Shown here in pieces: positions 1 through 64,000 of a stretch of 64,000 nt of DNA. The notes under the pieces were generated by a model. That model was given only the letters and a program-made list of their open reading frames with translations, searched no databases and was not told the origin of the DNA. Origin of the DNA: a virus. The position numbers and the translations under genes are program-made. How positions within the stretch are numbered: position 1 is the first letter of the stretch; the number at the start of each line of letters is the position of its first letter. The DNA is taken from IMG/VR virus record IMGVR_UViG_3300045972_000146, positions 29,864-93,863 of that record; one strand, written 5' to 3'.

Positions 1-2022
1 AATGAGAAATCTTTCTGATTTTTCCATAAGTGAGGAAGTTGCAGTCGGGGATACAGCAACTGAAAGCAAACGATAGTATCCAAAACCATTTCAGAGTTTA
101 TCAACATGTAAAACAATTAACGTCTAAGTTAGGACCTATTAATATGCACACACAGGCAGTGTGGTGTTAGGGATAAACTTGCCTATTAGACAATAGTATG
201 CGCTATTAAAAAAGCAAGTCCCATGTGATGGAATTTAAAGTCACTACAAAAAAGAGTGCGGGGTTGAACTCCTAGCAACAGCCTATGCATTGTAGGAGGG
301 TCTTTAACTGCGTTTGTAACGTACATAGTTAGAGTAGGTATAACGGCGACCAAACAAGACACGTTATTAAAAATGGTACAGCTTTGGAACTGTATCGACT
401 GTTGAACAAGGGTAACTGCACGAACAAAACCACTTACAGGTAACTCTGTATAATAGTACTGCGTAGGTTATCGATCAATTAATTATTAATAATATAAACC
501 GGCTAGAAATGCGCGGGGTGGAAATCCAATAATTAATTCAAGCTATAGATTACACTTTGAGGGTTAAAGACCCTATGGCCCATGGACCAGTGAAATAGCG
601 ACCTGTCAAGTTATTAAGTTTGAGACAGATAAAAAATACACAAACTAGCCTTACTAATTCACTGGCTACAATAAAGTGGAGAATTAGCCCTAGTATGCTT
701 TCAAGGTTAATCGAAAGTGGGAGGTGCATGTGCTGGTACGCATGACAAGAGCTTCAAGGCGAAAGCCGAAAACCGGGCACGCACGGTATAATGCAAACCG
801 AAACCTAATTTACGCTGTTTCATAATTTTCAGCCGTATTGAAAAAGATTAATCCCCTGGGGTAGGGGCGAAGTTTATCCTGCCAGACAAAAAGAACGCCA
901 CGTCTTTAGTCAAATTTCACGAACGTATGGGAAAGCCGTTCACCCAAATTGCATATTAGTAGGCTCTTCCCTGTCTCGGAAATAGCCGAAGGAAGTCGAA
1001 GACTATTCAATCCGTGCGACAGAAGCTCCTGTATACAACTAGTGGAAGGGTCAAACACTTAAAAACCATATTTAAGGTGGTCGAAAGCTATCACATTTCT
1101 AAGCGACTAAAAAGCATAGAAAGATCGATAATTAGTACACTCCCTATCTGAAGTCTAGAACCCTGGGAGCATTCTACCCAGATAAAGGTCAAAAGCAAGC
1201 CGGGAACTTCATGCTGTAACAGGACGGAGCCACCGTCAGATGTAGCGGAGACGGTACATTCTTGCCTGGACGATAGACGTAGTCACTAGATAGGATAAAA
1301 TGCGTTATTTTTCTCAGACAATTTCAAGACTGCGCGGACTTCAAGGGCCGCTACAATATAGATCTTCAGAACACCGTTTATAAACCGTTGGCCTCATTTG
1401 CCAATATGAATCGACAAGGAATTGATACAAGGGTCGCAGCAAAACAACCATAGTTCTTTATTGCTTTCTTCAACAAGTAAAGTATGCCTTAAATACATTG
1501 ATATTATTATATAATTATCTATCGCGTGTCAATACGTAGATAAACCTTTCAAGCCTAGCACTTGGGGATGGAGTATGAGCCTAATTAATATAATGTAATT
1601 GTTCGAGAGACCGAAAATTGCTACAAATATCATAATTTATAAAACCCATTTTAAGCCGTTCTAAGGCATTATAAGTCAGCGTTGATACGAAAGTACTATT
1701 GTGAAAAGATAGTGGCATAGCGGAGCTGTAAATGCGTATAAAGGGCACAATTCCTAACTAATAGTTGCAGTGGGCGCAAAACCCATAGGTTAATCGTAAA
1801 TTAGCTACTTTCAAACCACAATCCCAACCCCTCTTCTAGTACCTAGCGGAAAAAAGAGCAGCGAGTGCGATCGCGGGATTATTTTCAAATTTTATCCGAA
1901 GAATTCTCATAAATGTTAAATTGGACAGTTAAACGGGCTACGGCAGAACATTCCAATCAAGTAGGAACTTTCAGTGATTATCAAAAACAACATTATTTAT
2001 CAAAAATAGGAGGAAACAAACA
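1..2022 (+). ncRNA. 2-kb ORF-less region; candidate giant structured RNA or leader
   Basis: No open reading frame of useful length exists on either strand, which is striking in a phage otherwise packed with genes. Sampled lines are about 40-47% G+C, above the roughly one-third G+C of most neighbouring genes. Short hairpins are visible: 377-381/390-394, 435-439/446-450, CTAATTC/GAATTAG (654-660/681-687), GGC-GAAA-GCC (758-767), the two-tier 966-970/991-995 with 976-979/986-989, 1163-1167/1177-1181, 1223-1227/1233-1237 and 1240-1244/1255-1259. GNRA-type loops recur. Many 5-bp hairpins are expected by chance in 2 kb, so these alone do not prove a fold. It is not a tRNA, rRNA, tmRNA or RNase P RNA that I recognise. 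Large ornate phage RNAs (GOLLD, ROOL) are the closest known concept, but I cannot match either. The strand is assumed from the downstream genes, and the 5' end may lie outside the window. Confidence 0.4.
2008..2013 (+). promoter_or_regulatory. Strong Shine-Dalgarno (AGGAGG) before a GTG start
   Basis: A perfect AGGAGG sits 9 nt upstream of the GTG at 2023 and decides that start. The replication genes I checked and the capsid gene have A/T-rich leaders with no SD. Bacteroidota ribosomes normally make little use of SD pairing, so this is an outlier. Confidence 0.75.
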
Positions 2023-2505
2023 GTGAAAAATTCAAAAGAAGAAGCCCTACGGCTTTTCGGAGCGACCCTAGGAGGTCATATCCACTCAATCAAAGTTATA
2101 CCAATGGATAAAGACGCAAAATCGAAAGATGATGCATTCCAGGTAAAAGTACCATTCCAATCATACGTAGTTGATCACGTAAAAGTGAACACAGTAGCAC
2201 ACAAACAGGTGTCAGGTGGTATCGATATCGTCCTTATCAACGGTGGCGAAAAAGAAATTAAAATCGGTTTAAACGAGCCATTGATTAACAATGCTTCGGA
2301 AATCGTTAACGGGTCCGACGTTATTGAAAAACGGACATTTTTTGGTGACGCAACAACACCGGCCGAAATCGTAAAAGCAATGAATTTATCAGAAGTGGCA
2401 CGCATTGATACGATTATGGAAGAACTTGCCGCAACACGGGAAGCTCTTATCGGTATCGTTGAAGCAACCGACCGTGCTGCAAAATCTTACGACGGCTTAG
2501 ATTAA
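2023..2505 (+). CDS. Hypothetical protein, SD-led, 160 aa
   Basis: I do not recognise this 160-residue protein. It begins with a short helix, has a beta-rich middle (about residues 20-85, alternating hydrophobics, ending in a GGEKEIKIGL stretch) and ends in a helical segment (about 112-155) that could be a coiled coil. No signal peptide, membrane segment or catalytic motif is visible. The start is GTG, chosen because AGGAGG lies 9 nt upstream. The gene is richer in G+C (about 45% in sampled lines) than most of the left arm, a trait shared here with the capsid gene, so high expression is as good an explanation as recent transfer. It directly follows the 2-kb ORF-less region and is followed 28 nt later by another SD-led gene, so the two probably form one unit. 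Confidence 0.8.
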   Translation: MKNSKEEALRLFGATLGGHIHSIKVIPMDKDAKSKDDAFQVKVPFQSYVVDHVKVNTVAHKQVSGGIDIVLINGGEKEIKIGLNEPLINNASEIVNGSDVIEKRTFFGDATTPAEIVKAMNLSEVARIDTIMEELAATREALIGIVEATDRAAKSYDGLD

Positions 2506-2521
2506 TTCTATGCCCTAGGAA

Positions 2522-2527
2522 AGGAGG
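2522..2527 (+). promoter_or_regulatory. Strong Shine-Dalgarno (AGGAGG) before the ATG at 2534
   Basis: AAGGAGG ends 6 nt before the ATG at 2534, which is optimal SD spacing. It is the second and last strong SD seen in this window, and both belong to the adjacent pair 2023-2505 and 2534-3067. Confidence 0.75.
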
Positions 2528-2533
2528 CGCAAC

Positions 2534-3067
2534 ATGAACGAAGAAGAACTTATTATCGTATTAGACGATTACGACAAAAATCATTTCGCGGAATTAATTG
2601 ATATTTACTTAGAACCTAAAAGTCGCTTTCGCATTAAAAATGATGGAACCGTAATCTTCGAAAAACATGGACCATTCATTGATTGGTTCGTTCGTTCAGA
2701 AAATCAAGTCGATTTCTTAAATTGCTTCCAAGCAATAGTTAAAGTAATGCTCGACGACAAAGTTAAAGGAAGTATACCATACATCCAGTCGCTTTGTGGC
2801 GAAGCTATGGGTGAATTGATGGCTACTAATAATAGAAAACAAGCTGTAACTAGCTTGCTATTAGCTCACCTTAATGACTCGCAACCGAATTTCAACCCAG
2901 GACGATCTCGTAACAGAGAACTAATGGATGACATTCAAATTGTCGAACAAAGCAGACGGCGCAAAGGACCAGTTAAAGTGTATTTTGGAGGCGGTGGAGA
3001 CATGGCCAACTTAGCAGACTTTATTAATGAACGTAAAGCTTTGGTTATCTTCGGAAACGGAGAATAA
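2534..3067 (+). CDS. Hypothetical protein, SD-led, 177 aa
   Basis: Unrecognised 177-residue protein. The N-terminal half is acidic and mixed alpha/beta (residues 1-70, with a GPFIDWFVR segment near 45-53). The middle is helical (about 70-115). The C-terminal third is basic (NPGRSRNREL, then QSRRRKGPVK near 139-148) and ends in a glycine-rich stretch (FGGGGD) and a hydrophobic strand. The basic patch could contact nucleic acid, but that is inference only. The start is fixed by a strong SD 6 nt upstream. It lies 28 nt after the previous SD-led gene, and a strong hairpin (3197-3229) lies about 130 nt downstream, so the pair may be one transcription unit. Confidence 0.8.
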   Translation: MNEEELIIVLDDYDKNHFAELIDIYLEPKSRFRIKNDGTVIFEKHGPFIDWFVRSENQVDFLNCFQAIVKVMLDDKVKGSIPYIQSLCGEAMGELMATNNRKQAVTSLLLAHLNDSQPNFNPGRSRNRELMDDIQIVEQSRRRKGPVKVYFGGGGDMANLADFINERKALVIFGNGE

Positions 3068-3095
3068 CAAAACAAAATTTAAAAAGATATAAGTT

Positions 3096-3141
3096 GGGTA
3101 ACTCCGTAATACAAATATCTGCATATGTAGGGTAACTCCGT
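3096..3141 (+). repeat. Direct repeat GGGTAACTCCGT x2
   Basis: The 12-mer GGGTAACTCCGT occurs at 3096-3107 and again at 3130-3141, a period of 34 nt, in the gene-free stretch after 3067. The core GGGTAACT also occurs at 410-417 and, as AGGTAACT, at 438-445 inside the 2-kb ORF-less region. The function is unknown. A protein- or RNA-binding module would fit. Confidence 0.6.
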
Positions 3142-3196
3142 TATTGCATAAGTAGTGCTGATTTGTGACTTAAATTAATTTATATAACCCCATACT

Positions 3197-3229
3197 AGAA
3201 AGCCTCTGTATTTACTATAGAGGCTTTCT
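3197..3229 (+). terminator. Probable terminator after the SD-led gene pair
   Basis: A perfect 11-bp inverted repeat, AGAAAGCCTCT (3197-3207) and AGAGGCTTTCT (3219-3229), has an 11-nt loop. The downstream U-run is short (CTT then mixed sequence), so intrinsic termination is likely but not certain. It separates the SD-led genes from the replication arm. Confidence 0.6.
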
Positions 3230-3251
3230 TAGAGGGATTATAATGCATAAA

Positions 3252-3308
3252 GAGAGGAATCTCAATATGATACGACGGGGAAAAGTATCAGGCTGAATAG
3301 TTATCATA
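3252..3308 (+). promoter_or_regulatory. Structured leader upstream of the 142-aa gene
   Basis: GAGA-GGAA-TCTC (3252-3263) is a small hairpin with a GNRA loop. TGATAC (3268-3273) pairs with GTATCA (3285-3290). The overlapping TATGATA (3266-3272) can instead pair with TATCATA (3302-3308), so the two helices are mutually exclusive. The next gene starts at 3341. Whether it works as a switch, an attenuator or a small RNA is unknown. Confidence 0.35.
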
Positions 3309-3340
3309 AAGTCAAACCATTAAAAATCAATTTTATATAT

Positions 3341-3769
3341 ATGAAAACAGCAAAAGAACTTATCCAAACCCGCGAATCTCTGATCAACAATATTAAAAAG
3401 AATTGGGATCGTATTCGCATTGAAAATGTGGTAGAAGCCGGACAAACACGTAATTATAATGTACAGGCTTTGTACAAATCAATTATTAATGACTCATTGG
3501 CTCTTGTCGAAGCAAAGTTAGATATTCAATTAGTGAATATTGGATTTAAAAAACGAGAAGAAATGCCAGCAAGTTGCATTTATCCGCAAATCTACTCATT
3601 ACAACAATTAAAAGAACAGAAAACGAAACTTAATCTTATTCCAACAAAAGGAGCAGCGGTTCTAACAGCCTCATTTGTAGAAGAAGAAACTAAGGTTCTG
3701 GATTCACAGATTCTTGCACTTGAAAGCCACCTTGAAAACCACAATAATTCGTGGGAAATCGCGGCATAA
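3341..3769 (+). CDS. Hypothetical helical protein, 142 aa
   Basis: Unrecognised 142-residue protein, predominantly alpha-helical by eye. A charged amphipathic helix covers residues 1-30. Further helices lie near 42-70 and 85-97, with a C-terminal helix near 112-135. No membrane segment, zinc cluster or catalytic motif is seen. The ATG is preceded by an A/T-only stretch without an SD, the usual Bacteroidota style and opposite to the two genes before it. It is the first gene after the probable terminator and structured leader, so it may head a new transcription unit. The start of the sequence is loosely reminiscent of the DIP1984-like helical family, but the similarity is too weak to name it. 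Confidence 0.7.
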   Translation: MKTAKELIQTRESLINNIKKNWDRIRIENVVEAGQTRNYNVQALYKSIINDSLALVEAKLDIQLVNIGFKKREEMPASCIYPQIYSLQQLKEQKTKLNLIPTKGAAVLTASFVEEETKVLDSQILALESHLENHNNSWEIAA

Positions 3770-3976
3770 AAACAAAACAGAAGTAACGGTGATATGTTAA
3801 TCAGTGACAGAAATGATTAATAATTGGGTTCAATCCCCATACTTTAACAAATGGCAATAGCGTACCAGTTAACTAAGTACGTTTTGCAAAACAGCAGAAT
3901 AAAGTTTTTTGTCGGGTTTTTAAACTGCTACCATGTACATGGTCTAAAACCCTATCATTATTTTAAAACAATTCAA
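3770..3976 (+). promoter_or_regulatory. Structured intergenic RNA region
   Basis: This stretch holds several inverted repeats: a GGGTTCAATCCC hairpin resembling a tRNA T-arm (about 3825-3837), CGTAC/GTACG (3861-3865/3877-3881), GTTTTGCAAAAC (3881-3892), and GGGTTTT/AAAACCC (3914-3920/3946-3952) enclosing the perfect palindrome ACCATGTACATGGT (3930-3943). It can be read in frame with the next gene from an ATG at 3851. The density of structure and the poor protein character of those 42 codons favour a non-coding leader. Confidence 0.4.
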
Positions 3977-4462
3977 ATGAGACCAATCGAAAGAATTGAC
4001 AATTTCTTGAAATTAGTAGATTGGAATTGGCTTCTATATGAAAAATGGAAAATAGATAAGGAAGACTTAGTAGCAAAGAAAATTTGCTATATGACAAATC
4101 CTACTCTACCTGAAGTTTGGAAACAAAACCCAGACCAGCGAATAGGACAGTTGCTTATTAATTTAGGTTTAATTGACGATTCATTGGAAAGATGGGTGAT
4201 AGAAGACTCAACAATTTTAATTGACCAAGGAATAGAACCAGAAGAAGTATTATATTGGACGTCTATGTATAATGAAAACTCAGAAATATTAGAAACGCCG
4301 ATTACACGAAAAGTAAGTACTTTAACTGAAGAGCATATTATTAGAATACTGGCCTTTATGGTCGAACATGGTGGCAGAATATCGCCAGATATGCAAAAAG
4401 CATTCGATAATATGTTATTAAAATACAAAGATGTGCCAGAGGAATTGCCAATGGCTGCATAA
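3977..4462 (+). CDS. Hypothetical protein, 161 aa (203 aa if the upstream ATG is used)
   Basis: Unrecognised protein. The reading frame is open from an ATG at 3851, but I prefer the ATG at 3977 (residue 43 of the long form). It follows a typical A/T-rich start context (AAAACAATTCAA), the sequence from it on looks like a soluble helical protein, and the upstream part is dense in inverted repeats. The 161-residue form is tryptophan-rich near its start (DWNWLLYEKW) and acidic in its middle (about residues 70-105). It ends in a helical stretch (about 108-155). No catalytic motif, zinc site or membrane segment is visible. It lies between an unknown gene and the replication block, 54 nt upstream of the loader-like gene. 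Confidence 0.55.
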   Translation: MRPIERIDNFLKLVDWNWLLYEKWKIDKEDLVAKKICYMTNPTLPEVWKQNPDQRIGQLLINLGLIDDSLERWVIEDSTILIDQGIEPEEVLYWTSMYNENSEILETPITRKVSTLTEEHIIRILAFMVEHGGRISPDMQKAFDNMLLKYKDVPEELPMAA

Positions 4463-4516
4463 TACAAATCATTTCAGATGCTATCAGAGCAATAATTTAA
4501 CTTTAAAGTAAAAGAA

Positions 4517-5083
4517 ATGCTGATAGAACTAGATTTGGACGAGGCTAAACGTCTCAAAATAACGACAAATCAGTTTCTGCTAGTAAAATTCATTGTAGAT
4601 GGAATAAATTTTGATGCATACCAAAGCACACTATCTATAACCAATTCAGATATAGAGAATTTAATTAGTAAAAATATATTAACAATTGAATCTAAGTATG
4701 ATGAATCAGACCTAACAAGTCTATTTGTTACTCAGGAATTTATTGACAAGTTCAAAGCAAGGAACTTTTTTGATGAATTTTTCGATACTTATCCAATTTC
4801 CGCAACCCGTCCAGACGGAACTAAGGATTACCTACGAGGTGACATTAGTAGATGTAGGAAGACCTATGATAAAATTGTGGGAAAAAGTAAAAGTAAACAT
4901 GAACATATTTTAGAGTGCTTAAAATTCGAAGTCTCAACTAGAAGGAAAAGTGGCTCAATGTCATATATGAAAAGAATGTCAAAATGGCTATTTGCAGAAG
5001 AATGGTTATTATACGACGAATTTTTGAAAGACAAGAAAGTTCAAAATACGGCAGAAAAGATATATGGAACAGAAATCGACTAA
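4517..5083 (+). CDS. Replisome organiser / helicase-loader-like protein
   Basis: This 188-residue protein probably helps load the replicative helicase. Its gene overlaps the start of the DnaB-type helicase gene (4517-5083 against 5064-6050). Tight coupling of loader or initiator and helicase is common in phages. The N-terminal half (about 1-95) looks like a winged-helix-type mix of helices and strands. The C-terminal half contains the pattern SYMKRMSKWLFAEEWLLYDE (about 148-167), resembling the tryptophan-rich tails of phage DnaD/replication-organiser proteins. No P-loop is present, so it is not a DnaC-type ATPase. The assignment rests on position and this C-terminal pattern and is tentative. 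The start ATG lies in an A-rich context without an SD. Confidence 0.55.
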   Translation: MLIELDLDEAKRLKITTNQFLLVKFIVDGINFDAYQSTLSITNSDIENLISKNILTIESKYDESDLTSLFVTQEFIDKFKARNFFDEFFDTYPISATRPDGTKDYLRGDISRCRKTYDKIVGKSKSKHEHILECLKFEVSTRRKSGSMSYMKRMSKWLFAEEWLLYDEFLKDKKVQNTAEKIYGTEID

Positions 5084-6050
5084 AGTCCTTAACTATAAAC
5101 ATATTTCTTCTGCCACTAACGAAATTGTTAGATATATCAAAGACAGACGAGAAAACAAAGTACGCTCATTGAAAACGAGATGGTCTAAGTTTAATCGACT
5201 AGCAATGGGGGGAGTAGAGCCAAACAGTATTTATGCAATAGCAGGAATATCTGGCTCGGGAAAGTCCTCTTTTGTTAATACTCTTGAAACTGATTTAATT
5301 GATTTAAATCCAGACGAAAAGATTGTAATGCTATCTTTCAGTTTTGAAATGCTTTCCTCTAGACAAGTGGGTAGGAAACTCTCCTACAAATTAAGAAAGA
5401 CCACGTCTGAATTATATTCGGCCTCCGACAAGGGCCTAATCACTGAGGCGGACTTTGAAGGAGTTGAAAAAACAGCAAAACAAATTACAGACTATCCGAT
5501 TTACTATGTAGATTCAGCTGGTACTGTACAGGAAATAGAGAATACAATCAAATTCTTTCAGAATACTATTGCCAAAGATAAATGGCTTGTAGTAACAATC
5601 GACCATACGCTATTAATACGCGGAAACTCAGGCGAGTCTGAAAGAGGAATTATTGTGGATTTAGAAAAAATGCTTATCGAAGCAAAGAAAATTGGCAAGA
5701 CTTCGATAATACAAATCTCTCAAATGAATAGGAATTTGGAATCACCCGAGAGGCTGAACAATTCCGCCTTACATTACCCGCAACGAAGCGATTTATCGTC
5801 AAGTGATGCAGTATTCCAAGGAAGCGATTACGTAATAGTTATACACAGGCCTGAATTACTCGGCATATTGTCCTACGGGACATATAACCTCCCCGTCAAG
5901 GATTACGTATATATGCATTTTCTAAAGAACCGTGAGGGTGAATTAAGAATATTGAAATTTATCAATGATCTTAAATTCAATAATTTGAAAGAACCTGATG
6001 AAGATCAGGAAAAAGCCAAAGAACAACAACAATTCTTAGAATTAAAATAA
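5064..6050 (+). CDS. DnaB-like replicative helicase (SF4), short form
   Basis: RecA-fold ATPase of the DnaB family that would unwind DNA at the phage fork. Visible motifs are Walker A GISGSGKSS (61-69, K67), the DnaB-type FEM segment with E95 (equivalent to the SLEM glutamate), Walker B VVTID (D180) and the SQMNR motif (219-223) seen in DnaB as SQLNR. A histidine-arginine region (VIVIHRPE, about 259-266) fits the arginine finger. At 328 residues it lacks the usual DnaB N-terminal primase-interacting domain, having only about 45 residues before the ATPase core. It starts inside the loader-like gene (20-nt overlap), and the next gene follows after 1 nt. The C-terminus is charged and glutamine-rich. 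Confidence 0.88.
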   Translation: MEQKSTKVLNYKHISSATNEIVRYIKDRRENKVRSLKTRWSKFNRLAMGGVEPNSIYAIAGISGSGKSSFVNTLETDLIDLNPDEKIVMLSFSFEMLSSRQVGRKLSYKLRKTTSELYSASDKGLITEADFEGVEKTAKQITDYPIYYVDSAGTVQEIENTIKFFQNTIAKDKWLVVTIDHTLLIRGNSGESERGIIVDLEKMLIEAKKIGKTSIIQISQMNRNLESPERLNNSALHYPQRSDLSSSDAVFQGSDYVIVIHRPELLGILSYGTYNLPVKDYVYMHFLKNREGELRILKFINDLKFNNLKEPDEDQEKAKEQQQFLELK

Positions 6051-6051
6051 A

Positions 6052-6642
6052 ATGACTTATAATAAAAATTATAATAATAAGTTTGCGGTAAAATTACCAA
6101 GTGCAAATGTAGATCCATACGGTTACTATAAAAAAGCTATTATCGACAAATTGATCGACAAATATCCTTATTTAACAATGGCCGGTTTAGATGCACCATT
6201 CTATACTCCGTCTGGGAAACCAATTCGTAGCGTTGAATATGCCTCTGCAGGAGATGCAATTACATTCGGAACTGCCAAATCACATGATGTTAATTGGGTG
6301 AAAAATACCAATTTCATGAACGGCGTTGTTCCTACTTATGATATCCAAAAAGATTGGACAGAAGTAATGAGCAATATCGATGCTTTCGCAAAAGCACGCA
6401 AACCAAAACAATCATATAATCCATATACAGTACATTCTTCTTATTGTAATTGCAGTTCTTGTAATTCTAGTGAGAACTACTTCTATGTGGGCGGAAAATT
6501 AGTTGAAGTCTATGATGATTTTATCAAAGTAGGTTTAACTATTATTCCTCGTTATACAAAACCAGCAACGTTCAAGTATTACTCAGTTTATGAGTTGGAA
6601 ACAATTCATACAATTATAATTACAGTTCGTTCTTTGTTCTAA
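6052..6642 (+). CDS. Hypothetical protein with a Cys cluster, 196 aa
   Basis: Unrecognised 196-residue protein. It starts 1 nt after the helicase stop and is surely co-transcribed with it. The N-terminus is asparagine/tyrosine-rich. The middle (about 45-115) is mixed alpha/beta. A cysteine cluster YCNCSSC (C132, C134, C137) could bind metal, but I see no second half of a zinc site. The last 50 residues are strand-rich and hydrophobic, with no clear membrane helix. Codon use is somewhat richer in C and G at third positions than the helicase's. Its place in the replication cluster suggests a DNA-metabolism accessory role, which is inference only. Confidence 0.7.
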   Translation: MTYNKNYNNKFAVKLPSANVDPYGYYKKAIIDKLIDKYPYLTMAGLDAPFYTPSGKPIRSVEYASAGDAITFGTAKSHDVNWVKNTNFMNGVVPTYDIQKDWTEVMSNIDAFAKARKPKQSYNPYTVHSSYCNCSSCNSSENYFYVGGKLVEVYDDFIKVGLTIIPRYTKPATFKYYSVYELETIHTIIITVRSLF

Positions 6643-6651
6643 TAACAATAG

Positions 6652-6718
6652 AACATGAAAGTTTCAGATCATACCATATCATATCAAATTCTACCAGAGA
6701 CATAAATGCTTTCGTGTT
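6652..6718 (+). promoter_or_regulatory. Inverted repeat enclosing a leader before the RecA-fold ATPase gene
   Basis: AACATGAAAG (6652-6661) pairs with CTTTCGTGTT (6709-6718), 10 bp with one G-U wobble, enclosing 47 nt rich in CATA repeats. It fills the only sizeable gap between helicase-linked genes and the ATPase/SSB pair and ends 16 nt before the ATG at 6735. It may be a leader or a processing structure. Confidence 0.4.
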
Positions 6719-6734
6719 ATAAAAAACACTTTAT

Positions 6735-7484
6735 ATGAGCATACAATTGCCTACCATTAAAAGTGTACCAAAAGCCCTCAATCCAAGATTTTTAATCTTG
6801 TTTGGGAAGCCTAAGGTCGGTAAAACAACGCTGTTATCCACATTGGATAATTGCCTAATTGTCGACCTTGAAGGAGGCTCTGAATTCCTCGAAGCAATGG
6901 CTGTTCAAGCCAGAAGTGTATCGGATTTAGGAGAGATTGCAAATGCGATTAAACTCAAAACAAATGAAAGCGGCCAAAAGCCTTATAAATATATTGCAAT
7001 AGATAATGCTACCAGACTAGAAGACATGTGTCTTCCTTATGCGGCTAGTCTATATAGAAAGAATCCTATAGCAAAGAACTGGACTGGAACTGACGTGAGA
7101 ACGTTGGATAAAGGTGCAGGTTATCTTTACTTAAGGGAAGCTGTCAAAACAGTCATTGATCAATTTCGTGGACTAACAGATAATTTTATTCTGATAGGGC
7201 ATACAAAAGACACAATGATTACTAAAGACGGCGAAGAACTTTCCGAAATGGCAATAGATTTAGTAGGAAAATTGGGCGACATAGTTTGCGGAGAGGCAGA
7301 TGCAGTTGGCTACGTATACAGAAAAACAAACGAAACAATAGTATCTTTTGAGGGCGGATTAAATTCCGTAAGAGAGGCGAGAGCTCCTCACTTAAGAGGT
7401 AAAAAAGTAGTTATTGCTGACTCCGACAAGGATAATGCTATTACTACCTATTGGGATAGAATTTACTTACCAGAAAATTATTAA
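6735..7484 (+). CDS. RecA-fold phage ATPase (Sak4-like recombination protein)
   Basis: Single-domain P-loop ATPase of 249 residues. Walker A is GKPKVGKT (24-31, K30) and Walker B is YIAID (D90). A core-strand motif FILIGHTKD lies near 154-162. These features and the size match the Sak4-type phage recombinases, annotated in many phages as an AAA or RecA-like NTPase. Sak4 proteins work with a phage SSB in single-strand annealing or recombination. The next gene, 3 nt downstream, encodes exactly such an SSB-like protein, which strengthens the call. A generic AAA ATPase remains possible. It starts from ATG in an A/T-rich context without an SD. Confidence 0.75.
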   Translation: MSIQLPTIKSVPKALNPRFLILFGKPKVGKTTLLSTLDNCLIVDLEGGSEFLEAMAVQARSVSDLGEIANAIKLKTNESGQKPYKYIAIDNATRLEDMCLPYAASLYRKNPIAKNWTGTDVRTLDKGAGYLYLREAVKTVIDQFRGLTDNFILIGHTKDTMITKDGEELSEMAIDLVGKLGDIVCGEADAVGYVYRKTNETIVSFEGGLNSVREARAPHLRGKKVVIADSDKDNAITTYWDRIYLPENY

Positions 7485-7487
7485 GAT

Positions 7488-8087
7488 ATGATATTTAATA
7501 CAAATAGTGCTTTCAACGTAGAGAAGAAAGATGTTTCATTTTTAGGCGCCGGTATACATGAGAATGTAGAATTCGCTGGAATCAGAAACGAAAAGTCAAC
7601 AAATGGAAATATGTTTATTGAGTTTAAGTTTATTAAAGACGGAGCCACATTGACTCAGACTGAATATGAACCAACAAAATTCAATGATCAGACAGATGCT
7701 GAATTTGAAGATAAGGCTAACAAACAAGTAGCCAGAATATTACAAATAATGAGCCCTTGGTATACAAAAGAACAGTTAAGCAATTTTACTGCTGACTCTT
7801 TTGCTGTATTTGCTAAATGGGTTACTGATTTAATGAGTGCGGCCGACAAATCCATACTAGTTAGATTAAAAGTTGTTTATGGTCAAAACGGTTATACGTC
7901 TTTACCTAAATATTCTGTATATACTTTCATTGAACCAATGTCTGTGGAAAAAAGTAAAATAGCCGAACTTAAAATCGACCAATTTACTCGCCCAGTTATA
8001 GGTGATAAAGAAGAGCATGCTAAATCGTCAGCTGATGTATTTGCCCCTAAGGCAGAGCCAGTTGTTAACAACGATCTTCCGTTCTAA
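7488..8087 (+). CDS. Single-stranded DNA-binding protein (SSB-like)
   Basis: A 199-residue protein whose C-terminus ends in NNDLPF, closely like the acidic tip (DDDIPF) by which bacterial SSBs recruit partner proteins. The body (about 10-160) is strand-rich, fits an OB fold, and is followed by a flexible charged linker. It sits 3 nt after the Sak4-like ATPase and 13 nt before the primase, the expected neighbourhood. It would coat single-stranded DNA during replication and recombination. The core shares no strongly diagnostic motif with E. coli SSB that I can see by eye, so the assignment rests on the tip, size and context. Confidence 0.7.
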   Translation: MIFNTNSAFNVEKKDVSFLGAGIHENVEFAGIRNEKSTNGNMFIEFKFIKDGATLTQTEYEPTKFNDQTDAEFEDKANKQVARILQIMSPWYTKEQLSNFTADSFAVFAKWVTDLMSAADKSILVRLKVVYGQNGYTSLPKYSVYTFIEPMSVEKSKIAELKIDQFTRPVIGDKEEHAKSSADVFAPKAEPVVNNDLPF

Positions 8088-8100
8088 TAGTTGACAAAGT

Positions 8101-9078
8101 ATGAACTATAATACTGGTAACATACTAAATTCTAAAAGCAAGCATATTGGAAAAGAAGATATATTGAGCAAAACAACGGAGTATTCCATTTTTGCAAAAT
8201 ACATTGGAAATTTCAAGATTGGTCATATTTACAATAGTCCATTGAGAGAGGATAAATCCCCTTCCTTTGGAGTGTTTGTAAGCCATAAAACTGGTTCTTT
8301 GTTATACAAGGATATGGCCAGTGGAGATTGTGGAGATGTTTTTAATTTTGTAAAGAAATACAAAAATCTATCAACATACAACGAGACATTTAAGCAGATA
8401 AGAGAAGACATGTCAATTGACTCAATTGTTGGGTCAGATATAAAAGCGAATAGACGCTACGAGGTTAGAGAAAGCCATATCTCTGTGGTCAGAAAGCCAT
8501 TTACACAAGTAGATAAGGATTTTTGGGGACAGTTCAAGATTACACAAGACACATTGAAATTATACAAGGTAGACCCTATACAAAAATACCTTATCAATGG
8601 ACTAGTGAAGTCTAAATATGAAAACGATAACCCCATGTATTGTTACAAAGTATTCAACAGATTTAAGATTTACAAACCCTATGAAACCAAGCTACACAAA
8701 TGGCGTGGTAACCTTAGTGCATTAGACATATTTGGATTTGAGCAATTGCCCGAATCTGGAGACTTATTAATTATTACTAAGTCTTTAAAAGATGTCATGG
8801 TATTAAAGGAATTGGGATATGACGCCGTAGCTCCTTCGAGTGAAAGTACAATCATACCTGATGTCGTCATAGAGAATTTAAAAGCTAAATTCAAAAAAAT
8901 CGTTATATTCTATGATAGAGATAAAACAGGAATGACGTTTGCAAGGCAATTGTCAAGCAAGCATAAATTCAATGCTATTTTTATCAACAAAAAATATAAA
9001 ACCAAAGACATTAGTGATCTCGTGAAGAAAGCAGGATATGTGAAAACATTAACTATTTTTGAGCAGATGATTAATTAA
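8101..9078 (+). CDS. DnaG-like primase (zinc-site-free N-domain + TOPRIM)
   Basis: This 325-residue primase would make RNA primers for the phage helicase. The N-terminal domain aligns by eye with the CHC2 zinc domain of DnaG: SPLREDKSPSF (46-56) corresponds to CPFHDEKTPSF, followed by a SGDCGDVFNFV segment. The zinc-binding Cys/His ligands are missing, and only C77 remains. The TOPRIM domain follows: LIITKSLKDVMVL (about 222-234) stands where the motif-1 glutamate is expected but has lysine or serine there, and FYDRDKTG (270-277; D272, D274) is the DxD motif. It is shorter than DnaG (about 580 residues) and lacks the C-terminal helicase-binding domain. The gene is followed by a structured RNA element. 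Confidence 0.8.
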   Translation: MNYNTGNILNSKSKHIGKEDILSKTTEYSIFAKYIGNFKIGHIYNSPLREDKSPSFGVFVSHKTGSLLYKDMASGDCGDVFNFVKKYKNLSTYNETFKQIREDMSIDSIVGSDIKANRRYEVRESHISVVRKPFTQVDKDFWGQFKITQDTLKLYKVDPIQKYLINGLVKSKYENDNPMYCYKVFNRFKIYKPYETKLHKWRGNLSALDIFGFEQLPESGDLLIITKSLKDVMVLKELGYDAVAPSSESTIIPDVVIENLKAKFKKIVIFYDRDKTGMTFARQLSSKHKFNAIFINKKYKTKDISDLVKKAGYVKTLTIFEQMIN

Positions 9079-9085
9079 AAACCAA

Positions 9086-9164
9086 AGGGCATAACCCTGA
9101 GGTTCGTACCGGGGTGTCCCCGATGCGATGGGAGCGATACCCATATGCCCGACTAGATAGGGGC
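9086..9164 (+). ncRNA. Compact four-way-junction RNA element
   Basis: GGGCATA (9087-9093) pairs with TATGCCC (9144-9150) and encloses three hairpins back to back: GGT/ACC (9101-9103/9108-9110), GGGG/CCCC (9111-9114/9118-9121) and TGGG/CCCA (9129-9132/9140-9143, 7-nt loop) stacked directly on the closing stem, as a T-arm stacks on an acceptor stem. Two local hairpins compete with the closing stem: AGGG/CCCT (9086-9089/9095-9098) and GCCC/GGGC (9147-9150/9161-9164). At 64 nt for the junction it is too short for a normal tRNA. It lies between the primase and the MoxR-like ATPase gene. A leader, switch or small RNA are all possible. Confidence 0.5.
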
Positions 9165-9209
9165 AAGAGAAAATAAGTATTATTATTAACTAACTACAAA
9201 TTATATCAA

Positions 9210-10433
9210 ATGATTATCAAATCAGATAACAAAAATACGTATTTAATTACCCCAGAAGAAACAAAACAATTCTTAGGAATTAATACAAATAAGACAATTC
9301 TTATTGACAAACAAAGTTTAGAATTTATTATCGAAGAAGCGGGACCCGGCATTTTGGCAACAAAATGGGTTGATGAAGAAATCGATGGACGTAAATTCCG
9401 AAAGGTCAAAAAAGAAATTGTATCAACGTTTGGAGACCTACTCCTTGAAGAGTATAAATCAACAAGCAAAATTTACGAAACTTTGAGTAAAAAATTCATT
9501 AATACCTCCGGTGTTTCTGATGTATTCAAAAACGCATTGGCCAACGACATGAATCTTGTGTTATTTGGTAAAGGCGGATTTGGTAAATCTGAAATGTGCG
9601 GTGAATTATTCGGATGTTCAGAATTGAAAGATCGTGTTTTTATTAAATCACTATCAGAAGCTACAACGGAAGAGGACCTGTTCGGAGGTATAAATGTTAA
9701 AAAGATGACAGATACTGGAGTAATCGAGTATAACTGCGAGAATTCCTTTGCAAATAAGGAAATTGTCATTTTTGAAGAAATTTTTGATGCTAATCCCCGT
9801 GTATTAGCTGCACTCAAAGATACTTTGACCTCGAAAGAGATACGAAACGGAAACCAACGATTCCCAATCAAAACCAAAATTATTATTGGTCTAACTAATA
9901 AGACTTATGATGAGGTTATTGAAGACGATTCGACAGAAGCGTTAACACAACGTTTCCCTGTTTCATACAAATTGCAATACGATATGACCAAGCTGGATAC
10001 AGCAGGGTTGATATTAAACCGTTATCCAGATTTCGATGGACGCAAGTTAGCCTCTATCCTTGATACTCTCAAGGAAATGTCAGACCTAACTCCGCGTAAA
10101 GTCCTTGAAATGTCTAAATACATTAAGGATCTGGAAATCATTAAAACAAAGAACTATTCTGAAAAGATTACCAATAATATGATGACTCCGGTTATCAATT
10201 ATTTGAAAAACAAATCAGTAATTGACTTTAATAAAATTCTATTTGATTCGATTGTGAATGCAGGCTCAGCAATTAAGGCGGAAGACGTAAGAGATTACGA
10301 CTCGTTTGTTGATACTAATCGCTGTCTTGAGATCATTAAGAATTCTAAAGTTGGCGGACTTGGCGTTTCAAATAACGTAAAAATGGAAATCGAGGAATTC
10401 TTCGGAGTTTTGAACAAAAAACTTGCTGCATAA
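9210..10433 (+). CDS. MoxR-type AAA+ ATPase
   Basis: A 407-residue AAA+ protein. Walker A is GKGGFGKSE (120-128, K126) and Walker B is IVIFEE (185-190, E189/E190). A downstream SKEIRNG segment and the arginine region (TQRFPVSYKL) fit sensor and arginine-finger positions. Such ATPases (MoxR, RavA, CobS) are partners of VWA proteins and act as remodelling chaperones or metal-insertion motors. The next gene encodes a VWA protein and overlaps this stop in a TAATG arrangement, so the two are translationally coupled and very probably form a complex. The N-terminal 100 residues are a separate unassigned domain. The start follows an A/T-rich stretch without an SD. The cellular target is unknown. Confidence 0.85.
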   Translation: MIIKSDNKNTYLITPEETKQFLGINTNKTILIDKQSLEFIIEEAGPGILATKWVDEEIDGRKFRKVKKEIVSTFGDLLLEEYKSTSKIYETLSKKFINTSGVSDVFKNALANDMNLVLFGKGGFGKSEMCGELFGCSELKDRVFIKSLSEATTEEDLFGGINVKKMTDTGVIEYNCENSFANKEIVIFEEIFDANPRVLAALKDTLTSKEIRNGNQRFPIKTKIIIGLTNKTYDEVIEDDSTEALTQRFPVSYKLQYDMTKLDTAGLILNRYPDFDGRKLASILDTLKEMSDLTPRKVLEMSKYIKDLEIIKTKNYSEKITNNMMTPVINYLKNKSVIDFNKILFDSIVNAGSAIKAEDVRDYDSFVDTNRCLEIIKNSKVGGLGVSNNVKMEIEEFFGVLNKKLAA

Positions 10434-11629
10434 TGATAGCTGGTAATAATGCATACAAATGCTTTACGGACATTAAGTATAACCTTAGTGATGAGGCGAT
10501 TAACAAAATTATTAAAACAAAAAAAGCACTGAAATCGGAAATAACAAAGGTGGAAAAGGAATTCAATCCATTTTCTGGAAAGCCGATGACGGAAGCAATG
10601 ATGCAAGAGAAGGCCTCTCTTGATTTTATGTATAAGAATTTTGAAAGTCAAATTATCCCAAGTATATATAACAGTGTTGACGGTTATGATACGCAAACTT
10701 CTTTCTATCAACAAAATGATGGAACGCCAATCGAGACTCTAAAAGGAGTGTCTCGCACCTTAGATACAATATCAAGAGGAGCGAAATATGAAAATGGAAC
10801 TACGCTCGAAAAATCAATCAATGCCTTGTACGATCAGTATAAACACATTGCGGTTAGCGAACCAACTGAAAAAGAAATTGAACAGGAAGGAAAGGCGATA
10901 TCTAAAAATACCAAAAGCATAGAGAATGAGGATGCCGACCCTAGTGGTAACGACAACCCCATGAAAAATATGGCTGGTTATAAGCAACTCGAAGAGTGGC
11001 TAAAGAAAATGAAAGGAGATGATAGTAAAAAGAAGAGATTCATGCAAATGCAAAAAATGTCTGATTTACAAAAAGTTTCTGTAGTTGAATTTGTGAAACC
11101 AAAAGCGTTGTTAATGAAAAAAATTGTTAACAAAGAATTGTACTGTAAACAAACCTCACCAAGTGAGCGTTTCATGCATATTATGACCGACCTTTCTGGA
11201 AGTATGGGTGATTATCATACGTGGAGAAATCTACTATTGACGAGAACATATGAAGAATGTGTAAGCATAGGTATAAATGTTGCGACTGAGTTTTGGCATA
11301 CAAGTTTGTACACTTCGGGCAAAAATAGTCCACAAAAGATACGATCAAAAATGGATTTGGAAAATAAAGCATTAAGTATACGTCCTGGCGGAAGCGACAG
11401 AATGGGTTACTGTGCATTGCAAAAACTACAATCCCTTCAAAGAAAGAATGCAAAGCAATACATTTTATGTATATCTGACGGAACTGGATCTATCGATGAT
11501 CGAGAACAGGCAGAAGAAATAGAACGTATGGCAATTGAAAAAAACATTGAGATAAAGTTTGCTTTGTTCTCAAAAAATAACGACATGAATGGAACAAAAA
11601 AAGAAAATATATTCTACATTTATGACTAA
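10433..11629 (+). CDS. VWA-domain protein (CobT/ViaA-like partner of the AAA+ ATPase)
   Basis: This 398-residue protein has a C-terminal von Willebrand A domain (about 245-398). The MIDAS motif is DLSGSMGD (D253, S255, S257), and a later GSDRMGY stretch and YILCISDGTG (about 342-351) provide further metal-site residues. The N-terminal 240 residues are helical and charged, with an acidic linker (about 160-180), as in CobT/ViaA-type partners of MoxR ATPases. Its ATG overlaps the stop of the ATPase gene by 1 nt. The pair probably works as a remodelling machine on a phage or host complex, with the target unknown. An 18-codon acidic reading frame overlaps its stop (11622-11678). Confidence 0.82.
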   Translation: MIAGNNAYKCFTDIKYNLSDEAINKIIKTKKALKSEITKVEKEFNPFSGKPMTEAMMQEKASLDFMYKNFESQIIPSIYNSVDGYDTQTSFYQQNDGTPIETLKGVSRTLDTISRGAKYENGTTLEKSINALYDQYKHIAVSEPTEKEIEQEGKAISKNTKSIENEDADPSGNDNPMKNMAGYKQLEEWLKKMKGDDSKKKRFMQMQKMSDLQKVSVVEFVKPKALLMKKIVNKELYCKQTSPSERFMHIMTDLSGSMGDYHTWRNLLLTRTYEECVSIGINVATEFWHTSLYTSGKNSPQKIRSKMDLENKALSIRPGGSDRMGYCALQKLQSLQRKNAKQYILCISDGTGSIDDREQAEEIERMAIEKNIEIKFALFSKNNDMNGTKKENIFYIYD

Positions 11630-12007
11630 TATTAGCCATTTAAATGAGAATGCAGACGATGATGATGGACTACATTAATTAATATTACTAGTCCTCATTT
11701 ATAATTAAAAAACAGCCTATTAGCATAACATTGACAATGCGTATTTTGCCTGTGTAGTTGGCTTTCGGACCTCCTGTTGCTGTATATGAGAATAATTCGT
11801 TATTCAATAAGATACCCAGCGTCCATATGAATATATTACTACCTTCGTACGATAAACCGGGAGTGTGTCCCGGATAGGTTTCTAATGCATATTTATATGC
11901 AAACAATATTTAGTACTGGCATGCTAGATTGAAAAAGGGTTAGCCAAACAATGATAGAGGTGTCTGCGAAGATATCTCTATCATAATATTACAACTAAAA
12001 CAAAAGA
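11630..12007 (+). other. Gene-free 378-nt stretch with strong inverted repeats
   Basis: There is no convincing gene between the VWA and nuclease genes. A 72-codon frame on the opposite strand (11688-11906) overlaps the hairpins and looks unlike the neighbours. Structures seen are CCGGGA/TCCCGG (11857-11862/11868-11873, 5-nt loop), TGCATAT/ATATGCA (11886-11892/11895-11901) and the 15-bp hairpin listed separately. It may hold one or more small RNAs or a long leader of the nuclease gene. Confidence 0.45.
11951..11984 (+). promoter_or_regulatory. 15-bp hairpin capped by a GCGA tetraloop
   Basis: ATGATAGAGGTGTCT (11951-11965) pairs completely with AGATATCTCTATCAT (11970-11984), 15 bp with two G-U wobbles, closed by the GNRA tetraloop GCGA. 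There is no U-run, so a terminator is less likely than a stability or regulatory element. It ends 23 nt before the nuclease ATG. The wobbles give the structure a + strand orientation. Confidence 0.6.
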
Positions 12008-13009
12008 ATGGAAATTAAAATACCATATTACGAAGATAATTCTCGTATCTCCAATTCGTCTTTAGGATGGTTTAAGATTAGTCCTAAATACTTTAAAGGT
12101 AGATTAGATGGTACTGAGAGTTTCGAAACAACAAAAGCAATGGAAAATGGGACAATGACCCACATGTACTTGCTACAACCAGATGAATATAAGAAAACTT
12201 ATAAGATTTTAAACTTCACAACACCAACTTCCCCTCAACAGAAAAAGTTCTGTCAGGACTATGTAAATAGCAAGGCCGTAGGGGCCAATTTAAAGGCCGC
12301 TGAGGCATTCAAAGCTAATTATAGCACAACTGGCAAGACAGAGGAAGATAATGCCGTGAAGGGGCTAGAAATGGCCTTAAAGCTCGATTCTTATATCAAA
12401 TGGCTGGAGACTGGAGGAGATGCAGGTAATACTATTACTTGGAGCACCTCAAATCAACTGAAAATAACAAAAGAGAACGTCCAGCTTCATAAAAAAGCTA
12501 GCGATCTCTTATTTAATAACGGAAATTCACCAGAGTATATTGCTCAGAATGAATTCCATATTAACTGGAATGTCAAATTACAAAATGGACATTTACTAGA
12601 GTGTAAATCTTTAATAGATAGACTTATAATTGACCACGAAAACAAAGTAATAAAATTGGTAGATGTGAAAACAACTGCTGATGTTAATGCTTTTGCTTCT
12701 TCGTTCAAAAAGTATGACTATGGAAGACAAATGGCATTCTACTGGATGGCTATAATTTGGTATTTCGACAATGAACTTAAAATAGATATTTCTGAATACA
12801 AAAGCGAAACATATATAGTTGCCATTCAAAATAATGGTAATTGCGCATGTAGAGTATTTAGCATACCAGAAGAATCTATTGTTGCTAAAACAACAGAACT
12901 AGCACAAATATTATCAGACATAGATTGGCATATGAGTCAAGATATGTGGGATTATACCAAAGAGTATTACGAAGGTGATGGTGTAGAATCATTACCTAAT
13001 GAATATTAA
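12008..13009 (+). CDS. RecB/Cas4-type PD-(D/E)XK nuclease
   Basis: This 333-residue nuclease belongs to the RecB-like PD-(D/E)XK group. The C-terminal half carries the ordered motifs: LECKSLIDRL (197-206, with D204), then LVDVKTT (D219, K221), then the QxxxY motif in RQMAFYWM (about 239-246) that marks RecB/Cas4/AddB-type exonucleases. The N-terminus has the MTHMYLLQP segment (about 50-58), whose histidine matches the family's motif I. Such enzymes are conserved in crAss-like phages and process DNA ends during replication and recombination. No iron-sulfur cysteine cluster of the Cas4 type is seen. A 15-bp hairpin lies just upstream. The gene overlaps the next by 11 nt. Confidence 0.82.
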   Translation: MEIKIPYYEDNSRISNSSLGWFKISPKYFKGRLDGTESFETTKAMENGTMTHMYLLQPDEYKKTYKILNFTTPTSPQQKKFCQDYVNSKAVGANLKAAEAFKANYSTTGKTEEDNAVKGLEMALKLDSYIKWLETGGDAGNTITWSTSNQLKITKENVQLHKKASDLLFNNGNSPEYIAQNEFHINWNVKLQNGHLLECKSLIDRLIIDHENKVIKLVDVKTTADVNAFASSFKKYDYGRQMAFYWMAIIWYFDNELKIDISEYKSETYIVAIQNNGNCACRVFSIPEESIVAKTTELAQILSDIDWHMSQDMWDYTKEYYEGDGVESLPNEY

Positions 13010-13538
13010 CGAAGATTGCAATTTATCAATGTTTCTATTACTTCCACTTATATCTGTAGATGATATAACAGCAGAAGATATAATAGGAGGATATGAAGAT
13101 GCATTAATGAATTCTTTCAGTTATGACATTAATAAGCCTTATTTAGACGATCATATACATTTAGTATTTGATAATTCTATGTTTAAGGAAAAAGATGTCG
13201 AACCAATAACCAAAAGGGACGAATTATGCTACATATCTCACTATCGATTATCTGGAGTTTACGTTAAAGTATATGCATTAAAGATATCAGACGAATTCGA
13301 ATTAAGCAAAAGGCTTATTATGAATAACGATATATCAAGTTTAATGCCAGAAGTTAAGGCTAAGATATTCAAATTTTGGAATACCTCAGGAAGAACTAAT
13401 TTATTTGATATTCTCTATAATGAGAAACCGTCAGACAAAGAAGTTTCAAAAGAGATACTTCCAGAAGAGGATTATATCGAAACTGAAACTATAGAATACG
13501 TAACGAACTTTTCACTAAGAAGTGATTGGGACTATTAA
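12999..13538 (+). CDS. Hypothetical acidic protein, 179 aa
   Basis: Unrecognised 179-residue acidic protein, last gene of the left arm. It overlaps the nuclease gene by 11 nt and is likely co-translated with it. It is helical with acidic patches near residues 20-40 (DDITAEDIIGGYED) and 148-168, and short strands between. No catalytic, metal-binding or membrane motif is visible. It ends 8 nt before the bidirectional terminator stem. A role as an inhibitor or partner of the nuclease is conceivable from the overlap but not shown. Confidence 0.7.
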   Translation: MNINEDCNLSMFLLLPLISVDDITAEDIIGGYEDALMNSFSYDINKPYLDDHIHLVFDNSMFKEKDVEPITKRDELCYISHYRLSGVYVKVYALKISDEFELSKRLIMNNDISSLMPEVKAKIFKFWNTSGRTNLFDILYNEKPSDKEVSKEILPEEDYIETETIEYVTNFSLRSDWDY

Positions 13539-13545
13539 TTATATA

Positions 13546-13587
13546 AAAAATGCCAATAAAAGGAATTAGTCCTCTATTGGCATTTTT
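13546..13587. terminator. Bidirectional terminator between convergent arms
   Basis: AAAAATGCCAATA (13546-13558) and TATTGGCATTTTT (13575-13587) form a perfect 13-bp stem, with an inner AGGA/TCCT hairpin (13561-13564/13570-13573). A-runs and T-runs on the two sides give a U-tract for transcription from either direction. It lies between the converging genes ending at 13538 (+) and 13637 (-). Confidence 0.9.
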
Positions 13588-13636
13588 AATTACATTTTTT
13601 TTGAGCTACTTTCTACTCCTTCCACCTAAACCGGCA

Positions 13637-16600
13637 TTACATGGTTTTCTTAACCTTTTTCAATTGTCGATTTATTTTACGCGTACTCCTTGATTTCCTT
13701 CTAGCTCTAATCTTTTGATCCTTCAAATCTTGTGGAGTTTCTTCATATCCAAGTGGCAAGTACTTATTCTCACCTCTATCTATCTCCATTTGTTTATTAA
13801 ATCGTTCTTGTTCTAGCTTCTGTATAGCGTCCTTCTTGGCCCTCTGAGCCGGAGTCATTGCTATTTTTTCTACATTTGTAAAGATGACATTAATGTTTTT
13901 CTTTGAGAATGCTTCCCTTGCCTTTAAATCTGGCTTAATGAATGTTTCGAAGTAATTCTTATAGGCTGGTGTTAATTTAATCAATGCCCTCTCAAGCTTA
14001 GTGTAATACTGATATCTTCCTTCCTGTATTCTATCGAATAGAGTACCGTCTAACATACCACCAAAGATCTCACCTAATTGTTGAATTGCGGGTTGAGCTG
14101 CAGTAGGAGATTGGATCAATCCGTAAGCATCCATAGGAGATCTAACTGAACCAAGTTCTAATACATTTCTAAGTAAAATAGTGTATATAAACTGCTGCCA
14201 TGATCTTTTTTTATCGTCATCGCTATCTCCAACCATAGATCCAGCTAATACAGCTGCAACCGAAACTAACATTAACCATTTTAAGTCACCAGATATCTTT
14301 CTGAAGTTATATAGCTGATCAGTAGAATATTTGTTTTTCATATCGCCCATCTTAAATCCAAGCGTATTGCCAAATTTAAAATGCATAGACTCTCCTACTT
14401 TCTCTGCCAAATAATCAAGTAATATCTTGCCTGACGATCCAATATTGGTATAATCACCACTAGACCACGCTTGCTTTCTATAATTAAACTTTCTACTAGA
14501 AAATCTTTCTTCTGCAGCCACCTGCATAAACCCTCTATGTAAGAAGAATGCTGAGGCAAATGCATCTGCGTGTAATTTACCTTTATCTGCAGCAGTTAGC
14601 GTGCCATCTAGTTTTCTAGCCAAGTCAGCAGCTACAGTTGTAGCATAATTTATAGAACTTTCAGACAAGCTACTAGCATATTTTGGATTAACCCTAAGCA
14701 TATTATCTCTAACCTCAAATGCATCATACATATTCTCATCGATAGCATCAAATACTATTTCTCCGTTAGATCTATTCCCTGGAAAGAATTCGCTTATAAA
14801 CTGCTCTCTAGAATAGAACTGGCCATTATAAGGTTTAAAATTACTTAATACACCTACAAGCATAGCTCCTTTTGTTGCAAAGTCACCAGCAGTAAATGGA
14901 CCATACCCAATAACCTTCGATACGTTCTTTAGTAATGTAGCTCCATGTAAATCCTTCATGTCTTCTAGATTTGACTTAGTTACACCAAACATCCTCATCA
15001 TTGACAATAGTTTATTATGACTATATCCAGACAAATTCTTTGTTAATGCACTAGGAAGAGAAGCAATTACTTCTTTTTGACCTTTTAAATATCCATTATT
15101 ATTCATCCATATACCGCAACTAGCTTCTACCTTTAGATTTATCTGAGAAGCTACAGCATTGGACTGTATTGCAAATAAGTTTAAGAATAAGTTTATCTTT
15201 CTAACAAAATCGTTGATAATAGTATGCATTGGTTTTGCTAGTGAGAACTTATTCCCTCTCTCCCTAGTAGCACCGGTAGTAGTTATGCCCTTTTTACCTA
15301 ATTTTATTGAATAGTCATTAGCTAATTGATCACTATAAACAGCAGAGGATACGAAATGAGATGCTCTACTGTACGTATTACTTTGCCCAGCTCCTTTTAC
15401 TTCTCTATTCTCTTTATCAACTACTCTGGTTTGTTTTATACCATCAAGCATTAATTCTATTTTCTCTGCATTTTCAGACATTTCTCTAAAATGAACAGCG
15501 GCTCTATAATATTCAGCAAATGATCCAAGCAAATCTCTAGAAATACTATCTCTATCTTCTAGCATTGTCCTATATTTAGTAGGAACAAATCTTACTTTGC
15601 TACCATCAGCTCTATGCAATCCAGCGGTATCGTAATCTCCATCTATATTATCGTACGGCATCCATCTAACTTGGTCAGCCATTGCCTCTCTGAATCCAGA
15701 TAGAAATGTATCGCCTTTAGTGATTCTCTCTAAGAACGTTCCAGGTATCTGGGCCAATCTATATTTAGATGGATTCTGTATATAGGAGTAATTAGAGTTG
15801 GCTACTTCATATGCATCCTTCAATTTATCATAGAATGCTTTAGATCTGGAGTCTTTCATTAGTTTATTATACTCCCTAGAATTATCATATTTACTTCTCT
15901 TTGGAACCATTCCGCCCTCAGACTCCTCTATATTGAAATTCTTATTAATGAACTCAGAGCTCTGATCTACTTCAGACCACAATGTATTTGGCTCATTATA
16001 AATCATATTCTCATCCTTTGGAATCAACTTAGTCCAATAAGAATATAACTGTCTATATCCATTTGCGTCTATATATGTAGTCCTATTGTCAAAATCAGAT
16101 ATAGAAGACGGATTAGTCAATGACTCTTGAGCTACAGCCCTTAAAGTCTTTTTGTATTCATCTGTTGGCTCTATTTTTGCAATATCTTTAAAGCCTAATC
16201 CATTCTTTGGTGGATGCTGTAATCTAGCAGTACTTAATGCAATATCAATCTTTTTGATTTTATCTGCAAGAGTAGATCCTCCCTTAATGGTAGTATTTTC
16301 TAATATATATGCAGGTATCTCCATTGTGTCTGGATTTCTATATATATTTAGCAGGGATTTCCTTAGCTCGTATAATTCGTCATATATTGGAAGTTGAGGA
16401 TTTTTTTCAATAGAGGTCAGTTTATCCCACCATTTTTGTTTATACGCTACTTTAGTATTATTTTTGAACCACGTATCAGCCTCTTCTTGGCTCATAGAAC
16501 TTAATACATTCTTATATGTTTCTTCAAATAACTGATTTTTTAGGGAGTAGGTTAAGCCTTTATTTATCTTTTTATAGAATTCCGATATTTCATCTGCTAT

Positions 16601-19600
16601 TATCCTATCTATAGACCCAGCCATCTTCTCTGTGCCATCCATATATACTTTTGATGATAAGTTAGCTTTAGCCTGTTTAAGTGCCCTAAACTTACTTATA
16701 TCAGCTTGAGTCATTAATCTAGTATCTATAAACCCTTGTTCATTCCTAAATCCAAGAACGAAACTAGATAATGTTTCTTTTGCATTATTTAATACTTCTG
16801 AAGCATCTGATGATAGTGATTTTTTAGCATCATAATACTCTCTTGTAAACATTCTTTCAGCATTCTCTGATAAATAGTCATCTAACTCGTCATTATACGT
16901 TTTCAACTCAGATGGATCAGAAGGGACATCATATTTACTCTTTAAATCATATTTTTTCTGCAAATACTTTCTAAAATCTTCTACATCCTTATTAAACTGA
17001 CCTCTGAGCAGATCAGATAACATGTATCCAGTAGCCTTTCCATCTTTATTATGCTCCATGAACCTTTTGTAGGTTACGGTTGGATTAAATTTGCTTAATT
17101 CAGCAAAAGAATCTGCAAGCCCGCCAAGAACTCCGTCTATTTCTATCTCTCTAGTTATCTTAGATTGAATATCTACTACTGTTTTGTCTAATACTCTAAG
17201 CCTTTCGTCTTTCTTGTTCTGCAGACTACCGAAAAATACCCCAAGTGCGTGTAAGTCACTAGGGGCAACACTAAAATTCTTTAACAATTCCTTCATTGTC
17301 GGAGAACCAACTTCGTCTGCAACTTTTGCAGCCATCTTGCTCCATTCGTAATTAACCAATAAATTGGTAGTCTTATCTATATCTGTAAGAATTCTCTGTA
17401 TTTCAGTATATTGATGTTGAATCTCCTTTATTTTTGACATTGGAAGAGATACAAGTGGACCATAGTTCTTTAGATTTAGTATGGTATTGATAGCATGCAT
17501 AGTACTATCATATAAAGGATGAAAGTCTCTTCGTATGTAGTTTATATCATCTGGTGATATCTCATCTCCTCTAGTCATTATATTCTTCATTTCATTAACA
17601 GATTTTGCAGACTTCAATACATCTCTATATGCAAACTCTACAAAACTCAATGCCGAACTAGCAATTTCATTAGATTTCAAGCTTCTAAGTAGGTTTTTCA
17701 TTTCCTCAATAGTAGCTTGATCTGGACTCTTTCTTCTTTCTAATATCTTTATGTTTGCAGTTAAACCATTAATTGCGGTATGCAAGAAGTTATTGGCAGA
17801 ACTAGACGACATTTCTATATCAGTAGGCAGTGAAGATTCTTTCTGGCCTTGTTGAGGAGTAGATATTAATGCCGCAGCCTTTTTTAATCTAGATTTTCTA
17901 CCAAATGAAGCTTTATTTGAAATTTCATCTTGGATAGGACTTAGTACAAAGTATCTTTCTCCATCAATTTCTCTTTCATATATAGCATCATCCTTAAACG
18001 CGGTAAGTAGTTGATTATATAATGTGTCATTCTTGCCTATAGCGATAAGCACTTCATTAAAACTAGACCTATCTAAGTTGGCAACGAGCGATTTAAGTAT
18101 AAATGCAGTGTCTACTCTTTTGGTTTTGTCTTTAATTTCAATATCCTTGATCATTAAAGAATTTCCATTATCATATACGTCATAAATTGCAGCAGTATTG
18201 CCACTTGCATACTCAACAGATCTCTCTGCAAAATCTACATACGATAATTTGGATAGTATATTCTTTCTTATGAACTCAGTATCATAGACGCCATTATCAA
18301 TTATATTTTGTCTAGACAATTCGCCTGCTACATCATTGCTAAATTTTATAGCCTCTGATAATGTAATAGTTCTTTGTTCGAAATCTCTAAGCTTTTTTGG
18401 ATCGAGTAAATCTAATACTTTGTTAACGTCATCTGCGATCAAAGTTCTTTGGTACCCATCTATAAGACTAAGTTTATCTTCTCCATATAAAATCCAATTA
18501 GACAATCTATCTAGAGTAGTATTTGGTCTTAATTGTTCTATATCATTTCTTTTGCCAAATACGTCTTTAATAAAGTCAGTAAACGCCTTCCAGTATTCTC
18601 TTATAGTTCCTTTTAATCCAGGAGTCATAATCTTTTCTGCAGACTTATCCTCTAATGCTTTTATTATAAGCTCATCGAGTTTATCCGAATCAGAATAGTC
18701 TTTATATGATACTAACGAGCCAAATACATCTTTCTGATGTCTTGCGGCCTCTAGCGCAAGCTGATTATATATATACTTAAGCTCTGGGTTGTTTTTAAGC
18801 ATATTAAGGAATGGGTGACCAAACATCTCATGAATAGTAGTCTCTGCAGATAGTTCACTATCGATTAAATATGCAGTGTTTTCTTTTGCATTAAAAAATC
18901 CCAGTAGTCCATTTTTTCCAGTTATTTTATGGTTCTCAGTAACCCCTTCATTGAAAGCAGCAACTACTTGATCGTATGGAAGTATTTTAAACCCCATTCC
19001 AAATCTGGCATTAAACTTGTTAGCAATACCTGTAACTACATTTATAGTAGAATTAGCCATTGGATTTTTAATTCCAATCTGAGACATCTTTAAAGTAGAT
19101 CCAAATCCTATTTCGGTCTGATCATTCTTATCAACAATTGGAGTTACTTTGGAAATCATATTCTGTCTTTCCTCCGCAGTAAATGGAGCGCTTTTAATCT
19201 CATTTAATGTCTTAACTGCACGATCATATGCAACTTGAGAAACGTTATCTTTTAATTTAAAAGTATATATGATCTTCTTACCTGAATCTGTATTTTCGGT
19301 ACCAACTCTATCTATGGTTATATTTGAGTTAACATTTTTATCATACTTTCTCTTTATGGACTTAAATTGATCTTCGCTTATTGCAGTCATAGCCCTATCA
19401 TTTCTACCAATGGCATCAGCAAGTTCTTTGTTTATCTCAGCAACCTTCTCGTTATACATAGACTCTAGTTCATTATCCAAACTAGGTTGTGGAGATGGAA
19501 CTATTTGCTCTTCTATAATTTCGGCAGGACCCTGAATATCTTCTATCGTCGGCCATGACTCTAAGCCATTTTTACTCTGAAACGCAGCAGTTCTTATCTC

Positions 19601-19675
19601 CACTAATAATGGAGACAATCCTGACTCTTCTACAAGACGTTGGAACGCCTTACTTTTAATATCTATACAATTCAT
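13637..19675 (-). CDS. Large polyvalent virion protein, 2012 aa, with zincin-like motif
   Basis: A 2012-residue protein at the distal end of the late operon. Near the N-terminus ETTIHEMFGHPFL (H282, E283, H287) resembles the HExxxH/HExxGH zincin-like peptidases found in phage and conjugative polyvalent proteins. Residues 290-1400 are mostly helical and charged. The C-terminal 600 residues have alternating hydrophobic segments, including one clear membrane-like helix (WLMLVSVAAVLAGSMVG, about 1795-1815), and end in a lysine/arginine-rich tail. This layout recalls the large polyvalent-protein C-terminal domains injected with phage DNA. I see no RNA polymerase motif in it. Together with the 4533-residue protein it is probably packaged in the head or tail and ejected. 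It may act as a protease and membrane-interacting protein at entry, which is inference. Confidence 0.65.
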   Translation of the reverse strand: MNCIDIKSKAFQRLVEESGLSPLLVEIRTAAFQSKNGLESWPTIEDIQGPAEIIEEQIVPSPQPSLDNELESMYNEKVAEINKELADAIGRNDRAMTAISEDQFKSIKRKYDKNVNSNITIDRVGTENTDSGKKIIYTFKLKDNVSQVAYDRAVKTLNEIKSAPFTAEERQNMISKVTPIVDKNDQTEIGFGSTLKMSQIGIKNPMANSTINVVTGIANKFNARFGMGFKILPYDQVVAAFNEGVTENHKITGKNGLLGFFNAKENTAYLIDSELSAETTIHEMFGHPFLNMLKNNPELKYIYNQLALEAARHQKDVFGSLVSYKDYSDSDKLDELIIKALEDKSAEKIMTPGLKGTIREYWKAFTDFIKDVFGKRNDIEQLRPNTTLDRLSNWILYGEDKLSLIDGYQRTLIADDVNKVLDLLDPKKLRDFEQRTITLSEAIKFSNDVAGELSRQNIIDNGVYDTEFIRKNILSKLSYVDFAERSVEYASGNTAAIYDVYDNGNSLMIKDIEIKDKTKRVDTAFILKSLVANLDRSSFNEVLIAIGKNDTLYNQLLTAFKDDAIYEREIDGERYFVLSPIQDEISNKASFGRKSRLKKAAALISTPQQGQKESSLPTDIEMSSSSANNFLHTAINGLTANIKILERRKSPDQATIEEMKNLLRSLKSNEIASSALSFVEFAYRDVLKSAKSVNEMKNIMTRGDEISPDDINYIRRDFHPLYDSTMHAINTILNLKNYGPLVSLPMSKIKEIQHQYTEIQRILTDIDKTTNLLVNYEWSKMAAKVADEVGSPTMKELLKNFSVAPSDLHALGVFFGSLQNKKDERLRVLDKTVVDIQSKITREIEIDGVLGGLADSFAELSKFNPTVTYKRFMEHNKDGKATGYMLSDLLRGQFNKDVEDFRKYLQKKYDLKSKYDVPSDPSELKTYNDELDDYLSENAERMFTREYYDAKKSLSSDASEVLNNAKETLSSFVLGFRNEQGFIDTRLMTQADISKFRALKQAKANLSSKVYMDGTEKMAGSIDRIIADEISEFYKKINKGLTYSLKNQLFEETYKNVLSSMSQEEADTWFKNNTKVAYKQKWWDKLTSIEKNPQLPIYDELYELRKSLLNIYRNPDTMEIPAYILENTTIKGGSTLADKIKKIDIALSTARLQHPPKNGLGFKDIAKIEPTDEYKKTLRAVAQESLTNPSSISDFDNRTTYIDANGYRQLYSYWTKLIPKDENMIYNEPNTLWSEVDQSSEFINKNFNIEESEGGMVPKRSKYDNSREYNKLMKDSRSKAFYDKLKDAYEVANSNYSYIQNPSKYRLAQIPGTFLERITKGDTFLSGFREAMADQVRWMPYDNIDGDYDTAGLHRADGSKVRFVPTKYRTMLEDRDSISRDLLGSFAEYYRAAVHFREMSENAEKIELMLDGIKQTRVVDKENREVKGAGQSNTYSRASHFVSSAVYSDQLANDYSIKLGKKGITTTGATRERGNKFSLAKPMHTIINDFVRKINLFLNLFAIQSNAVASQINLKVEASCGIWMNNNGYLKGQKEVIASLPSALTKNLSGYSHNKLLSMMRMFGVTKSNLEDMKDLHGATLLKNVSKVIGYGPFTAGDFATKGAMLVGVLSNFKPYNGQFYSREQFISEFFPGNRSNGEIVFDAIDENMYDAFEVRDNMLRVNPKYASSLSESSINYATTVAADLARKLDGTLTAADKGKLHADAFASAFFLHRGFMQVAAEERFSSRKFNYRKQAWSSGDYTNIGSSGKILLDYLAEKVGESMHFKFGNTLGFKMGDMKNKYSTDQLYNFRKISGDLKWLMLVSVAAVLAGSMVGDSDDDKKRSWQQFIYTILLRNVLELGSVRSPMDAYGLIQSPTAAQPAIQQLGEIFGGMLDGTLFDRIQEGRYQYYTKLERALIKLTPAYKNYFETFIKPDLKAREAFSKKNINVIFTNVEKIAMTPAQRAKKDAIQKLEQERFNKQMEIDRGENKYLPLGYEETPQDLKDQKIRARRKSRSTRKINRQLKKVKKTM

Positions 19676-19725
19676 TTTATATGTTTACGCGCGAACGCAT
19701 CGTTTTATAACATTTAATTTGCTTC

Positions 19726-20082
19726 TTAATATTTTAGGAATTTCAATTTATATAAAGTTCCATTGATCAATTCTAATATATCATCACATATTTGTTGACA
19801 ATAACTACAATCTAATGTTTCTCTAAATGCAGTGTATTCCTCTGATTTGGTTGTTAAATATTTAACTGGAACTAATCCTTCTGATATTGAGAACGACTTA
19901 TATCCTTTTATAATACCATATTTACCTTGATATGATTCGATAAATCTATCTCTAAGATCTACTATATCTTGGTATAATGAGTTTAATGCCATATGCACAG
20001 CAAAACTATCAGTCTGCAGGTGAGCAATATGAATGTCTGTTTCTAGTGCGAATAGACTAGATGCGAATTCTTCTACTTTCAT
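19726..20082 (-). CDS. Ferritin-like small helical protein (DUF5856-like)
   Basis: This 118-residue protein resembles a four-helix ferritin/Dps-like fold. The pattern HIAHLQTDSFAVHMALNSLY (18-37) followed by DLRDRFIESYQGKYG (about 41-56) matches, by eye, a small family in crAss-like phages usually given a domain-of-unknown-function name (DUF5856). The histidines and glutamates could bind metal. It sits between the two giant virion genes, with an 18-nt gap before it and 50 nt after it, suggesting a virion or early-infection role. The pattern assignment is from memory and tentative. Confidence 0.6.
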   Translation of the reverse strand: MKVEEFASSLFALETDIHIAHLQTDSFAVHMALNSLYQDIVDLRDRFIESYQGKYGIIKGYKSFSISEGLVPVKYLTTKSEEYTAFRETLDCSYCQQICDDILELINGTLYKLKFLKY

Positions 20083-20100
20083 TTTATTTTACTTTTATTA

Positions 20101-23100
20101 TTAATAACATTTTTTCAGATAGTCCTCTAAGTTGGATAATCCAATTTCGTCAGAAACCTTCATTATGTCAGACATTGTTGTTCCTGGAGTCTTTCTCTCT
20201 ATTTTAAATCTATATGTAGCCCAAAGCTCTTCAACGGTCTTCTTATTTAATCCCTGTTCTGCCCTGAACTTATTTACATCTTCAACATTCTTTGCGATTG
20301 CTTCTTGATTATCCTGATTAGTTGGTAATAAATTACTCATGTGAGTATTAGTTATTTGACTTTTCAGTGAATTTATTTCAGACTTAATTGCTTTGATTTC
20401 ATCATTGGTAATCTTAATTTGATCAGCATCATCTTCTGATATGTCTTCCATTTCGTCTAATTTTTCATCAAGTTCATCCTCTAATGTTGCAATTTTATCT
20501 TGAAGTTCTGATATATTTGCTCTTTGAATATGTTCTTGAATTGGAGATGTCTGTTCTGTAGATAATTCTTCTTGAGTTTCTGACGCGGAGCTCATTGATT
20601 CTTCGCTCCAAGTAGCTTCTGTTTGAACATTAGAATCTGGCATTTGTTCTTCTTTTTTATCGAAATACCCACTATATTCACTACTATCATCCATAATAGG
20701 CTGTAAATAAGCCTCTAGACGCGTTTTAAGCTCTTCTAAGGCATTATCTGTATCAATAGATACATTTTCATCGAATATAGGTTTGACCTCGTCAGATCGC
20801 TCTAAAATGACCTTAGTATACATGTGTTCTGCTGCCTTAAATTGAGCTTCATTTGGATGTCCAAACTCAGTAACTGCATTTTCTAGAGTTTCCATACTAT
20901 AGTCCCCAGTAGAGATTGCTTTTTCAATTGCATTCGCCACAGATTCCTTTAAAGTATTATCGCTAACAGACATATCGTAATCTTGTCCATAGTCAAATTT
21001 TTCTCTATTATAACCAAATATATCCGCAATTGGAACTCTAGTATTCATCATATGAGCGAATGTGCCTTCTTGATTTGTAAACTTCTTACCATCCCATCCC
21101 ATACCAGAATCAAACATAGCCTTAGTGTAGTCCTGATCTGTAATTTTATTTACCCCAGCCAATGATTGTGGAAGTATATTATCTTTTATCATCGACCTAG
21201 TAGCATTGTGCTCAACAACAGACAATGCGTCTTTTCTAGAACCTAACTTATCTATTGCAATATATAGTGGATTGTATGGAGATTTCTCTTTACCGGTTGG
21301 AACATCTCCTATCAACTTATATAATACATAGAATGGAGTTTCTTCCTGAGGGAACATCTGTATTTTCACAAACGGAGCAAAATGACTATCTCTAACGCCA
21401 TCCATATCTTTTCCAAATAATGGAGTTGCAGTATCATGTACGAATGCTAGTGGATATTCTAATCCATTTATCCTCTTAGTAGAATCTATTGATGGCATAT
21501 ATCTCTTATATGGCTTCCCATCATTTATTTCTATATCAGATTCAGTAGTATAATGTTCTATAGAAGGAACTAATTCATTGTCGTACCATCTATTAATAAA
21601 TATGTCAGATAAATCTTTACTACTTAAAGCATCATTATCAGTGCTTGCTAATTCAGATAATTTCTCTCTAACAAAATCATAGTAACCTAAATCGCGTCTA
21701 TCATACTCAGATATCTTAACGGTATTTGAGGCATGATTGTCACCAGTACTATAAAATTGATACAATATAAAGTCCTCTGCAAACTTCTTAATTTCTGTAT
21801 TATCACTGACCAATAATGAACTAAAATGCTGTTTTAACTTCTCAGTTAACCCAGGTTCGTTAGTATTATTATTTCTAGGTCTAATATGGTCTGGTCTTTC
21901 TGCTTCAAATGGAGAATACATTTCTGTAGACATCCCACGTAAGAAGTAATTATCCTTAACCTCATTAGGAAATCTCTGTTGAATAGAAAATAGCCTCTTA
22001 GCTAATGTCTCTTTACCAAAGAATAATCCTGGAACATCAACTCCTCTATCTTCTGCTAATTTATCAAAGAATGTAGATTTTAATTTAGAATCAATATACT
22101 TATTAACCTTCATTATCATATCTCTATTATCTTGAGTATCTCTACCCATTGCCTGAAGAATGGTATTTGCTGATTTCTCAACAGATCTAGTAGTTCTAAA
22201 CAATATACCCTGACTAAGGTTTTCTGCAAGTCCTGCACTATTCTTTAATTTAGCATATATAAAAGTATTATTAAAATATTCAGGGAGGTTTGCAAATAAT
22301 CCTTTAGCTTTAATCATCTCTTTTACTTTGTTAAAGAACAGTCTCTGAGAGTTAAACGAATTACCAGCTTTTTTGGTATCCACCTGAGAGTATTTTACCA
22401 GTTCTGATAAAGCTCCTGCATATGGACTTAATTCCTTAAATGTTTCAAGTGCAACTAATTGACTATAATAGTAGTCAAAATTCTTATTCTTTCTAGACAG
22501 GCCATTAACAAGCGTATGTTCCATGAATGCATCCTCGTTATTAACTATTTGTTTGCCATTCTTATCTTTAGTATATAGTGCGTTTAATTGCCCTACATCG
22601 TGGCTATTCTTAGCTAAAGACTCTGCTTCTTTTTTGTATATAGGAATGAGTTTTTCTATCTCTTGTTCTATAGTAGTTTTCTTTGCATTTCTAATTCCAG
22701 ATAAATATTCACTACCTTTAGAGTCCATGGTTTTATATACGTCTCTAAATACTGGCTGACTTAGGAATAGGAATGTTTTTGCACCATATCCAGATCTAAG
22801 TAATAATGCAACCATTTTGTATGTATTAGCATTAACACCCATTCTAATAATATAAGGATCTTTTGCAACATCGACATGTGCATTTACCATTGCTGATAAC
22901 CAGTCCAATATCCTAGATCCATCTTGAGCATATATTTTTCCTACATTATCTATCATAAATTTCTTAGCTACTCCCTTAGGCTTAAACCTCAATTTAGATA
23001 TCTGAGACAATACATGATTTACTCCAGCCAATGCGAATGTAGGGATACCTTGCTTACCACCAGAATACTCAAGTTTCTTTTTACTTTCATAAGACAATCT

Positions 23101-26100
23101 AGATTTACTAAATGCTTCAAATTCCTTTCCTTCCGAATTATATTTATCGATGGTGGCTAAAGTTTCTTTTACCTGATCGGTAACAGCATCCAATGGAATT
23201 CTAGTTTCATTAGTACTATTAGGATTAGTTATTACAGCCATCATGACATCTATAAACCTATTCTGAATTGCTTTAGTAGAATTTTGTTTCCATTTATTCT
23301 CCTTAGAGTCATTCATTGTAGATTTAAATACTTCTCCAGTCTCTTTATTCTTACTATAGTTATATCTAGTAATGTATAATTTATCAATATCGAAGTCACT
23401 ACCAGTTAAAGCAGTAAATTCATATGGTAATATAACTGTATCTCCCATAAATTCAGGAAGTACATCAGTAATTTTAAGTCCAGATATAGACGATAATCCC
23501 TGAGTTGGAATACGATATCCCATTGCAGATGGAGCAGAATTCTCTCCAATTATATTATTGGTCTTAAGCCAATTTACTTTTTCCTCGTGAGTCTTTAATG
23601 TAGATGGAAGTATATCTTTGAATATATTTACAGAAACTACACAGTCCATAGATCCATCTGGATTCAGGAATCTTAATTTCTTTCCACCATTCAATTTATA
23701 TGCAGCACTAGAATCGTCAGAGTGTTTAAGTCCAAAAGGAGTCATCTGAATAAACATACCACCTGGAGCCTTAATGTCTACAGTCTTTTTTAATATGCTA
23801 GATAAAATCTTAGACTCAACAAAGGCATTGTCAACCAAAGCCTGTAATGGATTTGCAGTTGGATTTTTTTCGTCAAACTCTGATAATATTTCTGACACAT
23901 CACTTGGCATATTAGAATTCTCAGCCTCTTTAGCCAAGAAGTCATACATGTTCTTAGTATTGAAGTTATAGGTACCACTTTCTGGATCTAATTTTAATCC
24001 AAATTGCTTTTCTACTTCTAATTTTCCTCTATCTGATAACTCAGACATAGCTCCGTTCCATTCCTCTATCAACTGTTGTCCAGTAGCACCTTTTTGTCCA
24101 TTGATAGTGATATTTTCATATACGTCAGTAGGAACTATATTTCCCATAGAAGCTTTCTGTACTTGAGTAGCAATTGACATTTCAGCACCTTCGTGCGGCT
24201 CTGTTGGCAACTGATGTCTCAAATAATCAAACGATTGAGGACTAGATTTTAAGTCCTTAAGATCTGACAGTGCACTTTCTGCTTTATCTATGTGTACTGA
24301 TACTGGATTATCATTACCAACCTTAACTGCAGTTGAGAATGCGGCCATATCTACAGAAGATATATCATGAGATCCATCAGACCTCTTTTTGTTCATTTTA
24401 TCATATAGAACTTTCAAGTCTCCAGTTGCCATGAATTTAGGAAGTAAAAACATTGCCATCTTATCTAGCTTAGGAACATTAAGTCCGTCATAGAAAGATT
24501 CTCCAAAGTAGACCATCTTTAATGGATGTAATGCCAAATCAGCAACCTTTGCATATTTCTCTGGATCATTCATCCATGACATATCATTAGACTCCATCAA
24601 ATTAAATGCTTCGTCCATGTCTTTAGTAAAATAATCTTCACCGAGTCTGGTCAGCATAGATCTATACATATATGGAGATACATATACCGTAGCATCAGTT
24701 ACATTTACATTTTCATAAGCTTTAGATTGTTTGTCTACCAATGCTTCTGCCAACGCAAATTGTTTAGGATAATCAGTTTTTAATGCGTCTAATTCTTCTT
24801 TTCTAGACTTATCAGAATATATATCATACAAATCAGAAACAACTGCCGATCCAGATTGTTGCATCAATCTATTTACCTGAGCCGCATATGATCTATCCTT
24901 TATGTCAGACAACTCAGTACTTATTACTTTGCTATCGTTTAACTCGGCTACATTAAATGAGCTTATACCATGAAGAACGTGTCCTTCTGGGAATGAGTTT
25001 CTTAATGCAGTACCGGTAGATAATACGGATGAAAGTCTTTTTGTCTTATCATCACTATTTGCGTAGTATGCTAAATCCTTAGATATCAATTTGTCTGTCT
25101 CAAATTCCGATATAACTGAATTAATTGCAGTATTAGATAATATATTTGCAATAGTTACCATATCTGCATTTTCATCAGATATCCCAGCTGCTTTGTATAT
25201 GGCTAGGTTAGCATTATATATTGCTTGGTCAATCGATTTATTGTAATAAGAAGTACTAGTAACTATATCTCCAATTTTAACTCCTTTTGCAGGATTATCC
25301 ATTGTAGCGGTATATGAATTTACATTCTTTCCTATAAGCCCAATAGATAATGCGTAATCCATTTCAGATTTAGTTGCCGATGTTATAGTAGAACTAATCA
25401 TCTTAGATCTATTCTCATAGTTCTCGCTAAAGAACTTCTTGTCCAATCTATCTATAGCTTCATCCATAGCGGCATCATAACCTACCTGAGGGCCTCTTGT
25501 TGCCACTACTTTGTCGATATAGGCATTTAGATCTATTAATCCATTATACTCGTCTCCAGGGGTAGTAGAATGAACATACAGAGAGTCCATGTATCTGAAT
25601 CTAAGACCATTACCATGTCCAGCAGCCCATTTGGTACTTTTTGGACCAGCGTAGTGATAGTTCTCTATAAGTAATTTCTTATTTCCTTGAGCGTCTTTAA
25701 CCTGTTGCCATGCCTGTTTGATTGCATTGAATTCGGCCTTGTAATATCCATCAAATATATCAACAGCTTCTTTTGGGTATGATATCTTATTATTAAACCA
25801 TGTCATTCTCTGAGCATTAGCTGTAGTAGAGATCATATTAGGCATTTTAACTCCAAATATAAAGCCATAAGTCTTTTTATCTGCCATTGCCGGCAATGCA
25901 ATGTTACTAGATAATAAGTTTGACATTTTAATAGTATAATCTTCTAACGGAGATATGTCGAAATAGTCACGACCTTGATCAGCAACTCCTTCTTCGTATA
26001 TCTTAACAAACGTACCAAACGATATTCCTTTAAATGATTTACCAGCAGCTTGTTTGAATAATATTGATCCTTGATTAATTGGAACACTTAATAAGCTTTT

Positions 26101-29100
26101 TAGATATTCTTTATCATCAGAAACTCTATCAATTACGTCAGTAACTGTATTTCTAGATGATATCTGGTATAACGTAGCCCCATCTGCTCCATAGGTCATT
26201 ACCTCATTTGCATTTGGATGAACCTTAGCATATGCCAATGCATATTCCTTGATAGAATTTTCTCCACCAAGTAGCACTTTTGGCGTAACATCTTTAAGTT
26301 TGACATTGCCCTTTTCTCCATTAGATTTAATGATCTGAGGAAGAATTGTAGTAAATATTTTTGCAGTAGATTTATAGTCTTTTATAATTGCACTAACTGC
26401 TTGCTGCCTTGATAATCCCTGGTATTTATTGTTTATAATAAAGTCCATAGTCTCAGCATCAACATCTATAGCTACCTTATTCAATAGGGAAGTAAAAGCT
26501 GATAGCGCCTTATTGGAGTCCTCAACAGACATAGACTTATTTACTATTGCTGCCAGTTCATCATAATGCTGTTTTATTTGTATTGCATTTGCTTTATTGA
26601 ATACACGACCTTCTTCTGTCATAGAATAAATCATTCCATCCGATAACATATTCTGTCCCCAGAACATAGGAAGTTCTCTTTCAGCCCTATCTATATTACT
26701 TGAAATGTTTCTAATAGATTTTTCATATTCGGATCCTTCTTTAGCGCTCTTAGCATTATATACGGTATTGATGTAATCATGTCTATGACTATACATTGTA
26801 TTCCAGAACTTAGTAAGAAAGTTGTCATTCATCTTAGACAATCTTCTTTCTAGCATTATAAAGAATGGATTATTCTTGGTAGTAGCAAGATCAGCGATCT
26901 TAGCCTTCATTCCATCAACAGTATTTTCCTTATGTAGCTCATATACCATTGTATTCCATGCTAATTCAAACTCAACGAACGAAGGAAGCCCAGATAGTGG
27001 ATCAGTCTTTGCCATCGGAGTATTGTTTACCATTTCAGACTCAGGTATATTCCTGATAAAAAATTTAACCTCAGCCCTAATATTATCTCTCTTAGAAATT
27101 TCATATGAAGCCTTATCATGAGACGCAGCCTCCTTGCTTACTATCTCTTCGTCAATATCAGATACTTTTTCAGTTCTCTCGGTTATGCCAGTATTCTTTA
27201 CGCTTTTCTTTATCTCTGGTAAGAAGTAACTATCAAATTTGTCATAAACTTCCTGAAATAATTTGTATTTATTTTCTTCTTCTGGATTTCCCTTATATCC
27301 TTCTGCGGTGGCTAAAATACTTGACTTTAATTTGTTATAGTCTAGATTCTCTATGTTATCAATAGTTTCAATATCGTTTAGTCTAAACAAGTAATAAGTT
27401 AAGCTGTTTATAAGTCTATCTTTAGCTTCTACAGTCTTTAGACTAGTTAGTCCAGAGTCTCTAAATCTTTTTGCAGCACCTTCTTCGTATTTCTCACTAA
27501 ATTCATATGCGCTTTTTCTATTAATGCCTTTAGTTCTTAAAACTCCAAGTTCTATGTCCCTATATAGTCTTTCTATGTCTTTATCTGTAAAATTCTTATA
27601 TGCATCAAACGCATTGTAGATTCTTCTAAAAACATTATTTATTAGACTCCCATTTTTTGTATCTACATTATTTGTCAGAAGTCTATCTCTAAATCTCTCA
27701 GCTAAAAATTCTTCTATTTCAGAGTCAGTAGCATTCTCAAATGCAATCTCATTCTTTCTGATATTATCATAAATAGACATTCTTCTTTTCCTAGAAATAA
27801 GAAGTAATGAGGCTCTGTGATATGCTTCGTGGAATTCAGTTCCTTCTTGGGCTAGGTCAAATATATCTATTGATCTTCTTTTAGTAAGACCTTGAGCAAA
27901 GTCTCCATTAGACAGAGATATTACATCAGATACTATATTTATATCAAATTTTCCTCCAAGTTTCTTTCTAAGAAATTCTACAGCCTTATCTTCGTCTATA
28001 GTGTTTGACGGCATGTTATTAACGTCTATTAGCCTAGGAGCTCCAAAATCATCAAAGAATGATAATGGCTTAGCAGGAGCTTCTGTTTTCTCAACTATTT
28101 CATTTGCAATTTCAGCGGAAGTTTCAGTCTGATCTGATGCTATGTCTTGAATACTGGACTCAGTTGCTATTTCGTTTAAAATATTTTCATGATTAAGCTT
28201 TGCTCCGCTTCCAACTATTCCAGCTTTTAGTGCAGTTTCATATCTTTCATTCTCTGCGTCTATTTTCTGTTGGGTAGAAGATGTATTGTATGCTCCTCCT
28301 GGTACTGAAACTATATTCTCAGATCCTTTTGCAACAGATTTAACATCTGTCATAAACAAGAATGGAGGTTCAAAGACTCCATCTGCTAAGTCAGAAGTTA
28401 TTTTATTATTCTTTACTAACCACGCAGTCCAAGTAATATCCATATCTTCCTTAGTAAATTCAACTCCAGGAGCAAATTTAACTGAGTTTTTGTCTGAATG
28501 ATCTAAATGTGATTTCAATCCAGGAAATAAGTCAGAAACTAAGTTATCTGAATTTGTTTCACTATTCCATAAATCGTTCTTATCTATACCCCAAGTAAGA
28601 TTTTCATTTATATACCTTAATATATCAGCCTTCTGTGTATCATTTATAGTAACCAGTGGGACTTTATTTTCTCCATAGTATAGGATTCCAGAGGCAATAT
28701 AGAATTGCTTTTGTTTTAAGAAGTCTTTACCGTCTTCTCCAACATGAGTTCCTTCTCCAAAGTTAACTATTCTGTGTAGCAATGCAGCAGGAGTTAAACC
28801 AAATGGAGATGTACTATTAATCGCAATTACTTCTCCTTTTTCATTTAACGATATCTGTCTAGCAGTACTACCACCTAATTCGACGGCTAGTTTGTATATT
28901 AATTCTGCAGTTCCGGAATCAAGGCCGACCTTTTTCTTATTTACTTTGATTTTTACCTCTCCAGTTGGATTGATTGGATCTGGCTTAGTAATAAATATCG
29001 ATCCAGCATTTTCACTATTAGATACACCAACAGATTCATATAAGGATACTACAAGATTACCACCTTTTTCCCCTCTACCATATGCCATAACAAGATTGTG

Positions 29101-32100
29101 AACGCCTAATTTATTAGGATCACTCTCGTCAATAAGGCCTACAACTTCATGCAATCCCCTTTGAACAGCTCTATCGTTTTTATCTCTATTTAATGCTAGT
29201 TTAGATATCCCTCTTTCGAATCCATTTACCATTCTTAATTCAAGAGAATTATCTGCAGATACTTTAGCTTGCTCGGCTATAATTGAGTTCCTAAAATCTC
29301 TAAGCGCTTGAACTTCATCGGTAGAATATTTCTTTATACCATTATCTTCAGTAACAAATTCTCTTTCTCCTGGGTTTTTTATATTAAATGGAATAGTCTT
29401 CTCTATCTTGCCATCCATATACTTAACCTCAACCTTGATATATGCATTATCCCATGTACTAGGATTGGTTATATCGAAGTTATTTGGAGCAGAATAGTCC
29501 TCTCCTGTAATAGTGTTCTTTCCACCATCTCTATTTGTGCCAGCAGGGATCGTATAGACGGCCACTGTGCCATTATGATGCCTATTGACTACTATTCTTA
29601 CCTTTGCAGATTTAAATGCCTCAGGATTCATTAAAAAGGCCTTCACGTGAGGCAGTTTTATATCAGCAAATAGAGTTCTGCTTATCCTATCATGCTTAAT
29701 TGACTCAGTCGCTATAATAGCTGGAGTAATATCGGCTAGTTCGTTTATTGCGGCGCTATCGTCGTCATCAAGTATATCATTAATCTCATCAGTATCTTTT
29801 ATAGAGTCTATGGCCTTTTGATTAGATTCTGTATTTGATTCGGCTGCAGTTTTCTCTGGAGATTCTTCTTCTGCCGCCTCTTCTACTAGAGTTGCTTTTT
29901 CAAGTTCTGATATCAATTTATCAGCGTCATCTGCTATTGATTCTTCTGGCTGAATATCTGGTCTATCAAATACAAACCCATCATCCTCCATATCCTCTCC
30001 AACTAGGTCCGCATTACCAGTATATCCCCCAACAGTCTCTACTGGAGTTATTTTATGTTCTGGAATAGTCTCATGCCATGGTTTTTCTGCTTCTACAGTT
30101 TCTGCGGTCTCTCCAATTGGATCAGACGAACTTTCATACGTAGGAGCAACTGGCTGTATGTCAATCTTTTCTGCCTTAACCTGATCTACTGCCTCTTTCG
30201 TTCTCTCAATTTCATTTTCAGTCTTTCTTGACTCACGATACATGTCAAGAATTTTATCAACATATATGTCGTGATCTCGCTTAGAAAGTTTATTTACTTT
30301 ATCGACTGGAGAGTTCGTTAGGTTATCTTTCATCCATGATTCATAGTTACTACTAATTGCAGCAATATGAGACAATCCTAATGGTTCAACTATTCTATTT
30401 TCTATATCCGGAATCTCTAAATCAGCTAATTCTTGTTTTACCGAAGAGAATGTAACATTGGCATCTCTCGTAGCCTCGGTTAATCCACTGGCAAATAAAG
30501 CGTCATGTAATGTTCTCGCGGCCTTCTCTCTTCTTGTATCTAAAGATTCATTTAAGTTTTCTAATTTCCTTCTAGTAAACTCATTAGTTGCTTTTGCAGT
30601 AAAGTTTATCGCATCTAATGCTTTTACAGATGCAATTGCATCAAATATGTCTTTCTTAGATTGGTCAGATATTTGATTGTCTGGATGAGATAGGTTGTGT
30701 TTATCTAAAAAATCGTTTATTGGATGATTGGCAAATTCTTCATTCTTTATGTTTACGTAGTCACTAGCACTAATAACCCCATTAATAACTTCCTGTTTTG
30801 CAGAATTCTCATGATCCATTATCAGAGAAGTCAATAACTTATGGTTTTCGGATCCAACTCCACCCGCTCTATTTGCATATCCAAGGACGGTCTTACTATT
30901 TGCAACTAGCATTGTTTTCTTTGCTATTGCAAGTTCTTCTTTAATGTCTTCGTGACTAATTCCTTCTGGTGGATTTTGCGCAAGTTTTTCTAAGTAATTA
31001 ATAACATTAGCTTCTTTACCCTGAATTTGCTTATCTACATATACATTAGTCTTGTTTAGTCTATCATTAGCCTGCATTTGAGTTAAGACGTTAGCCTTAA
31101 CGAATGCTTTTGCTTTTTGATCTTTCTGGCTATCTTGCATTTCCTTAACTACACCAATAGAACCCATCATAGAAGTATGAATTCCGGTAGTGACTATAAC
31201 GTTTTTAAAGTTATCCCATATCTTCTGTTGATACCTAGCATCATCTCCAACTCCAATTAAAGCCATGGCTGCAGAACTTGCAGACCCAGCTGTGTTTTTT
31301 AATACATCAATAAAGTTTGCACTATTTTTATTTCCAGAGCCATCCTCATATCTTTCTTGGATTAACTGTTGTGGATTTTCTTCCAAGAACGCTTCTGTAA
31401 GTCCAGCAACTACCATTTTTTTAGCAGTACGCCCAACGAACTCAGGAGCGGCTCCAATTCTAACTTTTCCAACCTTAAAATTAGATACAGATGATCCCAT
31501 CCTGCCTAATTTAGACTCGGTTATATAATCAGTAACCATTTCAGAGGTTCTATTTACAGACCCAAATAGTGATTTATCAAATTTATTGGCATTTGCAATC
31601 TTTAATTTATTGAATGGCATAGATATATAAGCATTTTCAAGCATATCTATAGGAAGTAACCCCATATATCTTCTCAAATACTCATCCATTCCTTCATTGG
31701 CATGGTTTCTAGCTGCAGATATTTCCTTATCTACTGATGTTTTTAGAAATCCAGACTTAATATCACTAATTAATTTACCTCTAGTTTCTTTTGAAAGTGC
31801 TCCATTCTTAGTTAATTCTGCAACTGCATTGTCATAATTACCAACAACGCCAGATGCCATCTCGTTAGAAATGTTCTTAGTGTCTGAATTTGCAAATTGA
31901 GCTAAAGATTTATTCCTATCTACTAATCCGAGTAATTTATTATCGTCGAATTTATCCCCATCGAATACATCTAATCCTAATTTGCTATTTAAGTTTTCAG
32001 AAAATCTCTTATCGTAACTCTGTATAGCCTGGGAATATGCTTCTGATTCTCTAGATTTAACAGAAAGATACGCATTAGACATTGCTTTTGCAACGTTGCC

Positions 32101-33702
32101 AGAATTTATAAGAAGGTAATCTGATATAGGTCTAGTTCCAGCTGCAGATAAAAGTCCTCCAGTAGCTTTGTTGATAGCCCATGTAGCGGCCATATTACCA
32201 ATCATCCCAACAGCCATAGAAGATGAAGCTCCAACGCTTTGGAACGTACTTGCCAGTTCTGGATATTCTCTGTTTATTTCTTCATCAGGAGCTATTGTTC
32301 TATCCTTTGCCCATTGAAAATAAGATGCGTACCTTTCATTCGATTTTGCATCATCATACATCGCTTTTGTAGCTTCAGAATGCCATTTATTTCCAGCGGA
32401 AGTGTTATTTATATTCTTTCCGGCTAAAACATCATCTAAATTAGGCAATTTGTCCTTGAATTGGCCAGATGCCTTAGACCAATTTACTATATCATCTCCT
32501 AGAATACCATTAATTTCTTGCAGATCGTCCGGAATTTCATTATCATTCAGCTTTCTCCAACCTAAATTTTGATTTACCGCTTCGGAATTTGAATACATTC
32601 CATACGCAGAGCCTAGAGCTCCAGCAGCCCGAGGAATATAACTAGCAGCGCCTGGCAACATCATTGCTATTGACATTGGAGTTATAGTCTTTTCAGATAA
32701 AAAATTAGCATGATCAAATACGTATGATCCGATTCCTTCTTTATTTACAATTCTAGACGCGGCCTCAGTTCTATCTCTAAGTATAGATTCATCTATATCT
32801 TTTTGAGAGTTCTGAAAGAATCTACTTTTTGGATCTAAATCGCCAAAGACAGATCTAAGCGGGTTTTCTATATCTCCAAGTATTCTAGATGGATTTTTCG
32901 CCCATGAATTTAAAATTGTTGGAGCAGACTGCAATGTATTAGCGGTTGCGTCAACCCAATCTGCCTTTTCTACAGAGTTATTTATTATATTTTTCTTTAG
33001 ATCTTCTTTGTATTTCAACTCACTATCTGGAGCTGCAGGAGCGGAGTAACTAAACCCAGCCTGAGATAACTTTAATGCCTTAATAGGATCATATGTAGCA
33101 TTCTCATCAGAAAGATTTCTCTGTTTCCTTTGTGGTGCTTCGTATCCAAAGTATGTCTCATTTTGCTTTTCTTTATATAGATTTATAAGTCTATATGCGT
33201 CTGGATTAGATGCATTGGCATTAAGATTATCTGCCGCATGAAGATATGGAGTTATCTCATTTCTAGTCTTTTGCTCAAACCAAGTTAGTCCGGTATTATA
33301 CACCCCGGCAAATACATTCAATGCAGAGTTTCCAGACAGATCAAATATAGTTCTATCTTTTTTTGGTTGTTCTGGCTGAATAGGAGAGTTTGAATTGTCA
33401 CTTTTTACTGGCTTTTCATTTCTCCTTAGTTCTGGATTAGCAGTATCCACGTAAGATGGAGATGGCTGGCTTTCATTAAAAACAGAATCGCTACTAACTA
33501 TATCTGGTCTTTCCGGATGGTCAGTAGGTGTTTGTTTTTTTTGTACAGATTCTTGTGCGGGTTGAACCGTCCTATCAAGTCTATTATACATTTCTTGTTC
33601 TTTGTAGGGGCGATTAGAAATAGCAGAGGTCGGAGCTATGTCCGACCATCTCATACTACCGCTATTTAGCGCGGCCCTAATATCATTTTTATTTATTTCC
33701 AT
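20101..33702 (-). CDS. Giant virion protein with crAss-like RNA polymerase core, 4533 aa
   Basis: A single 13.6-kb gene. The RNA polymerase signature is clear in the C-terminal half: GYRIPTQGLSS (about 3395-3405), like the RxPTL/RxPTQ segment of the beta'-type barrel, then TGSDFDIDKLY (D3436, D3438, D3440), the metal-binding D-x-D-x-D motif of two-barrel RNA polymerases. In crAss-like phages such polymerases travel in the virion and transcribe early genes (shown for phage phi14:2). Near the middle EFHEAYHRA (H1958, E1959, H1962) is a HExxH zincin-type motif, so a protease domain may process the chain. The N-terminal 900 residues include glycine/alanine-rich hydrophobic segments. Residues about 1200-1400 are acidic linkers, and the C-terminus has a coiled coil. 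It is unusually large even for this group. Confidence 0.85.
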   Translation of the reverse strand: MEINKNDIRAALNSGSMRWSDIAPTSAISNRPYKEQEMYNRLDRTVQPAQESVQKKQTPTDHPERPDIVSSDSVFNESQPSPSYVDTANPELRRNEKPVKSDNSNSPIQPEQPKKDRTIFDLSGNSALNVFAGVYNTGLTWFEQKTRNEITPYLHAADNLNANASNPDAYRLINLYKEKQNETYFGYEAPQRKQRNLSDENATYDPIKALKLSQAGFSYSAPAAPDSELKYKEDLKKNIINNSVEKADWVDATANTLQSAPTILNSWAKNPSRILGDIENPLRSVFGDLDPKSRFFQNSQKDIDESILRDRTEAASRIVNKEGIGSYVFDHANFLSEKTITPMSIAMMLPGAASYIPRAAGALGSAYGMYSNSEAVNQNLGWRKLNDNEIPDDLQEINGILGDDIVNWSKASGQFKDKLPNLDDVLAGKNINNTSAGNKWHSEATKAMYDDAKSNERYASYFQWAKDRTIAPDEEINREYPELASTFQSVGASSSMAVGMIGNMAATWAINKATGGLLSAAGTRPISDYLLINSGNVAKAMSNAYLSVKSRESEAYSQAIQSYDKRFSENLNSKLGLDVFDGDKFDDNKLLGLVDRNKSLAQFANSDTKNISNEMASGVVGNYDNAVAELTKNGALSKETRGKLISDIKSGFLKTSVDKEISAARNHANEGMDEYLRRYMGLLPIDMLENAYISMPFNKLKIANANKFDKSLFGSVNRTSEMVTDYITESKLGRMGSSVSNFKVGKVRIGAAPEFVGRTAKKMVVAGLTEAFLEENPQQLIQERYEDGSGNKNSANFIDVLKNTAGSASSAAMALIGVGDDARYQQKIWDNFKNVIVTTGIHTSMMGSIGVVKEMQDSQKDQKAKAFVKANVLTQMQANDRLNKTNVYVDKQIQGKEANVINYLEKLAQNPPEGISHEDIKEELAIAKKTMLVANSKTVLGYANRAGGVGSENHKLLTSLIMDHENSAKQEVINGVISASDYVNIKNEEFANHPINDFLDKHNLSHPDNQISDQSKKDIFDAIASVKALDAINFTAKATNEFTRRKLENLNESLDTRREKAARTLHDALFASGLTEATRDANVTFSSVKQELADLEIPDIENRIVEPLGLSHIAAISSNYESWMKDNLTNSPVDKVNKLSKRDHDIYVDKILDMYRESRKTENEIERTKEAVDQVKAEKIDIQPVAPTYESSSDPIGETAETVEAEKPWHETIPEHKITPVETVGGYTGNADLVGEDMEDDGFVFDRPDIQPEESIADDADKLISELEKATLVEEAAEEESPEKTAAESNTESNQKAIDSIKDTDEINDILDDDDSAAINELADITPAIIATESIKHDRISRTLFADIKLPHVKAFLMNPEAFKSAKVRIVVNRHHNGTVAVYTIPAGTNRDGGKNTITGEDYSAPNNFDITNPSTWDNAYIKVEVKYMDGKIEKTIPFNIKNPGEREFVTEDNGIKKYSTDEVQALRDFRNSIIAEQAKVSADNSLELRMVNGFERGISKLALNRDKNDRAVQRGLHEVVGLIDESDPNKLGVHNLVMAYGRGEKGGNLVVSLYESVGVSNSENAGSIFITKPDPINPTGEVKIKVNKKKVGLDSGTAELIYKLAVELGGSTARQISLNEKGEVIAINSTSPFGLTPAALLHRIVNFGEGTHVGEDGKDFLKQKQFYIASGILYYGENKVPLVTINDTQKADILRYINENLTWGIDKNDLWNSETNSDNLVSDLFPGLKSHLDHSDKNSVKFAPGVEFTKEDMDITWTAWLVKNNKITSDLADGVFEPPFLFMTDVKSVAKGSENIVSVPGGAYNTSSTQQKIDAENERYETALKAGIVGSGAKLNHENILNEIATESSIQDIASDQTETSAEIANEIVEKTEAPAKPLSFFDDFGAPRLIDVNNMPSNTIDEDKAVEFLRKKLGGKFDINIVSDVISLSNGDFAQGLTKRRSIDIFDLAQEGTEFHEAYHRASLLLISRKRRMSIYDNIRKNEIAFENATDSEIEEFLAERFRDRLLTNNVDTKNGSLINNVFRRIYNAFDAYKNFTDKDIERLYRDIELGVLRTKGINRKSAYEFSEKYEEGAAKRFRDSGLTSLKTVEAKDRLINSLTYYLFRLNDIETIDNIENLDYNKLKSSILATAEGYKGNPEEENKYKLFQEVYDKFDSYFLPEIKKSVKNTGITERTEKVSDIDEEIVSKEAASHDKASYEISKRDNIRAEVKFFIRNIPESEMVNNTPMAKTDPLSGLPSFVEFELAWNTMVYELHKENTVDGMKAKIADLATTKNNPFFIMLERRLSKMNDNFLTKFWNTMYSHRHDYINTVYNAKSAKEGSEYEKSIRNISSNIDRAERELPMFWGQNMLSDGMIYSMTEEGRVFNKANAIQIKQHYDELAAIVNKSMSVEDSNKALSAFTSLLNKVAIDVDAETMDFIINNKYQGLSRQQAVSAIIKDYKSTAKIFTTILPQIIKSNGEKGNVKLKDVTPKVLLGGENSIKEYALAYAKVHPNANEVMTYGADGATLYQISSRNTVTDVIDRVSDDKEYLKSLLSVPINQGSILFKQAAGKSFKGISFGTFVKIYEEGVADQGRDYFDISPLEDYTIKMSNLLSSNIALPAMADKKTYGFIFGVKMPNMISTTANAQRMTWFNNKISYPKEAVDIFDGYYKAEFNAIKQAWQQVKDAQGNKKLLIENYHYAGPKSTKWAAGHGNGLRFRYMDSLYVHSTTPGDEYNGLIDLNAYIDKVVATRGPQVGYDAAMDEAIDRLDKKFFSENYENRSKMISSTITSATKSEMDYALSIGLIGKNVNSYTATMDNPAKGVKIGDIVTSTSYYNKSIDQAIYNANLAIYKAAGISDENADMVTIANILSNTAINSVISEFETDKLISKDLAYYANSDDKTKRLSSVLSTGTALRNSFPEGHVLHGISSFNVAELNDSKVISTELSDIKDRSYAAQVNRLMQQSGSAVVSDLYDIYSDKSRKEELDALKTDYPKQFALAEALVDKQSKAYENVNVTDATVYVSPYMYRSMLTRLGEDYFTKDMDEAFNLMESNDMSWMNDPEKYAKVADLALHPLKMVYFGESFYDGLNVPKLDKMAMFLLPKFMATGDLKVLYDKMNKKRSDGSHDISSVDMAAFSTAVKVGNDNPVSVHIDKAESALSDLKDLKSSPQSFDYLRHQLPTEPHEGAEMSIATQVQKASMGNIVPTDVYENITINGQKGATGQQLIEEWNGAMSELSDRGKLEVEKQFGLKLDPESGTYNFNTKNMYDFLAKEAENSNMPSDVSEILSEFDEKNPTANPLQALVDNAFVESKILSSILKKTVDIKAPGGMFIQMTPFGLKHSDDSSAAYKLNGGKKLRFLNPDGSMDCVVSVNIFKDILPSTLKTHEEKVNWLKTNNIIGENSAPSAMGYRIPTQGLSSISGLKITDVLPEFMGDTVILPYEFTALTGSDFDIDKLYITRYNYSKNKETGEVFKSTMNDSKENKWKQNSTKAIQNRFIDVMMAVITNPNSTNETRIPLDAVTDQVKETLATIDKYNSEGKEFEAFSKSRLSYESKKKLEYSGGKQGIPTFALAGVNHVLSQISKLRFKPKGVAKKFMIDNVGKIYAQDGSRILDWLSAMVNAHVDVAKDPYIIRMGVNANTYKMVALLLRSGYGAKTFLFLSQPVFRDVYKTMDSKGSEYLSGIRNAKKTTIEQEIEKLIPIYKKEAESLAKNSHDVGQLNALYTKDKNGKQIVNNEDAFMEHTLVNGLSRKNKNFDYYYSQLVALETFKELSPYAGALSELVKYSQVDTKKAGNSFNSQRLFFNKVKEMIKAKGLFANLPEYFNNTFIYAKLKNSAGLAENLSQGILFRTTRSVEKSANTILQAMGRDTQDNRDMIMKVNKYIDSKLKSTFFDKLAEDRGVDVPGLFFGKETLAKRLFSIQQRFPNEVKDNYFLRGMSTEMYSPFEAERPDHIRPRNNNTNEPGLTEKLKQHFSSLLVSDNTEIKKFAEDFILYQFYSTGDNHASNTVKISEYDRRDLGYYDFVREKLSELASTDNDALSSKDLSDIFINRWYDNELVPSIEHYTTESDIEINDGKPYKRYMPSIDSTKRINGLEYPLAFVHDTATPLFGKDMDGVRDSHFAPFVKIQMFPQEETPFYVLYKLIGDVPTGKEKSPYNPLYIAIDKLGSRKDALSVVEHNATRSMIKDNILPQSLAGVNKITDQDYTKAMFDSGMGWDGKKFTNQEGTFAHMMNTRVPIADIFGYNREKFDYGQDYDMSVSDNTLKESVANAIEKAISTGDYSMETLENAVTEFGHPNEAQFKAAEHMYTKVILERSDEVKPIFDENVSIDTDNALEELKTRLEAYLQPIMDDSSEYSGYFDKKEEQMPDSNVQTEATWSEESMSSASETQEELSTEQTSPIQEHIQRANISELQDKIATLEDELDEKLDEMEDISEDDADQIKITNDEIKAIKSEINSLKSQITNTHMSNLLPTNQDNQEAIAKNVEDVNKFRAEQGLNKKTVEELWATYRFKIERKTPGTTMSDIMKVSDEIGLSNLEDYLKKCY

Positions 33703-33726
33703 TAGAACTGTATTTGTTTTTTTTAT

Positions 33727-35697
33727 TTATTCTTCTCCAGACTCTGAAATAGTGGTAGATTGTTCTGATCCGCTTCTAGAATTTCCTTGATAATATTCTT
33801 TTCCTTGTCTATGTACTATGGATGCATTTATTGATCTATCTTGCATTTCTGTATTATCTCCAGATCCTCCCATGTAAGTTGGAATTGGTATATATTCTTT
33901 CTTAACACTTGCACTAGCCGCTCCGCCAGTAGAAGTTTCTATCGCCTCTTTATCTTTAGTTACTATATTTTCTGATCCATAAAGAGATTTAAGTACTCTG
34001 TATTGATCAATAGTTAATTCATCAGCAGGAACATAATACGCAGAAGAGTGAATACTTCCACCGCCTGTTATAAGAGAGCTAGTTCCAGGTACTGCAAATC
34101 CTTTTTTGTCATAATATCCATTCTTCAAGTTATTTGTGAATGACGTCAATGCAGGACCAGCTTCTTTTGCTAATTTAGTTCTTTTAAATCTCTCAACGCC
34201 TTCTGCTACGAATTTTCCATTACTTGGATCTCCATTGGCTGTTCTAAGAAGAAGTTTGTGATTATCTCCTACAAATCCATTCAATTGAACACCGCCAGTA
34301 GTAACAACCTTAGTTGGAGTTCCAAATGATATCTCGGCAGATGTATTAGTCAGTATTCCAGGAGCATCAACAGTATTAAGTCCAATTATATCAGATTTAG
34401 TAAAAATAGCACTCTTGCCTGTTAACGCCTTGTTTTCTTCATTATGAACCGTATTAGCATAGGCGGAGCTATTTGCATTCATTATTGCTTCTGCTTGAGC
34501 TTTCTGTTTGTTCCATGATTTAAGTTGATTATCAAAATCAACAGTTGGAGCCCCGCTAGCCTGAGCTATGGCTCTTTTAGAATTTATTTCTGATATGCGA
34601 GCATTTATCTCATTTCTATCTCCTAACTGAGTAAGATAAGTTGCGGTAGCAGGTCCAAACATTTTTGAAACTACTCCAAATTTATCTGCATTTGGAAATC
34701 TAGCTAATTGCTCATTAACATAATTAACAACATATTGCGACTTGTTATCAAACGTTTCTAATTGTTTATCCTTAGTCCACTGTCCTACTATATCCTGACT
34801 ATTCTTTTTCCACTCAAATTCTTTTTCTCTCTGAGCTAACATTTGTCTATGATATAATTTAGTTTCAGCAGCGGCATTAGAAGCAGCTCCTTGAGAGTCA
34901 AATTCATACGTCACTCCAGTAGTAGCATCCATTTTAGATTGAGATATCCTATCTTTAGCATACATGTTTTTCCAATTAGATTTAAGTGATTTCTCACCAG
35001 TCTCTGGGTTTACATCATAGTACTTTGGGTCAGTTACTTTTCCTTCTTGTAAGTCTTTCTTTGCAAGTAAGTCTACGTGAGGATCAGTCATTATATTTGC
35101 TTCTTTAGCATTAACAGTACTTACCACATCCTCTGGATGTATTCTAGACTGCCAATATCCATTTGTCGGTTTTAAGTCTCTCTTTGCTTTTACGTCCTTA
35201 AGGTACTCGTCTCCTTTTGCTTCCCACGATTTATAGTCCAAGGTTTGTCCAGAATATATTTGTCCAGAACCTTTAGTATCATAATTTTTAAACACATCGC
35301 CATAAACAGACCCCCATTGAGGATCGGCTTTTGCTGCAGCCTGTTTAAGATTAGCCTTGGACTCAATCATATTAGTAGCATTAGGGTCATTTTGTATTCT
35401 TCTTTTCAAAGAAGCCAGACCGCTTAATACCTCTGGATTAGTTAAATCATAGTTACTCTGTACTTTATTGTCTACAAAGTCTGATATTTGGCTACCATAG
35501 TCCTTATTCCAGTTCTCATTATCTACTTGAGATAGAGAACCCAATGATCTCATTGTCTGAAGATTGTCTAGAATCTCAGTTCCTTTATCCATGTTTGATT
35601 GAGCTTTATCAGCAACCTTATACATAGAGTCAAATTGTATCGGCACATACGTATTAATAAATTGAGCCTGTGCCGGGCTATCGTATAAATTTACCAT
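33727..35697 (-). CDS. Internal virion (cargo) protein, 656 aa
   Basis: A 656-residue protein directly upstream of the giant polymerase gene (24-nt gap) and sharing 1 nt with the preceding gene. Its start (YDSPAQAQFINTYVPIQFD, residues 5-23) matches the N-terminal pattern I associate with internal proteins encoded next to the RNA polymerase in crAss-like phages. The body is helical and charged (about 30-330), then strand-rich. The C-terminus is serine/threonine/glutamine-rich and disordered. No enzyme motif or membrane segment is visible. It is probably packaged with the polymerase and ejected with the DNA. Confidence 0.6.
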   Translation of the reverse strand: MVNLYDSPAQAQFINTYVPIQFDSMYKVADKAQSNMDKGTEILDNLQTMRSLGSLSQVDNENWNKDYGSQISDFVDNKVQSNYDLTNPEVLSGLASLKRRIQNDPNATNMIESKANLKQAAAKADPQWGSVYGDVFKNYDTKGSGQIYSGQTLDYKSWEAKGDEYLKDVKAKRDLKPTNGYWQSRIHPEDVVSTVNAKEANIMTDPHVDLLAKKDLQEGKVTDPKYYDVNPETGEKSLKSNWKNMYAKDRISQSKMDATTGVTYEFDSQGAASNAAAETKLYHRQMLAQREKEFEWKKNSQDIVGQWTKDKQLETFDNKSQYVVNYVNEQLARFPNADKFGVVSKMFGPATATYLTQLGDRNEINARISEINSKRAIAQASGAPTVDFDNQLKSWNKQKAQAEAIMNANSSAYANTVHNEENKALTGKSAIFTKSDIIGLNTVDAPGILTNTSAEISFGTPTKVVTTGGVQLNGFVGDNHKLLLRTANGDPSNGKFVAEGVERFKRTKLAKEAGPALTSFTNNLKNGYYDKKGFAVPGTSSLITGGGSIHSSAYYVPADELTIDQYRVLKSLYGSENIVTKDKEAIETSTGGAASASVKKEYIPIPTYMGGSGDNTEMQDRSINASIVHRQGKEYYQGNSRSGSEQSTTISESGEE

Positions 35698-37418
35698 TAT
35701 GCTGCAATTCCTAACATTCCGTTTAATTTCTTTCTATCCTCTGGTCTCATCGCAGAGTTATACAAACTATATACATATGCATTTAGTTTATCATTCTTTT
35801 TCTGATTGCCCATCAATTCTTGAGATTGAGCAAATTGACTTAACATCTCTATATTCTTAGAGCCCATATTTCTAGAGGCTGCTCTATTCCTTGCATTTAA
35901 ATCGTATACTCGCCTATTCTCATTAGATGCTAATTCTGATTGTTGATTATATCTATTTGCATAATCATTAATATATCCATTGTTAGCCATCTGAGCTTTG
36001 CCCATTAAGTTATCAGTTTGCTCAACGCCTCTACCATATAAATCAGCTCCAAACGCTTGACTGGCTCCAGTACCAACGCCCATTACTGAGTTATTGTATC
36101 TAGAGATCTGTCTTTGTTTTGCGGCATCAGCAAGCTCAGAAGATACATTGTATCTCTGATTTGGATTTATATAATTGTTATATATAGGACTAACTACTTC
36201 TGGTTGAGAATTAAGTGCATTATATGCCATTGGAGACAAAGATGCTATCTTATTGCCCAATGAAGAAAGCTTATCTCCAATACTAGTGTCTAAGACGCTC
36301 GTAGACGCATTCTTAGGCGCATTTAAGGCATTATCTTTCGTTAGTTGAACATTTTCACCGCCAATTAGCTTAGATGCCGTAGAACCGCTTATATTAAGCA
36401 TATCAGGCACACCCATAGTCTTTGGTTTATCATCAATAGTGTATGCAGCGTCATTGGGAGTAAATTTCATAAGGCTATTTAACTCTTCGAAGCTAGGAGT
36501 TCCATTTTTAAATCCTGGAACCTGACCATAAAGATTTGAAGTGCTAGTATTATTTGCAATAACATTAAACTTATTTAAGTTATTTGCCTGATTCTGTATG
36601 TTAGATAAATTCAATTTAATTGTCTTTTCTCTAAGTGAGTCTAATTTCATTTCTCCTTCTTTTGGATTTAATGCTTTTTGATTTGCCTTCTGCACTCTTT
36701 CTGCTCTTGCCATAATATCTGCAGGCGTTGATTTGCCTCCAGGAAGTATTTGTTTTGCTTGATTACTAAATACTGATGATCCTTGAGTTAGATTGGCAGG
36801 AACTGTATCTGGGTTAGATGAGTTATATTGACCTGGAACTTGATTTAACTGACCGGTTTGACCGTCTCTAACTACTTCCTCTGGAGCTATAATTGCATTT
36901 GGCTTATTAGAATTTGCTATTCCAGACCTAAACATTGGAGTTCCTTTTTCTAATCCAGGTACTCTATTGTTAGTAGTGTTTCTAATATTATATTTAGCAT
37001 TAACTCCTTGTGATATAGAGGTATTATTTGCTACATTAGAATTAGCCAATGTTTGTCTTTTCTCTGCTTGCTGAGCTTGATCTCCAGTAATAGCAGTCAT
37101 TGTCCCTATTCCAGCTCCAACTACAGCTCCACCAATAGCACCCCAAGGGCCTAAAGCAGCTCCTATTGAAGCATATTTACCTGTATCTCCAAGTATATTT
37201 CCAGCATAAGAACCAATAGAACTAGCATCATCATTCTTTAATAGACCGCCAACTCCACTTGCAATATTGCCAATACCACCCATAAGATTAGCATCAGACT
37301 GACCTTGTTGGGTAATTCCCTTGGCATCATACCATGGATCTCCGGCTGCTATTCTTGGCAAATTTATTTTTTTAACTTTCTTCTGTGGAAAGCTTTTTAT
37401 TGTAATACTTTTATTCAT
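35697..37418 (-). CDS. Internal virion protein with glycine-rich hydrophobic segment, 573 aa
   Basis: A 573-residue protein with a basic N-terminus. A long glycine/alanine-rich hydrophobic segment follows at about residues 74-107 (IGAALGPWGAIGGAVVGAGI), suitable for inserting into a membrane. Next is a region NAIIAPEEVVRDGQTGQLNQ (about 174-193) leading to GSSVFSNQ, a pattern I associate with crAss-like internal proteins. The C-terminal half is asparagine/glutamine-rich and largely disordered or helical. It lies between the tail (muzzle) genes and the other cargo protein. A pore-forming or ejection role is plausible but inferred only from the hydrophobic segment and context. Confidence 0.6.
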   Translation of the reverse strand: MNKSITIKSFPQKKVKKINLPRIAAGDPWYDAKGITQQGQSDANLMGGIGNIASGVGGLLKNDDASSIGSYAGNILGDTGKYASIGAALGPWGAIGGAVVGAGIGTMTAITGDQAQQAEKRQTLANSNVANNTSISQGVNAKYNIRNTTNNRVPGLEKGTPMFRSGIANSNKPNAIIAPEEVVRDGQTGQLNQVPGQYNSSNPDTVPANLTQGSSVFSNQAKQILPGGKSTPADIMARAERVQKANQKALNPKEGEMKLDSLREKTIKLNLSNIQNQANNLNKFNVIANNTSTSNLYGQVPGFKNGTPSFEELNSLMKFTPNDAAYTIDDKPKTMGVPDMLNISGSTASKLIGGENVQLTKDNALNAPKNASTSVLDTSIGDKLSSLGNKIASLSPMAYNALNSQPEVVSPIYNNYINPNQRYNVSSELADAAKQRQISRYNNSVMGVGTGASQAFGADLYGRGVEQTDNLMGKAQMANNGYINDYANRYNQQSELASNENRRVYDLNARNRAASRNMGSKNIEMLSQFAQSQELMGNQKKNDKLNAYVYSLYNSAMRPEDRKKLNGMLGIAA

Positions 37419-37419
37419 A

Positions 37420-37956
37420 TTATATCATTGAATGTCTATAAGTTGTTTCTATATATGGAATTGTAAATTGAGTTCCATTTGTAGTAAATAAGAAATTTGA
37501 TTTAAGGAATTTGCCTCTCATCCTAGAAGAGAACATTATCTCAGCCTCATCTCTAGGTATTGCAAATTTATATGTATCCTCTCTTTTAGTTATATTTTCC
37601 CATTTAACTTTATTGCTACTTTGGGTCTTAGTATCGAAGTTTATATCAAGTATGGTACTTTCTACATTGTCTCCAGAGAATGATACATTGTCAAATGTTT
37701 TTGTTTGTACGTACTCCCCATTAACTATATAGGATATAAACGAGTTATCATAAAAATGTGTTGTAATGTCACCAGTAGTACTGGGAGTTATTGACAACTC
37801 ATTGTATGCAGCGTCATTCGAATTATGTTTCCAAAGTACATTGTTTTCATCAAAGGAGTAATACTTGTTGCTGAAATCTAGATACCATTTTGGCTTAGAT
37901 GATATAAAGGACATATATGCCTTTAAGGGCTCTGAGTAATTAATTGTATTTAACAT
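37420..37956 (-). CDS. Muzzle-type tail protein, C-terminal part (separate frame)
   Basis: The sequence (SEPLKAYMSFISSKPKWYLD, residues 8-27; then LWKHN, then KTFDNVSF and an RMRGKFLKSNF end) reads like the normal C-terminal end of the large muzzle-type tail protein of this phage group (T7 gp12-like). There the strand KYNELILTLYG is followed directly by a YxExLxAxxSF segment. Here the 1771-residue upstream gene stops just after KYNELILTLYG, and this gene restarts in another frame with a TAATG overlap. It therefore looks like the detached C-terminal part, made by coupled re-initiation. A second stop (TGA) lies just before the ATG in this frame, which argues against a simple frameshift fusion. 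It could also be a new independent gene. Confidence 0.6.
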   Translation of the reverse strand: MLNTINYSEPLKAYMSFISSKPKWYLDFSNKYYSFDENNVLWKHNSNDAAYNELSITPSTTGDITTHFYDNSFISYIVNGEYVQTKTFDNVSFSGDNVESTILDINFDTKTQSSNKVKWENITKREDTYKFAIPRDEAEIMFSSRMRGKFLKSNFLFTTNGTQFTIPYIETTYRHSMI

Positions 37957-40900
37957 TATTCAATTGTACTAGCATCCCTTATGCCATATAAAGTTAATAT
38001 TAGTTCATTATATTTCTTATCGTATATCATAGGTATGTTGTTCGATAACTCATCAACGCTTTTATTTAGAATGCTCTGAATTCCCTTGCCTTTAGATACA
38101 GATGATACATCTCCATTAAATACACACATTTCGTTATTATCTATGTCAAACCAATATATATTAGACTCCGAATTAGATATCCCGCCTATTGTTTTGAACT
38201 TGAATCCATTATTAATAGATACATAGTCGAATCTTGATAATATTCCAGAGGTGCCTAGAGTTAACGAACTTATATTGTTGTCTTTTATTAATGACCTTTC
38301 ATTTACTGCCAATACACCAAATGATTTATCTTGCCAAAAGAATAGTCTACTCTTGAATGTTTTAAGCTTAGTTATCTTTCCATACTTAGAATCTACATCC
38401 ATATAATTAGCTGGCTTAAATTTCATCCAACTATCGTATATCTCATCGTTTGTTTTTACATTAGAATATGCTACCCTAGAGTCAAAATTCTTATTATCTA
38501 TATCGGTAAGTAGTTTAGATGTATGCCCAAGTGCTATTTGTTCTGCTGAGTATGCAGCATTATAATCATACTGTTTATGGTCTTGAGTCGTGGTCCAAGC
38601 GCCTCCAGCAGATAGTGCTGGTCCATATACGCCAGGCTCATTTTGTATGTTGAAATTATAATCATCTGCTACGTACGCCTTAGAATTAACTAAATGCATA
38701 TTTATAGATGACTCTAATGGTATAAGTGCTCCAACGTGATTTGTCTGTGATAGTAATGAAATTGGCTCGGACGAATATGTATCAGAACTATATTTAGAAA
38801 AGTCTACCATTGGGTCTGTTGCATGGACTACTGTGTAGTCTAACAGTCCTATAAATGTATCTCCTCCAAATACATAACTAGATGCATCGGTAGAAGAAAC
38901 CTCAATCACAGCTCCAGTTGATATATATTCTGTAAATTGCCTATCTAATAATGACTTTCCACCATATATACCAGCATTCATATTTTTTATGTTTACTATG
39001 TACGTAGATAACTGACTAGTAGTTGCTCTTTCTATTGCAACTAATCCTTCATCAAATACACCATCAGTAAATACTTTTTTACTTGTCTGAACCTCTAATA
39101 TAGACGGTATAATATTATCGCCATCAAACGACATTATAATCTGAGGACCATGGATTCCCTGTATCTTACTTCTAGACGCAGCATTAGAGAATCTTCTATC
39201 TCCTTGGTCTGGGTCAGAGTCAGCATAACTAGTACCAGAGCCATATGTTAATGGCTTGGCCCAATTTAAATACGATTTATCTCCAATAGATATGTAACTA
39301 GCAGATTGTTCTCCTATTTTCTTTCCAGGAATTATATCGCCTGAATACTCAAAATTATCAATAGAAAACGTTGGTATACTTTTAATACTATAATATGCAC
39401 TTACAGTTCTGTCCTCTGCTGAATTAGAATTAAGTTTTACTAGTTTAAATTGATTTCCAGCTGCATCATTTTGAGCATACCTAGAAAAGTATTTAAACGT
39501 AGTACTACTGCTATCATTATCATTTGCAGTGTTAGATAGAGTTCTTGGTTTTGATACTGAATTTGTATCTATATTTGAATTATCTATTCCGGACTTGTAG
39601 TCAAATCTATTTATATCTTGATATCTAATAACGCCTCCTCCAGATAAGAACACTCTTGCTCCTGGTTCTATTTGCGATGGACCAGGTCCACTTACTAATA
39701 TATCAGATACGTCGGCGCTATTTCCTGCACTCTTTTTAGAGTTATCGGTTCCACTAGATAATGGATCAGAATAATCAATAACCTCATCTGTTCTGTCTCC
39801 AGGATATCCACTTGCAAAGTTAGATATACACCCAGCAAATCCAATTGGAAGAAGCATATAATCGTTATTTGGATTATATCCAGTAGCGTAATTCTTGGTA
39901 TTTATATCTGCACCTAGAAACATTCCAGAGGAGTATTTAGCAATAACAGAACCATCTACTCCATTAACAGTTCCAACCTTAAGTGCTGAAGTTAATTTAT
40001 CTTTTAAATTCCCATAATAACTTGTAGCGGAAGATCCACCACCATTAGTTTCCCATATAAATGTAGGAGTTGCTAGTGGGGATATTATATCTACCACCTC
40101 TAATTTCATTGAATTAGATTTATCTCTTAGTTTTTCTATGTAATCAACCCCATAATAACATGTTTCAGGAGTGACTAATCCTAAAAAGCTTTTGTTTGCA
40201 AAATATGGAGATATTGCGTGATCGGTATAATACAGTGTTTCTCTGTCACTATTACCAGAATAATTTATAGTAGGAATGCAATACCCTTCTCCATTAAACG
40301 TTACATATGTATCAAATGATATTTGATTACTTGCATATATTGGCGCTGCTATAGAATATAAATATCCCATAGACAATATTGGATGAGGTCTTAATGTTCC
40401 AGATATACCATTGTTTAGTATCTTAGTCTTATCAATTCCAACATTTCCTCCAAAAACTCCATAGTATTCATTCTTTTGAGTTCCTACTTTTTGTAGGGCT
40501 CCCTGCCCATATACAGTTTTATTATTGTTATCTCTCTTAGCCCTAACTATCTCTATCTTTTTTACAGTGGTAGGTATGTTTCTAAAAGTAAATTTCAATC
40601 CCAGTGGCTTAACTAGCAATTCCTGACTAGGTAGATACCCAGTATAATCTAATGTAGATTGTTCTTCTGGCATTTCAAAAGAATTAGACGACCAGTCCGA
40701 ACTGGTTTCATATCCAGCAGGGAATCGTATGTCTGCTATCCATCTAGCAGGGCTCCTTCTACCTTTTTTATCATAAAATACTGCAGCGAATCTATATATC
40801 TCGTCTCTCATATAAGAGGCGAAGGCGTTTGATAGGAGAGGATTAGAGTAATTTAAAAACCCATTATGCCTTTCTATTCCAAAATTAGATAGACTTACTG

Positions 40901-43271
40901 TTGATTTAATTCCATCACTATCCTTGAATTGAACAGAATCAATCAATCTATTCTTATCTCCAATTCTAGCAGTCCTTCTGTCTATATATCTATCTTTTTT
41001 ACCAGTGTAGTTTCCCGATACCTTCTTAGTCCAGAAGTCATCATATGATTCTATAAAGTAAGTATTTGAAAATAAGTAGTCTACATTTAATCCAGATCCA
41101 CCATAATGCCCATCCTTGTTATATTTATATAAAAGGTCTGAGTATTTATTAGTTTCATATATCTCGCTGTTAATTGCGTCGTCAGATTCCGATACAGTAT
41201 TTAGTTGTGAGTATAGATATGGATGACTTGTACCATCGGCATTAAACAATAATGTTTTATATACTCCGCTATCTAGTTTAAATTGATATGATCTAGTATC
41301 ATATGAACCTACATCCCATGTATCTTCTGTATAATTTGCAGCAAACAGTATATTATCCTTAGACTCTATAGAATTTGGCTTTAATATGTTTTTGCCTATT
41401 AGATTAAACTCCTCTATTGTAATTTCGCCAATTGCAGTAGCTCCAGAGTCTTCTAGCCCTATTGATGTTTGTCCTACTGATATTTTAGAGTCTTTTATTA
41501 ATGATATCACTGGAGACGAATTAACATCAAAGTAATATACAGATATCAGTTTAATTCCTACGAATATGTTTGTATCTGGCAGTAAAACCTTTAACTTTAC
41601 TGATTTGCCTGTATTTTTTCCGTATATAGCACCAAGTCCAAGCCCTGTGTATTTTGAGTTTTTAGATCCAACTACGGAATCAGTCAAACTAACTAGATTA
41701 CTTAATGGACTTAATAGAGTCTCTCCGCCAACAGAAGTATATAATTGATAACAATACTGTATTAGACCTGACTGTAATTTCCCACTGCCTAATCCAAGTA
41801 TTTGTGGCGATGTTAAATCTGAATCAGAAACCATATCAAACGCAGATACGTCATATATAGATTGATTGTAGGAATCCTTTGTGCTACTTATATTTATGCA
41901 TCTTAAGAAGTTATTTCCATCAGCCCAGTATACTTTTATATTTCTATCGCTCTCATATCTGGTTACTATATCTATTGTGGACCCAACGTTTATGTTTAAC
42001 TCTAATCCATCTGGATTTACTATACATGTATGAGTAACTGTGTTTTCGGTAGGAAAATCCAGCCTATATATCTTATTTACTCCATTGGGAAGATTAATAT
42101 ATCTCTCACTTATCCATGTTGGAATAGAAAATGTATGTTCATTTATAACTGTTACAGTCTGTTCATCTAGAGCATAATCGCTATCAGAAGACGATATAGA
42201 GACTAAATCTCCAGTTATAAGTTCATGCGGCCATGGAGTATTGAATACAGTAATATTAGATGTTCCTTGCCTATTAAATATAGAAATATCACCACTTCTA
42301 TGTACATATTTATTTTCTGGAACAAATGTTATTCCAGGGATATATACCGAACTAGAGTCTATTAAAACTCCATTCATATATCTATCATGATATGGAGAAT
42401 CAAAGAATGACATAGTAGCGCTTTGCTGGAATAGCTCTATTCCAAGATTGGCGTTTATATTCTCTAAATCTATAGTCCCAGTGCAATTCACCCTAATAGA
42501 ATTAGGCACAACACTGCTATAGTCCTCTATAGATACTATTGGTATGAATATTGGATAACCATATGAAACCCCATTAAGTGTAAGATTCATTCTAGTTGCT
42601 CCAGAAATTATATCAGGAACTCCAGCATATTCTATTGGAAATTGAATGCCTATTATGTCTCTATTAGAGTCAAATACGTAATGAAAAATCTTTGTATTTG
42701 ATATATTATATGTAGATATACTAGAATTTGATGCAGTATATGAAGATAACGTCCAGTCTAAATTAGATAGAGTGGCGCTTGATACTGAGGATGCAAAATC
42801 TAATTGGAGCATATTTTCTACTACGATATTTGTATCTGTATCGAAATCACGAAACGTACTTGCCCCGGCACCGCTAGCATTCACTATATCTATATCTATA
42901 GTTACAACTCCACTAGATCCTCCGGTTATTCCATTATAGAATTCTCTACTTGTAAACGCCCCCGCTCCTTTATATAGATCAAAAGATCCGTGCCTTTTAA
43001 TATATTCTCTAGCAGCTTTTCTAGTAAAGACAACCCCCTTGTCCCTAACAGTCGTAGACGCTATTATTGTCTCATCTGTTGGAATTACTTCTCCAATACA
43101 ATAAGAGCCCTCTATATTTGATAGAGAGCCTGTACTAGCTGTATCGTTCATTATAGAACGAATATTCTCAGCGTATCTGTATTGATTGTCTTTTAGGAGC
43201 GATTTATCTAAATCTAAATCCATCCCTGCCCCGAAGGAATTTATTTGCGATTTACCAGACTTGTTTGACAT
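37956..43271 (-). CDS. Muzzle-type tail tube / tail-end protein, 1771 aa
   Basis: A 1771-residue, strand-rich protein. The N-terminus (NSFGAGMDLDLDKSLLKDNQ, 12-31; then YRYAENIR) and the C-terminus (FKSRLFFWQDKSFGVLAVNE, then GISNSESNIYWFD and KYNELILTLYG) match the pattern of the large T7 gp12-like tail protein, called muzzle in the structure of a crAss-like phage. It caps the short tail and guides ejection. It follows the tail-stabilisation protein, the expected order. The middle (about 100-1500) is a long run of beta-rich domains without recognisable enzymes. It ends with TAA overlapping the ATG of a 178-residue gene that looks like its missing C-terminus. It overlaps the upstream gene by 20 nt. 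Confidence 0.72.
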   Translation of the reverse strand: MSNKSGKSQINSFGAGMDLDLDKSLLKDNQYRYAENIRSIMNDTASTGSLSNIEGSYCIGEVIPTDETIIASTTVRDKGVVFTRKAAREYIKRHGSFDLYKGAGAFTSREFYNGITGGSSGVVTIDIDIVNASGAGASTFRDFDTDTNIVVENMLQLDFASSVSSATLSNLDWTLSSYTASNSSISTYNISNTKIFHYVFDSNRDIIGIQFPIEYAGVPDIISGATRMNLTLNGVSYGYPIFIPIVSIEDYSSVVPNSIRVNCTGTIDLENINANLGIELFQQSATMSFFDSPYHDRYMNGVLIDSSSVYIPGITFVPENKYVHRSGDISIFNRQGTSNITVFNTPWPHELITGDLVSISSSDSDYALDEQTVTVINEHTFSIPTWISERYINLPNGVNKIYRLDFPTENTVTHTCIVNPDGLELNINVGSTIDIVTRYESDRNIKVYWADGNNFLRCINISSTKDSYNQSIYDVSAFDMVSDSDLTSPQILGLGSGKLQSGLIQYCYQLYTSVGGETLLSPLSNLVSLTDSVVGSKNSKYTGLGLGAIYGKNTGKSVKLKVLLPDTNIFVGIKLISVYYFDVNSSPVISLIKDSKISVGQTSIGLEDSGATAIGEITIEEFNLIGKNILKPNSIESKDNILFAANYTEDTWDVGSYDTRSYQFKLDSGVYKTLLFNADGTSHPYLYSQLNTVSESDDAINSEIYETNKYSDLLYKYNKDGHYGGSGLNVDYLFSNTYFIESYDDFWTKKVSGNYTGKKDRYIDRRTARIGDKNRLIDSVQFKDSDGIKSTVSLSNFGIERHNGFLNYSNPLLSNAFASYMRDEIYRFAAVFYDKKGRRSPARWIADIRFPAGYETSSDWSSNSFEMPEEQSTLDYTGYLPSQELLVKPLGLKFTFRNIPTTVKKIEIVRAKRDNNNKTVYGQGALQKVGTQKNEYYGVFGGNVGIDKTKILNNGISGTLRPHPILSMGYLYSIAAPIYASNQISFDTYVTFNGEGYCIPTINYSGNSDRETLYYTDHAISPYFANKSFLGLVTPETCYYGVDYIEKLRDKSNSMKLEVVDIISPLATPTFIWETNGGGSSATSYYGNLKDKLTSALKVGTVNGVDGSVIAKYSSGMFLGADINTKNYATGYNPNNDYMLLPIGFAGCISNFASGYPGDRTDEVIDYSDPLSSGTDNSKKSAGNSADVSDILVSGPGPSQIEPGARVFLSGGGVIRYQDINRFDYKSGIDNSNIDTNSVSKPRTLSNTANDNDSSSTTFKYFSRYAQNDAAGNQFKLVKLNSNSAEDRTVSAYYSIKSIPTFSIDNFEYSGDIIPGKKIGEQSASYISIGDKSYLNWAKPLTYGSGTSYADSDPDQGDRRFSNAASRSKIQGIHGPQIIMSFDGDNIIPSILEVQTSKKVFTDGVFDEGLVAIERATTSQLSTYIVNIKNMNAGIYGGKSLLDRQFTEYISTGAVIEVSSTDASSYVFGGDTFIGLLDYTVVHATDPMVDFSKYSSDTYSSEPISLLSQTNHVGALIPLESSINMHLVNSKAYVADDYNFNIQNEPGVYGPALSAGGAWTTTQDHKQYDYNAAYSAEQIALGHTSKLLTDIDNKNFDSRVAYSNVKTNDEIYDSWMKFKPANYMDVDSKYGKITKLKTFKSRLFFWQDKSFGVLAVNERSLIKDNNISSLTLGTSGILSRFDYVSINNGFKFKTIGGISNSESNIYWFDIDNNEMCVFNGDVSSVSKGKGIQSILNKSVDELSNNIPMIYDKKYNELILTLYGIRDASTIE

Positions 43272-44229
43272 TTCTTCTGTTTAAATTTTTAATTCTCTGT
43301 GGTTCGCCTATGTTAACATATCCACTTTCATTTGCATAAACGTCTGGAATTAATTTAGTCCATACATTCTTTATAGTTTCCATTTCATCCTCGTTTGGCA
43401 TCATTGCTTCTCCGTATGCTTGTTTGCAGTAGAAATTCCAAGATCTTCTTATATCATAATAGATCTCTCTATTCATTCTACCAGATAAATACTCAGGATA
43501 CTTTAACTTCATTGTTATATACCAGTAGATTGCTTCTAAATATGAAATTAAATCAGGTATCATTGGATATCCTTCTTCGTCTGTATACATAGCATCATAT
43601 GAAACCTTCACAAATCCAGTCTTCATATTGCTAATTATCTTTGACTGAGATGGGTCTATTCTATATTTAAAACCAATTTCCTTGGTTACATTAGATGTAG
43701 TTCCATTATACTTTAACATAGATAACAACAATGCTCTTAGGTTTCTACTGGCCTCTGAGTCTCCTTTCATTATAACAACAGCTTCTTCATATGTCATTTG
43801 GTTATACCAAGCATATATAAAGTTCTCAGACATAGTCTCGTATATAGACAATAGGAGTGCTTCTAGTACTACATTTGGAGTAGATCCACTAGTTGTTAAT
43901 TGAGTATCCGGAACTGCATCCCAATGATCAAACGATCCGGTAGATACAGTCATAGGAAACCATGGTCCAGTTGGATTCACAGAATACATTACCTGATTTA
44001 GTTTAAACAAATCACTTGGCAATTGGGTTTGATATCCAGACATGACTAATGCCGGAGAACTTCCCTCTCCGCATATAGTTCTTTTGAGTTGTTTTACCGA
44101 ACCTATTTTCTCTAATGCTTCAGAGCACCATTCTTTGAAGTCGGCGATTCTAACAGCTTCTTCTGTTATGTCTAGGTCTGCTAAAACTTTAGCTATCACT
44201 TGATAGCATGAGACGTATTTATAAATCAT
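43252..44229 (-). CDS. Tail-stabilisation / ring protein (P22 gp4-like, Tstab)
   Basis: A 325-residue protein with a helical N-terminus (YQVIAKVLADLDITEEAVRI, 9-28; ADFKEWCSEALEKIG) followed by LPSDLFKLNQVMY (about 74-86) and a helix-rich C-terminal half. This order, a helical pair, a 'LP.D...L' strand, then helices, is typical of the tail-stabilisation (gp4-like adaptor) protein conserved in crAss-like phages. The neighbours agree: an IHF-like protein just upstream and the muzzle gene downstream. It would join the portal/ring stack to the tail. The basic C-terminus (KNLNRRNVKQVW) may reach into the muzzle. It overlaps the next gene by 20 nt. Confidence 0.68.
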   Translation of the reverse strand: MIYKYVSCYQVIAKVLADLDITEEAVRIADFKEWCSEALEKIGSVKQLKRTICGEGSSPALVMSGYQTQLPSDLFKLNQVMYSVNPTGPWFPMTVSTGSFDHWDAVPDTQLTTSGSTPNVVLEALLLSIYETMSENFIYAWYNQMTYEEAVVIMKGDSEASRNLRALLLSMLKYNGTTSNVTKEIGFKYRIDPSQSKIISNMKTGFVKVSYDAMYTDEEGYPMIPDLISYLEAIYWYITMKLKYPEYLSGRMNREIYYDIRRSWNFYCKQAYGEAMMPNEDEMETIKNVWTKLIPDVYANESGYVNIGEPQRIKNLNRRNVKQVW

Positions 44230-44231
44230 GT

Positions 44232-44693
44232 TTACCTTTCTATGTAATCGTTTTTATTTGTCTTTATCAATTCCGCTAGTCTTCTTTTGTTAGCCCTAGT
44301 CATTATCAATTGATAATATTGCTTATTTGTTATCATGATATCCTTCTTACACCAGAAGAATGAAAAATTATATCCATCAGAATGTTCGTTTAAATGAAGT
44401 ATTAACTTCTTATTATCCCTAGATGATTGAAAGTCAACCCTTAGACTGTTAGAATCATATCTTTTTGGCTTTTTCTTAACCACAGACAACGTACCCATTC
44501 TGGCTGGCAGCCTTATTTCTTTAGAATTATCTAATAGTTCCGATGATAAAAACTTAAAGTAATCTTTAATTATGGAGTAAAATTTATGTTTCGGTACATC
44601 GTATAGTCTATTTCCAACTACCGCCTCCTTATACGATAGGAAGTAGTCTTCTATGGTATATGATAAGTGCCTATTCTTTTTACTTGATGCCAC
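44232..44693 (-). CDS. IHF/HU-like protein of crAss-like phages
   Basis: A 153-residue basic protein. The central stretch SSELLDNSKEIRLPARMGTL (about 54-73), followed by a lysine-rich strand, resembles the turn from helix 2 into the beta-arm of HU/IHF (EVELPGFGTF-like). HU/IHF-like proteins are found next to the tail-stabilisation gene in crAss-like phages, and the order here is the same. It could bend DNA at the portal or condense it, or it may have become structural. The C-terminal third (about 100-153) is an extra basic region beyond normal HU length (about 90 residues). It overlaps the upstream gene by 14 nt and ends 2 nt before the tail-stabilisation gene. Confidence 0.55.
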   Translation of the reverse strand: MASSKKNRHLSYTIEDYFLSYKEAVVGNRLYDVPKHKFYSIIKDYFKFLSSELLDNSKEIRLPARMGTLSVVKKKPKRYDSNSLRVDFQSSRDNKKLILHLNEHSDGYNFSFFWCKKDIMITNKQYYQLIMTRANKRRLAELIKTNKNDYIER

Positions 44694-45363
44694 GCGATAT
44701 CTTTTTATAATCAGACGAACTTAATTGAGACTTAGTTAGGTCATTAGACGAATCATTGCTTACATCTGCCAATGCTACTATGTTAATCTCCTTGGTCATT
44801 ATTAATTCCTTTAAGGTAGTAACCATATTGGCTGGAATTGGATATCTATCATCCGCAGTAAGTCCTAATTGAGAACTCATAGGGTCTTCAAATATTCCTT
44901 TAACATCAATGTAATCTACTCCGCCATTCCCGGATATATATAAATACTCTCCTTTTTTATATGCAACAGTTTCATTACTTCCGTATCTTCTTTTATTTTG
45001 GAATCTACTTCTCTTCTCTGATAGTAATTGAATTATATTTCCATAACTATCAGACACCTCGGTAATTGGATTCTCAAAATGAAAATCAACACCATTAGGT
45101 ATTTTGATTGAAGTCTTACCAACCCAAACATTTGAATTTATAGATGCGTCTGAAACTACATGAATGTTTCTTATCTCTTGCTCATAGTCAGGGTTTATCT
45201 TTCTTCCCTTGTCTATGTCCTGTTTTATAAGAATTGATCTATATTCAATAATCCATTGCTCAATCTGAATCCTACTTAAAGACTCAGATTCAGCAATATC
45301 TGAGGACCTACTCTCGTTGAGTAGATCATCAATTATAGTATTTAAACTATGAAATTGTACCAT
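44680..45363 (-). CDS. Ring/connector protein, 227 aa
   Basis: A 227-residue protein with a helical N-terminus (LNTIIDDLLNESRSSDIAES; then IQIEQWIIEYRSILIKQDID), a strand-rich middle (about 75-160) and a helical C-terminus with the LTADDRYPIPANMVTTLKEL pattern (about 168-187). This architecture is typical of the small ring or head-tail connector proteins of crAss-like phages encoded next to the IHF-like gene. No enzyme motif is visible. It overlaps the next gene by 14 nt and lies 2 nt after a DUF5675-type gene. The exact ring number cannot be assigned by eye. Confidence 0.58.
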   Translation of the reverse strand: MVQFHSLNTIIDDLLNESRSSDIAESESLSRIQIEQWIIEYRSILIKQDIDKGRKINPDYEQEIRNIHVVSDASINSNVWVGKTSIKIPNGVDFHFENPITEVSDSYGNIIQLLSEKRSRFQNKRRYGSNETVAYKKGEYLYISGNGGVDYIDVKGIFEDPMSSQLGLTADDRYPIPANMVTTLKELIMTKEINIVALADVSNDSSNDLTKSQLSSSDYKKISRGIK

Positions 45364-45365
45364 CT

Positions 45366-45797
45366 TTAGCTAATTGTTATAAATATACTTTCTCTTACTT
45401 CGTGAGCCGCGGCTAGCACAGGAAATAGTTTATCAAATGTTTTCTTAGAATAGGTTACCATTCCTTTTTGAGAATTGATACCAACCAATAAACATCCATG
45501 TGTATCTACCGCAGTATTTCCTGGGTGTATTCTTATTCCATCAAATCCTTTTACGTTCTCTAGTAATGGAAGAAGTCTTTTAAATCTCTCAGAATAAGTA
45601 ATATCAATCTGATATGTACCATATGGTATTGCCGTCTTTCCAAATACTTTTGTTTCGCCAGACTCATCCAAATCTCCATCCTTGTCAAGATCTCTAACTT
45701 TATCTTCTAAAACATTACAGAAGAATACTCCATTGATCAATAAGTCGCCAATGGTATATTCTTCTCCTAGAAATTTTCTATGTAACTCTAATTTCAT
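45366..45797 (-). CDS. DUF5675-family protein (possible peptidoglycan-active or lysis protein)
   Basis: A 143-residue protein with the signature of DUF5675: IRIHPGNTAVDTHGCLLVGI (about 90-109), preceded by a FFCNVLED turn and TAIPYGTYQIDIT. The HPGN...HGC pattern resembles the His/Cys region of L,D-transpeptidase-type folds, but activity is unproven. Genes of this family usually sit beside holins in Bacteroidota phages, and here a holin/spanin-like cluster lies immediately upstream. An internal DKDGDLDESGE stretch (about 38-48) looks like a calcium-binding loop. I infer a lysis or cell-wall role. Confidence 0.62.
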   Translation of the reverse strand: MKLELHRKFLGEEYTIGDLLINGVFFCNVLEDKVRDLDKDGDLDESGETKVFGKTAIPYGTYQIDITYSERFKRLLPLLENVKGFDGIRIHPGNTAVDTHGCLLVGINSQKGMVTYSKKTFDKLFPVLAAAHEVRESIFITIS

Positions 45798-45814
45798 ATA
45801 CTTTATTTTTGTTC

Positions 45815-45967
45815 TTATTGAGCCACTTCCTCCTGTTGTGGGGCCGTATTTCTAGAGGATATTTCTTGATTCAACAAGCGTAAATTGTTCTGATTAGCCT
45901 CTAATTGGGATAACACATCATACGCTAATGCTTTTAATTCTAATATAGATAGTTCTTTTAAATTCAT
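45815..45967 (-). CDS. Small helical protein, 50 aa
   Basis: A 51-codon gene (ATG 45965-45967, TAA 45815-45817) that begins 1 nt after the previous stop and ends 17 nt before the next start. It fills what would otherwise be the only real gap in this cluster. The product is a single amphipathic helix (starts MNLKELSILELKALAYDVLS, then an asparagine-rich turn) with a disordered glutamine/glutamate-rich tail. Small proteins of this style occur beside lysis genes in Bacteroidota phages. The function is unknown. Confidence 0.75.
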   Translation of the reverse strand: MNLKELSILELKALAYDVLSQLEANQNNLRLLNQEISSRNTAPQQEEVAQ

Positions 45968-45968
45968 A

Positions 45969-46637
45969 TTATTCTCTTACTTTAATTACTCTTACTTCTC
46001 CTACTTTAATCAAATCATTCGTGTTTTTAATGTCATATCTATTGATGTCTTCTTTCTTCCAATCGAAGTGCCAAAATCTATTCCATCCATTCTTGTATTG
46101 ATTAACGTACTCCCTAGTTGAGTAAACGTATAAAAACTCAGTATTGTTTATGTCTATAGTAGAAATAAGTGAATCTTTTTCAATCTTTATGCCAACTTTA
46201 GTCAAATCGTTGAATTTTACTATAGTATCAAGCTTGAAATCAACCTTATTATCTATTCTTATAGTATCTGTATCTCTGATAGATGTAGATATACCCGTAG
46301 ATAGGTCGCCAGGCTTATTTGCAGGCCTTTTGAGCGACTTTCTCATAGATTCCATAGAAATTATCATCTGGTCGTTAGAGTGCTTTAAATCGTCTCTATT
46401 TAACTGTAGTACCCTATTGGCACTATCCTTTTTAGATATAATCTCTTCATACGCAATCATATTGTTTTTATACGAAGCGGCATCTAGTTTCACTCTCTTA
46501 TAGTCGTTATAAAGCATCTTCACAGAAAATGCTCCTCCAGTTATAAGAAGAATACTTGTAATTACTACTATTAGTTTTGTTCTACTAATAAGTATAGATT
46601 TAATAAAGTTAATCATGTTATTTTCTTTTTTGTCCAA
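45969..46637 (-). CDS. Membrane-anchored coiled-coil protein (spanin-like)
   Basis: A 222-residue protein with a lysine-rich start, one membrane helix (LIVVITSILLITGGAFSVKM, about 19-38) and a long periplasmic-style region with a coiled coil (about 45-95), followed by strands. This topology (N-in, single TM, coiled coil) is that of inner-membrane spanin subunits or of related Bacteroidota phage lysis accessory proteins. It overlaps the next upstream gene by 20 nt and lies in the holin-like cluster. No lipobox or separate outer-membrane partner is obvious, so the spanin call is tentative. Confidence 0.55.
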   Translation of the reverse strand: MDKKENNMINFIKSILISRTKLIVVITSILLITGGAFSVKMLYNDYKRVKLDAASYKNNMIAYEEIISKKDSANRVLQLNRDDLKHSNDQMIISMESMRKSLKRPANKPGDLSTGISTSIRDTDTIRIDNKVDFKLDTIVKFNDLTKVGIKIEKDSLISTIDINNTEFLYVYSTREYVNQYKNGWNRFWHFDWKKEDINRYDIKNTNDLIKVGEVRVIKVRE

Positions 46638-46956
46638 TTAAGATGTCTAATTTCTCAGATATCTTTTCATGAGCTATTCTATTAAGAACAACTTCATTCT
46701 CAATTAATTTTTGATTTGCAACCCTGCCTTTTTCAAGGAACTCAGTTCTCTCATTATACTTAACATCGATTCTTTCTATCTTAACATTAAGGTCAATCCA
46801 AGATGCCATTAGTAATATCACTACAGTAATCAACTGAAGCAACTGACTAAATGTTAACTTAGGCTGGTTCCTGTTACTTTCATTCTCCATAGAACGTCTC
46901 ATTATGTCTAATTCTTGTTCTATAAGCTCCCTATCGGTGCTATTTTGTTTTGCCAT
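46618..46956 (-). CDS. Small single-TM protein of the lysis cluster, 112 aa
   Basis: A 112-residue protein. It has a charged N-terminal helix (about 1-33), one membrane helix (LLQLITVVILLMASWIDLNV, about 39-58) and a C-terminal coiled coil (about 60-105). It overlaps the downstream membrane-anchored gene by 20 nt. Position and topology fit a holin, antiholin or lysis accessory protein. No motif distinguishes these. Confidence 0.6.
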   Translation of the reverse strand: MAKQNSTDRELIEQELDIMRRSMENESNRNQPKLTFSQLLQLITVVILLMASWIDLNVKIERIDVKYNERTEFLEKGRVANQKLIENEVVLNRIAHEKISEKLDILIGQKRK

Positions 46957-46982
46957 TTTATTTTATTTGATAAAATTTTACA

Positions 46983-47267
46983 TTATGCCTTCTCTAGTAT
47001 TTCCATATTAGTCGTGTCATTTGAATCTTGAGATTTACTATATCCAAGAAGTGTTGCACCAACAGTTAATACTCCAGCCATTATACCAGCCAAAGCTATA
47101 CCATCGTTTCCACCTGCAACTATTTCTATACTGGCCATCAATAAGCAAACACATCCTGTGGTTACTATTTCTAATCCAGCTAATTTACTCCCAGACGTTT
47201 TTCCATTAGGATTGCTAATGGCTTCTGGTAGTGAGAATTTACTTATATCTGTTTGATTGATTACCAT
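46983..47267 (-). CDS. Holin-like protein, two TM segments, 94 aa
   Basis: A 94-residue protein with two hydrophobic helices (about 30-51 and 55-76: GLEIVTTGCVCLLMASIEIV and ALAGIMAGVLTVGATLLGY) separated by a short AGGNDG turn, and an acidic C-terminus. Size and topology match a small holin, which would form pores in the inner membrane at the end of infection. It lies upstream of other membrane proteins and 1 nt after a small unknown gene. Confidence 0.6.
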   Translation of the reverse strand: MVINQTDISKFSLPEAISNPNGKTSGSKLAGLEIVTTGCVCLLMASIEIVAGGNDGIALAGIMAGVLTVGATLLGYSKSQDSNDTTNMEILEKA

Positions 47268-47268
47268 A

Positions 47269-47550
47269 TTAGATTGATTGAAGTATTAATTCATATATAG
47301 TATCTATATCTTCTATTAATGTTGCCTTTTCTTCAACAGTTACTACGTCTTTGAATCCATAGTTATTATTAGATTCGCCCATCATATTATTTTTATTAAA
47401 GGTGCCAATATTAGATTGGCCTTTTAATATGCTTCCATTAAAATTTTCTACTTTATCACTTCTTACTGAATAAGAGTAATTATAAACATAATCTCCATTA
47501 GTAGAAGTTGCATTTACATTTAAGGTTTGATTTGTTTTGTTTATTTCCAT
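47269..47550 (-). CDS. Hypothetical protein, 93 aa
   Basis: Unrecognised 93-residue protein. It is asparagine-rich with beta-type alternation in the first half (NATSTNGDYVYNYSYSV, about 14-30), then a disordered glycine/asparagine stretch, and an acidic C-terminal helix. It lies between the FISUMP/LamG adhesin gene and the holin-like gene. It could be a small structural protein or fibre chaperone. No evidence selects one. Confidence 0.6.
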   Translation of the reverse strand: MEINKTNQTLNVNATSTNGDYVYNYSYSVRSDKVENFNGSILKGQSNIGTFNKNNMMGESNNNYGFKDVVTVEEKATLIEDIDTIYELILQSI

Positions 47551-47572
47551 TGTGTTTATTATTAATTATTTA

Positions 47573-49282
47573 TTATAAAACTGTTGCATTGTAAGCGGCA
47601 GTTAATTCGGATCTAATTGGTATTGTATTGTATATTCTTAATTCATCTATATCTCCTATGTAGTCTCTTCCTACGTCATAATCATACGACCCAATATTAA
47701 AAAAACAAGTATCAGCACTATATAGATTATTATTAAATCCTGCTCCAGATGCAGTTCCTTCATTACCATTTGATTCTGTTAGATCGACATCATTTATATA
47801 TATCCTAATATCATTTAAAATCCTGTTTACCGTTATAGCGACATGAGTATATGGACTCTGTCCGTCATTAATTATCTTTATAGATATAGGGGCTTTAACA
47901 TTTTTCAGCGTCTTAAGGTCTCTAACAACTATATATGGATTAGCATATGTTCCAGCTGAATCTCCGTATACTATCTCTAATTGACCTGGCATCGATAAAA
48001 AACATCTTTCTATATCGTGATTGCTATTAGCTGCCGGTCTAAGCCATGCGGAAATAGTAAATAGACTAGTGGCTCCCATGTTATATCCAAATGTCAATCT
48101 TGGTTGAGTAAAGAACCAAACGCTAGGAAAATTAACAGCGTCCCAATATCCACTCTTACTTTGTCCGTCTACTACATTATATGGAGTTAATGAGTGGCCT
48201 TCATTTCCAATTATATTCTTGCTAAAGTCCGATATCCCATTAAATGACCAATAATCATAGAATGGAAATTGAATTATTGTTTTTAAAGTTCTAATTGAAA
48301 AGACTTGACCATATGCTACTCCAAAACTATTTATTGCATATGCAACTACATAGTATATTGTATCCTCAGACAGTCCAGTTAGATTGTTTACTACAGACGA
48401 AGATGAAGTTGAATCTGTCGTTTTAGTATCGGCTATAGTAGGAAGTGTATTAGTCGAACTATAGCAAATACCCCTAGAAGTTACACTTGATCCACCAGAG
48501 CTAATCAATGAACTCCCGGTGGTAAAACTGGTTTTATTTATATATGTTATTGGGCTTGTGCTTATTTTTGGAATATCAACATCAGGTTCACCATAAATAC
48601 AATAGGCCTCTTGATAATACGCTTCTGTCCAAGATTTATAATTTGTTATATGAGTAATAGGATTACCTCCCATATAATGTGTAGTCCTTAAGTCAGAAGT
48701 CATCCAGTATTGATCTCCAATTTGAACCCAACCGTATTGATGTCCATCTTGATCTGTGTTGTTAAATGGTTCTTCGTCCGATACACATCTTATTGATTTA
48801 CCCATTGTATAATAATCATAAGACTCATTTAAAAATTGAGACCCAATTTTAACTGAATATATATAGCTTTCATTCATTTCATCAGGAGATGTAGACCACC
48901 AATCACCACTAACATTTCGCTCTGAGTACCCAATTCCTGGATCACTTTCTGCGTAAAAATATGTTCTATTTCCAGTAGCAAGAGCCGAGAATCCAAAACT
49001 ATTAAGCCCTTGATGTAGTGTATCAAACCAACTGTAAGTCCCTTGAATTCTTAATTTAGAGGCAGCCTCGTCATTTCCACCACAATAAGCTATAAGCGTT
49101 TGCCAATCGGCCATTGTAGGCACCCTCCATGGAGAAGATATTAAACTACCACCAATACCAGTTACTGCATAATAATTATATAAATAACCATAATCATAGC
49201 TTGCATCTGGAGTCGCCCCAGGATCTACTGGCCCTGGAATTATTCTATCCTTTATTGCTATTATTCCCGATGTTCCTATCAT
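47573..49282 (-). CDS. FISUMP + LamG-like adhesin, tail-associated, 569 aa
   Basis: A 569-residue protein of probable virion adhesin function. Residues about 25-215 form a FISUMP (Fibrobacter succinogenes major paralogous) domain: YGYLYNYYAV, then WRVPTMADWQTLIAYCGG (52-69), NSFGFSALATGNR, WWSTSPDE, IRCVSDEE, then GYQIG-type repeats WVQIGDQYWMT. A fibronectin-type region (about 235-330, GLSEDTIYYVVAYAIN-like) follows. The C-terminal 235 residues fit a LamG/concanavalin-A-like jelly roll (FTISAWLRP, IRIYINDVDL, GDIDELRIYN). FISUMP domains are otherwise found mainly in Bacteroidota cell-surface proteins, so this may be a host-derived receptor-binding module. It lies 4 nt after the big collagen-like fibre gene. 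Confidence 0.75.
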   Translation of the reverse strand: MIGTSGIIAIKDRIIPGPVDPGATPDASYDYGYLYNYYAVTGIGGSLISSPWRVPTMADWQTLIAYCGGNDEAASKLRIQGTYSWFDTLHQGLNSFGFSALATGNRTYFYAESDPGIGYSERNVSGDWWSTSPDEMNESYIYSVKIGSQFLNESYDYYTMGKSIRCVSDEEPFNNTDQDGHQYGWVQIGDQYWMTSDLRTTHYMGGNPITHITNYKSWTEAYYQEAYCIYGEPDVDIPKISTSPITYINKTSFTTGSSLISSGGSSVTSRGICYSSTNTLPTIADTKTTDSTSSSSVVNNLTGLSEDTIYYVVAYAINSFGVAYGQVFSIRTLKTIIQFPFYDYWSFNGISDFSKNIIGNEGHSLTPYNVVDGQSKSGYWDAVNFPSVWFFTQPRLTFGYNMGATSLFTISAWLRPAANSNHDIERCFLSMPGQLEIVYGDSAGTYANPYIVVRDLKTLKNVKAPISIKIINDGQSPYTHVAITVNRILNDIRIYINDVDLTESNGNEGTASGAGFNNNLYSADTCFFNIGSYDYDVGRDYIGDIDELRIYNTIPIRSELTAAYNATVL

Positions 49283-49286
49283 ATTA

Positions 49287-53261
<3,975 letters not shown>

Positions 53262-53262
53262 G

Positions 53263-55014
53263 TTATACTGTCCATTTTAATTGACGGGCCCCAATTAGAG
53301 TTCCGTTATGTGTATATTTTTTGTAGCTTCTATTTATTCCCTGTACGCTAACAACTACGTCTGTAGTAGGCGTAAATGTAGTTAAGTTTATGATATCCCA
53401 TGCGTTAGATAACGTATTGAATTGCTCTAACTTAGTTATATTGCTCCACGCAGCAGGAAGTTCTAATGATTGCTTATATCCGCCGCCTTCTACCACCATA
53501 CTAGTTGATATTACTGAGTTAAGACTATATGCAGACTGAGCTGTTAATGTTGATATAGACGATGTAGTAGCGTATACTGGGTAGTATAGCGACCTAGTAA
53601 ATACGTAATTTATATCAGTAGTTGTTACTGAGTCTATCACTCTAAGTCGTATTCTTATAGACGTAGCATCCAATATCCCTGTTATAGCATATGAATTGAT
53701 CTTTCCGTCAGTAGTAATTACTATAGAAACGGGATTTGTAAAGTTAGTAGATACAGATCCAATTGAACTAAATGCCCCATTATCTATAGATACAAATAAT
53801 TGCCAGTTAGTTAATGTAGTATTTACGCTATTTTTTGTAATATTTCTTGTAGAAGAATACCCTATATCGCCTATTTCTTTTGTGTCATTTGATGTAGACG
53901 AACTGGGCGCTACATATCCTAATGGAGTAATAGTATTGCTATTTACAGTTGTAGCCGAGCCTATAGAATCAGTGACAGTTAGTTTGTATTGGAATCCGCT
54001 AGTCTTACTATTAGAAAGCAATGTAGTCATTCTATTTTCTGATGCTATAGAGGTATCATCGTTATGTGTAAATGATGTTATTGGAGCTCCTGAATATAGT
54101 TGAATCCAGTCACCAGAACCTCTATTATATGATAGAACATATGTTTCGATGTATGCCGGACTTGGATTATTGCACGTACTGGACATAGTTACTGTTATAG
54201 ATCCAGTAGTTGCATTATATTGAATTGTACCACTTGCTGAGACTGCGGCGCTTGGATTAATTGATTCCAATGCTATATCTCTTATTATGGCTTCTAGTGT
54301 CATTCCAGTTCCTACATTGATTGTAGATCCAGATGGGTATTTACCAAGATATCTTCCTCCTGATATATTTACAGGTATATTCTCAGTTACTATTAATGCA
54401 TATGGATCTGCAGGATCTCCTTTAGGTCCTGGCTCTCCTTGCGGTCCAATAGGGCCATCATCTCCTTTAGCTCCATCAGATCCATTGGCTCCGTCAAAGT
54501 AATCAAATCCTTTTATAGGGATGTAACCATCAGCTCCATCTTTTCCAGCCATTCCAGATGGTCCCATGTCTCCAGTTAGGCCTATATCGCCTTTCTCTCC
54601 TTTTTCTCCCTGAGATCCGACATCTCCCTTGTCACCTTTTTCTCCTTGCTCTCCACGTTGCCCTTCTGGACCAATATCTCCCTGAGGACCTATAGGCCCT
54701 TGTGGACCAACATTTCCAGTGTCACCTTTATCTCCAACATGAAGTGCTACCTCAAATTCTGTTATCTCTGTATTTAAGTCTATAGATAGATCTACTCCAT
54801 CTATTATAGCATCTATCTGAGAATTTATACTGTCAAATACCAAATCTATCTGTAATTCGGTATTCTCTATTATAGAGTCTATAGGAATCGTAAGATTTTC
54901 GATTGCAATATCTACAGATATATCTGTACTTTGTACAATTAAATCCTGCTGGCTATTATCCACTACAGGAATAACGTCCAAATATAATTCAGTATTTTCA
55001 GTATTAAAATCCAT
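53263..55014 (-). CDS. Collagen-like fibre / adaptor protein, 583 aa
   Basis: A 583-residue virion protein. The N-terminal 90 residues are strand-rich, with repeated ELQIDL/IDLNTE-type strands. About 92-205 are collagen-like Gly-X-Y repeats ([15 protein letters not shown] style, including a [12 protein letters not shown] break). The rest is Ig-like beta domains (about 230-480) and a C-terminal domain ending in GARQLKWTV. It shares 1 nt with the small upstream protein and is followed after 1 nt by the larger collagen-like fibre. It probably forms the trimeric shaft or connector that carries that fibre. Confidence 0.72.
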
Positions 55015-55382
55015 TATGCTTCAACTTTGATTATGCTTGGAATTATAAATATTCCGGTATTTACTTTTTGTATCAGATTGTCTGTTAAATCTCCATCTAC
55101 TGTGGGCCTTATGCACATTACGTCTAGAATAACTTGTCCAGACATGTCTTTAGTATAAGAACTCTTTATTGATCCTTTTAAAATCATACCAAGACCTCCA
55201 TCTGGATCTACTAATGGACTGTATCCGTCTTTAGATAAAACAGAAAACTTAGCTATAGAAGTATCTTGAGTATATGCATATATTATTACATTCTGAAAAT
55301 CATTAAAACTAGTTATATCTGAATTTGTAGATGTATTAAAATTTAATGAGAAATGTATATCCTCTCCTTGGTATTTTTTCAT
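55014..55382 (-). CDS. Small fibre-adaptor-like virion protein, 122 aa
   Basis: A 122-residue strand-rich protein (YQGEDIHFSLNFNT, 4-17, then NVIIYAYTQD). Its pattern is like the small adaptor proteins (BppU or head-fibre N-domain type) that precede fibre genes in Bacteroidota phages. It overlaps the collagen-like fibre gene by 1 nt. The function is inferred from context and beta content. Confidence 0.55.
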   Translation of the reverse strand: MKKYQGEDIHFSLNFNTSTNSDITSFNDFQNVIIYAYTQDTSIAKFSVLSKDGYSPLVDPDGGLGMILKGSIKSSYTKDMSGQVILDVMCIRPTVDGDLTDNLIQKVNTGIFIIPSIIKVEA

Positions 55383-55384
55383 AA

Positions 55385-55720
55385 TTATAATTTTATCATT
55401 AATGCTCCAGTATCAGATATCATATACATAACTCCATTTTCAAGTGATGAGTCGGCGCTTGCACTAGCTGCAGATTCATATGTGCTAATATTATATATAC
55501 TTATTGTTCCATCCAATGTTATATTCCCACTCAATCCAGGGTTAAGTAAATTAGTATTTTCCAAGTACAGGGCTTCTAGATATTCAACCCATGTTTGCCC
55601 ATTCCAATATTTTAATGTTTTTCCATATGCATTTGCAGTTAAGTCCATCCATATAATATTCATCTTTGGATCTGGAGCGACTGTACTTGCGTATATTTTT
55701 GTAAAAGCTCTATTAGTCAT
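55385..55720 (-). CDS. Small virion-associated protein, 111 aa
   Basis: A 111-residue protein with LKYWNGQTWVEYLEA (about 36-50), a W-N-G-x-W turn frequent in small fibre or carbohydrate-binding phage proteins, and beta-rich flanks. It begins after the terminator at 55775-55802 and ends 2 nt before the adaptor-like gene. It probably belongs to the fibre group. A precise role is unknown. Confidence 0.55.
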   Translation of the reverse strand: MTNRAFTKIYASTVAPDPKMNIIWMDLTANAYGKTLKYWNGQTWVEYLEALYLENTNLLNPGLSGNITLDGTISIYNISTYESAASASADSSLENGVMYMISDTGALMIKL

Positions 55721-55774
55721 AATTTATTTATTTTATTCAGCTATAAGTTGCAAACTTTTGTTTATGTTATAAAA

Positions 55775-55802
55775 AAGGCCGGTCTAATTAAAAACCGACC
55801 TT
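55775..55802 (-). terminator. Intrinsic terminator after the abundant virion protein gene
   Basis: Read on the - strand, AAGGTCGGT and ACCGGCCTT pair over 9 bp (one G-U) with a 10-nt loop and are followed by a run of T (55771-55776). The G-U pair only works in the - direction, supporting that orientation. It would partly end transcription after the gene at 55827-56789, raising the amount of that gene over the fibre genes. Confidence 0.8.
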
Positions 55803-55826
55803 CTTAAAAGTATTAGTTGAGATCAA

Positions 55827-56789
55827 TTATGCAACGATCCAGGCTCTAATTTTGTCTCCTAAGGTTTCTGCAGACGCGGTTGCACCAGCTTCTACATATA
55901 CTTCAGCAGCTAATTGAGTTTCTTTTACATATTGATTGTCTGGACTTTGGTATTGATTTTTAAATTCAATAGTTAAAGTATCATAAGTCTTACTAAGATC
56001 AACATTCAATTCAGGTTTGATAATTGGCCAAGTAATTCTATTAGTAATTCCTTTATATGCAAGAGCTGCTTGTTCGCGGTCTCTAACGATATATGGATTA
56101 CCTTTTCCTGGCTTGCTTTGAGTAGTAGTGATCGTAACGCCAAAAGCATCCTTAGCACTATTAAATCTAGAATCTACAATAGTAGTGAAAGCAACAACAG
56201 TTAAGATCACTTGAGAATAAGGAGTAATTGCTTCTTTTCCTTGAGTTCCATAACCATTAGGAGTTACTTCTTTTGCAGTAAGTAACAATATGTTTGTTAA
56301 GTCAGCATATGTAGCAGTAACACGAGCACCTACATGAGCATTAACTCTAGCAGCGAATTTAGCGCCAATAGTATTAATAGTCTCACCAGCAGCAGCAATT
56401 ACTTCATAAGAATGAGTAAACTGTCCTGGATGTTCGTAGATATCCTTGTAGATACAACGAATAACATATCTATGTCCAGCAGTAATAGTAGCACTGGTAA
56501 AGTCTATAACAGAAGAAGCTTCTACTTTAGCAACATAAGCACCACCTGCATCAGGAGTAATATTAGTAATATTTTTCTTTCCGATAGGACTAGAAGTAGT
56601 AACACTACCATCAGACTTAACGAATTTTAATTTAATGTTGCTAACTGTAGCAGCAATAGCATTTGTACTAGATAAGTCAATTGCATTTCCGGTAGCGGCA
56701 TCCACAACGAATACGTCACCAGCAACTAGAGTAGCCCCAGCAGCATTGAATTTTTTAGCAACAAATACAGTATTTGGTTTTTGTAACAT
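55827..56789 (-). CDS. Probable abundant virion protein (auxiliary capsid or major tail), 320 aa
   Basis: A 320-residue protein with no Cys cluster or enzyme motif. The composition is alanine/threonine/valine-rich and beta-type, with two or more immunoglobulin-like strand patterns (about 40-150 and 165-280). The C-terminus ends EAGATASAETLGDKIRAWIV. The gene's G+C and codon use resemble those of the capsid gene. It is bracketed by a structured leader (56825-56895) and a strong terminator, which together suggest an abundant particle protein such as an auxiliary capsid or tail protein. I cannot choose between these by eye. Its product is likely to be among the most abundant of the late genes. 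Confidence 0.6.
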   Translation of the reverse strand: MLQKPNTVFVAKKFNAAGATLVAGDVFVVDAATGNAIDLSSTNAIAATVSNIKLKFVKSDGSVTTSSPIGKKNITNITPDAGGAYVAKVEASSVIDFTSATITAGHRYVIRCIYKDIYEHPGQFTHSYEVIAAAGETINTIGAKFAARVNAHVGARVTATYADLTNILLLTAKEVTPNGYGTQGKEAITPYSQVILTVVAFTTIVDSRFNSAKDAFGVTITTTQSKPGKGNPYIVRDREQAALAYKGITNRITWPIIKPELNVDLSKTYDTLTIEFKNQYQSPDNQYVKETQLAAEVYVEAGATASAETLGDKIRAWIVA

Positions 56790-56824
56790 AATTTTTATTT
56801 GTTTTTAGTTAATTTACTTGTCGA

Positions 56825-56895
56825 CTCAGTTCATAACTATCGTTTAGTTCTTCTACTTTCCCGTAATTGGATTTCCACGTTGATACTAAACTGAG
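56825..56895 (-). promoter_or_regulatory. Leader with two mutually exclusive helices before the 320-aa gene
   Basis: Read on the + strand, the segment ACTAAACTGAG (56885-56895) can pair either with GTTTAGT (56842-56848) through its ACTAAAC part, or with CTCAGTT (56825-56831) through its AACTGAG part. The two helices overlap by 3 nt and cannot both form fully. It occupies the 115-nt gap between the 277-residue gene and the 320-residue gene. It could be an attenuator or mRNA-stabilising structure. Confidence 0.4.
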
Positions 56896-56904
56896 ATCTT
56901 TTTT

Positions 56905-57738
56905 TTACTCAATTACTTGAGATTCCTGAGAGAAGGTTTGATACCTAGGCTCAGAAATATTTTCTAATGCTAATCTAACTGCTCCTGTGATTATTTCATC
57001 CCAAGTATGGTCAGGCATTATTGTTATTTGTATTTCTTCGAATTTAATAGCATTCCAGATTCCTGGTGTAGTTATCGCAGAAGTACATATATATTGTTTG
57101 TTATTATATGAAACCTTATCTCCTATAGCATACGTTGATGTAATAGAAAATTTAGGATATGCATAAAAATCTAATTTATCTGGCTTTGGAATATATGTTA
57201 TTGTATAGTTTGGTATAAAATAAGTACCATCTGTATATAACATTATCTTTCCATCGCAATAAAGTCTTAATGGTTTGGCTACTCCATTGTGAAGTATGTG
57301 TGGAGATAGTGAGTTCTTAAGCCTAGTATCTATATTCTCTATAGTACACTCTTCAACATCACCTCTTTTTATGATCAAATCATCTTCTGCGGCTCCAATA
57401 GGATATCCTATATACATAGTCTCTCCAAGTCCAATCCAGTAATCTTCTGGATATTCAACATAATATGCACTAGAAACTAATTCATCTAAAGTCTTAATTC
57501 CGTTATGATCAAAAGTAATGGATTTAACCATCGTTCTAAGATCATCAGTTCTTTTTTGGCTTTGTTGGAATCCGTCCTTATGTACGTTTAGTCCAGAATA
57601 TCTAGTTTTTATAAATCTTTCTATATACGTATTCAAAAAGAAATCCTTTTCCTCTGGAAGGAATGATGGATAACTAGACTCTCCTGAGGATTTATCTAAT
57701 AGTATATCAAAATTTCTATGTGCTTCGTATAAAGTCAT
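56905..57738 (-). CDS. Ring/connector protein with an inserted carbohydrate-binding-like module, 277 aa
   Basis: A 277-residue virion protein. The N-terminus (YEAHRNFDILLDKSSGESSY, 4-23; then LPEEKDFFLNTYIERFIKTR) and the C-terminus (DHTWDEIITGAVRLALENI, then SEPRYQ) are the pattern I associate with the structural connector encoded near the capsid gene of crAss-like phages. Between them, at about 198-236, the stretch STYAIGDKVSYNNKQYIC...TPGIWNA has the look of a small carbohydrate-binding (CBM5/12-type) module. It appears inserted in front of the C-terminal helix. It lies 2 nt after the preceding gene. Confidence 0.62.
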   Translation of the reverse strand: MTLYEAHRNFDILLDKSSGESSYPSFLPEEKDFFLNTYIERFIKTRYSGLNVHKDGFQQSQKRTDDLRTMVKSITFDHNGIKTLDELVSSAYYVEYPEDYWIGLGETMYIGYPIGAAEDDLIIKRGDVEECTIENIDTRLKNSLSPHILHNGVAKPLRLYCDGKIMLYTDGTYFIPNYTITYIPKPDKLDFYAYPKFSITSTYAIGDKVSYNNKQYICTSAITTPGIWNAIKFEEIQITIMPDHTWDEIITGAVRLALENISEPRYQTFSQESQVIE

Positions 57739-57740
57739 TA

Positions 57741-58493
57741 TTATTTACCTTCAGTTTCGTTTAATATTGTCATCTTTAAATCCTGATTCTTCTTGTCATC
57801 CAAGTAAGTTACAGCATCATCCAATGAAGTTCCAATAATATCAGTACCATATAAATATGCGTTTTTATTCTTGCGCATAATATTTTTTGCAATGGCAGCT
57901 TCAATTAAGAACTCTGTATTTTTTGTTTTATTATTTACCCATTTAGAGAAGAACTTCTCTGGATTAGATTCAACTTGTTCGAACAATTTGGCTTCTACTA
58001 ATTCCGCAGACATTGTATCTGCTTTGAATCCAAATAAGCGTAAACATTTTCTCATTTCTTCTAATGACAGTTTGTCAAATTCCTTAATAGCATCACGTTT
58101 GCGTTTGCCAAGTCTATTTGATTCCTGTGCTTCTGCGTCTTTGTTAACCATTACATAGTCAGTTCCAGGTTTTAGATCATTCAATCCATTTGCAACTCTA
58201 TGATGATTTCTAAGAAATAGGTATTGTAATTCGTCCCATGGTCTACTAGTATCAAGTATTAATTCCTTGTTGGTAATTTTTACTATAAATGTTACCCAGT
58301 ATTTACTATATGGGGCCAATGTGTTTGGTCCTAAATTTAATGCTTTTTCAAGTCTCTCTGCATCTTCGGTAGTTAAACCAGTATGCATATTACCTGATCT
58401 TGTTAATGAAGGGCATATGTAGTCAAAACATGATTTATATTTTATTACTCCAGCCCAAGCGTCTTTACGCTTATGTTTAATTATGATTTCCAC
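57741..58493 (-). CDS. Conserved crAss-like structural-region protein, 250 aa
   Basis: A 250-residue protein. It has a basic strand-rich N-terminus (about 1-80), a helical middle with KLSLEEMRKCLRLFGFKADT (about 141-160), a fold like a small DNA- or RNA-binding helical domain, and a lysine/asparagine-rich C-terminus. It follows the capsid gene region and precedes the ring protein by 2 nt, the place of a conserved gene of unknown function in crAss-like genomes. The SAP-like helical segment hints at nucleic-acid contact. Evidence for function is otherwise absent. Confidence 0.58.
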   Translation of the reverse strand: MEIIIKHKRKDAWAGVIKYKSCFDYICPSLTRSGNMHTGLTTEDAERLEKALNLGPNTLAPYSKYWVTFIVKITNKELILDTSRPWDELQYLFLRNHHRVANGLNDLKPGTDYVMVNKDAEAQESNRLGKRKRDAIKEFDKLSLEEMRKCLRLFGFKADTMSAELVEAKLFEQVESNPEKFFSKWVNNKTKNTEFLIEAAIAKNIMRKNKNAYLYGTDIIGTSLDDAVTYLDDKKNQDLKMTILNETEGK

Positions 58494-58588
58494 AATATTT
58501 TCTTTTTATGAATCTTCATTCTTTCGAGTATGATTCGGTTCAATAATTATATTTAATTGTTACATAAATGGAAATCAATCCACATATG

Positions 58589-59224
58589 CTATTCTTTTAA
58601 TTTCCAGATGAATTTAATATTAGCAGTCGATCTATTTGATCCATCTAATTTTGATTCGCCCTTTAATTGTCTTTGTATCGTTCTTCTGTCTGCTCCAGTG
58701 CTTCTAGACGCCTCTATTATACTGGGAAACTCATTTAGTAGTTCTCCATTTATAGAATATTGCAATATAGATCTAGACTGTCTTAAACCATTGCTTCTAG
58801 CTATTTCGGCATGAGATTCTGATAATTTTCTTCCTATTTGCTTTAGCCTTATTATTTCTCTAGCCTCTGCGGTAAATCCCTTATTTAGTATCCTTAACTT
58901 TTCTCTAGTCTCTTTAGATACTTCTAATCCTGGGTTTCCTCTTCCGCCTTTTGCAACATTATAACCCTTATCATGATTCGTTGTGTCATAAAAAGATACC
59001 CAATACTGCTCTCTTTGATTTTCAAGTCCATCTTCACATGTCTCCAATACTCTTATTGAAAATTGATTTATACCAAATTCGAATATTGCTGCATGTACTT
59101 TAGACTGTTGTCTTTTATTCGCAGAAAATTTATGTTCTGCCATTCTGGAATTTATATTCCTCTTTGTTTGTCCAATGTAAGATTTTCCATCTAATTCATT
59201 GGTTAATTTATATATATTATACAT
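58589..59224 (-). CDS. GIY-YIG homing endonuclease with NUMOD-type DNA-binding repeats
   Basis: A 211-residue free-standing homing endonuclease. The catalytic GIY-YIG domain is visible: NIYKLT (3-8, the GIY strand), KSYIGQTKRNINSRMAEH (14-31, with YIG and the catalytic Arg27). The C-terminal half has NUMOD3-like (NPGLEVSKETREKLRILNKG) and NUMOD1/HTH-like (SIIEASRSTGADRRTIQRQL) repeats for target binding. It sits between the major capsid gene and the next structural gene, with 82 nt and 95 nt of non-coding DNA on either side, so it looks inserted. Such elements spread by cutting the same site in related phages. Confidence 0.85.
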   Translation of the reverse strand: MYNIYKLTNELDGKSYIGQTKRNINSRMAEHKFSANKRQQSKVHAAIFEFGINQFSIRVLETCEDGLENQREQYWVSFYDTTNHDKGYNVAKGGRGNPGLEVSKETREKLRILNKGFTAEAREIIRLKQIGRKLSESHAEIARSNGLRQSRSILQYSINGELLNEFPSIIEASRSTGADRRTIQRQLKGESKLDGSNRSTANIKFIWKLKE

Positions 59225-59306
59225 AGTACTTACTAATTAAAGCTTATACTATGTATAACGTATATATTAGTTATTTTGTTGCCCCATACGCTGGGAAAAA
59301 TACAAC

Positions 59307-60785
59307 TTAATCAATCACGTCCATGATCAATTCCCCACACGCTCTTGGGTCACGCACCATGATACCGACTTCACCTAAGAAGTGTACTGAGTAACCATCC
59401 TTTGCATTTGAACGCAAAGTATTGATAGATTTACCATATCCAGCTCCAGGGGTTACAGAACCACCAGTATGCCACATAACCATTTCTCTATCTTTTCTAG
59501 CTACCTTAACGATATTAGCTTCACCATCTCTTGTACCGAAGTCTAAGAAAGTAAATCTGTAAGATTCAACTGGCTTACCAGTGATTGGATGTAATTTACG
59601 GTTATGAACGATATCATCGTACATAGGTAAATGTTTAACAGTTAATTCAATACCGTTAGTCATCTTGTAAGTCGTGAACTGACCACCTAAGGTTAATTCT
59701 TGACCATTACCAGTGATAAATTTAGTATCAATTAAGTTAAAGGCTCCCATTTTTTCTTTCAATACACGGTCAAATTCACGCATACCCATCTCGCCAGTAA
59801 AGGCTACGAATTTACGTTCGTTAGTTCCCAACATATTGTAAGACATATCAAATAAGAAGTCTTCCATTAAATCAGCATTCAATTCAGTATAATATCTACG
59901 GTTAGAAGGAGCAATCTGTTGTAACAGACCAGCACCGATATAAACCGGACGACCATTAGTACCCATCAAATCAGTAGTTCCATCAGGATTAGCATTGTAT
60001 TTAGAATAAACTAATTGTCTTTCTAAACGTTTGTTCCATTCACGAGCAGCTTTCCATTCCTGGAAGTCAGACCATAGATAAGAAGTTTTGCCAGTCTTAG
60101 GGTCTTTAAGTGCGATTGCTAATACAGTACTATAAGCGGTACCAGTAATATCATAAGACAAACGAACTGTAGTCAAATGATTATGCAATTTGATATGAGT
60201 ATTGTAGTTGATGATATCTGCTTCTTCAGAATATTCTTCGTAGGCAGAACCTAAACGAGATACTTGACATCCAGCAACTAAATATTTACCAGGTACGTAA
60301 GAGGTAGCTTGACTATCAGCGATGAAACAAGTATAAACCCATTCGTTACCATCTTGGTAAGGTGCACCAGATACACGTAATTGATATTCTTTATCATCTA
60401 ATTCAATGATAGCACCAGGTCCAAACCATTTGTCTTCTAAAGACAACATGATAGGAGTGTTTCCTAATCCAGCTTGAGTGGTTGGGCCTGTTACAACACT
60501 ACCATTCCATTTTGCAGAACGAATAGTAACTGCACGATCTGAATCAATCATTACTGACCATCTAAATTCGCGTTGATCGATTACCATAGTTTTTCCAAGA
60601 CCACCTGTTAAGAAGTCAAGAGCAGAACTATAGCCATCATCTTTAGTACCGAACACGTAAGAAATTACGCTAGATACTTCATGAGGTTTAACCAACAATG
60701 CGTTTGAAAGCATGTTTTCGTCTACTAGATCTGAAAACCATTTTCCACGGTATAGTTGTAGGTTATTTAAAATTCCATTATCCAT
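59307..60785 (-). CDS. Major capsid protein (HK97-fold, crAss-like)
   Basis: A 492-residue major capsid protein. Diagnostic patterns by eye are the N-terminal LQLYRGKWFSDLV, the FVAFTGEMGMREFDRVLKEK stretch (about 326-345) and LTLGGQFTTYKMTNGIELTV (about 362-381) followed by LPMYDDIVHNRKLHPITGKP and SYRFTFLDFG. These are close to the order in crAss-like capsid proteins. The size fits, the scaffold gene is immediately upstream, and G+C and codon use are higher than in most neighbours, as expected for the most abundant product. The start lies in an A/T-rich leader without an SD. A small hairpin (CCCA/TGGG) follows the stop. It assembles into the icosahedral head. Confidence 0.85.
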   Translation of the reverse strand: MDNGILNNLQLYRGKWFSDLVDENMLSNALLVKPHEVSSVISYVFGTKDDGYSSALDFLTGGLGKTMVIDQREFRWSVMIDSDRAVTIRSAKWNGSVVTGPTTQAGLGNTPIMLSLEDKWFGPGAIIELDDKEYQLRVSGAPYQDGNEWVYTCFIADSQATSYVPGKYLVAGCQVSRLGSAYEEYSEEADIINYNTHIKLHNHLTTVRLSYDITGTAYSTVLAIALKDPKTGKTSYLWSDFQEWKAAREWNKRLERQLVYSKYNANPDGTTDLMGTNGRPVYIGAGLLQQIAPSNRRYYTELNADLMEDFLFDMSYNMLGTNERKFVAFTGEMGMREFDRVLKEKMGAFNLIDTKFITGNGQELTLGGQFTTYKMTNGIELTVKHLPMYDDIVHNRKLHPITGKPVESYRFTFLDFGTRDGEANIVKVARKDREMVMWHTGGSVTPGAGYGKSINTLRSNAKDGYSVHFLGEVGIMVRDPRACGELIMDVID

Positions 60786-60815
60786 ATTATATAAAACTTA
60801 GTTTTATTGTTTTAA

Positions 60816-61940
60816 TTATTTAGCTCTTAACTGATTTGCAGCCATTGTCCATAAAGGCATTGCAGAGCCATTGTTTATTGTTTGTTTTGATCCACTTACT
60901 TTATTGGTCCTTAATGTATTCTTAAGTCTTTCTGTTGCAGACGTTTCGCCAGATCTTTTAGCCTGTTCTAACAATACGTCACCTTTCATAGTGAAGTATG
61001 CAGATTCTATTAAGTTCTTAACTATTTTAGAAGGATTTGAGTAGTCTTTTTGATACTTCGTGCTTCCATCAGATTCAACTTTAAGTAAATAGTTCTTTAA
61101 AATAGACTTATCTTCTTTAGGAATCTTAATACCTCGAACGTCCGTAAGGGCCTCTATCTGTTCTACAACGTTGTTGTAAAATTTTTGTTGCTCCTGCATA
61201 CTAGTCTCATAGGCCATTCTCTGATTCTCTAATAGCTCTTTTTTCTTTTGTTCTTTTGATTCCTTTAAAAATTCTACAGCATCAGTGGCTTCGTCCTCTA
61301 AAAGATCAGCATCTTCATACTTCTCTAATTTTCTTTTTATCTGGATATCACTAAAACCCTTATCCGTTAAGAATTGTCTAACTACTTCTTTCTGCGTATA
61401 TTCATCAGTAAGATCTAATTTATCATAATCTACATCGACATTAGACTTAGCAACGTAATCAGATAGAGTTCCTCCATTTCTAACGTATTCATCAATAGCA
61501 GCTACTTCGTCATTTGCATATACTGGTTTGCTACTTTCTTCTACGGCGGTCTTCATGTAGTTAACAAAGTCTTCTACTGATTTTGGCTTATCATCATCAG
61601 TAACTCCTTCCCAGCCTACCTGTTCGGCAATAGCATCAAAGAATGCGGTGACTTGTTCTATTTCAGCATCGTCTTCATGACTTTCTACTTCTACTGGAAT
61701 TCCATCTACCCCAGGAGTTCCAGGCTCTCCACTAGGATCACCTTTAGAATCATCAGTAGCGACTGGAGTAATTTCAACTACATCGTCGTCTTCTGTTAAG
61801 TCAGACTCAACTTCTACGGTATCATTAGTTCTATCATTTGGGTCTTCTACTATTTCTACCCCTTTAAATTTTGCGTTCTCATTAGGAGATAGAGTATCAA
61901 AGATAGCATCAAATCCGCCTAGTACATCGTTTGTTTTCAT
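60816..61940 (-). CDS. Capsid scaffold protein, 374 aa
   Basis: A 374-residue protein directly upstream of the capsid gene (30-nt gap). The first 150 residues are very acidic and disordered (for example EVESDLTEDDDVVEI, about 43-57), the middle is a long coiled coil (about 195-275, KESKEQKKKELLENQ), and the C-terminus is basic. This acidic / coiled-coil / basic-tail layout and the position are standard for phage scaffolding proteins. The tail would contact the capsid protein. No protease motif is seen, and the scaffold is probably removed during maturation. Confidence 0.75.
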   Translation of the reverse strand: MKTNDVLGGFDAIFDTLSPNENAKFKGVEIVEDPNDRTNDTVEVESDLTEDDDVVEITPVATDDSKGDPSGEPGTPGVDGIPVEVESHEDDAEIEQVTAFFDAIAEQVGWEGVTDDDKPKSVEDFVNYMKTAVEESSKPVYANDEVAAIDEYVRNGGTLSDYVAKSNVDVDYDKLDLTDEYTQKEVVRQFLTDKGFSDIQIKRKLEKYEDADLLEDEATDAVEFLKESKEQKKKELLENQRMAYETSMQEQQKFYNNVVEQIEALTDVRGIKIPKEDKSILKNYLLKVESDGSTKYQKDYSNPSKIVKNLIESAYFTMKGDVLLEQAKRSGETSATERLKNTLRTNKVSGSKQTINNGSAMPLWTMAANQLRAK

Positions 61941-61962
61941 AATTATTATTTATAATTGTATT

Positions 61963-62709
61963 TTATTTTTTATATTTAAGCAAATTCATGCTATTATCTA
62001 TTCTTGCTGGACTATTTGGTAGTATAGATGGAATCACTTTTGTAGTGTCTACTATATTCTGGACATTTAAGTCTTTCTTTAAGACATTGTCTCTAAGGTC
62101 AACTATTCTTTTTCCATATATAGGGTTCTCCATTACATTTAGTCCGGACTTAGGGATTTTAACTCCATACATATTATCGGTTATTTCTCCATGTCCCGGA
62201 ATTATCAAATGAGTTCCTTTCTCCCCGGTGCCGTTATAATACTGCAATTGATGTAAATCATCTAAATGGCCAGCTTTCCTTGCGGCCGATAATTTATTAT
62301 GCATTATTAGAACAGAGTCATCTATAGGAGAAGTTGCTTTATCAAAATTTCTAGAACTGTTCAATATTCTTCCTGGATTATCTGGATCCAACTTTCCAAA
62401 TTTACTTTCCTGAAATAGTATAGCTAGTGCATTCCATGGATCTTCTCCTCTCATTTTTGCACTTCTAACCGCCTCTACCATTGGATCTGTAGGATAATCA
62501 TCAGTCTTAAGATCTTTATTTGGATTAATAGGTTCTCCGCTAGTAGCATTTACAGTCCTTCTATCCTTTATTCGTATACTAGGAGGAGTTGGAATTTTTA
62601 TTTGAGCAGGAGCCTGTACTTTTGGAAATACAGATTGATCTAATCCAAATGGAGTTCCGTCCGGAAAGGACGGATCTACCATGTTGTTATTTTGTATTAG
62701 TATTGGCAT
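61963..62709 (-). CDS. Lysozyme-like (transglycosylase) virion protein, 248 aa
   Basis: A 248-residue protein with a proline-rich N-terminus and a lysozyme-like core from about residue 78. LAILFQESKFGKLDPDNPG (about 95-113) has the catalytic-glutamate context (A-x-x-x-QES-x-FG) of lytic transglycosylases, followed by DDSVLIMHNKL and YYNGTGEKG, the usual C-terminal lobe motifs. It would cut peptidoglycan, probably as a virion-associated wall hydrolase used at entry or as part of lysis. It lies between the portal-linked homing endonuclease (1-nt gap) and the scaffold gene. Confidence 0.65.
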   Translation of the reverse strand: MPILIQNNNMVDPSFPDGTPFGLDQSVFPKVQAPAQIKIPTPPSIRIKDRRTVNATSGEPINPNKDLKTDDYPTDPMVEAVRSAKMRGEDPWNALAILFQESKFGKLDPDNPGRILNSSRNFDKATSPIDDSVLIMHNKLSAARKAGHLDDLHQLQYYNGTGEKGTHLIIPGHGEITDNMYGVKIPKSGLNVMENPIYGKRIVDLRDNVLKKDLNVQNIVDTTKVIPSILPNSPARIDNSMNLLKYKK

Positions 62710-62710
62710 A

Positions 62711-63379
62711 TTATTTCTGTCCTACTACTTTATGATATTCTTCTTTACTTATAATAAATATAGTTGCATTGTATTTTTCAAGTCTACCCTGTTTGTTATT
62801 TATAACGTATCCAGTAGTACTATGCCCTATATTTAGAGATCTTTCTAAATCCTTATATCCATAATAATGAAATACGTCTCCATTATCAAAAACTATTTTT
62901 AGAAATTTATTTCCTTTTTTATTATTAAAATCAGAATATCTTTTTATTGTTTTTTCTTTTATTTTATTTATAGACGACTCTTTCATATCATCAGACCAAT
63001 CTGACCATATCCTATATTTTATATCGCCATCTTTATATTTTTTCTTTAAAGTATCTGATTGAGACTTTCTGAACGCTCCAGGAATATATCCGTTTGCGGT
63101 TCTTCTACATAAATTATAACCCACATTGCCAAATGGTTTGAAATAATCTAAATAATATTGTTCAAATTCAATACACTCTAATGGACTACATTCCTCTAAT
63201 ATTGAAAAGTTAAAATAATTTCTATTCTTATTCCACGCGCATTGAAGATGTTTGTTATAATGAGATCCTTTGTTTAATAGAAATTTATGGACATAAAATC
63301 TTTTTTCTATATTTATAGAACTCCCAATATATATTTTCCCATTAAACTTATTTTCTATTTTGTATACTCCTGAAATCAT
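62711..63379 (-). CDS. GIY-YIG homing endonuclease, 222 aa
   Basis: A 222-residue GIY-YIG endonuclease: GVYKIENKFNGKIYIGSSIN (4-23, GVY and YIG), IEKRFYVHK with catalytic Arg27, and a glutamate region EFEQYYLDYF (about 71-80). The C-terminal part (about 95-222) is basic, for target binding, but has no clear NUMOD repeat. It overlaps the end of the portal gene by 4 nt (ATGA) and precedes the lysozyme-like gene by 1 nt, so it is embedded in the head gene cluster. It is A/T-rich compared with the neighbouring capsid genes, a sign of a mobile gene. Confidence 0.82.
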   Translation of the reverse strand: MISGVYKIENKFNGKIYIGSSINIEKRFYVHKFLLNKGSHYNKHLQCAWNKNRNYFNFSILEECSPLECIEFEQYYLDYFKPFGNVGYNLCRRTANGYIPGAFRKSQSDTLKKKYKDGDIKYRIWSDWSDDMKESSINKIKEKTIKRYSDFNNKKGNKFLKIVFDNGDVFHYYGYKDLERSLNIGHSTTGYVINNKQGRLEKYNATIFIISKEEYHKVVGQK

Positions 63380-64000
63380 CTCTCTCCACTAGTCTTATTC
63401 TTAAGTGCGGTACTTGCTTTTAATTTCTCTCTTGCCATTGCAGCTTTATCCTTAATCACTTGCATTGACTTTTCGTGTTGCATTCTTTTATCCTCTAGAT
63501 TAAGCTTTTCTCTCTCTAAGTCTATCTTCTTATTCTCTATCTGCTTTTGAACCTCTATCTTCTTATGCTCAGCATTTATTTTCAACGAAGTTTCTCTTTC
63601 TTTCTCAGATAATTCAATCTGCCTATTCATAGCATCTGCATTTGCCTGTTGAGTTCTAAGCCCTAAGTCCGCGATCTCCATAGGATCAGGTATACCATTG
63701 TTATTCTGATCTAAGTCTTGTTGAAGTTTATATACGTCAATCTCAGCAACTGTAATTCTAGTCTGACTTTCGGTATCGATCTTATACTTAGCAAGTTCAA
63801 GTTCTTGTTGCTTCATCTCAACTTCCTGTTGTTTAACAGTATTTTGTTCTTGAATCAACTGCATTTGTCTTTGATTTTCTTGATCAGCAATTTCCTTCTG
63901 TTGTTGCATTCTCCTTTGCTCTATATCACTAAGCTTATTCTTTATTTGAGATATACTATCTAATGTCATGATCTCAGCTATATCAAGTATACTGGCTCCA
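63376..64000 (-). CDS. Portal protein, C-terminal part (runs off the window)
   Basis: The reading frame is open to the window edge. Upstream of the ATG at 63967-63969 the frame continues GASILDIAEI without a stop, so the visible 197 residues plus at least 10 more are the end of a longer protein. The sequence is a long glutamine/glutamate-rich coiled coil (about 5-60 and 105-185) broken by DQNNNGIPDPME (about 87-98), an EF-hand-like calcium loop. The ending ASTALKNKTSGER is basic. This C-terminal coiled-coil tail is typical of crAss-like portals, and the order portal, (homing endonuclease), lysozyme-like, scaffold, capsid agrees. It would be the DNA-packaging ring. Confidence 0.65.
   Translation of the reverse strand, partial: GASILDIAEIMTLDSISQIKNKLSDIEQRRMQQQKEIADQENQRQMQLIQEQNTVKQQEVEMKQQELELAKYKIDTESQTRITVAEIDVYKLQQDLDQNNNGIPDPMEIADLGLRTQQANADAMNRQIELSEKERETSLKINAEHKKIEVQKQIENKKIDLEREKLNLEDKRMQHEKSMQVIKDKAAMAREKLKASTALKNKTSGER

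Follow-up and report, generated by a model that had tools for sequence, protein, structure and literature searches.

GOLLD is a large structured RNA of about 0.8 kb. It assembles into an RNA-only multimeric nanocage, ROOL forms an 8-mer nanocage and OLE RNA forms a dimer (PMC12286853). OLE is a bacterial RNA of about 600 nt (PMC12054373), and in phage ICP1 an abundant ORF-less transcript of about 0.8 kb from the gap between gp139 and gp140 has been compared with GOLLD and ROOL (PMC7567579). Here, we describe a locus at the start of the window, that is, the whole stretch of 64,000 nucleotides that was analysed (bases 29,864-93,863 of a linear virus record of 93,863 bases), whose block at 77-2022 (1,946 nt, + strand) very probably encodes a conserved giant structured RNA, as judged by comparison with related phages. 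Such an RNA would join the giant phage RNAs of open function, clearly larger than GOLLD and ROOL, and at 2 kb it exceeds 16S rRNA in size.

An ORF-less block in a crAss-like phage and its relatives

By both its capsid and its replication genes, the source virus is a Suoliviridae-type crAss-like phage: the Crassvirus major capsid protein is encoded at 59307-60785 (PF23898, E 4e-212), which bears out the crAss-like label of the sequence-only reading, and the helicase is 51-61% identical to Suoliviridae helicases. In the human gut, crAss-like phages rank with the most abundant viruses. Two ORFs amid the structural genes (58589-59224 and 62711-63379, minus strand) resemble GIY-YIG endonucleases, one of them directly adjoining the capsid gene, and at 9210-11629 a MoxR-type AAA ATPase (PF20030) and, next after it, a protein bearing a DLSGSM (vWA/MIDAS-like) motif form a phage MoxR-vWA pair.

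The sequence-only reading had placed a gene-free block at 1-2022. Bases 1-76 (+ strand) proved to be the 3' end of a 144-aa ORF that starts before the window (L002:9506-9940; 61% identical to its counterpart in the close relative L003) and lies outside the RNA, so that the ORF-less block is 77-2022, for which the claim held; a profile HMM places the conserved core of this region at 126-2016. The block contains no ORF of at least 60 aa. Its longest stop-to-stop frame has 93 codons compared with a median of 91 in shuffled sequences, no frame exceeds the shuffled length under the standard code, TAG=Q or TGA=W, and a search for a recoded or frameshifted gene under the same three codes found none that spans it. 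The block is also richer in G+C than the remaining window, as had been claimed (39.6% versus 34.7%, a richness matched by only 3.3% of equal-sized stretches elsewhere), and is present once in the genome. A large non-coding region in a packed phage genome, a general mark of giant phage noncoding RNAs, is therefore found here.

A nucleotide search with the block across 50,697 phage records returned no match, and relatives were accordingly reached via the neighbouring proteins. The comparison set consisted of L003, GenBank Suoliviridae genomes and 80 IMG/VR loci, with p-crAssphage (NC_024711) outside it. The homologues that the sequence-only reading proposed to look for were found at the same locus: related crAss-like phages (Suoliviridae and sister lineages) have an ORF-less block of 1.7-2.5 kb at the corresponding place, as do most IMG/VR loci with sufficient upstream DNA. 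In annotated Suoliviridae genomes with a readable locus, the place is taken by an annotation gap of 1.85-2.5 kb, preceded by a sigma factor and two to four small genes and followed by two genes, here called g1 and g2 (about 155-215 aa and 160-200 aa, respectively). Two ORFs of g1 and g2 size lie directly 3' of the block in 35 of 35 loci, not all of which are independent. No 2-kb ORF-less block occurs at the corresponding place in Steigviridae crAss001, and among helicase relatives lacking a detected sigma homologue, none has an RNA recognized by the window-clade or gut-clade profiles.

In the 12 members of the window clade, which are 40-83% identical, variable stretches, which pair, are interspersed with conserved blocks; conservation peaks mid-RNA (1040-1520) rather than beside the Shine-Dalgarno (SD) sequence of g1. 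Profile HMMs of the window-clade and gut-clade RNAs each recover their own members, including, for the window-clade profile, a syntenic member outside its training set (E 3.5e-113), with no convincing cross-detection between the two. Since neither the profiles nor the covariance model R1, described below, matched the gut-clade RNAs to the window-clade RNA, their homology rests on synteny and neighbouring genes. The simplest reading, in view of their orthologous neighbours and matching size and strand, is that both descend from a single ancestral RNA, although it is unproven by sequence.

Several observations on other loci accompany this comparison. A more distant relative (G013) has a 1.77-kb ORF-less block between the sigma factor and the helicase (L120:9495-11259), which matches neither RNA profile and may represent yet another, third type of sequence for this RNA; other large ORF-poor stretches are present in G014 and G017. 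Six hypothetical genes annotated in GenBank within the RNA region, four on the minus strand (L025:5366-5803, L026:5593-6030, L030:3986-4492 and L032:3871-4353) and two on the plus strand (L028:4186-4347 and L022:2838-3023), lie inside the RNA profile match and are probably spurious. The helicase of cr52_1 (L020:12001-12966) is interrupted by an in-frame stop when read with the standard code but is open with TAG=Q, suggesting stop-codon recoding in a Buchavirus.

Covariation, helices and strand of the RNA

The structure is not evident from the window sequence alone, and its support comes only from comparison with relatives. The short hairpins and GNRA loops that had been offered as evidence of structure are at chance level: the block holds a single GNRA hairpin with a stem of at least four pairs (516-527; 1.25 expected by chance), and the single-sequence folding energies of five 300-nt pieces are ordinary (z -1.0 to +1.6).

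The covarying helices that the sequence-only reading had called for emerged from alignments of relatives, both in individual domains and over the whole region. As the null for the whole region, we used alignments evolved on the same tree without a pairing constraint. Against this null, 123 compensatory pairs were counted in eight members of the window clade (42.8 ± 6.7 expected), 86 in four close members (31.8 ± 3.8), 142 in Loutivirinae (52.5 ± 6.3) and 132 in Boorivirinae (57.2 ± 8.1), compared with 29 versus 31.1 ± 3.8 (helicase), 13 versus 6.6 ± 2.5 and 36 versus 26.1 ± 3.7 in the helicase and polymerase coding controls. The Oafivirinae set (143 versus 79) does not discriminate because its coding control was also raised (95 versus 56). 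A strict all-against-all pair test with the tree null, of low power with 12 sequences, gave 965-984 as its top pair (E 0.375), and a tree null for only two sequences gave meaningless values. Folding z-scores from column shuffling were very negative as well, but they were not relied on because a high-identity coding control also reached -11.5.

The individual helices, all on the + strand, are distributed along the length of the RNA. Near the 5' end, GTCTAAGTTAGG (122-133) probably pairs with GCCTATTAGAC (181-191) as a closing helix (122-191), whose arms are invariant in L003 and L051 and for that reason provide no covariation. A domain at 474-533 combines a AAACCGGCTAG motif, a GGGTGGAAATCC hairpin and an outer A+T-rich helix, with 7 of its 15 pairs compensatory in a six-sequence alignment. 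In the hairpin 963-970/978-986 (963-986), seven of eight pairs changed on both sides and 92% of cells are paired (n = 12). A long helix joining 1146-1158 to 1286-1296 (1146-1296) encloses a variable arm; it is 91-97% paired with six covarying pairs, reads GTCTAG/CTAGA in the window and TTTAG/CTAAA in relatives, and its region contains the nearly invariant motif GTAGTCACTA. Further 3', eight of ten pairs covary in the hairpin 1595-1605/1612-1621 (1595-1621), the top helix, which lies above all 20 tree-null alignments.

The best conserved domain (1323-1445) is built from helices 1330-1333/1436-1439, 1334-1338/1347-1351 and 1361-1369/1422-1435, together with a small hairpin at 1388-1392/1400-1404 identified by eye. 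Across nine sequences, 94.7% of cells are paired in this domain, compared with 76.7% after shuffling and at most 41.5% when the partners are slid, and in 13 of the 21 pairs both partners changed without loss of pairing; the covariation score was 0.611 versus 0.252, a value reached by 0 of 500 shuffles. The hairpin at 1334-1351 illustrates this pattern, being GCGG/CCGC in the window, ACAG/CUGU in L003, CAAG/CUUG in L038 and UUAG/CUAA in L040. The covariance model R1, based on this domain, found matches at E<0.001 only at the syntenic place in 1.38 Mb of phage loci, and recovered sequences absent from its training (L054, 1.4e-9; L051, 1.2e-7; L062, 3.5e-4).

The RNA strand is assigned as + because the G-U pairs kept on this strand would be A-C on the other, and the consensus fold of the + strand beats its complement in all five sets, nearly equally in one. 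Covariation-supported helices, a second mark of giant phage noncoding RNAs, are thus present, and the structured-RNA reading is supported by syntenic homologues, covarying helices and the failure to find a recoded gene. At the level of sequence, the comparisons demonstrate a conserved position and gene order, a fold maintained by compensatory changes, the + strand, the absence of a protein and homologous g1 and g2 genes in all clades. An RNA whose shape is retained although its sequence has drifted past recognition must have an important role, and this one takes up about 2% of the genome across a crAss-like phage family.

The neighbouring genes and competing explanations

The gene g1 (2023-2505, + strand, 160 aa) lies directly 3' of the RNA and is preceded by an SD sequence (aggagg at 2010) immediately after the conserved 3' block, confirming for this gene the SD-led start that had been noted behind the block. 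Its product combines a small beta domain with a 47-residue C-terminal helix, according to the predicted fold (pLDDT 86.9), and is homologous to gut-clade g1 (hhalign E 2.1e-19). Among viral models, only proteins of gut Suoliviridae phages match the predicted fold (E<=0.001), and no related solved structures were found. The second gene of the cassette, g2 (2534-3067, + strand, 177 aa), is homologous to gut-clade g2 (hhalign E 3e-7), and its counterpart is in place in the 35 loci. The homology of both genes and the fold matches of g1 indicate an orthologous locus throughout the family. A gene for an ECF/sigma-70-type sigma factor (G000:27031-27585; L002:7032-7586) lies upstream of the RNA.

Between the RNA and g1 there is no terminator-like hairpin; the first one (3195-3232, + strand, -20.7 kcal/mol) follows g2, and at the counterpart position L003 carries a hairpin whose sequence differs. 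The lack of a terminator before g1 and the strong one after g2 make RNA-g1-g2 the likely transcription unit, with this hairpin as its probable end. Two further elements were observed nearby. After g2, GGGTAACTCCG occurs twice at 3096-3140; L003 and L062 likewise have two copies and several others have one, and these copies are probably a second, small structured element ahead of the terminator. A tRNA-like element (3780-3848; ...GGGTTCAATCCCCATACTTT..., T-arm-like), located between g3 and the gene after it, is conserved in L003 and is not called by ARAGORN, and real tRNA genes occur in the corresponding part of the genome in several gut relatives.

The explanation we favour as a whole, and consider probable, is that the block encodes a + strand noncoding RNA of about 1.9 kb that is cotranscribed with g1 and g2 and works in trans as an architectural RNA. 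In Suoliviridae-type phages, the order would be the ECF/sigma-70-type sigma gene, the giant RNA, g1, g2 and the terminator; the RNA would be transcribed together with g1-g2, then be released or retained as a stable molecule, and would act in trans as a particle or scaffold in the manner of GOLLD, ROOL and OLE. In this scheme, g1 and g2 may be dedicated protein partners of the RNA or genes under its control. The trans-acting architectural function itself is slightly better than an even proposition. A more doubtful suggestion is that the RNA, alone or together with the g1 and g2 proteins, builds a large particle or compartment that serves in infection; if true, every Suoliviridae-type phage with the locus would carry a hallmark ribonucleoprotein machine unrelated to GOLLD, ROOL and OLE. 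The fixed link to two small proteins makes the question of function testable.

The main rival, also the alternative named by the sequence-only reading, holds that the 2-kb RNA is a giant cis-acting 5' leader, which folds to control transcription or translation of g1-g2. The constant presence of the same two genes directly downstream, the terminator-free interval before g1 and the position of the g1 SD right behind the conserved 3' block are all consistent with a leader, whereas the peak of conservation in mid-RNA, away from the SD, argues against one. A leader of 2 kb with many domains would also exceed the known cis-regulatory leaders, which to our knowledge are all far smaller, and we regard this explanation as unlikely. 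An element acting at the DNA level, for example an origin of replication or a packaging site with inverted repeats that function in double- or single-stranded DNA, is suggested by the location of the block upstream of the replication module (polymerase, helicase and primase). It is improbable, however, because RNA accounts well for the long-range multi-domain helices, one-strand G-U pairs and conserved unpaired motifs, the + strand gives the better consensus fold, and the GC skew shows no switch at the block. Self-splicing introns and other mobile RNA elements do occur in phages, and a long stretch devoid of ORFs may be a ribozyme, but an insertion of this type is highly improbable here: no intron model matches (cmscan; group-II-D1D4-1), the flanking genes are complete with their own stop (upstream) and start (downstream), and the single-copy element sits at a single, orthologous position in every lineage. 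A protein gene that has decayed or been recoded, despite the apparent TAG recoding in some relatives such as the Buchavirus helicase, can practically be dismissed, as the block has no frame beyond shuffled expectation in any of the three codes, its paired-site covariation is far above the coding controls, and a relic would not persist across the family.

Comparison with known giant RNAs

The Rfam comparison proposed by the sequence-only reading, which had been unable to match GOLLD or ROOL, gave the same outcome: when the entire window was run through cmscan with every Rfam 15 family (GOLLD, ROOL, OLE and introns included), no model matched at its gathering score, seven related loci yielded none except tRNAs, and a search of 1-4000 up to E 5 produced one meaningless match and nothing sensible. 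GOLLD was tested via the full cmscan only. The ROOL model RF03087 (574 positions) matched 0 of 28 phage records, with no control genome positive either, and group-II-D1D4-1 (RF01998) was absent from the 28 phage records and detected in 2 of 14 control genomes. No earlier description of the block RNA was found in the literature searched, a scope that left subscription papers and preprints mostly outside. At L112:43337-45609 of crAss001 (NC_049977), Gp96, which has TROVE and Ro60-like vWA domains (PF05731, E 5.5e-13), lies next to a 0.9-kb ORF-less gap, making it a candidate Ro60 of phage origin accompanied by a noncoding RNA.

The ICP1 gp139-gp140 RNA resembles the block in occupying an ORF-less gap of a lytic phage and in the unknown role of the RNA; ICP1 is an unrelated phage, and expression of its ~0.8-kb RNA has been shown, whereas the block RNA is predicted from sequence. 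OLE, a large structured RNA, works with dedicated proteins, a partnership that g1 and g2 may provide for the block RNA by analogy; unlike the bacterial OLE of about 600 nt, the block RNA is phage-borne and has no Rfam match. ROOL (RF03087) is likewise large and structured and occurs in phages and bacteria, but the block RNA is about three times longer and does not match its model. GOLLD, also found in phages and bacteria, shares with the block RNA the nature of a large phage-encoded structured noncoding RNA, differing in its size of ~0.8 kb from an RNA of ~1.9 kb that is tied to two protein genes and matches no Rfam family. By these comparisons of sequence and predicted structure, the block RNA is a new family, separate from and larger than GOLLD and ROOL and of the same general kind.
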